DNA of 35,155 nucleotides, taken from contig JAOAQX010000009.1 in the NCBI GenBank assembly GCA_025210805.1, forward strand, positions 1 through 35,155, given 5' to 3'. How positions within the stretch are numbered: position 1 is the first letter of the stretch; the number at the start of each line of letters is the position of its first letter. The translations under genes were made by a program, and so were the position numbers. A model generated the notes under the pieces. It saw only the letters and a list, made by a program, of their open reading frames with translations, ran no database searches and was not told the origin of the DNA. This DNA comes from Flavobacteriales bacterium. GTDB taxonomy: Bacteria; Bacteroidota; Bacteroidia; Flavobacteriales; CAJXXR01. Shown one piece after another: positions 1 through 35,155 of this stretch.

Positions 1-1360
1 TATTTTATATTTTGTTGGAATTACCTTCGGTAAAAATACAATTTCGGAATCAATTCACAACTCTAATTATATTACATATATTTTATATTTTGTTGGAATT
101 ACCTTCGGTAAAAATACAATTTCGGAATCAATTCACAACGAGATATAGCTCTCATTATAGAAGCTTCTTGTTGGAATTACCTTCGGTAAAAATACAATTT
201 CGGAATCAATTCACAACAACCAAAAGAACTAACAACTAAAACAACTGGTTGGAATTACCTTCGGTAAAAATACAATTTCGGAATCAATTCACAACTTGGA
301 GCGAGTAATCCATTTACCAGTATTGTTGGAATTACCTTCGGTAAAAATACAATTTCGGAATCAATTCACAACTTATTTACTATAATTTTCTAACAAGAAT
401 AAGTTGGAATTACCTTCGGTAAAAATACAATTTCGGAATCAATTCACAACAGACTTACAGCAAACTACACGAGCTTTTAAGTTGGAATTACCTTCGGTAA
501 AAATACAATTTCGGAATCAATTCACAACCAGCAAACGAGGAGGGTTCTTCAGTCGCTTGTTGGAATTACCTTCGGTAAAAATACAATTTCGGAATCAATT
601 CACAACGCCTAAATAATACATAGCACTATCATAATGGTTGGAATTACCTTCGGTAAAAATACAATTTCGGAATCAATTCACAACCTATTAACAAGACCAT
701 TTACAACCTCGAGCGTTGGAATTACCTTCGGTAAAAATACAATTTCGGAATCAATTCACAACAAAACGAAACAAGAAGCTTATGATTGGTTTGTTGGAAT
801 TACCTTCGGTAAAAATACAATTTCGGAATCAATTCACAACGGATAAATACTAAAGTTTTCTTTAATATTCGTTGGAATTACCTTCGGTAAAAATACAATT
901 TCGGAATCAATTCACAACGAGAGGTAGGAACACCTTTTTATTTGTAAAGTTGGAATTACCTTCGGTAAAAATACAATTTCGGAATCAATTCACAACAGAG
1001 CTAGAAGGAGAGGTTCATGTTGATTTGTTGGAATTACCTTCGGTAAAAATACAATTTCGGAATCAATTCACAACAAATAATGCATTAACGTATCAGAAAA
1101 AAGTGTTGGAATTACCTTCGGTAAAAATACAATTTCGGAATCAATTCACAACGGAATAAGTCTTATGATTTAGAAAAAAAGTGTTGGAATTACCTTCGGT
1201 AAAAATACAATTTCGGAATCAATTCACAACAATCAACAACATATGCTTAAATACGTTAAAGTTGGAATTACCTTCGGTAAAAATACAATTTATTCACTTT
1301 TGTCTATTTTTTTTGGTGTTCATCGAGTCGCTATCGCTCGGGGCGGAATCAATTCACAAT
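1..1360 (-). CRISPR. CRISPR array end, 48-bp repeats, type II-C-like
   Basis: Sixteen identical 48-bp repeats start at 14, 92, 170, 248, 325, 403, 481, 559, 637, 715, 793, 871, 949, 1027, 1105 and 1183. They are separated by spacers of 30 bp (one of 29 bp, 296-324). A 17th terminal repeat begins at 1261 and is interrupted. On the plus strand the repeat starts GTTGGAATTACC and ends AATTCACAAC. On the minus strand it starts GTTGTGAATTG, which is how Bacteroidota type II-C (Cas9) repeats of 46-48 bp begin in crRNA orientation, so I assign transcription to the minus strand by inference. The array is cut by the left window edge inside a spacer (1-13). No cas1, cas2, cas9 or tracrRNA anti-repeat was seen in the window, so effector genes, if present, lie to the left. 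The array itself is certain; the subtype is inferred from repeat length and termini. Confidence 0.97.
1261..1360 (-). repeat. Terminal CRISPR repeat split by 52-bp insert
   Basis: Bases 1261-1291 match the first 31 bp of the repeat, and 1344-1360 match its last 17 bp except that the final C is T. Together they make exactly 48 bp, so 1292-1343 is a clean 52-bp insertion. The insert has a T-rich left half and a GC-rich right half. Within 1324-1340 the segments CGAG.CG and CGCTCG can pair as a short hairpin with one bulged base. No target-site duplication is obvious. A degenerate last repeat usually marks the leader-distal (oldest) end of an array. Confidence 0.9.
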
Positions 1361-1363
1361 ATT

Positions 1364-1387
1364 GTAGCCAGAACTGGACTCGAACTC
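1364..1387 (-). other. tRNA 3'-end-like scrap (possible att remnant)
   Basis: Read on the minus strand this stretch has a T-loop (TTCGAGT), a T-stem 3' strand (CCAGT), then TCTGGCT and A, in the spacing of the 3' quarter of a tRNA. The matching 5' T-stem strand (ACTGG) is absent: the bases there are TTGAG. The expected D-arm and 5' acceptor strand (AGCCAGA-like) are not found next to it, so it is not a functional tRNA. Such 3' fragments are left by integrases that use tRNA genes as attachment sites, but chance similarity is possible. Confidence 0.3.
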
Positions 1388-1522
1388 AATATCTCTTCAT
1401 CAAGAATACAATCTGAGTCAAACCTATGTTAATTGCAAGCATAAATCATTCAAAATCATTACTAACAGTTAAGTATATAAGTGGTGAAAAACCAGACAAA
1501 CAATCTATTTTTCTAAAATGAT

Positions 1523-1530
1523 TATATTTG
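1523..1530 (+). promoter_or_regulatory. Candidate -7 element (TATATTTG) for DUF3995 gene
   Basis: An exact match to the Bacteroidota -7 consensus TAnnTTTG lies 25 bases before the ATG at 1556. No clear -33 TTTG was found at the usual distance, so the call rests on the -7 box and its position. Confidence 0.4.
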
Positions 1531-1555
1531 AATTTATAATCTTTTAGAGAATTTT

Positions 1556-1984
1556 ATGATTTACACAATGTTTTCGGTTATTCTAGCTCTTATTTTCTTT
1601 TTATTAGGAAGTATCCATTTTTATTGGCTCTTTGGCGGAAAATGGGGTTTATCTAAAGCTTTACCCACAAAAAAAGAAGGAGAGAAAGCTTTGAATCCGC
1701 CTCTTTTTGCTACTTTACTTGTAGGGTTTGTTTTGCTATTTTTTAGTATTCACTATGGTGCTTATATTTTCGATATTTTCAATTTTACACCACCTTGGTT
1801 CTATAAAATTAACGCTTGGTTTATTCCCATCATTTTCATGCTTCGAGCCATTGGAGACTTTAGATATGTTGGATTTTTCAAGAAAATAAAGCATACAGAA
1901 TTTGCACAGGCAGATTCAAGATTATTCTCCCCTTTATGTTTATTTATTGGAATTTCAGGACTTATACTCGTTTTTTCATTGTGA
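1556..1984 (+). CDS. DUF3995 family membrane protein
   Basis: This 142-residue, strongly hydrophobic protein has about four membrane segments (roughly residues 4-24, 48-70, 80-96 and 122-141). The motif SIHFYWLFGGKWG near the first segment and the later RAIGDFRYVGFF are typical of the DUF3995 family of small bacterial membrane proteins. No biochemical function is established for that family. It is monocistronic in appearance: about 100 bases separate it from the next operon, and it starts about 170 bases after the tRNA-like scrap beside the CRISPR array. Nothing links it functionally to the array. The family call is confident; the role is unknown. Confidence 0.85.
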   Translation: MIYTMFSVILALIFFLLGSIHFYWLFGGKWGLSKALPTKKEGEKALNPPLFATLLVGFVLLFFSIHYGAYIFDIFNFTPPWFYKINAWFIPIIFMLRAIGDFRYVGFFKKIKHTEFAQADSRLFSPLCLFIGISGLILVFSL

Positions 1985-2085
1985 ATACAAATTTAAACTT
2001 AGAATAAAACCACTCATCGATTTCTAAGTATGTTATCTTTAATTTTAGGCTAAATTGAGTACTCTTTTTCAATAGATTACTCAAA

Positions 2086-3333
2086 ATGAAAGAAGATTTT
2101 TTACATACAATATGGGAATATCAATTGTTTATTAATCGGGAATTAAAAACCACAGAGAACACCTGTATTACAATACTCAATAAAGGTAGAAAGAACTTTC
2201 ATGATGGACCGGATTTCTTGGAGGCAAAAATAAAGATTGACAAGACTATTTGGGTAGGACAAATAGAAATTCATGTCAATAGTTCAGACTGGGTTAAGCA
2301 CCAGCATTCTGAAGATAAACGTTACAGAAATGTCATTCTTCATCTGGTATGGAACCACGATATAGAAATTCCAAATTTCCATGCTCCTACCCTAGAGTTA
2401 AAAGGTTTTGTTCCTAAAAAATACTTAGATAATTATCATCTGCTAGCCTATCATAAATCTACAGAACTCCCATGCCATGATTTTGTAACAAGCATCGATG
2501 AAAATTGGTTAAAATTCTATCAAGAACGCCTACTTTGGGATCGTTTTCAAGAAAAATCAAAACGGCTATTTCATTCTCAAGAAGATCGATCTCAATTGAT
2601 ATTTGAAACTTTTTGCTATGCTTTGGGTCTCAAAGCCAATGGAGAAAATATGAAAACATTTGCAGAGCGTATTCCTATTTATTTAATTCTTAAAATTAGA
2701 CATAAAACATTTTCCTTGGAAGCTCTTTTTTTGGGAATTGCAGGTTTTCTACATGCCCATCATCATTTTGATTATGCTTCAAAACTCTATCAAGAATTTC
2801 TCTATCTCAAAAAACTCTATAAAATCCCCGATTATCCTCCTATTTTCTGGATACACAAAGGGATTCGCCCCCAAGCCTTCCCGCTTATCCGACTTGCTTT
2901 TTTGGCTCAATTGTTTTCTAAAATAGACTCCTTAGACAGCTTCGTTTTAGACACGCATTTTGAAAAATTCTCTTCCTGCCTACAAGGTTTAGAACTTCCA
3001 GAATTCTACAACACTCATTATACCCTAGAAAAAGAAAGTCCCGAAAAACAAAAACACCTCGGACAGCAAAGCGTTTTCACACTTTGGATAAACGCCGTGC
3101 TTCCCTCCAAACTGTATTATACAGAATGCCCAGAAGAGGTTTTTGACAAGATTGTTTCAGAGCTAAAAACGTTAAAACCCGAAAAAAACAAACTCACAAT
3201 AAGGATGAAGGAAAATTACTTCGAAAATAGCTCAGCTTTTCACAGTCAAGCAAATATTCATCTATATAAGGAATACTGTATTGAAAGAAAATGTTTAAAT
3301 TGCCATATTGGTATAAAAATTTTGAAGCAATAA
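2086..3333 (+). CDS. DUF2851 family protein
   Basis: This 415-residue soluble protein matches the DUF2851 family, widespread in Bacteroidota and without assigned function. Diagnostic N-terminal stretches are GRKNFHDGPDF (residues 34-44), VGQIEIHVNSSDW (57-69) and HLVWNHD (86-92). The C-terminus carries the family cysteine pattern CIERKCLNC followed by HIG. It opens a run of six plus-strand genes with almost no gaps. Its TAA stop shares a base with the ATG of the following PspC-like gene (TAATG at 3331-3335), so the two are probably translationally coupled. The clustered acidic and histidine residues could suggest a nuclease-like or metal-binding fold, but that is only a guess. Confidence 0.9.
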   Translation: MKEDFLHTIWEYQLFINRELKTTENTCITILNKGRKNFHDGPDFLEAKIKIDKTIWVGQIEIHVNSSDWVKHQHSEDKRYRNVILHLVWNHDIEIPNFHAPTLELKGFVPKKYLDNYHLLAYHKSTELPCHDFVTSIDENWLKFYQERLLWDRFQEKSKRLFHSQEDRSQLIFETFCYALGLKANGENMKTFAERIPIYLILKIRHKTFSLEALFLGIAGFLHAHHHFDYASKLYQEFLYLKKLYKIPDYPPIFWIHKGIRPQAFPLIRLAFLAQLFSKIDSLDSFVLDTHFEKFSSCLQGLELPEFYNTHYTLEKESPEKQKHLGQQSVFTLWINAVLPSKLYYTECPEEVFDKIVSELKTLKPEKNKLTIRMKENYFENSSAFHSQANIHLYKEYCIERKCLNCHIGIKILKQ

Positions 3334-3554
3334 TGATTCGAAGAATTAAAGACATATTTGAAAAACAAGCATTTGGAGTTTGCTCAAGATTTTCACATAA
3401 AGTGGGAATGCGAGTGGGAACCATTCGCCTGCTTTTTATTTATTTAAGCTTCATTACTTTGGGATCGCCTCTTATTATTTATTTTACTTTAATGTTTTTA
3501 ATGAGAATTAAAGATAGTTTTATCAAAAACAGAAAAAGCGCTTTTGAAATATAG
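3333..3554 (+). CDS. PspC-like small membrane protein
   Basis: A 73-residue protein with the PspC-domain pattern: an amphipathic N-terminus, FGVCSRFSHKVGM, then VRL-type TIRLLFIYLSFITLG and a hydrophobic hairpin ending MFLMRIKD. PspC domains are found in envelope-stress proteins of the phage-shock response, and short stand-alone versions are common in Flavobacteriia. I chose the ATG at 3333, which overlaps the upstream stop, over an upstream in-frame ATG at 3291 that would lie inside the DUF2851 gene and add residues outside the domain. The 3' end overlaps the start of the K+ channel gene by 11 bases. A regulatory role here is inferred from family and context only. Confidence 0.8.
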   Translation: MIRRIKDIFEKQAFGVCSRFSHKVGMRVGTIRLLFIYLSFITLGSPLIIYFTLMFLMRIKDSFIKNRKSAFEI

Positions 3555-4575
3555 ATATTATTTAGAGAGACTCTTTAGTAGTAGTGAGTTAATTTTTGCC
3601 CTCAGATGGTTGGCTGGCGTTATTATCATAGGAATTATAGGTTTTCTTCTTATAGAGGATCTTTCTATGGTAGACTCTATTTATATGACCGTCATTACCA
3701 TTTCTACCGTAGGGTTTACAGAAGTAAAGCCACTCAGTCCAGAAGGAAGGATTTTCACCTCTATCCTTATTGTGATGAGTGTACTTACTTATGCCTATTT
3801 GATTTCTGTTTTTACCCGATTTGCTATAAAAACAGAATTTTATAAAAAAATGAAAGAACGTGTGATCGTGAAAGAAGTATCTAAACTAAAAGGGCACACC
3901 ATTGTGTGTGGCTACGGAAGAAACGGAAGACAAGCCATCGAAACCTTAAAAAGGCATAACAAAAGCTTTGTGGTAATAGATAATAATGAAGCGATCATTG
4001 AAGAAATCAACGATTTTGGAATTCTTGCTATTGAAGGTGATGCTACCCGAGATTCTATCTTAGAAAAAGCCAATATATCTGAAGCTGAAGCCTTAATTGC
4101 AGCACTTCCTCATGATGCAAACAATCTTTTTATCGTACTTACTGCAAGACAATTAAAAAAAGATATCAAAATTATTTCTCGTGCAACCAATGACAATACC
4201 GTTTCTAAACTTTATGTGGCTGGAGCCAATAATGTGATTATGCCAGACAAAGTGGGCGGAAGCCACATGGCAACCTTAGTAGTAGCACCTGATGTAGTGG
4301 AGTTTATAGATGAAATTACCGTAGGGAAAGCCTCAGGAATCACTTTAGAAGAAGTTTCTTACAACGAAATTCCTGAAAATTTAAAAGGTAAAACAGTAAG
4401 AGAACTAGGAATCCGAGAAATGTCAGGATGCACCATTGTAGGGTTTAAAACCCAAACGGGAGAAATAGAAATTAACCCTTCACCAGACTCCCAACTAGAA
4501 AAAGGATGCAAGCTTTTTGTATTAGGAAATCCTGAACAAATCAAAAAACTCAATACCCTTTTTGGACTCAACTAA
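3544..4575 (+). CDS. K+ channel, two TM plus RCK (TrkA-N/TrkA-C)
   Basis: This 343-residue subunit has one membrane helix (about 16-38), a pore helix with filter TVGFT (residues 55-59), a second helix (about 70-95) and cytosolic RCK domains. TrkA-N starts near 118 with the nucleotide-binding GYGRNG at 123-128, and TrkA-C covers about 255-343. This is the MthK-like layout, in which four subunits form the pore and the RCK ring gates it. The filter departs from the usual TVGYG or TVGFG because the final glycine is threonine. The start is a TTG at 3544 inside the end of the PspC-like gene; the first in-frame ATG would delete TM1, so the non-ATG start is preferred. It stops one base before the next gene's ATG. 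Confidence 0.88.
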   Translation: MKYRYYLERLFSSSELIFALRWLAGVIIIGIIGFLLIEDLSMVDSIYMTVITISTVGFTEVKPLSPEGRIFTSILIVMSVLTYAYLISVFTRFAIKTEFYKKMKERVIVKEVSKLKGHTIVCGYGRNGRQAIETLKRHNKSFVVIDNNEAIIEEINDFGILAIEGDATRDSILEKANISEAEALIAALPHDANNLFIVLTARQLKKDIKIISRATNDNTVSKLYVAGANNVIMPDKVGGSHMATLVVAPDVVEFIDEITVGKASGITLEEVSYNEIPENLKGKTVRELGIREMSGCTIVGFKTQTGEIEINPSPDSQLEKGCKLFVLGNPEQIKKLNTLFGLN

Positions 4576-4576
4576 T

Positions 4577-5494
4577 ATGAAGAAAAAAATACTCGTAACT
4601 GGAGCAAATGGTATGCTCGGGCAAAAAATTGTAGATTTATTACACAATAACCCCCAATATACCACTCTATTTTGTGCCCGAGGAAGCTCAAGACTGAATC
4701 CCGATTATGACATAAATTACCAGATACTTGATAGTGGAGACAAAGAAAAAGTAACAGACTTAATTACTCATTTCGAACCCGATGCCATTATCAACTGTGC
4801 CGCCTTCACACATGTAGACGCCTGTGAAGATCAGCCCGAAGCCTGTGATTTACTCAATATAAAAGCCGTTGAATTTTTAATTGATGCTATAGGAGAAAAA
4901 AATATTCATTTAGTGCATATTTCAACAGATTTTGTATTTGATGGAACTGTAAAAACAGCTTATAAAGAGACCGATGCAATCAATCCTTTGAGTAGATATG
5001 GATGGAGTAAAGCGGAGTCTGAAAAATTACTCAAAAACTCCAAAATCCCCTACACCATTCTTAGAACCAGCTTTGTCTATGGAATTCTTCATGATAATAC
5101 TCGAATGAATTTTGTAACTTGGGCAAAATCTAGTTTAGAAAACAAACAAAAAATTACGGTAATCACAGACCAATTTAGACCGCCAACTTTGGCAGAAGAC
5201 TTGGCAAAAGCTTGTGTTTCATCAATAGAAAGAAAAGCTTTTGGGATTTTTCATACAACAGGACCCGAAACATTTTCCATCATTCAACTTATAGAAATGG
5301 TGGCAGACCATTGGAAACTGGACAAATCTTTTATTCTTCCTACAGAAACCAAAGATTTAAACCAAAAAGCCCAAAGACCGCAATATACTTTTTTTGATAT
5401 TTCAAAAGCTAGAGAACAATTGAATTATCAGCCTACAAGCTTTTTAGAAAGCCTTAAAATAATTGAGAAACAACTTTTAGATACCCAAAAATAA
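4577..5494 (+). CDS. RmlD-like SDR family sugar-nucleotide reductase
   Basis: This 305-residue extended short-chain dehydrogenase has a Rossmann nucleotide-binding motif GANGMLG (residues 9-15), STDFVFDG at 116-123, and the catalytic Tyr-x3-Lys pair Y141 and K145 (RYGWSK). Length and motifs match dTDP-4-dehydrorhamnose reductase (RmlD), which uses NAD(P)H to finish dTDP-L-rhamnose. No rmlA, B or C genes lie nearby, so a different sugar nucleotide or another small substrate is possible. The ATG at 4577 begins the conserved beta-strand directly; a TTG 15 bases upstream only adds residues inside the preceding gene. Four bases separate its stop from the symporter gene. Confidence 0.82.
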   Translation: MKKKILVTGANGMLGQKIVDLLHNNPQYTTLFCARGSSRLNPDYDINYQILDSGDKEKVTDLITHFEPDAIINCAAFTHVDACEDQPEACDLLNIKAVEFLIDAIGEKNIHLVHISTDFVFDGTVKTAYKETDAINPLSRYGWSKAESEKLLKNSKIPYTILRTSFVYGILHDNTRMNFVTWAKSSLENKQKITVITDQFRPPTLAEDLAKACVSSIERKAFGIFHTTGPETFSIIQLIEMVADHWKLDKSFILPTETKDLNQKAQRPQYTFFDISKAREQLNYQPTSFLESLKIIEKQLLDTQK

Positions 5495-5498
5495 CCTT

Positions 5499-7115
5499 AT
5501 GAAGAAATCACTACTCTTATTATTAAGTCTAGTAAGCACACTTTCGAGTTTTGCCCAAGAAGAAAAAGGGGTCGATAAACTCATTGACGAAAAATTTGGA
5601 GACGCCACAGGATGGTTTGTTAAAGCTATTTTTTATAAAATTCCTCTTTCGGATACACTTCAAATTCCTTGGGTATTAATTGTATTGATTATTGGAGCCT
5701 TATTTTTTACTTTCTACTTTAAGTTTATCAATATTAGAGGTTTCCTCACTTCTATCCGTATTGTGCAAGGAAAATATGACGGCTTAGAAGGAAATAATCA
5801 CGTAGCTTCTTCAGACGTTTTCCCAGATGCAAAAGACTCTGATATAGATAGTAATACTATTCAAGATAATCCAGATACGATCCGTGTAGAAAGCGATAAT
5901 CATGGAGAGGTTTCCCATTTCCAAGCCTTAACAGCCGCATTGTCAGCTACAGTGGGAATTGGGAATATTGGAGGTGTAGCCGTTGCTCTTTCTGTTGGAG
6001 GTCCTGGTGCTACTTTTTGGATGATTATTGCAGGACTGATCGGAATGTCTTCAAAATTTATAGAATGTACATTGGGAGTTAAATACCGTGAAATAGACAA
6101 AGACGGAACTGTTTTCGGAGGTCCTATGTACTATCTTAAAAAAGGAGTTAAAGGAACAGCTGGAAAAATTTTGGCGGCTGTTTTTGCCGTAATGTGTATC
6201 GGAGGTTCTTTTGGAGGAGGAAATATGGTGCAAGTAAACCAAGCCTTTGAAATGGTACTATCTGTAACAGGAGGAGAAAATAGTTTTCTATATGGTTACG
6301 GAGCTCTTTTTGGAGTAGTTATGGCTATTTTAGTAGGAATTGTAATTATCGGAGGGATCAAAAAAATTGCCAGCGTAACCGATAAAATTGTTCCTTTTAT
6401 GGTCGCAGTGTATGCCTTAGCAGTAATTGTTGTATTAGTTGTTAATTATGATCTTATTCTTCCTGCTTTTGGACAAATCATTGACGGAGCCTTCGGGTGG
6501 AAACCTATTGCCGGTGGAGCCATTGGAGTCGTTATTGTTCAAGGATTCAAAAGAGCAGCATTTTCTAACGAAGCAGGAATCGGTTCGGCTTCTATTGCCC
6601 ATTCTGCGGTAAAAACAAAGCATCCTGCATCAGAAGGTCTTGTAGCATTACTAGAACCATTCATAGATACCGTAATTGTATGTACGATGACTGCTTTGGT
6701 TATTGTAATTTCTAATATGGATGGATCTGTTTTTGCATACGGAAACGAAGTATCTGCTGGAGTAAAAATTACTTCAAGTGCCTTTGCCGAAACCATTAGT
6801 TGGTTTCCTTATGTATTAGCCATTGCCGTGGTTCTATTTGCATTTTCATCAATGATTTCTTGGTCTTACTATGGATTCCAAGCTTGGTCTTACCTTTTTG
6901 GAAGAAGTAAAATGGTGGGGAATGTGTATAAAGTCATCTTTTGTTTATTCGTAATTGTTGGAGCTGCATCGAGTTTAAAATCCGTATTAGACTTCTCTGA
7001 TGCCATGATTTTTGCCATGCTCGTTCCTAATATGATCGGGTTATTTTTCTTAGCACCTGTTGTTAAAAAAGAATTATCAAAATATATGAGTGCCATAAAA
7101 ACACTTAAATCATGA
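5499..7115 (+). CDS. Alanine or glycine:cation symporter, AGCS family
   Basis: A 538-residue polytopic inner-membrane protein of the sodium:amino-acid symporter (AGCS) family, which imports alanine or glycine with Na+ or H+. Family signatures are visible: FQALTAALSATVGIGNIGGVA near residue 140-160, the GGPGATFWM segment, GGPMYYLKKG, and FSNEAGIGSASIAHSA in the second half. The first 20 residues look like a cleavable signal peptide ending SSFAQ. An acidic insert (about residues 98-138, many Asp, Ser and Asn) separates the first membrane helix from the core; both are additions to the minimal family fold. Its stop overlaps the next gene's start (ATGA at 7112-7115). Confidence 0.93.
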   Translation: MKKSLLLLLSLVSTLSSFAQEEKGVDKLIDEKFGDATGWFVKAIFYKIPLSDTLQIPWVLIVLIIGALFFTFYFKFINIRGFLTSIRIVQGKYDGLEGNNHVASSDVFPDAKDSDIDSNTIQDNPDTIRVESDNHGEVSHFQALTAALSATVGIGNIGGVAVALSVGGPGATFWMIIAGLIGMSSKFIECTLGVKYREIDKDGTVFGGPMYYLKKGVKGTAGKILAAVFAVMCIGGSFGGGNMVQVNQAFEMVLSVTGGENSFLYGYGALFGVVMAILVGIVIIGGIKKIASVTDKIVPFMVAVYALAVIVVLVVNYDLILPAFGQIIDGAFGWKPIAGGAIGVVIVQGFKRAAFSNEAGIGSASIAHSAVKTKHPASEGLVALLEPFIDTVIVCTMTALVIVISNMDGSVFAYGNEVSAGVKITSSAFAETISWFPYVLAIAVVLFAFSSMISWSYYGFQAWSYLFGRSKMVGNVYKVIFCLFVIVGAASSLKSVLDFSDAMIFAMLVPNMIGLFFLAPVVKKELSKYMSAIKTLKS

Positions 7116-7876
7116 AATGGTGGTGGATAAAATTTAAAGAATTTTTCCATTTTAATCCTAAAGAAAAGAAAGGAGCAACGGTTTTGTTGCTCCTTTTGTT
7201 TTTTATAACAATGATCAATTTTGGTCTGAAAAAATACACATATCAAGAGTCTTTTGTACGCATTGAAAAAGAAATAATTCCTAGATTCAAACTTTATGAC
7301 ACCACAGCTTGTATGGATTTTAACGGAAGTCTAATGGAAGGAATTAAACCTTATTGGGTAGAAAAAATACAAGCCAATAGAAAAAAATATGGAAAATTCC
7401 AATGCATTGAAGATTTAAGAGATTTAAAAGGAATAAAAGAATTTCATATAAAAAAATGGTCAAAACTTGTAGATCCATCCTTTTTGAGATGCCCAAAAAT
7501 TCACTTAAACAAGGTTTCTGAAAAAGAATTCTCTGCTTTCTTTAGAATCCCGAAAAAAACCGCAAAAACTGCCATAAAATATAGAGATAAGATTGGAGGA
7601 TTTGCTATAACGAAACAACTAGAACAGGTCTATTACTTCCCAAAACATCGTCTAACAACAAGAAAAAACCGAATACTTATTAACAAGAACTCTATCTCAA
7701 AGATTAACCTCAAAAACGCAAAATATCCAAAGCTTGCCAAACACCTTTTGATCTCCAAAAAAGAAGCTTATCAGTTAAGTAAATTCAAAAAAAAGCCTTC
7801 AAAACCTGAAATTCAAACGATTTTCGAAAAGAGCAAACATCAAGAATATATTCATCATTACCTTATTTGGAAATAG
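7112..7876 (+). CDS. Membrane-anchored helix-hairpin-helix protein
   Basis: This 254-residue basic protein has a cytosolic N-terminus, one membrane helix (about 21-38), and two or more ComEA-like helix-hairpin-helix units. The first is around 75-125 (NGSLMEGIKPYWVEKI, then GKFQCIEDLRDLKGI); the second, at 145-180, has the same GGFAITKQL pattern. Such units usually bind DNA without sequence specificity, and ComEA homologues act in DNA uptake. In Flavobacteriia, proteins of this type are common and uncharacterised, so competence is only a possibility. It closes the operon and faces the minus-strand lipoprotein genes. Confidence 0.75.
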   Translation: MKWWWIKFKEFFHFNPKEKKGATVLLLLLFFITMINFGLKKYTYQESFVRIEKEIIPRFKLYDTTACMDFNGSLMEGIKPYWVEKIQANRKKYGKFQCIEDLRDLKGIKEFHIKKWSKLVDPSFLRCPKIHLNKVSEKEFSAFFRIPKKTAKTAIKYRDKIGGFAITKQLEQVYYFPKHRLTTRKNRILINKNSISKINLKNAKYPKLAKHLLISKKEAYQLSKFKKKPSKPEIQTIFEKSKHQEYIHHYLIWK

Positions 7877-7905
7877 CGATTGATTGAGAATCAAAAGTTA
7901 AATAC

Positions 7906-7921
7906 GGACATCCAAATGTCC
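7906..7921. terminator. Short hairpin between convergent genes
   Basis: GGACAT and ATGTCC pair around a CCAA loop in the 50-base gap between the convergent genes ending at 7876 and 7927. The T-run is poor on either strand, so termination here is plausible but weakly supported. Confidence 0.35.
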
Positions 7922-7926
7922 TCCTC

Positions 7927-8511
7927 TTAATTTTGTATAACTATATCCTGAAAATCCTCTTTTTCCAGATTGGTAATATCAATAGAATAGGTATTATATT
8001 TGGAATTAATGAGATAGTGTGTTCGGAAATAGGTAGCATATTCATTTGTATATTTTATCAATATTTTAATAAACTTCTTTTTCCCTTTTTGCAAAAAAGA
8101 TTGGCTCACTATTTCCGCCTCACCACCATGAGTTTTTTGAATAGACTGCTTGATGTTTTGAATATATATTTTTGCTATTTCTTTATTCAAGTGAACATAC
8201 TCACCCCGTATAACAATCCAAGTATTTGCGGGTTCATTTGTATCAACAAAAAAAGTGTTCCCTTTCGTTTTATACTTCAAATACCTCATAGCTTTGTTGA
8301 ATGATACTTTCAAAGAATCGCCATAATATTCATAATAATAGGTACTATATGACTCAAAGTCCATTTTTTCATAAGAGGCAGGAACGGAAAAATCTATCTT
8401 CAAAAAGTCTAATTTAACTTTTTTAAAATCTCTTTTTTTATCGGTGATTACCACAGTGTCGTTTCTGCACGAAACAAAGAATACGAATAATACAATAAAT
8501 ATATGTTTCAT
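7927..8511 (-). CDS. Hypothetical lipoprotein A
   Basis: A 194-residue protein with a short hydrophobic leader and a lipobox ending FVSC at residue 15, so it is probably lipid-anchored in the periplasm or outer membrane. The mature part is rich in Tyr, Lys and Asp with alternating beta-type stretches, but no family could be recognised. It follows lipoprotein B by only 12 bases on the same strand, so the two are probably co-transcribed and may act together. The predicted signal and clean reading frame support a real gene; the function is unknown. Confidence 0.7.
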   Translation of the reverse strand: MKHIFIVLFVFFVSCRNDTVVITDKKRDFKKVKLDFLKIDFSVPASYEKMDFESYSTYYYEYYGDSLKVSFNKAMRYLKYKTKGNTFFVDTNEPANTWIVIRGEYVHLNKEIAKIYIQNIKQSIQKTHGGEAEIVSQSFLQKGKKKFIKILIKYTNEYATYFRTHYLINSKYNTYSIDITNLEKEDFQDIVIQN

Positions 8512-8523
8512 AAATAAGGTAAA

Positions 8524-9120
8524 TTATTCCAAAATTAACGGGTGTATACTTGCTGATACTAAACCGCCTTTTGAAAACAAAAAGCTAAATTTTAATTGGT
8601 GTTTTTTTAAATTCTTTGGAGCTTTATCGACCTTCACAAACAAGGTTTGATTTCTTTCCACTTCATGATTCGCTACAGAATCTATTCTCCTAAAACTTGG
8701 TTGATAAGTATTCAATTTTAAATTAAAAAAATCCGAAAGATCCGCTCCTGCTTTTCTCCCTCTGTATTCTGAGTCTGATATGACTTGGATATCTTTGATA
8801 TTTAGAAAATGTATGACTTCAGAAAGTGCCATAGCTTGGGGAATTACAGATGGCATCTCAAAAACAATTTCTTCGGCACAAAAAAGTTTTGGGTTAAAAC
8901 ATATAAACAAACTATCCGAATCGATTCTAATGGGTTCATCCTTATTGATAATCGGAATAAAATCACCTGCGAAGTTCTCATTTTCCGGATGTGTTTTTCT
9001 TAAATATTGAGTATAACTTTCCACTACACAATCAAGATTATCAGAAGAAGGGATACAAGAATTTATAAAACTTGATAGAACGACTAGTAACAGTCCCCAA
9101 AATGCAAAACGAGATTTCAT
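8524..9120 (-). CDS. Hypothetical lipoprotein B
   Basis: This 198-residue protein begins with a hydrophobic signal and a lipobox ending FINSC at residue 22. The mature region contains four further cysteines (two near residues 31 and 74-81) and a beta-rich appearance, but no known domain is recognised. It is the upstream gene of a two-lipoprotein unit with the gene ending at 7927. No promoter matching TAnnTTTG was found in the bases just upstream. Its role is unknown. Confidence 0.68.
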   Translation of the reverse strand: MKSRFAFWGLLLVVLSSFINSCIPSSDNLDCVVESYTQYLRKTHPENENFAGDFIPIINKDEPIRIDSDSLFICFNPKLFCAEEIVFEMPSVIPQAMALSEVIHFLNIKDIQVISDSEYRGRKAGADLSDFFNLKLNTYQPSFRRIDSVANHEVERNQTLFVKVDKAPKNLKKHQLKFSFLFSKGGLVSASIHPLILE

Positions 9121-9300
9121 AAGATATTTAATTTTAAAAATTTTAAAGCAAAATAGTGAATTATTCTGTAAATGGAATTAATAATACTTAAAGATCTTAA
9201 TTTACTCACCTATATTATGCCGATACATTGTAAAAACTCAATTATGAATAAAATGAACTAAGTGATCATGAACAAGTAATCGGTATAAGCGAATATTAAA

Positions 9301-9332
9301 AATCCCATGGAATAATTCGTTTCCATGGGATT
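9301..9332 (-). terminator. Perfect 12-bp hairpin after aminopeptidase gene
   Basis: AATCCCATGGAA (9301-9312) pairs perfectly with TTCCATGGGATT (9321-9332) around an 8-base loop, 30 bases past the aminopeptidase stop. On the minus strand the stem is followed by TTTAATATT, a modest U-tract, consistent with an intrinsic terminator for the gene ending at 9363. Confidence 0.6.
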
Positions 9333-9362
9333 GAATAAATTAGAATATTATCTTAACCAAGA

Positions 9363-10655
9363 TTATGGGTTCATCAAGTCCTCAATTTCATCAGCTTCTA
9401 TAGGAATATTTCTCATGAGGTCATAAGGTTCACCATTGGCTTGTACAACTACATCATTTTCAAGACGAATACCTAAGTTTTCCTCTGGAATATAAATCCC
9501 TGGCTCTACTGTAAATACCATATTCTCTTGGATCGGTTTATGCCAAGAACCTACATCATGAACATCCAGTCCAATAAAGTGTGAAGTACCGTGCATAAAA
9601 TACTTTTTATAAGCTGGCCAAGAAGGATCTTGGTTTTTGATATCGTCCATAGAGATCAATCCCAAGTTTACTAATTCCTTTTCCATGAGGTGTCCTACTT
9701 CTTTATGATATTCATGCAAATAAGCACCTGGAACCAATAACTTTGTAGCCGCTCTTTTCACTCTTAAAACAGCATTATATACCTCTTTCTGTCTTTTTGT
9801 AAAACGTCCGCTTACTGGAATACAGCGTGTCATATCTGCTGCATAATTGGCATATTCGGCTCCCACATCCATCAAAATAACATCGCCATCATTACAAGGT
9901 TTATCATTCTCAATATAGTGTAGCACACAAGCGCTTTGACCTGAAGCAACAATAGGCGTATAGGCAAAACCTCGTGAACGATTCCAAAGGAATTCATGCA
10001 TATATTCAGCTTCTATCTCATGTTCGCTCACTCCTGGTTTTACAAAATTTAGGATTCTTCTAAAACCTTTTTCGGTAATATCACAAGCTTTTTGCATCAG
10101 TTCTAATTCTACTGGGTGCTTTACAGAACGGATATCATGCATAATAGGTGCGAGTCTTTCATACTCATGAAGCGGGTAATTATTTTGCATTTTTTTGACA
10201 AAACGTGCATCTCTTGTTTCCACTTCAACATGGGCACGGGTATGCTCGTTTGTATTCAAATAAACTCGCTCGGCTTCATGCATCAAACCTTTTAACACAC
10301 GATCAAAATCTGAGAGCCAATAAATAGTTTGAATTCCCGAAAGCTCTTGTGCTTGCTTCTTTGTTAACTTTGCTCCTTCCCAAATGGCAATCAATTCACT
10401 TGTTTCTTTTAGGAAAAGAATTTCTCTATGCTCTGGCAAAAAAGAATCTGGAAAGACTACCAAAATAGATTCCTCTTGATCTACTCCCGAAAGATGAAAG
10501 ATATCTGGAGACTGAACAAATGCCATGTGTCCATCTGCAGAAGTGGGCATAATATCATTACTATTAAAAAAGGCAATTCCTCCTTTTTTCATTTTACTAG
10601 CAAGTCTCTTTCTATTATCTATAAAAAGATTTGAGGGCAGTTTTTGATATTTCAT
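9363..10655 (-). CDS. Xaa-Pro aminopeptidase (M24B, aminopeptidase P)
   Basis: A 430-residue cytosolic metallopeptidase that removes N-terminal residues preceding proline. The N-terminal creatinase-like domain covers about 1-175 and the pita-bread catalytic domain about 180-430. All five dinuclear-metal ligands of the family are visible: D263 (LMDVGAEY), D274 (AADMTR), H359 (HGTSHFIG), E384 (TVEPG) and E399 (IRLEN). H355 is the accompanying conserved histidine. Length matches E. coli PepP. It appears monocistronic: a hairpin follows it and a 590-base gene-free stretch precedes it. Confidence 0.95.
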   Translation of the reverse strand: MKYQKLPSNLFIDNRKRLASKMKKGGIAFFNSNDIMPTSADGHMAFVQSPDIFHLSGVDQEESILVVFPDSFLPEHREILFLKETSELIAIWEGAKLTKKQAQELSGIQTIYWLSDFDRVLKGLMHEAERVYLNTNEHTRAHVEVETRDARFVKKMQNNYPLHEYERLAPIMHDIRSVKHPVELELMQKACDITEKGFRRILNFVKPGVSEHEIEAEYMHEFLWNRSRGFAYTPIVASGQSACVLHYIENDKPCNDGDVILMDVGAEYANYAADMTRCIPVSGRFTKRQKEVYNAVLRVKRAATKLLVPGAYLHEYHKEVGHLMEKELVNLGLISMDDIKNQDPSWPAYKKYFMHGTSHFIGLDVHDVGSWHKPIQENMVFTVEPGIYIPEENLGIRLENDVVVQANGEPYDLMRNIPIEADEIEDLMNP

Positions 10656-10838
10656 ATTGGGTTTCTTTTGAATGAATAAAAGGTTTTTCTCTGTTCAAAT
10701 AATACCATTCTTGGTGTTTATTTACTCATAGGTACAAAAGAAAAACCATTAGACGAATTTAATAAATTCTAAACAATTAAACATCTTTAAAAAAGAAGCT
10801 TTCTTGGGAAATATCAGGACAAAATGGTGGGTGTTCTC

Positions 10839-11009
10839 GATAAAATTTTTGATTCCATTTCATTCCATCAAAAATCACTTCCCGATGGGTCGGGACAAGC
10901 TGAACTGACAATGGTGATAAAATTTTTGATTCCATTGCATTCCATCAAAAATCACTTCCCGATGGGTCGGGACAAAGTTTATCCCGATATAATCGGGACT
11001 GAACTGACA
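10839..11009. repeat. Structured intergenic tandem repeat
   Basis: A 60-bp unit at 10839-10898 recurs at 10916-10975 with a single T/G difference (period 77). Each unit holds two nested inverted repeats: TTTTTGAT/ATCAAAAA, and CCCGA-TGGG-TCGGG. The 11-mer CTGAACTGACA follows each copy (10900-10910 and 10999-11009). In the second copy it is displaced by a 23-bp piece that forms another hairpin, CCCGAT/ATCGGG. The rest of the gene-free stretch 10656-11244 is AT-rich and shows no gene. The open frame across the repeat is an artefact of the repeated sequence. Confidence 0.85.
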
Positions 11010-11244
11010 GAGGAATTGAACAAAATTAGAATTAACAAAAGGTAATTGATCATATCACTTGTACTCAAAACTCATAATAGTATAACAATACCTTAAATTA
11101 AAATGTAAAAATTTATTGTAAATTCATCAGCACATTATTATCAAATTCAAATGCTAAAAATTTGTTTTCAAACTGACAAAAATCACAAGTTTTATTAAGT
11201 AAAAAAAATAACTTTAACACGTAATAACAAATAAATCGATAGTT

Positions 11245-12066
11245 ATGAACAGAATACTTTTCCCAACAGATTATTCATTGGCGAGTGAAAAAGCCAGAGA
11301 TTTTGCTATTTTCCTTGCTAAAGCGACCGATTCTGAATTGGTTTTCCTTAACAGTTATGAAATTCCAGCATCTCAGTCCACAGTGATTACCACAACCCTT
11401 TTGGAGGCAATGAAAGAAAATAGTCTTCAAGGAATGGATTTATTAAAGAAGTTTATGGCAGAAAATCATCCTGAAGTAAAACTTTCTACTCATTGTGTTT
11501 TAGGACAGGTGGTTCACACTGTTTGCGAGCTTGTTGTAAGTTTACAAGTTGACCTAGTGATTATGGGTACTCGTGGAGCATCAGGAATTGAAGAAATTTT
11601 TATGGGATCTAATGCTCAAGCAATCATCAAAAATGCTACAGCACCCGTATTGGCTATTCCTCATGATGTGAATCCTGAAGATATTCGCAAAATGGCTTAT
11701 TCTACAGATTTTAATTTCGATAAGGTTTCTCATGCACATGGAATGATAAAAGAACTTACAGCTATTTTTGATGCAAAGCTCAATGTGGTTCATTTTACAG
11801 AAGGAACAGAATATACAGAGAATGAAGAAGAATATATACGCAAGGAGTTCATGGATTTTGATATAAAATATGACGAAATTCCTTTAGATGAATATGACAA
11901 AGATATTCAGGAGTATATTGATTTTACAAGAGCACATATGCTTTGTATGATTAGACGCCCTCATGGTTTCTGGGAAAGATTATTCACCACTAGTCATTCA
12001 GAAAAACGTGCCATGCACAGTTCTATTCCGCTATTAGTACTTAGAGAGGATCAAAAAGAAGCGTAG
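11245..12066 (+). CDS. Universal stress protein, tandem UspA domains
   Basis: This 273-residue cytosolic protein has two UspA domains (about 1-140 and 148-271). The first ends with the ATP-binding pattern G-x2-G-x9-G-S (G108, G111, G121, S122) within MGTRGASG and MGSN. The second domain lacks a clear copy of this motif (RPHGFWERLF occupies that place), so probably only the first binds nucleotide. Such proteins respond to starvation or oxidative stress. It is a single gene, preceded by the repeat region and followed by a strong terminator. Confidence 0.92.
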   Translation: MNRILFPTDYSLASEKARDFAIFLAKATDSELVFLNSYEIPASQSTVITTTLLEAMKENSLQGMDLLKKFMAENHPEVKLSTHCVLGQVVHTVCELVVSLQVDLVIMGTRGASGIEEIFMGSNAQAIIKNATAPVLAIPHDVNPEDIRKMAYSTDFNFDKVSHAHGMIKELTAIFDAKLNVVHFTEGTEYTENEEEYIRKEFMDFDIKYDEIPLDEYDKDIQEYIDFTRAHMLCMIRRPHGFWERLFTTSHSEKRAMHSSIPLLVLREDQKEA

Positions 12067-12081
12067 AAAATTCCCTTTTGC

Positions 12082-12127
12082 AAAACCCAAATTTTTCAAT
12101 CCTTTATGGTTTGTTTATTTGGGTTTT
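12082..12127 (+). terminator. Terminator after universal stress protein gene
   Basis: AAAACCCAAAT (12082-12092) pairs with ATTTGGGTTTT (12117-12127) around a 24-base loop and is followed by CTTTTTC. It begins 16 bases past the stop codon. Confidence 0.7.
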
Positions 12128-12155
12128 CTTTTTCAAAAAAGATCTGAGTGTACTT

Positions 12156-12198
12156 CAACAAAAAACGACTAAAATATTATTTTAGCCGTTTTTTGTTG
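12156..12198. terminator. Bidirectional terminator between convergent genes
   Basis: An approximately 20-bp inverted repeat, CAACAAAAAACG... paired with ...CGTTTTTTGTTG, has one A-C mismatch and A/T-tracts on both arms. It sits seven bases past the end of the oxidase-cluster gene ending at 12206 and can serve either strand. Confidence 0.75.
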
Positions 12199-12205
12199 TT
12201 ACTGT

Positions 12206-12475
12206 TTACCTTTGTAAATCTATTTCTTCGTCTCTAAGTTCTTGACGATGTTTTTTCCAATAGATAAAAAAGATGGTAAAAAGTATATAAGGAAAAATCA
12301 AGATAAAGAGGATTCCAGCATTCAGCCCAGAAGCTTCTGTTCCTCCACCTTGAATATTAGATTCTGCAGTAGCTTTACACATAGAACAACCTTGTGCAAA
12401 TACTGTTTCAGGAAATAGGAAAAGGCTAATAAAAACCAAGATTCCTAATATTATTTTAATTTGTTTAATGGACAT
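12206..12475 (-). CDS. Small membrane protein of oxidase cluster, CxxC
   Basis: An 89-residue protein with a signal-like first helix (about 7-27, ending VFAQ), then GCSMCKAT with a CxxC pair exported to the periplasmic side, and a second membrane helix (about 52-73) ending in a charged tail. Small proteins of this kind sit beside SCO and DUF420 genes in Flavobacteriia but have no assigned function. The position and the CxxC suggest a part in copper handling or thiol chemistry during cytochrome oxidase assembly; this is inference. Its start overlaps the end of the DUF420 gene by 11 bases, so it is the last gene of the operon. Confidence 0.72.
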   Translation of the reverse strand: MSIKQIKIILGILVFISLFLFPETVFAQGCSMCKATAESNIQGGGTEASGLNAGILFILIFPYILFTIFFIYWKKHRQELRDEEIDLQR

Positions 12476-12983
12476 AATAAGGTGATAAAAACAAATATAC
12501 CAAAACCCCTGTGAGGGTTACATATAGCCAAATTGGAAAGACCCATTTTACCATTTTCTTATGTTCTTCAATCATTCCTGTAAAAGCTTTGGCGAAAGCC
12601 AAAAGAATAAAAGGTAAAGACAAGGCTGCCAATACAATATGCGTTGCCAAAATTACTAAATAAAGTCCTTTATATTCACCCAAATACTTGGTCTCTGGTG
12701 CAAATGCGTGATAAAGCACATAACTTAATAAAAAAACCAAAGACATAATCATGGCAATTGTAATCAGCTTTCTATGAAGGTCAATATTTTTTGCTTTAAC
12801 AGCAAATAGTGCCCCAATCAACAAAAGGAAACAGGTTCCGTTTATTAAAGCGTGAAGAAAGGGTTGAACATGAGTAAAACTTGGTACTACCTCTGGTTTT
12901 GGCAAATACCTTAGTGCTACTACTAATGCAAAAACTAATGCCGAAAATATCCAGATAATTTTTTTGAGTTTCTTATAATCCAT
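12465..12983 (-). CDS. DUF420 family membrane protein
   Basis: A 172-residue protein with five predicted membrane segments and the DUF420 (COG2322) layout, related to Bacillus YozB/CtaM. CtaM-type proteins are needed for haem-copper oxidase function in Gram-positive bacteria. Histidines at helix ends (FTHVQPFLHALING, DLHRKLI, LYHAF, LATHIVLA) are conserved in the family and could bind metal or haem. It lies one base after the SCO gene and overlaps the CxxC protein gene, which fits a role in oxidase assembly. Confidence 0.88.
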   Translation of the reverse strand: MDYKKLKKIIWIFSALVFALVVALRYLPKPEVVPSFTHVQPFLHALINGTCFLLLIGALFAVKAKNIDLHRKLITIAMIMSLVFLLSYVLYHAFAPETKYLGEYKGLYLVILATHIVLAALSLPFILLAFAKAFTGMIEEHKKMVKWVFPIWLYVTLTGVLVYLFLSPYYVH

Positions 12984-12984
12984 T

Positions 12985-13653
12985 TTATTGTTCTTTTTGC
13001 AGTCTTTTGATATCTTGGTAAAGCATTTTTACTTCTTCTGCTTTTGTTCCGTCATACATGGCTTTAATATTTCCATGTTCGTCTCGACGTGATCTGAGGT
13101 GTCCATTCTTATCTACCAAAACGAAAAACTCAGAATGTAAAAATCCTCCTGGAGCTAATTCATCTTTATTGGCATTGATAAAATAGGAATCAAAACCTTG
13201 CTTGTAAATCGCTTTTTGTTCACCCGTAAGAAAATGCCAATTTTTGGTATTTGCTCCATAACTGTCAGCATATTCCTTAAGGATTTTCGGGCTATCATAA
13301 GTAGGATTTACTGAATGAGAAAGTATCATTATTCCCTCTTCTCCTTGTAACATTTTTTGGAGTTCCACCATATTTCCTGTCATATCTCGACAAATTGTAG
13401 GACAAGTAGTAAAGAAAAAGTCTACAATGGTAATTTTGCCTTGCATTTCTTTTTCGGTAATCGTTTTACCGTCTTGGTTAATGAAAGAAAAAGGCAATAC
13501 TTTATGTAAAATGGTATCAGAAATTGCTTGACCATCATCAGAAATTGTAGGCTCTATTTTCATTCCCACAAAGGCCAGTTTTTGTTGTTTCTTTTCACAA
13601 GAAATACACAACAAAACCGAAACAATGAATAGAATCCAACTATTTTTCATCAT
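12985..13653 (-). CDS. SCO1/SenC family copper chaperone lipoprotein
   Basis: A 222-residue periplasmic protein with a lipobox ending CISC (C19) and a thioredoxin-like SCO domain. The copper-binding motif CPTIC (C-x3-C) occurs in FFTTCPTICRDM, and the partner histidine lies in FLHSEFFVLVD. SCO proteins deliver copper to the CuA site of cytochrome c oxidase subunit II or act as thiol reductases for it. The gene is between an unknown membrane protein (14-base overlap at its start) and DUF420 (one-base gap), an arrangement usual for flavobacterial oxidase assembly clusters. Confidence 0.94.
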   Translation of the reverse strand: MMKNSWILFIVSVLLCISCEKKQQKLAFVGMKIEPTISDDGQAISDTILHKVLPFSFINQDGKTITEKEMQGKITIVDFFFTTCPTICRDMTGNMVELQKMLQGEEGIMILSHSVNPTYDSPKILKEYADSYGANTKNWHFLTGEQKAIYKQGFDSYFINANKDELAPGGFLHSEFFVLVDKNGHLRSRRDEHGNIKAMYDGTKAEEVKMLYQDIKRLQKEQ

Positions 13654-14383
13654 TTGCTTTTCTAGATTTTAAAGATTTTAAATACTCTGCAAGTAGTAGT
13701 TTTAAATCTTCTAAAAGGAGTTTATTGATATATTCTTTACCGCCATCATAGGTATAAAAAACACGATCTTGTTTGTCCCAACCTGTTCTTAGTTTATGTA
13801 ATTTATCCATCACATAAATTTGTCTAAATACAGGAATTTCTTTCTCTTGAACAGGTGGTATATTCATTTGTTCATAGAGTTTATCAAAATCTTGAGAATT
13901 TACTTCCATCAACTGCCAACTCTCTAGTTTCAGCTTCAATTTTGAATCTAAATAAGTCTTTAAGTTACTTCCCAAAGGTTTTTTAACAATTGTGAGTACT
14001 TCGAGATCCTCAAATGGCACCAGTCTTTTTCCTATTTGGTGATCAAACATTCTAAAAAATGCACCTTCTGTATCACTAATTTCCTGAAGATCTACAAAGT
14101 GAAGGGCATATACCTTTTTAGGCAAATTATTGAGGAGAATATTTGAATCGTTTTTAAGGTTTCGAGCTTGAATATTTCCAAACTTTAACTCCAATTCTTG
14201 ATGTTCTGGATATTGTTTTCCTGTTTTGTCAATTGTAAACTCACTATCGCTCAACTGAATAATATTGGGCAGATAGATAAAATTATGTTTTCCTGTTGTC
14301 AAAAGTAGGTAAAACAAGGAGGGTAGTACCAATATTGAAATCAGTACTACCCCTTTTATAAATGCTTTTTTGTCTTTAAACAT
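13640..14383 (-). CDS. Hypothetical membrane-anchored protein of oxidase cluster
   Basis: A 247-residue protein with one N-terminal membrane helix (about 10-29) and a periplasmic remainder with no cysteine. The pattern of strands and helices after residue 60 (KVYALHFVDLQ, LEVLTIVKK, YVMDKLHKLRTGW) is reminiscent of a thioredoxin-like or SCO-like fold without the metal motif, but I cannot confirm that. It overlaps COX IV by one base and SCO by 14 bases, so it is clearly part of the oxidase operon. Similar unnamed proteins occur at this position in other Flavobacteriia, as far as I recall. Confidence 0.75.
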   Translation of the reverse strand: MFKDKKAFIKGVVLISILVLPSLFYLLLTTGKHNFIYLPNIIQLSDSEFTIDKTGKQYPEHQELELKFGNIQARNLKNDSNILLNNLPKKVYALHFVDLQEISDTEGAFFRMFDHQIGKRLVPFEDLEVLTIVKKPLGSNLKTYLDSKLKLKLESWQLMEVNSQDFDKLYEQMNIPPVQEKEIPVFRQIYVMDKLHKLRTGWDKQDRVFYTYDGGKEYINKLLLEDLKLLLAEYLKSLKSRKANDEK

Positions 14384-14706
14384 TATTGTGCAATTCCGTG
14401 CATTTGGTTATAAATATAGGTTCCTTCAGTTAATACAATATAGATTAAATAAGGTACCAAAATGAAAATTGGCAATAATAATGAAAGCTTTAAAGATTTT
14501 GTTTCGTGTCCTAAGTGCATAAACTCGGAAACGATATAGTATGCTTTAAAAATAGTTAGGATGATAAAAGTCCATTTTAACAATGTCCAGTTAATCACTC
14601 CTGGATTAGCTGTATTGTACATTCCTAGTCCTACCTCAACCGCAGTTACGATAAGAAGAATAAAGAATACAACCCATATTTTTTTAGTAGAATCTGTTTG
14701 TCCCAT
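14383..14706 (-). CDS. Cytochrome c oxidase subunit IV family protein
   Basis: A 107-residue protein with three membrane helices (about 9-28, 41-62 and 76-96) and the COX4_pro-type pattern: TAVEVGLGMY in helix one, FIILTIFKAYYIVSEFMHLGHE in helix two, and a hydrophobic third helix. Subunit IV stabilises bacterial caa3- and bo3-type oxidases rather than taking part in catalysis. It lies 32 bases after subunit III and overlaps the next gene by one base. Confidence 0.9.
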   Translation of the reverse strand: MGQTDSTKKIWVVFFILLIVTAVEVGLGMYNTANPGVINWTLLKWTFIILTIFKAYYIVSEFMHLGHETKSLKLSLLLPIFILVPYLIYIVLTEGTYIYNQMHGIAQ

Positions 14707-14738
14707 GATAATTTCTTTTTCGTTTTAGTGTGATTGGA

Positions 14739-15614
14739 TCAGATAAGGTAGAAGAAGGTAAATACAAATACCCATACAAGGTCAACAAAGTGCCAGTAAA
14801 GTCCTACTTTTTCGATCATTTCGTAGTGTCCTCTTTTTTCATAAGTGTCTCTAAGAACATTTACAAAGATGATTACGTTAATCAAAACTCCTGTAAATAC
14901 GTGGAAACCATGGAAACCTGTTATAAAGAAGAAGAAATCAGCGAATAATGGATGCCCATATTCGTTGTGATGAAGATTGGCTCCATATATTTTTTCTCCT
15001 GTTTCTACAAGGGCGTTTATTTTTGCTTGATCCACATAAATGACTTGCTCCCCTACTTTCAACACATTGTTTACCAATGCATGATCTGAAGTAAGCGTTG
15101 CACCTGCATCTGCAAATAGTTGGATATTTCTACCCTCAATAATTTGACCTGCTTCAAAAAGGTGTGCTACAGTTCCATCAGCCAAGAGAAATGCTCCAGC
15201 GTCTGTTCCCATAATAAAGTGCATCCATTCCCAAGCTTGAGAACCAAGGAAGATTGCCCCTCCTACAATTGTCAATGCCATCCAAAGAACGACTTGTTTT
15301 TTTCTCATTCTATGACCGTGATGTACAGCCAAAACCATTGTTACTGATGACATAATCAGAATAAATGTCATAAGGGCAACAAATAATAGAGGATGATTCC
15401 CGTGTAAACCAGGGAAATGGGTAAATACATCTTCGGCAACTGGCCAAATATCTCCAAATTTGAATCTGGCAAATCCGTAGGCTACAAGAAATCCTGAAAA
15501 AGTCAATGCATCCGTTAGGATGAAAAACCACATCATCAGTTTTCCATAGCTGGCATTCATGGGTTTGTTACCTCCACCCCATATGTTTGTAGTAGTTGTT
15601 ACTTCTGCTGACAT
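14739..15614 (-). CDS. Cytochrome c oxidase subunit III
   Basis: A 291-residue membrane protein of the haem-copper oxidase subunit III family. Characteristic stretches are MMWFFILTDALTFSGFLVAY in the first helix, FHGFHVFTGVLIN, and the closing GLYWHFVDLVWVFVFTFFYL. About five helices are predicted. A 70-residue polar stretch (about 130-205) between helices three and four enlarges the protein relative to short versions. I chose the ATG at 15614 (MSAEVTTTTN) over an in-frame start 51 bases upstream because the upstream residues are basic and unlike the family. Subunits I and II are not in the window. Confidence 0.92.
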   Translation of the reverse strand: MSAEVTTTTNIWGGGNKPMNASYGKLMMWFFILTDALTFSGFLVAYGFARFKFGDIWPVAEDVFTHFPGLHGNHPLLFVALMTFILIMSSVTMVLAVHHGHRMRKKQVVLWMALTIVGGAIFLGSQAWEWMHFIMGTDAGAFLLADGTVAHLFEAGQIIEGRNIQLFADAGATLTSDHALVNNVLKVGEQVIYVDQAKINALVETGEKIYGANLHHNEYGHPLFADFFFFITGFHGFHVFTGVLINVIIFVNVLRDTYEKRGHYEMIEKVGLYWHFVDLVWVFVFTFFYLI

Positions 15615-15677
15615 AAGTAATCGCTTGGTTATTAGTTTCTTTAGTTTTTGAGCACAATAGCCCATCTGTCAAAGTGC

Positions 15678-15685
15678 CAAATATA
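15678..15685 (-). promoter_or_regulatory. Candidate -7 element for oxidase operon
   Basis: On the minus strand this reads TATATTTG, an exact TAnnTTTG match, 63 bases before the subunit III ATG. A -33 box is not clear. It is the best promoter candidate for the 15614-12206 operon. Confidence 0.45.
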
Positions 15686-15821
15686 AGTGATTCTACCGAA
15701 ATTAACCTTTTTTTGGATTAAAAAATAGAAGCATTATAGGGTTATTTAGATTATTTCTAAATAGCGTTTTCTCTACGATACCCAAATTTGATTCTCTGTT
15801 TTTAGAAATTATACCGATGTA

Positions 15822-16409
15822 TTATTGACAGACACTAAAGTCATAAATTGTTATTGAGTGTCTATCTTTTATTTCTAATAAATCCTCAAATCTTTTTCGT
15901 AGGATATTTCGAAAAGTTGGAACACTTCCTATAACAATCTGATACCTACCGCCTGAGCTTTCACCACTCCCTCCCTCACAGAGCGTTGTTTTAGTTTGGA
16001 AGAGTTCTTGAAACTTGAACAGTTCTTCCTGAGATACTAGATAAAATGTATCGGGATTTCCTGTATTTGCGGTTTCTATAAAGCCTTTTATACCGTCTAT
16101 ACAGTTTAAAGAAAATACTTGATTACTTTTTCTGTCCAATACAAATGTTGAAAGTAAATTTTTACTTGAATCAGCTCTGGATAATTCAACTAATGCTTCT
16201 TCACTTTTTATAGAAAAAATGCGGGTAGTTTCTTCTTTCAAAAATTTAGAATAGAATTTTTTACGTCGCCCTTTAGATACCTCTGTTATATCAATATTCT
16301 TTGTACCTCCAAAAACTAAAACATGTACAGTTTCTAAAATACTACAACTTGAAACACTGATCCCCAACAGGACAAGAAATAAGATCAACCTTAAATTCAT
16401 TTTTTTCAT
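15822..16409 (-). CDS. Hypothetical lipoprotein
   Basis: This 195-residue protein has a signal peptide and a lipobox ending SVSSC (C22). The mature part contains a Gly/Ser-rich turn (EGGSGESSGG near 145-154) and cysteines at about residues 103, 143 and 194. No family was recognised. It has its own promoter-like element just upstream and is separated from the E1 gene by a strong hairpin, so it is probably an independent gene. Its function is unknown. Confidence 0.68.
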   Translation of the reverse strand: MKKMNLRLILFLVLLGISVSSCSILETVHVLVFGGTKNIDITEVSKGRRKKFYSKFLKEETTRIFSIKSEEALVELSRADSSKNLLSTFVLDRKSNQVFSLNCIDGIKGFIETANTGNPDTFYLVSQEELFKFQELFQTKTTLCEGGSGESSGGRYQIVIGSVPTFRNILRKRFEDLLEIKDRHSITIYDFSVCQ

Positions 16410-16434
16410 TTTGGCAGTTATGTTAAATGATCAA

Positions 16435-16442
16435 CAAAGATA
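16435..16442 (-). promoter_or_regulatory. Candidate -7 element for lipoprotein gene
   Basis: On the minus strand this reads TATCTTTG, an exact TAnnTTTG match, 26 bases before the ATG at 16409 and just downstream of the preceding gene's terminator hairpin. Confidence 0.45.
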
Positions 16443-16449
16443 GGGCTTC

Positions 16450-16505
16450 AAAAACTAAAAAAGTCAATAGTTGAATCATGAACTATTGACTATTTTTTAG
16501 TTTTT
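16450..16505 (-). terminator. Long terminator hairpin after E1 gene
   Basis: Two nested arms pair: GTCAATAGTT with AACTATTGAC around an 8-base loop, extended by AAAAACTAAAAAA with TTTTTTAGTTTTT across one bulged base. It lies about 30 bases past the E1 stop and has T-runs on both strands. Confidence 0.75.
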
Positions 16506-16533
16506 AAAGATTGATTAACTACGGAATTTGCAA

Positions 16534-18573
16534 TTAAAATCTCAGAATTTCTTCAATGACTTCCGCTACCTTATCTGCACTAGGTATCATTTCTTGCTCC
16601 AATGTGGAATTAAGTGGAATAGCTGGCATATCCTTAGCTCCTATCACTTTAATTGGGGCATCCAAATGTTGAAATGTCAATTCTTGTATTCTTCCTGCCA
16701 AACTTTGGGCAAAATTATTAGACTTTTGTTCTTCTGTAACGATAACCACCTTATTATGAATTGCTACTCTTTCGAGAATCATTGCTTCATCTAGTGGTTG
16801 AAGCGTTCTTAAATCGAGAATTTCTACTTGACCCTTAAAGTTTTTTGAGGCAGTTTTCGCCCAATAGATTCCCATTCCGTAACTGATGACTAAAACTGAA
16901 TCTTGCTCGGTCGATTCTTGAGCAATTCTAGCTTTTCCTAAAGGAATTACGTAATCTTCATCTGGCTCTATACTGGTTGCTTCTTCGGTTCCTGGTACTT
17001 TAGACCAATACAAACCTTTGTGCTCTAGCATCACCACAGGATTTGGATCATAAAAAGCCGCTTTCATCAAACCTTTAAGATCTGCTCCATTGGATGGATA
17101 TACTACTTTGATTCCTTTGATGGACGTTAGAATAGACTCCACACTCGATGAATGGTAAGGACCTCCACTTCCATAGGCTCCAATAGGAACTCTTATAAGT
17201 GCTTGAGCATTCCATTTTCCATTAGAAAGGTAATAGGAACGGCTCAATTCAGTGAATAACTGATTAAGACCTGGCCAAATATAATCGGCAAATTGAACTT
17301 CCACAATGGGTTTCGCTCCTGCTACGGACATTCCAACTGTAGAACCAATAATAAACGCCTCTTGAATTGGTGTGTTAAAAACACGATCATCTCCAAATTT
17401 TTGGGCTAAAGTAGCGGCTTCTCTAAAAACTCCCCCAAGTCTTCCTCCTACGTCTTGTCCGTAAAGCAATGCCTCTGGGTGTTGTTCTAATATTTCTTGC
17501 ACCGCAAATAAGGCACAATCAACCATTAAGGTTTTTTCTTTTCCAGCTCCTGCTCTTTCTCCTTTTTCTTCGGTTATAGGACTGGGTGCAAAGTCAAAGG
17601 TATATAGGTCTTCTGCACTTGGATCTTCTGCTTCTTGAGCTTGTCCAAAATCTGTTTCAACCAGTGTGCTGCTTTCTTTTTCAATATTCTGAAGCTCATC
17701 TTCAGAAATACCATTTTCTAAGAGGAAAGTTCTAAGTTTTGGTAGTGGATCACGTAGCTTATGCTCTTCCAAATCATCTCTATACCATTCTCTTCTTACT
17801 CCAGAGGTATGATGACCAAGCAAAGGAACTTTGGCATGAACCATAAAAGGTCTTCGCTCTGTTCTTATTGTATTAAGTACTTCTTCTAAAGTTTCAAAAG
17901 ATTCTTGAAAATTAGCTCCATCAATACTCCTTACTTCAATATTCTTGAATCCTTGGGCGTAAAAAGCGGCATCGTTCGATCTTATTTCATCTGCACTTGC
18001 TGAGATATCCCATTCGTTATCTTGAACCAAAAACAACATAGGAAAATTCTTTAAAGATGCCATGTGAAGTGCTTCTGCAATTTCCCCTTCAGTCATGGCT
18101 GCATCACCTATAGAACAAACCACAACAGGTCTTTCTGCTCTATTCTTATCCAAAATACCTTGTTCTTCCAAGTATTGAATTCCCATAGCCACACCTGCCG
18201 TAGGAATCGCTTGCATTCCAGTTGCCGAAGATTGATGTGGAATTTTAGGTAAATCTGCCCTATTCAAACTTGGATGACAATAATAAGTTCTTCCTCCAGA
18301 AAACGGATCTTCCTTTTTTGCAAACAATTGAAGCATAATTTCATAAGGACGCATCCCAATTCCCAACAAGATTGAATCATCTCGGTAATACGGTGAAACA
18401 TAATCTTGCTCTTTGAGTTGCATTCCCAAAGCCAGTTGAATAGCTTCATGTCCTCTCGAGGTTGCATGAACATATTTACTAGTTAGTTTTGCATTTTCTT
18501 CATATATATCAGACATGGCTCTTGCCGTAGTCATCAAACGGTAAGCATCTAAGGCTTTTTCTATAATTGTCAT
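16534..18573 (-). CDS. Fused alpha/beta 2-oxoacid dehydrogenase E1
   Basis: This 679-residue protein joins an E1-alpha part (about 1-320) to an E1-beta part (about 345-679) through an acidic linker. The alpha part has SRGHEAIQ, the YYRDDS region and a thiamine-diphosphate segment starting GDAAMTEGE at 156 and ending DNEWDIS near 185-191. The beta part has the transketolase pyrimidine and C-terminal domains, with YGQDVGGRLGGVF and EVQFADYIWPGLNQL. Such fusions in Bacteroidota are annotated as branched-chain or pyruvate-type E1. The enzyme decarboxylates a 2-oxo acid and passes the acyl group to E2 lipoyl domains; E2 and E3 are not nearby. The substrate cannot be read from the sequence. The TPP motif has GDA instead of GDG. 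Confidence 0.92.
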   Translation of the reverse strand: MTIIEKALDAYRLMTTARAMSDIYEENAKLTSKYVHATSRGHEAIQLALGMQLKEQDYVSPYYRDDSILLGIGMRPYEIMLQLFAKKEDPFSGGRTYYCHPSLNRADLPKIPHQSSATGMQAIPTAGVAMGIQYLEEQGILDKNRAERPVVVCSIGDAAMTEGEIAEALHMASLKNFPMLFLVQDNEWDISASADEIRSNDAAFYAQGFKNIEVRSIDGANFQESFETLEEVLNTIRTERRPFMVHAKVPLLGHHTSGVRREWYRDDLEEHKLRDPLPKLRTFLLENGISEDELQNIEKESSTLVETDFGQAQEAEDPSAEDLYTFDFAPSPITEEKGERAGAGKEKTLMVDCALFAVQEILEQHPEALLYGQDVGGRLGGVFREAATLAQKFGDDRVFNTPIQEAFIIGSTVGMSVAGAKPIVEVQFADYIWPGLNQLFTELSRSYYLSNGKWNAQALIRVPIGAYGSGGPYHSSSVESILTSIKGIKVVYPSNGADLKGLMKAAFYDPNPVVMLEHKGLYWSKVPGTEEATSIEPDEDYVIPLGKARIAQESTEQDSVLVISYGMGIYWAKTASKNFKGQVEILDLRTLQPLDEAMILERVAIHNKVVIVTEEQKSNNFAQSLAGRIQELTFQHLDAPIKVIGAKDMPAIPLNSTLEQEMIPSADKVAEVIEEILRF

Positions 18574-18601
18574 ACCCTAAAATCTATTGTTTTTGGTAGA
18601 A

Positions 18602-18609
18602 CAAATGTA
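18602..18609 (-). promoter_or_regulatory. Candidate -7 element for E1 gene
   Basis: On the minus strand this reads TACATTTG, an exact TAnnTTTG match, 28 bases before the E1 ATG at 18573. No clear -33 TTTG was seen. Confidence 0.45.
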
Positions 18610-19062
18610 GCAATACTGCATGGATATCTAAAATATTCCCTATTAATTCACAAAATATTCGAGATTCTTGAAAAATAAAAAAGATTCCCAATGTTAAATA
18701 GCCTATTACAAGAAGCTTTTAATCATTAATATATAACAAGAATTAAGGGAGAAATATAGAATTTTTTAATACATTATCTTTTGTTGTTTTAAAAACACCT
18801 TCAAATAAAATACTGAAACCCAGATTCATTAAAAACAGTAAAATTATTGCGTTCCACTAAACAGAACTCATCACTGAATAGAACCAAGCAATGATACTTG
18901 ATAATGGACTCATTATAAACAAATCCGCATCAAGTTCACTAAACAATTTTCCTAAAAACACATAAATAATTACATTTTATTTATTCCTTCTTCATGATTC
19001 ATATTTAACAAACATTTTTTATATGAATTTGGAATTAAGAAAACCAGTACATCTCTAGTAAT

Positions 19063-19087
19063 AAAAGCCATTATAATAATGGCTTTT
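19063..19087. terminator. Hairpin terminator after small cysteine protein
   Basis: AAAAGCCATTA (19063-19073) pairs perfectly with TAATGGCTTTT (19077-19087) around a 3-base loop. It lies just past the stop of the minus-strand gene ending at 19096, with T-rich sequence beyond the stem on both strands. Confidence 0.7.
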
Positions 19088-19095
19088 TCGCTTTT

Positions 19096-19353
19096 TTATT
19101 TAGTACAACTGGGGCATGATTTTTTACCATTTTTATCAGATAACTTTATTCCTTCAAGGTTTTTCTCAGCATAAGCCGTTATCCATCCTCTTTTTATCGA
19201 TAAATTATTTAGGTCAATTTTTTCTTGATCCATGGCTTTGATAAACGTTCCTCCATATTCTTGCCTTCCCCAACAATTTGGACAATATCCTTCGGGGGTA
19301 CTCTCTTTTGATTCTCCAGAAAAAAACGACTGAATCCATTCTAATAGTTTCAT
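19096..19353 (-). CDS. Small four-cysteine (zinc-ribbon-like) protein
   Basis: An 85-residue protein with two CxxC pairs: YCPNCWGRQEYGG near residues 22-34 and KKSCPSCTK at the C-terminus. They are spaced so that the four cysteines could bind one zinc ion. Proteins beginning CPNCWGRQE are common in Flavobacteriia but have no assigned role. It is apparently a single-gene unit with its own terminator. The zinc binding is inferred from the cysteine pattern. Confidence 0.75.
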   Translation of the reverse strand: MKLLEWIQSFFSGESKESTPEGYCPNCWGRQEYGGTFIKAMDQEKIDLNNLSIKRGWITAYAEKNLEGIKLSDKNGKKSCPSCTK

Positions 19354-19456
19354 AATAATGCTTTTTTATATTTTTATAGACCATTGGTAGTGGATTTCTT
19401 TCAATCCTTACAACCTAAATTATTTATTCTATTTTTCCGTATTATAAATAAATACA

Positions 19457-19464
19457 TATATTTG
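19457..19464 (+). promoter_or_regulatory. Candidate -7 element for gpx-marR unit
   Basis: TATATTTG matches TAnnTTTG exactly, 32 bases before the gpx ATG. A 12-bp palindrome follows one base later and would overlie the transcription start. Confidence 0.5.
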
Positions 19465-19465
19465 C

Positions 19466-19477
19466 ATCGTACACGAT
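19466..19477. promoter_or_regulatory. Palindrome at gpx start site, possible operator
   Basis: ATCGT-AC-ACGAT is an inverted repeat with 5-bp arms. It falls directly after the -7 element, where a dimeric repressor would block transcription. The second gene of the unit encodes an OhrR-like MarR regulator, so autoregulation through this site is a reasonable but untested inference. Confidence 0.35.
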
Positions 19478-19496
19478 TTAATCTAAAACGACTTTT

Positions 19497-19976
19497 ATGA
19501 AAGCAACATTTTATGATTTTGAAGCAAAACTTCTTACGGGAAAAACTGTTTCCATGGAACAATACAAAGGGAAAACTATTTTGGTAGTTAATACAGCAAG
19601 TAAATGCGGACTGACCCCTCAATACGAAGGACTTGAAGCACTATACCAAAAATACAAAGATCAAAACTTTGTGATACTTGGATTTCCCTGTAATCAATTT
19701 GGATCTCAAGAACCTGGAAACTCAGAAGATATTCAAGAATTTTGCTCTATCAACTATGGTGTCAGCTTTCCTATTTTTGAGAAAATAGATGTAAATGGCG
19801 ATCAGGCTCATCCTATCTTCAAATATCTTAAGAAAGAATTGAAAGGTTTTTTGGTCAATAAAATTAAATGGAATTTCACCAAGTTTGTAATAGACAAAAA
19901 TGGGGTTCCTGTTAAAAGATTTGCATCCATTACAAAACCCGAAAATATAGAAGAAACCCTCCAAAAAATTTTATAA
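19497..19976 (+). CDS. Glutathione peroxidase family (Cys-type)
   Basis: This 159-residue thioredoxin-fold peroxidase reduces hydrogen peroxide and organic hydroperoxides. The catalytic set is visible: C37 in SKCGLT, Q67 in PCNQFG and W125 in KWNFTKF. C83 in EFCSINYG lies where thioredoxin-dependent family members keep their resolving cysteine, so thioredoxin rather than glutathione is the likely reductant. It is cytosolic, as no signal peptide is present. Its TAA stop shares a base with the ATG of the MarR gene (TAATG), indicating coupled translation. Confidence 0.94.
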
Positions 19977-20434
19977 TGAGTAAAGAAACGGATTTCACTC
20001 AACTCTTACTGGAAAATCAAATCTGTTTTCCTCTGTATGCTGCGTCTAGGATGATGACAAAAATCTACACCCCTTTTTTGAAGAAATTAGACCTTACTTA
20101 TCCTCAATATTTAGTGATGATGGTTTTGTGGGAGCATCAACACAAATCAGTTAATGAGATTGGTTCCTTACTTTTCTTAGAATCAAACACCTTAACGCCC
20201 CTTTTGAAAAGAATGGAGGAGAAAAAATTATTAAAAAGGACCCGTTCTCCCAAAGATGAGAGAAAAGTATTGATTTCCATCAGTTCAAAAGGGCAAGAAC
20301 TACAAAAAGAGGCAAGTGAAATCCCTTTCAAAATGTTCGAAACCATTAGGGGAACAGACCATAACTACGAAGAAATTGAAGATTTTAGATCAAGCCTTCA
20401 ACAACTTGCTAAAAACTTGCATCAACAGCTTTAA
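19976..20434 (+). CDS. MarR family regulator, OhrR-like
   Basis: A 152-residue winged-helix dimeric regulator. The N-terminal ENQICFPLYAASR places a cysteine (C17) at the position of the peroxide-sensing cysteine of OhrR. The helix-turn-helix and wing follow (VNEIGSLLFLESNTLTPLLKRME, then SPKDERKVLISI). OhrR represses organic-hydroperoxide defence genes until its cysteine is oxidised. Co-translation with a peroxidase supports that role here; the likely target is its own operon. Confidence 0.9.
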   Translation: MSKETDFTQLLLENQICFPLYAASRMMTKIYTPFLKKLDLTYPQYLVMMVLWEHQHKSVNEIGSLLFLESNTLTPLLKRMEEKKLLKRTRSPKDERKVLISISSKGQELQKEASEIPFKMFETIRGTDHNYEEIEDFRSSLQQLAKNLHQQL

Positions 20435-20694
20435 CTTGATTGAAATCAAATATAAAACACTTTCGATAGCTTTTTTCTGAAATAGAAAACTAGGTTGCCA
20501 CTACTCGATCTCTAAACAAAGAAAAATTGATGAAAAATTTTAATGTTAAAAAAAATCAACCTCAGTTTAACTTTAAAAAATAATAACGTTCTTTGTACAC
20601 AGTAAGCACAGAAAAATTATTTACCGAATAAATTCTCCTAAGAAGGAACATAAAAAAACTAGAAAACGTTTTTATCACTTGTTTTTGAGTTTAC

Positions 20695-23538
20695 TTGGTA
20701 TTATTAACAACTCTAACTTTGAGCATTCGAAAAGCACTATTTAGTTTAATAACAATTTTTTCATTGATCCCAATTTTGATTGTAAATGGGCAATCAAAAA
20801 TGACTCTGTTTGAAATAAACGAAGATTGTATAAAAGGATTTAGTCTAAGAGATAGTGTAGCTATCGTTGTTGAAGAACATAAAAAATGGAATATTCATGA
20901 GATAACGACTTCTCCCGAAGTTGAGTTTAAAAAACATCAGCCAGGAGATTTCTCGCATATAAATAAATCAGGAACGGTATGGACCAGGTTTCAAATTAAA
21001 AATAACACAAAAGAAACTAAGAATTACTATTTCTCCATGTTTACCTTTATCGACTCAGCATGGATATATACTTTCGAAGGGAATAGACTCATAAATACGC
21101 AAATCTCTGGAGCTTCTATCCAGACACAACAAAAAGCTTTCCCTTCCTCTTTCAATAACATTCCATTTAGTATTGATCCAGATAAAACCAAAACGTTTTA
21201 TCTTAAAATGAAATATCTGACTAATTTCAAATTAGCAGAGTCCAATGGTTTGCTCACCATTCTTTCAGCTCGACCAATTCTCCCCTTAGTGCAATCAAAC
21301 TTTAAGGAGTTTCGGAGATATTTCTTCTACTCAGGTGCATTCATTCTGTTTAGCCTTTTGAGTTTATTTATGTTTTATATTTTCAGAGAAAAAATATTCC
21401 TTTGGTTTTCTCTTTTAGTTTTTTCATTTGCCTGTTATTTCCTAAGCATAACGCATTTTATAGAAACTGTATTAAATGTAAGAGGAGCAGCAGATTCTAA
21501 CTTGTATATTCATCTAAGCCTTTCTGGAGTTGTTATCTCACTCACTCAATTTTTTAGTGCATATATTGACCTAAGAAAATTCTACCCAAAATATTTCGCT
21601 TTTTATCATCTATATGCAATATTTACAGCACTCTTTCCTCATTTCTTTGGGTACTTTGGAGATCTTGATGTTTTCACGATTGGATATTATTCCAATTATG
21701 TGATTTTCTCTTGGATTATTATAACAATACTCCCAGTAATCACTTTAACGAAGAAAGGCAATAAAGCATCTAAATCCTTATTAGTTGCAACAGGTATTTT
21801 AGTAATTAGTGGGCTCCTATACATTCTTGAAGTCACGAATGTAATCCCCAGCAATCCTATTACAGAATCGAGCTTTCAGATCAGTACGGTATTATTCTCG
21901 GGTATTCTTTTTTATCATATTCTTCAAAAAATCAATAATATTAGAAATGAAAAAAAGCATCTTGAAGAACTTGATAAATTGAAATCTAGATTTTTCACTA
22001 ATATATCTCACGAATTCAGAACTCCACTCACTCTTGTTCTTGGTCCACTGAAGGATATAATTAACTCCGAAGAAAAAAAACAATATTCTGGAAAACTAAA
22101 AATGGCATATAAAAATGCCGAAAGACTCTTACATCTCATCAACAAAATTCTGGATTTATCCAAATTAGAAACAGGTAAAATGGAGCTGCAAATTAGCACT
22201 CATAATTTTGTTTCTCTTTTGAAGGGAATTGCACTTTCCTTTGATTCTTGGGCTCAAAAGAAAAACATCAAATTAAACTTTATCTCCAAATCAGATGAAA
22301 TTCTTATGTATTTTGATTCTGAGAAAATAGAAATCATCTTTTTTAATTTATTATCCAATGCTTTAAAATTCACTCAAGAAAACGGCGAGATTTCAGTTTT
22401 AGTTTCTGAAAAAGAAAAACATATTGAAATTTTAGTAAGAGACAATGGAGTTGGTATTGAACCTGATAGACTGGAGAATATTTTTAATCGATTTTTTCAT
22501 ATCGACCATCAAGAGACCAAGGAATATCAAGGCACAGGTATTGGTTTAGCATTGGTTAAAGAACTCGTTCATATTCACTATGGAGAAATCCAAGTAGAAA
22601 GTGAACTCAATAAAGGTACCTCATTTACCATTATTCTAAGAAAGGGAAAAGAGCATTTTGCAAACATCCCTATGGATGATCATCAGTCCAATCAACAATT
22701 ATCTACTCTAAAAAAAGATACAATAGAGGAAAAATATGAGGCAAAAATTCCATCTTCCTTAATCCAAAAGGGAAATAAGAACAAGACCTTGGTTCTTATT
22801 GTTGAAGATCATTTGGAAGTAAGAGCGTATATTAAAGAACACCTTGAGGAGCAATATCAAATTGTGGAAGCACAGAATGGTTTGCAAGGGCAAGAAATAG
22901 CTTTCAAATTAATGCCAGATATTATTATTAGTGATATCATGATGCCAAAACTAGATGGGTACGGCATGAGTAAAGCTCTAAAAAATGATGAAAGAACGAG
23001 TCATATTCCTATTATTTTACTCACGGCAAAATCTACGCAGGAAGAAAAAATTAAAGGTCTTAAAATCGGTGTTGATGATTACCTTGTGAAACCTTTTGAT
23101 ACCAAAGAATTAAAAATAAGAGTTGCAAATATTATTGAGTCTAGGGAACAATTGCGGAAAAACTATTCAAATACATCTCAATCGGCTCTCAAACGTGTAG
23201 GAACCAATCCTATTGATGATATCTTTTTGGAAAAAGTGATAAATATTATCGAAAAAAAGCTCTCAAGCTCCGAGCTAAATGTTGAGTATTTAGCTTCAGA
23301 AATAGGAATGAGCAAGGTACATCTAAACAGAAAACTCAATGCTTTAAGCAATTTATCTGCCAATAGATTCATCAGAAACTATCGCTTAGAAAAAGCCCAT
23401 GAATTGATTCATCAAAAAGTAGGTAATGTTTCTCAAATTGCGATGGATACTGGTTTTGGAAGTACTGCTTACTTTGTAAAATGCTTTAAAGAAAAATATA
23501 ACATTACTCCTGGGGCTTTATTGTCTCAAGAATATTAA
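20695..23538 (+). CDS. Hybrid two-component regulator, 7TMR-DISM type
   Basis: A 947-residue single-protein signalling system. After a signal segment (about 11-32) comes a 7TMR-DISMED2 periplasmic sensor (about 45-190) and a seven-helix 7TMR-DISM membrane domain (about 205-410). A HisKA domain follows with the phosphorylated H439 (ISHEFRTPL), and an ATPase domain with DNGVGIEP and GTGIGLALVK. Then come a receiver with phospho-acceptor D747 (ISDIMMPK) and an AraC-type DNA-binding domain (about 845-945). It lacks the beta-propeller/Y_Y_Y sensor of polysaccharide-utilisation hybrids. An in-frame TGA at 20686 limits the N-terminus, so a TTG at 20695 is the only start that keeps the signal segment; the first ATG would remove it. 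The ligand is unknown. Confidence 0.92.
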   Translation: MVLLTTLTLSIRKALFSLITIFSLIPILIVNGQSKMTLFEINEDCIKGFSLRDSVAIVVEEHKKWNIHEITTSPEVEFKKHQPGDFSHINKSGTVWTRFQIKNNTKETKNYYFSMFTFIDSAWIYTFEGNRLINTQISGASIQTQQKAFPSSFNNIPFSIDPDKTKTFYLKMKYLTNFKLAESNGLLTILSARPILPLVQSNFKEFRRYFFYSGAFILFSLLSLFMFYIFREKIFLWFSLLVFSFACYFLSITHFIETVLNVRGAADSNLYIHLSLSGVVISLTQFFSAYIDLRKFYPKYFAFYHLYAIFTALFPHFFGYFGDLDVFTIGYYSNYVIFSWIIITILPVITLTKKGNKASKSLLVATGILVISGLLYILEVTNVIPSNPITESSFQISTVLFSGILFYHILQKINNIRNEKKHLEELDKLKSRFFTNISHEFRTPLTLVLGPLKDIINSEEKKQYSGKLKMAYKNAERLLHLINKILDLSKLETGKMELQISTHNFVSLLKGIALSFDSWAQKKNIKLNFISKSDEILMYFDSEKIEIIFFNLLSNALKFTQENGEISVLVSEKEKHIEILVRDNGVGIEPDRLENIFNRFFHIDHQETKEYQGTGIGLALVKELVHIHYGEIQVESELNKGTSFTIILRKGKEHFANIPMDDHQSNQQLSTLKKDTIEEKYEAKIPSSLIQKGNKNKTLVLIVEDHLEVRAYIKEHLEEQYQIVEAQNGLQGQEIAFKLMPDIIISDIMMPKLDGYGMSKALKNDERTSHIPIILLTAKSTQEEKIKGLKIGVDDYLVKPFDTKELKIRVANIIESREQLRKNYSNTSQSALKRVGTNPIDDIFLEKVINIIEKKLSSSELNVEYLASEIGMSKVHLNRKLNALSNLSANRFIRNYRLEKAHELIHQKVGNVSQIAMDTGFGSTAYFVKCFKEKYNITPGALLSQEY

Positions 23539-23542
23539 ACAA

Positions 23543-23574
23543 AAAAAGAGTGAATTTTAAGGTTCACTCTTTTT
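23543..23574. terminator. Bidirectional terminator
   Basis: AAAAAGAGTGAA (23543-23554) pairs with TTCACTCTTTTT (23563-23574) around an 8-base loop. It lies between the convergent regulator gene and T9SS cargo gene and has T-tracts suited to both strands. Confidence 0.8.
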
Positions 23575-23593
23575 CTTTGTGTTGCTAAATCTA

Positions 23594-24784
23594 TTAAAAA
23601 ACCTCTAATTTCCCCATTGCTCTCAATCCTTGAGATTTATCAGAAATTTTATAGAAGAGTATTCCTGGCTTTATACCTAAAGGTATTTGAATCTTTATTT
23701 CATCACTATTCAGCACAGGAGAAGTTGATTGAAACAAATATCGTCCTTGAATATCATAAAAATCAACTTTAACTTCTCCTGAAGAATTCTCTACCGTTAT
23801 ACTCACCTCTTCCCCTACAGAAACTGGATTTGGATACACAGAACTATTTGAAAAATCTAATTCGTCTAAGCCTATAAAATCTTCCGCAGCATGATATCGA
23901 TAAATCACTCTTTCAACGGCTCCATTTTCTATAATGAAAAACAAAGGTGATGCGGGATACCCAGGTCTATAGAATGCGTAATACTCTTGTTTATTCGTAT
24001 CCGTTTGTGAGAGTCCAAAAGCATTCAACAAGGCAGCTGGAGCTGGATTTCCATTTAGAAAATGACTATCTGTACTTAAAATATTTATTTTTACTAACAA
24101 TACATCCATTTCTTCGGTTGCAGAGTGATCTGGTTTTGGTAAAGTGAGCTTTCCGTAACCCACAACTTCTCTTTCTGCAAATTTTTGCTTACGGGTAAAC
24201 GCAGGAACATTATTTAGATTAAAAGCACTAACTGTTACATTAAAATGTAAATCATATACCTCGCTCCCAGACCAAGAGTCTTGATAATTCAAAGGAAATT
24301 TTAGTATATCGATTCTTCCATTTAAATCATTTACAGCATTCGGAGGATAATGAACCTTATCATTGGAATTACCAGTAATCGATTGAAGAGAAACCGTTTT
24401 TCCTTCAAAGGTTCTTCCTGTCAAATACCACCCTTGTTGGTCAATCGCTTCATAAGACCTACTAGGGAGCGTATAAGTAATTGTTCCAAGACCATACACC
24501 TTATCAGCCTGATAAGAATTTATAGCATCTGAAAAATGAGTGTTATTCGTTTCATCTACATGAGCTCTTTCTCCTTTTGCATCACGCAAAACATTTGCAT
24601 AATTCCATACTTTGTTTGCCCCTATTTCTGGCAAAGTAATGGAAGACGAAAAAGAGACTTCAAAACTGTCTATCCAAGAATGGGGTCTAGGATAATTCTC
24701 TTGTGTAATTGTAACTTGGGCTTGTGTATCCTGCCCCATCAAAGACATTACAAAAAGACCAATAATTAATAGTGTTTTTTTCAT
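23594..24784 (-). CDS. Secreted protein with T9SS type A sorting domain
   Basis: This 396-residue protein has a signal peptide ending DTQAQ (about residue 23). Its body is beta-rich with no recognised enzyme motif. The C-terminal domain of about 80 residues (from VYPNPVSVGEEVSI through DIQGRYLFQ to GKLEVF) is the Por-secretion type A sorting domain. It is therefore exported by Sec, taken across the outer membrane by the type IX system, and released or anchored after removal of that domain. It stands alone between two terminator or AT-rich regions. The function of the mature protein is unknown. Confidence 0.88.
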   Translation of the reverse strand: MKKTLLIIGLFVMSLMGQDTQAQVTITQENYPRPHSWIDSFEVSFSSSITLPEIGANKVWNYANVLRDAKGERAHVDETNNTHFSDAINSYQADKVYGLGTITYTLPSRSYEAIDQQGWYLTGRTFEGKTVSLQSITGNSNDKVHYPPNAVNDLNGRIDILKFPLNYQDSWSGSEVYDLHFNVTVSAFNLNNVPAFTRKQKFAEREVVGYGKLTLPKPDHSATEEMDVLLVKINILSTDSHFLNGNPAPAALLNAFGLSQTDTNKQEYYAFYRPGYPASPLFFIIENGAVERVIYRYHAAEDFIGLDELDFSNSSVYPNPVSVGEEVSITVENSSGEVKVDFYDIQGRYLFQSTSPVLNSDEIKIQIPLGIKPGILFYKISDKSQGLRAMGKLEVF

Positions 24785-25110
24785 TTTTGTTTGAGTTTTA
24801 GTTTGAAAAAAAAGCTTTTTGACTTCGGTAATTCATTACTCACCAAAAAGCCTTCACAAAACTAGCACTAGCAATACATAATCTGTATCACAAACAAAAC
24901 CAATAGAATAAAAAACAAAATAATTATATAAAAAACAGAACATAAGATAAAATAAACAGAACATTTCAATAATTTCACAAAAAAAATTCTTGTTTTATAT
25001 GTTTTCCTATATTAGAATATTCTATCAAAGAAAAATTAAAATACAAGCCTAAAAAACAAGAGCTTTTGGAATACGAAAAAAGGGTATTTTGAATAAAAAA
25101 TTCTGGAATA
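24785..25110. other. Gene-free stretch upstream of T9SS cargo gene
   Basis: It includes a possible minus-strand -7 element TAGTTTTG (24857-24864), 72 bases before the cargo ATG, and an AT-rich palindrome AAAAAGCTTTTT (24809-24820) in the presumed leader. The remainder to 25110 is very AT-rich, without a gene, tRNA or clear repeat. Confidence 0.5.
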
Positions 25111-26142
25111 TTAATAAGTCAAATCCAACTGCTCTATTGTTTTATTTCGCCCTTGAATTCGACAAGAAATTTTTGCAGAATCAAAATAAAAGTCGATGAT
25201 TCCAAAAGAGGGTTCATGAACCACTTTTCCTTTTCTTAAAGGATTATCTTCTCCTTTGAAATTTGAATAAGAATGGGTGAGTCCACTTGAGGTAAAATCT
25301 AGTAAAGGGTGATTTCCTACGGTGTCTTCCAAAACTGAAAACTCAGACAAGTGGCGATCTCCAGATAACAGAATTGTCGGCTGGGCATTTTTTATGAGCT
25401 TTTTGAGTTGATCGAGCTCATGTGGGAGATTTCCCCAAGATTCATAACCATGTTGGGTACTTAAAAACTGAATACTCCCCACAATGATATTCCAATCTAC
25501 AGAGGAATCCGAAAGTCTTTCTTCTAACCAATTCCATTGGATTTCTCCCAAGATCGTTCCTTTGCCGTATTCATTGGGAATATATCGTTTTTTACCTGTG
25601 GAATCTTTGGTTAAGGAAGTTCTGTGGTAGCGTGTATCTAAAACAATGACTTGAATTTTCCCTTTAGGATGATTAAAATACTGGTGGTAGAAAATGCCTT
25701 TTCTTTCTCTTCGGATATCGTCTTTGGGCACACCCAAAAAATCAAGGAATAGACCTTGTGATTCTTCTCTTTTTGAGAATTCAGCACCACCGTCATTGAG
25801 TCCATAATCATGGTCATCCCATGTTGCCATAACGGGGACATTGTTTTTAAGTTTTTGGTAAGAAGGATTGGAAATTAGCTCTTGATAATCGCTCCACATT
25901 TCTTGCATATCCTCCGTATCCGAATAGATATTATCGCCTCCCCAAATCCAAACATCAGGTTTTTGATGGAGGATTTTCTCATAAAACGGATTTTCTTGAT
26001 ACTGCTTGTTGCAAGAACCAAAACTCAGACGAAAATCTGATTTTTTGATGGGTTCTACACTTTTTTGTGGCACGATAGACGACTGTTCTTCTTTGCAAGA
26101 AAAAAAGGCAAATAATAGTAGGACGTAAAGGAGAATTTTCAT
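25111..26142 (-). CDS. PhoD-like metallophosphatase lipoprotein
   Basis: A 343-residue protein with a lipobox ending FFSC (C16), so it is lipid-anchored. The calcineurin-like phosphatase core of the alkaline phosphatase D family follows, with motifs FGSCNKQ, GGDNIYSD, ATWDDHDYG, LDTRYHR and LLSGDRHLSE in the expected order. These supply Asp, Asn and His metal ligands. It lacks the long N-terminal Ig-like domain of classical PhoD and is about 150 residues shorter. The likely activity is phosphoesterase on the cell surface or in the periplasm; the substrate is not known. It stands alone. Confidence 0.9.
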   Translation of the reverse strand: MKILLYVLLLFAFFSCKEEQSSIVPQKSVEPIKKSDFRLSFGSCNKQYQENPFYEKILHQKPDVWIWGGDNIYSDTEDMQEMWSDYQELISNPSYQKLKNNVPVMATWDDHDYGLNDGGAEFSKREESQGLFLDFLGVPKDDIRRERKGIFYHQYFNHPKGKIQVIVLDTRYHRTSLTKDSTGKKRYIPNEYGKGTILGEIQWNWLEERLSDSSVDWNIIVGSIQFLSTQHGYESWGNLPHELDQLKKLIKNAQPTILLSGDRHLSEFSVLEDTVGNHPLLDFTSSGLTHSYSNFKGEDNPLRKGKVVHEPSFGIIDFYFDSAKISCRIQGRNKTIEQLDLTY

Positions 26143-26326
26143 TTTTGGCGGTTTTTACAGAATTGCAAAGTAGCTAAAAAATAGAAAGCTGAAGTCAAAA
26201 TTTCGTTAGATGAATGTTAAGGATTATTTTCTAACTTTCATTTGGACAAAATGAAGAGATTTCTTTTGTTAAAACTCAAAAACACCTTGCTGTATGGTAT
26301 AACGACAGATATGTTGAAGATTAAAG

Positions 26327-27709
26327 TTATTTATACCTTCTTCTCACACCCAAAATAAAGAAAGCTAGAACGATTGTATTGATTAATATTTCTACCTTTA
26401 GTAGGTATTTTGGAACTTCATTATTAAAACTTGAGCCAATTTTCAAAAAGGGCAATGCATCAATACCTCCCAATAAGTACTCTATTTTAACACTCTCTAA
26501 AAATTTAAATAGAGACCAAGCATTTTCATGTATTGGTGAAAAATCATTTATAATCCAAATATTAATAAAAGGCCAACCAATGAAAACTAAAAAAAGTAAT
26601 ATACCCAAAGGTTTGGAATAATCAACAGTATATCCCCCTACATAATAATAAATTTGATGAACAATCCATTCCCAACTATATTTATTCTGAAGATTAAGTA
26701 CTCTTCTTTTCATTTCCATTTCCGAAAAATACGCTTTACCAACAAACTCTATCGAACTATTCGATACGAATGATATTTTTAATTGTCTATATAACTCTTC
26801 CATGCCCTTAAAATGCTTAATAATATCACCCCCCTTATCAGGTTTATTTTCCCTATATAAAATAATTCGATTTGATTTTCCCTCATTGAAATTACAATTC
26901 ATAAAGTGAATTGTAGAAATATTTGTACTTCTAATACTCCATTTATTAATATCGCAACTACTCACAATAATATTCCCAGTAAAACTTACGTAATTCAACA
27001 ACACGGAACCATCCAGATGATTAATACTTAAATGACTACCTAAAAATCGAACACCTGAAAATTCCATAAAATTATTTACATGCTTCAAATTTATATTCCA
27101 GAATCTTGTACTATTCCCTAAAAATATAGCATTTGTAAACAATAGTTTTGCCTTCTCAACTGTAATACTATGCCATGTAAAGTCCTTATTGAATACGCAG
27201 TCCGTAAAGTCTACATCCACATCATTCCTAAATTGAGAATTCTCAATTAGAAAAAACCCATCAAATCTCACTGAATAACAATCCATTCCACAATCAAGTT
27301 CAGTCCCAGAGAAACTAATATCACCACCTAGAATCGAATTACTAAAGGTTAATACATTTTTAAAATGAGCTCCATAACCACTTAACTTTTTAAAAAACAA
27401 ATCTCCTTCTAAACAAACTTCATTCTCGAATGTAGAATTATTAAAGTTAATATCTTTAAAATGTGATTGCGAAATTTTTATTTTGCCTTTAAACAGGGCA
27501 TTAGCAAATACAAAACTTGTTTCGCTCTTAAACAGTTTAGAAATATTAATATTTCCTTTAAATTCAGAAAGATTAAAAAGGTAATCACCTTTTTTAAATG
27601 GTAAATCAGAAAAATCAATATCGGTAGTGAATTTACAAGTTGTAAAATCCATTCTTCCCTGTTCAACAAATTGCCTAAACTCCTTATTATTTATTTCCTC
27701 TATTGACAT
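26327..27709 (-). CDS. Pentapeptide-repeat protein with channel-like C-terminus
   Basis: A 460-residue protein. Residues about 20-285 form degenerate repeats with F or N every five to ten positions (INFNNSTFENEV, VDFTDCVFNKDF, HFMNCNFNEG), the signature of a pentapeptide-type beta-helix. A linker (MEELYRQLKISF, then KAYFSEMEMKRR) precedes YVGGYTVDYSKPLG and two membrane segments (about 368-388 and 436-456) separated by a re-entrant-like region around YLLGGIDALPF. This order resembles pentapeptide proteins carrying an Ion_trans_2-type pore, but a canonical selectivity filter is not evident. No signal peptide is present. It is single, with AT-rich flanks. Confidence 0.7.
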   Translation of the reverse strand: MSIEEINNKEFRQFVEQGRMDFTTCKFTTDIDFSDLPFKKGDYLFNLSEFKGNINISKLFKSETSFVFANALFKGKIKISQSHFKDINFNNSTFENEVCLEGDLFFKKLSGYGAHFKNVLTFSNSILGGDISFSGTELDCGMDCYSVRFDGFFLIENSQFRNDVDVDFTDCVFNKDFTWHSITVEKAKLLFTNAIFLGNSTRFWNINLKHVNNFMEFSGVRFLGSHLSINHLDGSVLLNYVSFTGNIIVSSCDINKWSIRSTNISTIHFMNCNFNEGKSNRIILYRENKPDKGGDIIKHFKGMEELYRQLKISFVSNSSIEFVGKAYFSEMEMKRRVLNLQNKYSWEWIVHQIYYYVGGYTVDYSKPLGILLFLVFIGWPFINIWIINDFSPIHENAWSLFKFLESVKIEYLLGGIDALPFLKIGSSFNNEVPKYLLKVEILINTIVLAFFILGVRRRYK

Positions 27710-27827
27710 GACTTAACTTTAAAAGTTAAATATATAGCTATTATTCTTGATTTTAATTAACTAGACATGAAATATACACTAGGAATATTTAAATTTTCTT
27801 GTTCAAAAAAAACAAGATAATCTTCCT

Positions 27828-28394
27828 CTAAAACTCAAAAACACCTTCAGGAGTAATACAGAAATCCAGTGGAAAATCAAATTCATCTACATCGTCAATT
27901 TCTACGGGCTGAGTATCTAGAGTTAAACCAATTAAAATAGTGTTTTCTCGGCATTTTGCTAGAAAACGATCATAAAAGCCTTTTCCATATCCCACACGAT
28001 TTCCTTTTTTATCAAATGCTAAAAGAGGCACGAAAACCACATCAATAGACTCTTCATTTACATGAATTCCACGAATGGGTTCTGGGATTCCAAATTTCGT
28101 TTTATACAACTCCGTATCCACATCATAGCGAATATGCTCAAGAGTCATATCTTTAAAATCTGCTTTGGGCAAAGCAACTTCTTTCCCTAATTCATCTCTT
28201 AAAAAATGAATAAAAGGCCAGGTATTTACTTCTTTATTTCTTTTTATGGGGAGAAAAGAATGATAGACTTGGTGTTGCCAAATGGGGAGTCTTCTGGCGT
28301 GTTCAAAAATTTGATTAGACAAGCGATCAACTTCTTTTTCTTTAAGTTGCTTTCTGTATTGTACTATTTCTTTTCTAATTTCTTCTTTTTTCAT
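27828..28394 (-). CDS. 5-formyltetrahydrofolate cyclo-ligase
   Basis: This 188-residue cytosolic enzyme converts 5-formyl-THF to 5,10-methenyl-THF using ATP, recycling folate. It matches the family in length and in motifs: RKEIVQYRKQL at the N-terminus, VNTWPFI with a preceding basic region, PKADF, GIPEP, and the phosphate-binding GYGKGFYDRF near residue 134-143. It lies between an AT-rich gap and the trxB terminator and appears to be its own unit. Confidence 0.93.
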   Translation of the reverse strand: MKKEEIRKEIVQYRKQLKEKEVDRLSNQIFEHARRLPIWQHQVYHSFLPIKRNKEVNTWPFIHFLRDELGKEVALPKADFKDMTLEHIRYDVDTELYKTKFGIPEPIRGIHVNEESIDVVFVPLLAFDKKGNRVGYGKGFYDRFLAKCRENTILIGLTLDTQPVEIDDVDEFDFPLDFCITPEGVFEF

Positions 28395-28474
28395 TTCTAA
28401 TTATTTGTTGGTAGTTTTTATATTTTCTCTGAGATTACTGCCAAAAATCAGCATTTGGATAAAGATAAAAAAAT

Positions 28475-28511
28475 AGAAGTTGAATTCGATCAAAAATCAA
28501 ACCCAACTTCT
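28475..28511 (-). terminator. Terminator after trxB
   Basis: AGAAGTTG (28475-28482) pairs with CAACTTCT (28504-28511). On the minus strand the stem is followed by TATTTTTTTATC, a good U-tract, 25 bases past the trxB stop. Confidence 0.55.
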
Positions 28512-28535
28512 TTACTTTATAGAATTTACCTAAAA

Positions 28536-29474
28536 TTAGTGAGCAAATTCTGCAAGGTAACGCTCAGCATCCAAAGCTGCCATACAACCCGAACCTGCTG
28601 CCGTAATTGCTTGACGATAGATTTTATCTTGAATATCTCCTGCGGCAAATACCCCTGGCTTATTCATTTTTGAACTTCCTGCTTCTGTTATTAAATAACC
28701 TGATTCATCCATATCTAGCTGACCTTTGAAGACATCTGAGTTTGGCTTATGCCCAATAGCTACAAAGAATCCTGTTGCTGGAATATCGTATTCTTCTCCT
28801 GAAGCACTATCTTTCACTCTTACTGCTTCCACTCCTTTTTCTCCAAGAATCTCTACTGTACTGTGATTGAACTTTACATCTACATTTTCGATATTTAAAA
28901 CTCGAGTTTGCATAGCTTTTGAAGCTCTCATTTCGTCTTTACGCACTAGCATAGTAACTTTCTTACAGATTTTAGAAAGGTAAGAAGCTTCTTCTGCGGC
29001 TGTATCACCACCTCCAACAACTACAACTTCCTGTCCTCTATAGAAGAATCCATCACAAACCGCACAAGCCGAAACTCCAAAACCATTCAGCCTTTCCTCT
29101 GAAGGAAGACCCAACCATTTTGCTGAGGCTCCTGTTGAAATAATTACTGTGCGTGCTTCTATTTCTGTACTTTCATCAATAGTTACTTTATGCCAAGCTC
29201 CAGCTTCTTCTGCAAAATCTACTTTGGTAACCAATCCAAAACGAACATCTGTTCCAAAACGCTCTGCTTGAGCTTTTAGATCTTCCATCATCTCCGTTCC
29301 ATTTACCCCTTTTGCATAACCTGGAAAATTATCTACCTCAGTAGTAATAGTCAATTGTCCTCCTGGTTGCATTCCTGTATAAACTACAGGTTTGAGTTCT
29401 GCTCTTGCGGCGTATATTGCTGCGGTATATCCCGCTGGTCCTGATCCTACGATAAGGCAATCTATTCTTTCCAT
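28536..29474 (-). CDS. trxB: Thioredoxin reductase
   Basis: A 312-residue NADPH-dependent flavoprotein that reduces thioredoxin. It has the FAD-binding GSGPAG (residues 10-15), the redox pair CAVC (C137 and C140) followed by DGFF, the NADPH-binding GGGDTAAEE (154-162), and the closing FAAGDIQD. All fit low-molecular-weight bacterial TrxB. The ATG at 29474 starts just before the first beta-strand; an in-frame ATG 39 bases upstream would add residues outside the fold. It could supply electrons to the thioredoxin-type peroxidase at 19497, though the two are not linked genetically. Confidence 0.96.
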   Translation of the reverse strand: MERIDCLIVGSGPAGYTAAIYAARAELKPVVYTGMQPGGQLTITTEVDNFPGYAKGVNGTEMMEDLKAQAERFGTDVRFGLVTKVDFAEEAGAWHKVTIDESTEIEARTVIISTGASAKWLGLPSEERLNGFGVSACAVCDGFFYRGQEVVVVGGGDTAAEEASYLSKICKKVTMLVRKDEMRASKAMQTRVLNIENVDVKFNHSTVEILGEKGVEAVRVKDSASGEEYDIPATGFFVAIGHKPNSDVFKGQLDMDESGYLITEAGSSKMNKPGVFAAGDIQDKIYRQAITAAGSGCMAALDAERYLAEFAH

Positions 29475-29510
29475 ATTCTTGTCGATCTTATGATTAATAA
29501 TTTGATGTGT

Positions 29511-29518
29511 CAAAAGTA
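29511..29518 (-). promoter_or_regulatory. Candidate -7 element for trxB
   Basis: On the minus strand this reads TACTTTTG, an exact TAnnTTTG match, 36 bases before the chosen trxB ATG. It also argues against the more upstream start, which would begin at or before the promoter. Confidence 0.5.
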
Positions 29519-29737
29519 GTATAATTCAAATTGATGGTATGTGATAAATGATAAAAAAAATTTATAATTAAATATATTTAACCTATAATACCCATATGTG
29601 TTTATTTACTCATAAGTATTATACCTACACTTAATAAGTAACCTATATTAGTCATCTTCATCAATTCTTTTCGATTTTTTTTGGGAGAAATCAGTTCTCT
29701 GCTTTTCTATATTTTACAAAAGAAAAAGGATCATAAA

Positions 29738-29779
29738 AAAAAATCCATCTCTCTAGTAATTAAGAAAGATGGATTTTTT
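29738..29779 (-). terminator. Terminator after hppD
   Basis: AAAAAATCCATCT (29738-29750) pairs with AGATGGATTTTTT (29767-29779) around a 16-base loop. The minus-strand product ends in a run of nine T, just past the hppD stop at 29798. Confidence 0.82.
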
Positions 29780-29797
29780 ATTTAATATCAAGTCACC

Positions 29798-30961
29798 TTA
29801 CAAGGTTCCTCTATTTTCTTGTTCTCTTTCAATTGCTTCAAAAAGTGCTTTGAAATTTCCTACTCCAAAAGATTGAGCTCCTTTTCTTTGAATAATCTCA
29901 AAGAACATCGTTGGTCTATCCACCACAGGTTTTGTAAAGAGTTGAAGTAGGTATCCTTCGTCATCACGATCAATAAGGATTCCATGCTTTTTCAATACTT
30001 CTACGTCTTCATCAATATCTCCTACACGCTCAAGAAGGTCGTCATAATAGGTTTCTGGTACATATAAAAATTCTACTCCACGATCCCTCATGGCAGAAAC
30101 AGTTGCCACAATATCATTGGTAGCCACAGCTATATGTTGTACTCCAGGACCATTATAAAAATCGATATATTCTTCTATTTGGGACTTCTTTTTCCCTTCT
30201 GCTGGTTCATTTATTGGGAATTTTATTCTACCATTTCCATTACTCATTACTTTACTCATTAGAGCTGTAAAATCAGTAGAAATATCATCATCTGTAAAAG
30301 AAACTATTTGAGCAAATCCCATTACTTCTTTATAGAAATTACACCAAGTCATCATATCTCCCCAATCTACATTTCCTACCATGTGATCTACATAACGAAA
30401 ACCAACTGGCTCTGGGTTATAATGAGATTCCCATTTTTGGTATCCTGGTAAAAATATTCCCTGATAGTTTTTACGCTCAACAAATATGTGTACCGTTTCT
30501 CCGTAAGTATGAATTCCAGATCTTACAACAAATCCGTTTTCATCTTCTTCTTTGGTAGGCTCCATATAAGATTTTGCCCCACGTTTGGTAGTTTCTTCCC
30601 AAGCTTTGGTTGCATCTTCTACCCAAAGTGCCACTACTTTTACTCCGTCTCCATGCTTGTCGATATGTTCGTTGATTACTCCACCTTCATCAAGAGGCGT
30701 AGTGAGCACCAAGCGGATTTTATCTTGTTTCAGCACATAGGAAACACGGTCTTTGAGTCCTGTTTCTAATCCTGCAAAAGCTTCAGATTGAAATCCAAAA
30801 GCGGTTTTATAAAAATGTGCAGATTGCTTTGCATTCCCCACATAGAGTTCTATATAATCTGTTCCTAACAAAGGCAAGAAGTCTTCTGCCTCGTCAAAAA
30901 GCTTCTCCAAACCATAAGTAATGTTTTGGATATTTTTTAGGTTTTTAATTTCTGCTGCCAT
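29798..30961 (-). CDS. hppD: 4-hydroxyphenylpyruvate dioxygenase
   Basis: This 387-residue Fe(II) enzyme converts 4-hydroxyphenylpyruvate to homogentisate in tyrosine breakdown. Two vicinal-oxygen-chelate halves are visible, and the C-terminal half carries the iron ligands H193 (VDHMVGN), H276 (GVQHIAV) and E355 (FFEIIQR). The closing QSFGVGNFKALFEAIE is the conserved C-terminal helix that closes the active site. It begins 21 bases after the homogentisate dioxygenase gene and ends at a strong terminator, so the two form an operon for consecutive steps. Confidence 0.96.
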   Translation of the reverse strand: MAAEIKNLKNIQNITYGLEKLFDEAEDFLPLLGTDYIELYVGNAKQSAHFYKTAFGFQSEAFAGLETGLKDRVSYVLKQDKIRLVLTTPLDEGGVINEHIDKHGDGVKVVALWVEDATKAWEETTKRGAKSYMEPTKEEDENGFVVRSGIHTYGETVHIFVERKNYQGIFLPGYQKWESHYNPEPVGFRYVDHMVGNVDWGDMMTWCNFYKEVMGFAQIVSFTDDDISTDFTALMSKVMSNGNGRIKFPINEPAEGKKKSQIEEYIDFYNGPGVQHIAVATNDIVATVSAMRDRGVEFLYVPETYYDDLLERVGDIDEDVEVLKKHGILIDRDDEGYLLQLFTKPVVDRPTMFFEIIQRKGAQSFGVGNFKALFEAIEREQENRGTL

Positions 30962-30982
30962 AATTCTTTAGGTTTTATTTGC

Positions 30983-32143
30983 TTAGTGATGAAGCCAAGA
31001 TTTGTGATAATCTTTTACTTCAAGCTCTAATGCTTGTTTGGTTATTTTTAAAGGTTTAAAGGTATCTACCATCACGGCGAGTTCTAATGTTTCTTTCTTT
31101 CCAATAGATCTTTCATAAGCACCGGGGTGTGGACCATGCGGAATTCCTGCTGGATGCAAGGTTATTTGCCCTTTGTCTATATCATTTCTGCTCATAAAAT
31201 CGCCATCTACATAGTATAGAACTTCATCAGAATCTATATTTGAGTGGTTATATGGTGCTGGTATAGCGTCTGGATGATAATCATATAATCTTGGAACAAA
31301 AGAACAGATTACAAATGCATCCGTCTCAAAATTCTGATGAATTGGTGGAGGTAAATGAACACGCCCTGTAATCGGTTCAAAATCGTGAATTGAGAATGCA
31401 TAAGGAAAATTATATCCATCCCACCCTACAATATCAAAAGGATGTGATCCATAGATATAATCATATAAAATTCCTTCTTTCTTGATTTTAATAAGAAATT
31501 CTCCCACTTCATCATGTGTTTCTAACTCTGATGGAGTTCTAAAATCTCTTTCACAAAAAGGAGAATGTTCTAGCAGTTGTCCAAACCAGTTTCTGTAGCG
31601 TTTTGGGGTATAAATAGGTCTATAAGATTCTACAATAAATAATCTATTTTCCTCTGTATCAAAATCTATTTGATAAATTATTCCTCTTGGAACTACTAAA
31701 TAATCACCGTAAGAAAATGGAATATTTCCCAATTGAGTTCTGAGTGTTCCTGTTCCTTCGTGAATAAAAATCACCTCATCTGCATCAGCGTTTTTAAAGA
31801 AATATTCTCTGAGTGAGTTCTTTGGTCTTGCCAATTCTATGGTACAATCAGAATTCGTAAGCACTGGTGTTCTACTTTCTAAATAATCCTCTGTTGATTG
31901 TACATTAAATCCTTTATAACTTTTCATGACCATAGAATGCTCTTCGGCAATTTGTGGTCTAATTTCTTTTTTCCCTACTACGTCTTTTACAATCGTAGGT
32001 GGATGAATATGATACATCAGGCAAGACATTCCGTCAAAACCAATGGTACCAAATAATTGCTCGTGGTAAAGCTTTCCATTTTCGTCACGGAATTGACAAT
32101 GACGCTTGTGTGGAACCTTCCCTAGTTTGGTATAAAAAGGCAT
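30983..32143 (-). CDS. hmgA: Homogentisate 1,2-dioxygenase
   Basis: A 386-residue cupin-fold Fe(II) enzyme that opens the homogentisate ring to give maleylacetoacetate, the step after HppD. The N-terminus MPFYTKLGKVPHKRH and the later HIHPPT, HEGTGTLRTQLG and PAPYNHSNIDSDEVLYYV stretches match the family. Iron-binding His and Glu lie in the last of these, and another His in the following IPHGPHPG. The start at 32143 was chosen because MPFY is the family's usual beginning; an in-frame ATG 54 bases upstream adds a basic, unrelated leader. Maleylacetoacetate isomerase and fumarylacetoacetase genes are not in the window. Confidence 0.94.
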   Translation of the reverse strand: MPFYTKLGKVPHKRHCQFRDENGKLYHEQLFGTIGFDGMSCLMYHIHPPTIVKDVVGKKEIRPQIAEEHSMVMKSYKGFNVQSTEDYLESRTPVLTNSDCTIELARPKNSLREYFFKNADADEVIFIHEGTGTLRTQLGNIPFSYGDYLVVPRGIIYQIDFDTEENRLFIVESYRPIYTPKRYRNWFGQLLEHSPFCERDFRTPSELETHDEVGEFLIKIKKEGILYDYIYGSHPFDIVGWDGYNFPYAFSIHDFEPITGRVHLPPPIHQNFETDAFVICSFVPRLYDYHPDAIPAPYNHSNIDSDEVLYYVDGDFMSRNDIDKGQITLHPAGIPHGPHPGAYERSIGKKETLELAVMVDTFKPLKITKQALELEVKDYHKSWLHH

Positions 32144-32202
32144 AAACTCGTATTTTTCAGATTTGTTTTGGCAATTTAGAACTTTTTTTCGGCTCAAAAA
32201 AA

Positions 32203-32243
32203 GATAAATATCAGTTTAGATTATATAAATATGATAAATATCA
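32203..32243. promoter_or_regulatory. Paired palindromic sites upstream of hmgA
   Basis: The 11-mer GATAAATATCA occurs at 32203-32213 and again at 32233-32243, exactly 30 bp apart (about three helical turns). Each is itself a GATA-AA-TATC palindrome, and the second extends to ATGATA-AA-TATCAT. They lie 60-100 bases upstream of the hmgA start. A regulator responding to aromatic amino acids could bind here, but AT-rich sequence makes chance a fair alternative. Confidence 0.35.
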
Positions 32244-32358
32244 TGTTTTTTGATCACGTTTCTCTATCTAAATAAAATTTGAGCTATAATTTACAGAATT
32301 TATACCGATTATATGCTAAAATTACTCACTTATTGAGACAAACACACTTTAATTTTTG

Positions 32359-32390
32359 TTGAAAAAAACCATTAATATTCAGTACTTTTG
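32359..32390 (+). promoter_or_regulatory. Candidate promoter of apt
   Basis: TTG at 32359-32361 and TACTTTTG at 32383-32390 (exact TAnnTTTG) are separated by 21 bases, close to the Bacteroidota -33/-7 spacing. The apt ATG follows 39 bases later. Confidence 0.5.
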
Positions 32391-32429
32391 ACTGATAAAA
32401 ATTTGTAGGATCTACTTATTGAATTTTAA

Positions 32430-32951
32430 ATGACAGAATTTGAATCAGCAATTATTGATGTAGTTGATTTCCCAAAAGAAGGAATTCTTTTTAAGGATAT
32501 TATGCCTGTATTAGCAAATCCGAAAGCGAGAAACCAAGCCCTCGAAGCCTTGAAAAAACACGCTCAAGAGTTTAAACCCGAAGCCATCGTAGGCATAGAA
32601 AGTAGAGGTTTTTTCTTTGGAATGCTCTTGGCTCATGAACTTGATATTCCCTTTATTCCTATCCGAAAAAAAGGAAAACTACCCGGTAAAACTCTTAGCC
32701 AGTCTTATAGTCTAGAATATGGAGAAGATCATATAGAAATACAAGAACATTCGATTCATGGTTTAGACAGGATTCTTCTTCATGATGATGTACTAGCCAC
32801 TGGAGGGACTTGTGCAGCCGCACTAAAACTCCTTCAACAAGGTAAACAACGAGAAATTGCTGTTTCTTTTTTAATGGAATTAGATTTCTTGGCAGGAAAA
32901 GATAAAATCAAAGACCTAACAAATAATATTTTTAGCTTAAAAAACTACTAA
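32430..32951 (+). CDS. apt: Adenine phosphoribosyltransferase
   Basis: This 173-residue type I phosphoribosyltransferase salvages adenine with PRPP to form AMP. It has the FPKEGILFKDI start, AIVGIESRGFFFG, the flexible loop KKGKLPG, and the PRPP-binding motif ILLHDDVLATGGT near residues 110-122. Length is close to that of E. coli Apt. It sits 12 bases upstream of the acyl-CoA dehydrogenase gene on the same strand, so they are probably co-transcribed although their pathways are unrelated. Confidence 0.95.
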   Translation: MTEFESAIIDVVDFPKEGILFKDIMPVLANPKARNQALEALKKHAQEFKPEAIVGIESRGFFFGMLLAHELDIPFIPIRKKGKLPGKTLSQSYSLEYGEDHIEIQEHSIHGLDRILLHDDVLATGGTCAAALKLLQQGKQREIAVSFLMELDFLAGKDKIKDLTNNIFSLKNY

Positions 32952-32963
32952 ACTAAAATCAGG

Positions 32964-34103
32964 ATGAATTTTTCAAAAACCGAGACACAAAATATGATTG
33001 CCGAATCTGTAAGGCAATTTGCAAAACAACATATCCTTCCAGACATGATGGAGTGGGATGAAAACCAAACCTTCCCTATCGAAGTTTTTAAAAAACTAGG
33101 TGAGTTAGGATTCATGGGGGTTCTTGTTCCCGAAGAATATGGAGGTTCTGGACTTTCCTATTTTGATTATGTAACTGTAATTGATGAAGTTTCTCAACAT
33201 TGTTCTTCTATAGGACTTTCTGTTGCCGCTCATAATTCACTTTGTACAGGACATATTTTACAGTTTGGAAACGAGGAACAAAAGAAAAAATGGCTTCCAA
33301 AACTTGCTACTGCCGAATGGATTGGTGCTTGGGGACTTACAGAACACAATACAGGATCTGATGCTGGTGGAATGAATACTACCGCTGTAAAAGATGGAGA
33401 TTACTATGTATTAAATGGAGCGAAAAACTTTATTACCCATGCCATTTCTGGAGAAATTGCTGTTGTAATTGTAAGAACAGGAGAAAAAGGAGATTCACGA
33501 GGAATGTCTGCCTTTGTGATTGAAAAAGGAACTCCAGGTTTTAGCTCAGGTAAAAAAGAAAACAAACTGGGAATGCGAGCCTCTGAAACTGCCGAACTTG
33601 TTTTTGACAATTGTAGAGTGCATAAAGACAATATGCTTGGTGAAGAAGGTGAAGGATTTATTCAGGCCATGAAAGTATTAGATGGAGGACGTATTTCCAT
33701 TGCAGCTCTTAGTTTAGGAATTGCAAAAGGAGCTTATAATGCTGCCTTAGCTTATTCAAAAGAGAGAGAACAGTTTGGTAAACCAATTTCGCAATTTCAA
33801 GCAATTGGATTCAAATTAGCAGATATGGCCACAGAAATCGATGCTTCTGAATTACTTATTTTCCAAGCATGTGATAAAAAAGAGAAAAAAGAACGTATGA
33901 CTCGTGAAGGTGCTATGGCAAAATACTACGCCTCTGAAGTAGCATGCAAAGTAGCCAATGAAGCCGTACAAATCCTAGGTGGATATGGATACACGAAAGA
34001 CTTCCCTGTAGAAAAATTCTACAGAGACGCAAAACTCTGTACCATAGGTGAAGGAACTTCTGAAATTCAAAAGCTGGTTATTTCAAAACATATTTTGGAA
34101 TAA
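32964..34103 (+). CDS. Acyl-CoA dehydrogenase
   Basis: A 379-residue FAD enzyme of the short/medium-chain acyl-CoA dehydrogenase family. Motifs include WIGAWGLTEHNTGSDA, which binds FAD and substrate, then SISALSLGIAKG-type RISIAALSLGIAKGAY, QAIGFKLADMA, and the C-terminal GYGYTKDFPVEKFYRDAK. The catalytic base is E363 in TIGEGTSEIQ. It probably introduces the 2,3-double bond in fatty or branched-chain acyl-CoA; chain-length preference cannot be told from the sequence. It is followed by a strong terminator. Confidence 0.94.
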   Translation: MNFSKTETQNMIAESVRQFAKQHILPDMMEWDENQTFPIEVFKKLGELGFMGVLVPEEYGGSGLSYFDYVTVIDEVSQHCSSIGLSVAAHNSLCTGHILQFGNEEQKKKWLPKLATAEWIGAWGLTEHNTGSDAGGMNTTAVKDGDYYVLNGAKNFITHAISGEIAVVIVRTGEKGDSRGMSAFVIEKGTPGFSSGKKENKLGMRASETAELVFDNCRVHKDNMLGEEGEGFIQAMKVLDGGRISIAALSLGIAKGAYNAALAYSKEREQFGKPISQFQAIGFKLADMATEIDASELLIFQACDKKEKKERMTREGAMAKYYASEVACKVANEAVQILGGYGYTKDFPVEKFYRDAKLCTIGEGTSEIQKLVISKHILE

Positions 34104-34146
34104 AAAGCCATTTATCAGAATATCAACTTTTTGATCACTTAAATAT

Positions 34147-34174
34147 AAACCCATTTCTAAAATGAAATGGGTTT
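34147..34174 (+). terminator. Terminator after acyl-CoA dehydrogenase
   Basis: AAACCCATTTC (34147-34157) pairs with GAAATGGGTTT (34164-34174) around a 6-base loop, followed by TTCATTTTTTT, 43 bases past the stop. Confidence 0.78.
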
Positions 34175-34220
34175 TTCATTTTTTTCCTAATTTAAAACTT
34201 CAAATTTTATTTTAAATCAG

Positions 34221-34228
34221 TATCTTTG
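34221..34228 (+). promoter_or_regulatory. Candidate -7 element for rpsU
   Basis: TATCTTTG matches TAnnTTTG exactly, 66 bases before the rpsU ATG, and directly follows the upstream terminator region. That leaves a leader of about 60 bases. Confidence 0.55.
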
Positions 34229-34294
34229 CAATTCCGATTCGTCAGAAGAGTATTGGTGAATCGCTAGCTAACATACAACTAAGAAGATATAATT

Positions 34295-34489
34295 ATGATT
34301 ATCATACCAGTAAAAGAAGGAGAAGCGATAGAAAGAGCGCTTAAAAGGTTTAAAAGAAAATTTGACAAAACTGGAAAAATGAAAGCTCTTAGAACAAGAA
34401 AGCAACACACAAAAAGATCTGTTGCAAGAAGAGCTGAGTTGATTAAAGCGGCTTATATCCAACAAAAAAGACAAGAGGAAGAAGCTTAG
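34295..34489 (+). CDS. rpsU: 30S ribosomal protein S21
   Basis: This 64-residue basic protein matches bS21, which binds the small subunit near the 3' end of 16S rRNA. The beginning MIIIPVKEGEAIERALKRFKR and the RRAELIKAAY helix with a charged tail are typical of Bacteroidota S21. It has its own promoter candidate and a strong terminator, so it is probably expressed as a single gene. Confidence 0.96.
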   Translation: MIIIPVKEGEAIERALKRFKRKFDKTGKMKALRTRKQHTKRSVARRAELIKAAYIQQKRQEEEA

Positions 34490-34510
34490 AATTTTTTACC
34501 TTGAAAAAAT

Positions 34511-34541
34511 AAAAACCATCGAAATTTCGATGGTTTTTTTT
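34511..34541 (+). terminator. Terminator after rpsU
   Basis: A perfect 28-bp palindrome, AAAAACCATCGAAA paired with TTTCGATGGTTTTT (34511-34538), continues into a T-run to 34541, starting 22 bases after the rpsU stop. Confidence 0.85.
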
Positions 34542-34590
34542 GAATCCGAACGTTTCTATATTAATCTACAATCTTCTTTTGCTCCAGCAA

Positions 34591-35155
34591 TTATTTTTGC
34601 TTCTTTTGAATTTCATTGATTTCCTTTTTTGTTAAACCTGTGAGTTTAACAATGGTCGCAATATCAATTCCAAGTTTTAAAGACTCAATAACCACATTCT
34701 TTTTCTCTTCTTCAATTCCTTGTTCGATCCCCTGTTCTATTCCTTGTTCTATTCCTTGTTCAAAACTATAATCCAAGGAGTTTTGGATATCCCGATAATA
34801 TTTCAAACTTCCTTCATAGTTTTCGTATTCGTCACGGGTCATTTTTGCTACTTCGGCGGCTTCAAAAAGTTTTTCGAAAATGGTTTCTCTTAGAGCATCA
34901 GGTACTCTATCAAGTTTATGGAGGTTTTTTATCACATAAAGCCATTTATCAAATCTGGTTTCTAGTTCGCCAACAGACTTGTTAAAATTGGGCATTTCGA
35001 GGTAGATAAAAGTAAGCTTATCATAGAATACTTTGTGGGTGTCAATATCCACCAACTGCACTTCGTGGAGGTATTTTTCTTTTTCCTCCTCGGTGTCGCC
35101 ATCATTGTCAAATACAAAATCGAGAATCCCGATAGTGTAAACAGATTTTAGTTCA
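34591..35155 (-). CDS. Rpn/PD-(D/E)XK nuclease family transposase, partial
   Basis: The reading frame is open to the right edge, so this is the C-terminal part of a longer gene (188 codons visible). From the edge inward it reads SVYTIGILDFVFD, a polar stretch, HEVQLVDI, KVFYDKLTFIYLEMPNFNK, and then a helical region. This matches the C-terminal two-thirds of Rpn-type recombination-promoting nuclease / PDDEXK transposase proteins. The nuclease core residues lie mainly off the window. A run of four EQGI units (encoded by 34714-34761) precedes a helix-turn-helix-like end (LGIDIATIVKLTGLTKKEI). The GTG at 35061 is internal, not a start. Confidence 0.82.
   Translation of the reverse strand, partial: ELKSVYTIGILDFVFDNDGDTEEEKEKYLHEVQLVDIDTHKVFYDKLTFIYLEMPNFNKSVGELETRFDKWLYVIKNLHKLDRVPDALRETIFEKLFEAAEVAKMTRDEYENYEGSLKYYRDIQNSLDYSFEQGIEQGIEQGIEQGIEEEKKNVVIESLKLGIDIATIVKLTGLTKKEINEIQKKQK
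34714..34761 (-). repeat. Four in-frame 12-bp repeats (EQGI) in Rpn-like gene
   Basis: Four consecutive 12-base units each encode Glu-Gln-Gly-Ile with only third-position differences. They form a predicted helical linker before the C-terminal helices. Such short in-frame tandem repeats can change copy number by slippage without breaking the frame. Confidence 0.85.

Follow-up and report, generated by a model that had tools for sequence, protein, structure and literature searches.

Two-TM pore-loop K+ channels (PF07885; Kir/KirBac, KcsA, NaK and the SthK pore) consist of a first membrane helix (TM1), a re-entrant helix region and a second membrane helix (TM2). The filter is the feature by which pore-loop channels are generally identified. 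In the soluble pentapeptide-repeat proteins Qnr, MfpA and AlbG, the repeats form a beta-helix which carries no membrane module. In Hailong, HalA is reportedly accompanied by a neighbouring nucleotidyltransferase, HalB, and is said to bind oligodeoxyadenylate. This anti-phage system is treated in passages of PMC13275509 and PMC12265719 and appears as a reference-list entry in PMC12483538. The protein family described here shares the TM1, re-entrant region and TM2 of the channels, and the repeat type and beta-helix of the Qnr group (profile against QnrB1, E 4.9e-7). It differs from the channels by the lack of a TxGYG-type filter in 23 members and by the beta-helix and TPR-like hairpin standing in front of the membrane module. 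It differs from the Qnr group by the presence of that module, and the repeats of the protein studied here are far more degenerate. Among the literature matches listed (titles and abstract starts), no description of this architecture as a channel was found.

The window, i.e., the whole 35,155-nucleotide stretch of DNA that was analysed, corresponds to one entire contig of a 3.12 Mb genome of a Flavobacteriales bacterium. The 460-aa minus-strand ORF was confirmed at the position given by a sequence-only reading of the same DNA (Table 1). Its start codon is hardly doubtful, since the stop-to-stop frame counts 461 codons. The product, hereafter the window protein, matched the pentapeptide family PF13576 of Pfam (E 7.1e-7, 29.8 bits for a cut-off of 27), and no match was obtained in an NCBIfam scan. 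A shuffle test of phenylalanine at lag five was marginal, the value being reached by 85 of 2000 shuffles. The pentapeptide repeats are real, though degenerate. An AlphaFold2 model, built from an alignment of ten family members, showed the beta-helix with ten-residue pLDDT means mostly of 75-94, decreasing to 67-70 at residues 131-150. The structural matches of the model, among those listed, were parallel beta-helices, with Z up to 18.1. The two arms of the helical hairpin were modelled at residues 296-316 and 320-341, and hydropathy peaks at 369-387 and 437-455 agreed with the modelled TM1 and TM2. The beta-helical region and the two membrane helices following a linker were thus found as first proposed. 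The loop between these helices, which had been called short, is about 41 residues long and was mostly modelled with a pLDDT of about 40. The TPR-like hairpin displays the family motif lYRqLKxnyEdxxdyxxAgdFhygEMEMrR in alignments; matches to TPR profiles were weak (E 3.6 and worse for the family profile, 0.26 for the hairpin of relative L086).

Table 1. Features of the beta-helix/two-TM gene; coordinates are those of the window.
Feature	Coordinates	Strand	Basis or remark
Whole ORF	26327..27709	-	460 aa, including stop codon
Beta-helix, degenerate pentapeptide type, residues ~20-275	26885..27652	-	PF13576, AlphaFold2, structural matches
TPR-like helical hairpin, residues 296-341	26687..26824	-	Alignments, AlphaFold2 model, weak TPR matches
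Helix preceding TM1, residues 346-361	26627..26674	-	Alignment, model; relatives read ...LYxxxSGYGER
TM1, residues 365-389	26543..26617	-	Hydropathy, AlphaFold2
Inter-helix loop, residues 390-430	26420..26542	-	Model (low confidence here), alignment; corresponds to pore helix/filter/turret
Missing K+ filter position, P420-S427 (PFLKIGSS)	26429..26452	-	Alignment against TTLGYGD of L019/L086
TM2, residues 431-459, into terminal basic tail RRRYK	26333..26419	-	Hydropathy, model; relatives: RRRFKR and similar

The genes flanking the ORF are housekeeping genes. From their Pfam families, we take the neighbours to be PhoD, 5-formyltetrahydrofolate cyclo-ligase and thioredoxin-reductase-like oxidoreductase genes, as well as presumed glyoxalase-superfamily, HgmA_N and acyl-CoA dehydrogenase genes; one neighbour is a 396-aa ORF without a Pfam family. 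The window has 42 ORFs of at least 80 aa; Pfam scans of 20 of them, flanking genes included, detected no nucleotidyltransferase. Judged by its flanking genes, the gene stands alone, as initially noted. In genome G001, from the same family and 83% complete, the cyclo-ligase gene adjoins the reductase gene and the beta-helix/TM gene is absent. The GC content of the gene is 28.6%, compared to 32-40% in 14 other genes of the window. A recent foreign origin suggested by this low value was rejected: the GC3 of 0.23 is similar to that of four of the five neighbours (PhoD, 0.33), so that composition makes no case for recent transfer. Promoter and terminator scans around the gene remained at chance level. 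Elsewhere in the window, positions 3544-4575 encode a two-TM channel of the ordinary kind (Ion_trans_2, E 7.4e-13), which carries TrkA-N and TrkA-C domains and the filter-like sequence STVGFTE, and a PD-(D/E)XK transposase-family gene fragment is located at 34591-35061, close to the contig end.

The gene is rare: of the 60 and 99 relatives screened, none but the window's own genome carried it. Two profile searches (A2 and A6) of the 395 genomes of the phylum yielded 10 matching genomes each, the window's own among them; some of these matches were partial or filter-bearing, and no more than 7 or 8 candidates were evaluated in any genome. Altogether 22 distant relatives were aligned with the window protein. 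They represent at least seven phyla and include sequences from plasmids and from one viral contig. L011, L007 and L003 were found within the same phylum. L025-L032, eight of the 78 stretches from one search, came from records of Acidobacteriaceae, Ignavibacteriales, Nitrospinaceae/Nitrospinota, Deltaproteobacteria, Salinibacter and Planctomycetota. L024 lies on the viral contig, L033 on a Pseudoalteromonas plasmid and nine relatives on actinobacterial plasmids. These ten plasmid rows were hand-picked from lists of 2, 93 and 77 records of a plasmid collection, and their location says nothing about enrichment; most of the listed plasmid relatives are annotated merely as 'pentapeptide repeat-containing protein'.

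The relatives share just 17-27% identity with the window protein. The whole window protein matched L011 by tblastn with an E-value of 1.8e-16 in a database restricted to the retrieved loci, and when seven sequences were compared, its C-terminus matched L003, L011, L007 and L018 with E-values of 2e-8 to 1.5e-4. Direct searches with the window protein confirmed no close relative among 46 candidate stretches of genome contigs and none among 13 of viral contigs, found no relative in phages, and gave two weak matches in plasmids, to the beta-helix only. Single-protein scans of viral contigs with L028 and L025 detected no relative, and tblastn searches of phages with the L028 C-terminus and with L024 were without a match; the pore region of L086 matched no phage records other than four whose annotation is that of ion-channel or K+-transporter genes. 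Sequence comparison places the window protein in the family of the filterless relatives, whose common order is established: beta-helix, TPR-like hairpin, SGYGE, TM1, loop, TM2 and a terminal basic tail. This tail, with three to five K/R within the last ten residues, is present in all 23 rows. The 23-row counts given here and below exclude the divergent L020, L018 (same gene as L031), the broken copy L017/L023/L114/L116 (G182), the partial, interrupted or weak L021, L022, L111 and L115, the weak partial L004-L006 and L008-L010, and second copies beside L117 and L118. The N-terminus is cut or short in L007 and L026, and the pentapeptide-like stretch of L003 lies in a neighbouring frame.

Some features concern individual relatives. 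As judged by eye, a Cys/His motif ending in C-x-x-H or similar precedes the beta-helix of L018, L025, L029, L032 and L024 and is absent from the window protein. On the viral contig (L024:4325-7405), the family gene at 5269-6483 is situated between ORFs resembling, by eye, the halves of a terminase large subunit. G182 (L017/L023), of the same genus as G089, which carries L003, contains a broken copy of the L003 gene with internal stops beside the same neighbour gene, and this is a loss of the gene in progress. In two Nitrospinaceae genomes (L027 and L030) the flanking genes are the same by eye, except for one small ORF in one of them, and this kept position suggests that the gene is maintained there. 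The gene is found in both beside an oxidoreductase gene which by eye resembles L-aspartate oxidase.

A TxGYG-type K+ filter signature was absent from the last 75 residues of all 23 rows, including the window protein, by pattern search. The absence of the filter is therefore established for the aligned family. The loops of the 23 rows differ greatly in length. At the filter columns, 18 of the 23 rows read [FL][QR] (FQK, LQR, FRS or LRG), as do 9 of the 14 that remain after removal of nine related actinobacterial rows, and the alignment indicates that the filter site in the relatives is not random. The window protein is without [FL][QR], and by eye it also lacks the TM2 proline present in 16 of the 23 rows. 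In an unrooted tree of 26 rows, the two filter-bearing relatives L019 and L086 fell on one side of a branch supported at 99/97. Most of the deep forks were open or weak, and the longest end branch (3.33 versus a median of 0.96) was that of the window protein, whose composition is odd, so that the tree settles neither the order of events nor the placement of this protein. Since the K+ filter is ancient in the wider channel family, its loss is the more economical interpretation, and the family probably descends by filter loss rather than the filter having been gained.

The kinship to pore-loop K+ channels was revealed through the family. Compared to all PDB sequences, the filterless profile A6 (13 members) gave Kir channels as top matches, accounting for 24 of the 28 rows with a best E-value of 0.02, and the two membrane helices and the pore helix between them were aligned in register. 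L019 (G159) and L086 (G038) differ from the filterless family in having kept a canonical K+ filter, TTLGYGD. L019, itself a member of PF07885 (Ion_trans_2, E 7.1e-13), aligns with the family over the helix preceding TM1 and all that follows it, and L086 from the linker hairpin, which it also possesses, through the pore; the N-terminal part of L086 is beta-helix-like by eye only. With hhalign, the filterless profile matched L019 at 4.7e-10 (13 sequences) and 1.2e-8 (23 sequences), and L086 at 2.9e-8 (23 sequences), compared to 0.13-0.59 for two reversed and five shuffled controls. The phage family phrog_15350 matched both the filterless L024 (1.1e-13) and the filter-bearing L086 (8.3e-11) over linker plus pore; at E-values up to 0.01 it had no match to L028 or to the window protein.

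A membrane-domain HMM of the filterless members, run against 1450 ORFs of the retrieved loci, ranked the family and the broken copy first. L019 (E 3.8e-4), a Gordonia ORF (6.9e-4) and the filter-bearing L099 (0.011) came next, and most of the remaining channels did not stand out from background. Pfam Ion_trans_2 itself showed no match to the window protein at E-values up to 10, and its match to L024 reaches only 0.65. A channel set mostly of voltage-gated type was weakly matched by the filterless profile (hhalign E 0.011), and the evidence of kinship consequently comes from the filter-bearing relatives together with the searches by fold and against the PDB.

The membrane module of L028 was modelled from an alignment free of any K+ channel, with modest quality (mean pLDDT 66.4, pTM 0.50). 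A pore-helix-like helix was predicted in its loop at residues 137-152, with a pLDDT of about 83-86. In Foldseek, 49 of the best 50 PDB matches were pore-loop channels (KirBac3.1, probability 0.98), the E-values of these best 50 being all 0.1 or more. VIA, which re-aligns the list of Foldseek and is not independent of it, returned 50 pore-loop channels of 50, including SthK (Z 11.2, rmsd 2.2, 91 residues). The one other Foldseek match, at row 33, was 9ma5, a cryo-EM entry of 2026 whose title says no more than 'a transmembrane protein'. A channel fold was thus predicted in a relative. The profiles and models together support shared ancestry of the family's membrane module with pore-loop K+ channels, which would extend to the window protein via its family kinship. 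The two-TM channel layout lacking a recognisable K+ filter, proposed at the outset, agrees with these results. The expected pore geometry appeared in the predicted L028 module and not in the window protein's own loop. The window protein is a real, intact and divergent member of a broad filterless pore-loop branch with a beta-helix head.

The layout had also been compared with that of membrane-gating effectors of defence systems, and this likeness is only suggestive. The best Foldseek PDB match of the whole window model was indeed HalA (9nyi; E 4.2e-3, probability 1.00), with low TM-scores of 0.26/0.34. The family profile also matched the HalA sequence weakly in the beta-helix region (E 0.011); soluble pentapeptide proteins and designed beta proteins ranked higher, HalA being 18th among the 22 PDB rows. 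HalA was not among the matches of other queries (for one of them, the best 60 of 197), and its absence from the best 50 VIA matches of the window model is no evidence either way. HalA further differs by its reported nucleotidyltransferase partner, of which there is none among the scanned window proteins. A search against a viral structure library gave no match at E-values up to 0.001. PADLOC-DB 2.0 contained no match for the window protein, nor for its relatives L086, L019, L028 and L034.

Homologues among defence-type genes, for which the sequence-only reading had suggested a search, were encountered in a few cases, and many other relatives lie among ordinary genes. The filter-bearing L086 (L124:3134-12999; TFTTLGYGD) is located downstream of integrase and PD-Lambda-2-like HigB/HTH genes and upstream of a gene for an HNH-like protein scoring below its cut-off (24.7 versus 27.5 bits) and of one for a NACHT protein (ATPase) that is Avs1b-like. 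L086 is itself a candidate defence effector. L011 is found near an integrase, adjoining PLD (DrmC-like, PADLOC 3.7e-13) and N6/N4 methylase genes. The divergent L020 (L083:3-5670, G299) is near type I RM methylase and specificity genes; a nucleotide-cyclase-domain ORF near it, at the end of the stretch, is weakly PycC-like. At L079:5397-11171 (G223), an integrase, a filterless family gene, a gene for a DrmC-like PLD-domain protein and an N6/N4 methylase gene are close together, possibly as a small restriction cassette. The surroundings of the window protein, L003, L007, L026, L027, L029, L030 and L032 are ordinary genes; the neighbours of L025 and L028 are also ordinary apart from a PIN-domain gene, and L031 adjoins a ParA-like gene. 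Profiles were used for the window and for the PIN genes; the other neighbours were assessed by eye. The ten plasmid regions revealed no constant partner, CoiA-family genes following in two and HNH genes in two. With many relatives among ordinary genes, no synthase found nearby and no constant plasmid partner, a defence role for the window gene is at most possible.

We propose as the best reading a sensor-gated pore without K+ selectivity, with a probability of about 0.45. Because basic tails follow TM2 and basic residues precede TM1, both termini of this membrane protein would, according to the positive-inside rule, be cytosolic, and the beta-helix would be located in the cytosol. The beta-helix is probably a cytosolic sensing or binding domain, and it is its role as a sensor that we infer. 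It would be coupled through the TPR-like hairpin and the interfacial helix to the two-TM module, which would most likely assemble as a tetramer. Binding of a ligand or partner to the beta-helix might then lead the hairpin and the interfacial helix to pull on TM1 and TM2, opening a tetrameric pathway without K+ selectivity and changing membrane permeability or potential. A broader proposal, which we regard as rather doubtful, is that of a widespread single-gene family in which the beta-helix sensor drives a defence or stress pore where a new [FL][QR] loop took the place of the K+ filter, non-selective for K+ and perhaps large or anion-passing.

It is quite conceivable, if below even odds, that conduction has been lost and that the channel-derived module only anchors and oligomerises a beta-helix scaffold binding protein or nucleic acid. 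The missing filter signature and the very unequal loop lengths are in line with this, as are the window protein's loop, devoid of confident structure, and the ten-row C-terminal alignment, where the membrane-side linker hairpin holds most of the invariant or nearly invariant positions; parallel beta-helices may also often serve as binding platforms. A mere anchor, however, need not keep [FL][QR] in 18 of 23 rows or the well-predicted pore-helix-like helix of L028. For the window protein, given its low-confidence loop and missing [FL][QR], loss of conduction is nearly as likely as a pore. An anti-phage or stress effector resembling HalA, gated, kept closed by a signal and released upon infection so that growth stops, would account for the Foldseek match of the whole model, the defence-type genes near L086, L011 and L020, and the relatives on plasmids and on one viral contig. 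We consider it unlikely in view of the poor TM-score, the low rank of the sequence match, the absence of a nucleotidyltransferase among the scanned window proteins, the many filterless relatives situated (mostly by eye) among ordinary genes, and the lack of PADLOC matches to the window protein and four relatives. That the gene is an ordinary orphan, decaying and functionless in a single lineage, seems very improbable: its restriction to the window's own genome within the sets of relatives screened, the adjacency kept in G001 without it and its long tree branch would fit, but the 460-codon frame is intact with linker and both TM helices, the GC3 is like that of four of the five neighbours, and the distant relatives are intact too.

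Whether as the sensor-gated pore that we favour or as a scaffold derived from a channel, the family has a kinship which the annotation 'pentapeptide repeat-containing protein' misses. It may represent a little-known type of membrane pore under the control of a sensor, or a former channel now serving as an anchor. If the broader proposal of a defence or stress pore were true, the filter-bearing versions in defence islands would correspond to a shared sensor head with two kinds of pore. If the family does not conduct, it would be a clear case of a channel turned scaffold; if it does, it would provide a natural test of the K+-channel scaffold without its filter, with a beta-helix as the gate.
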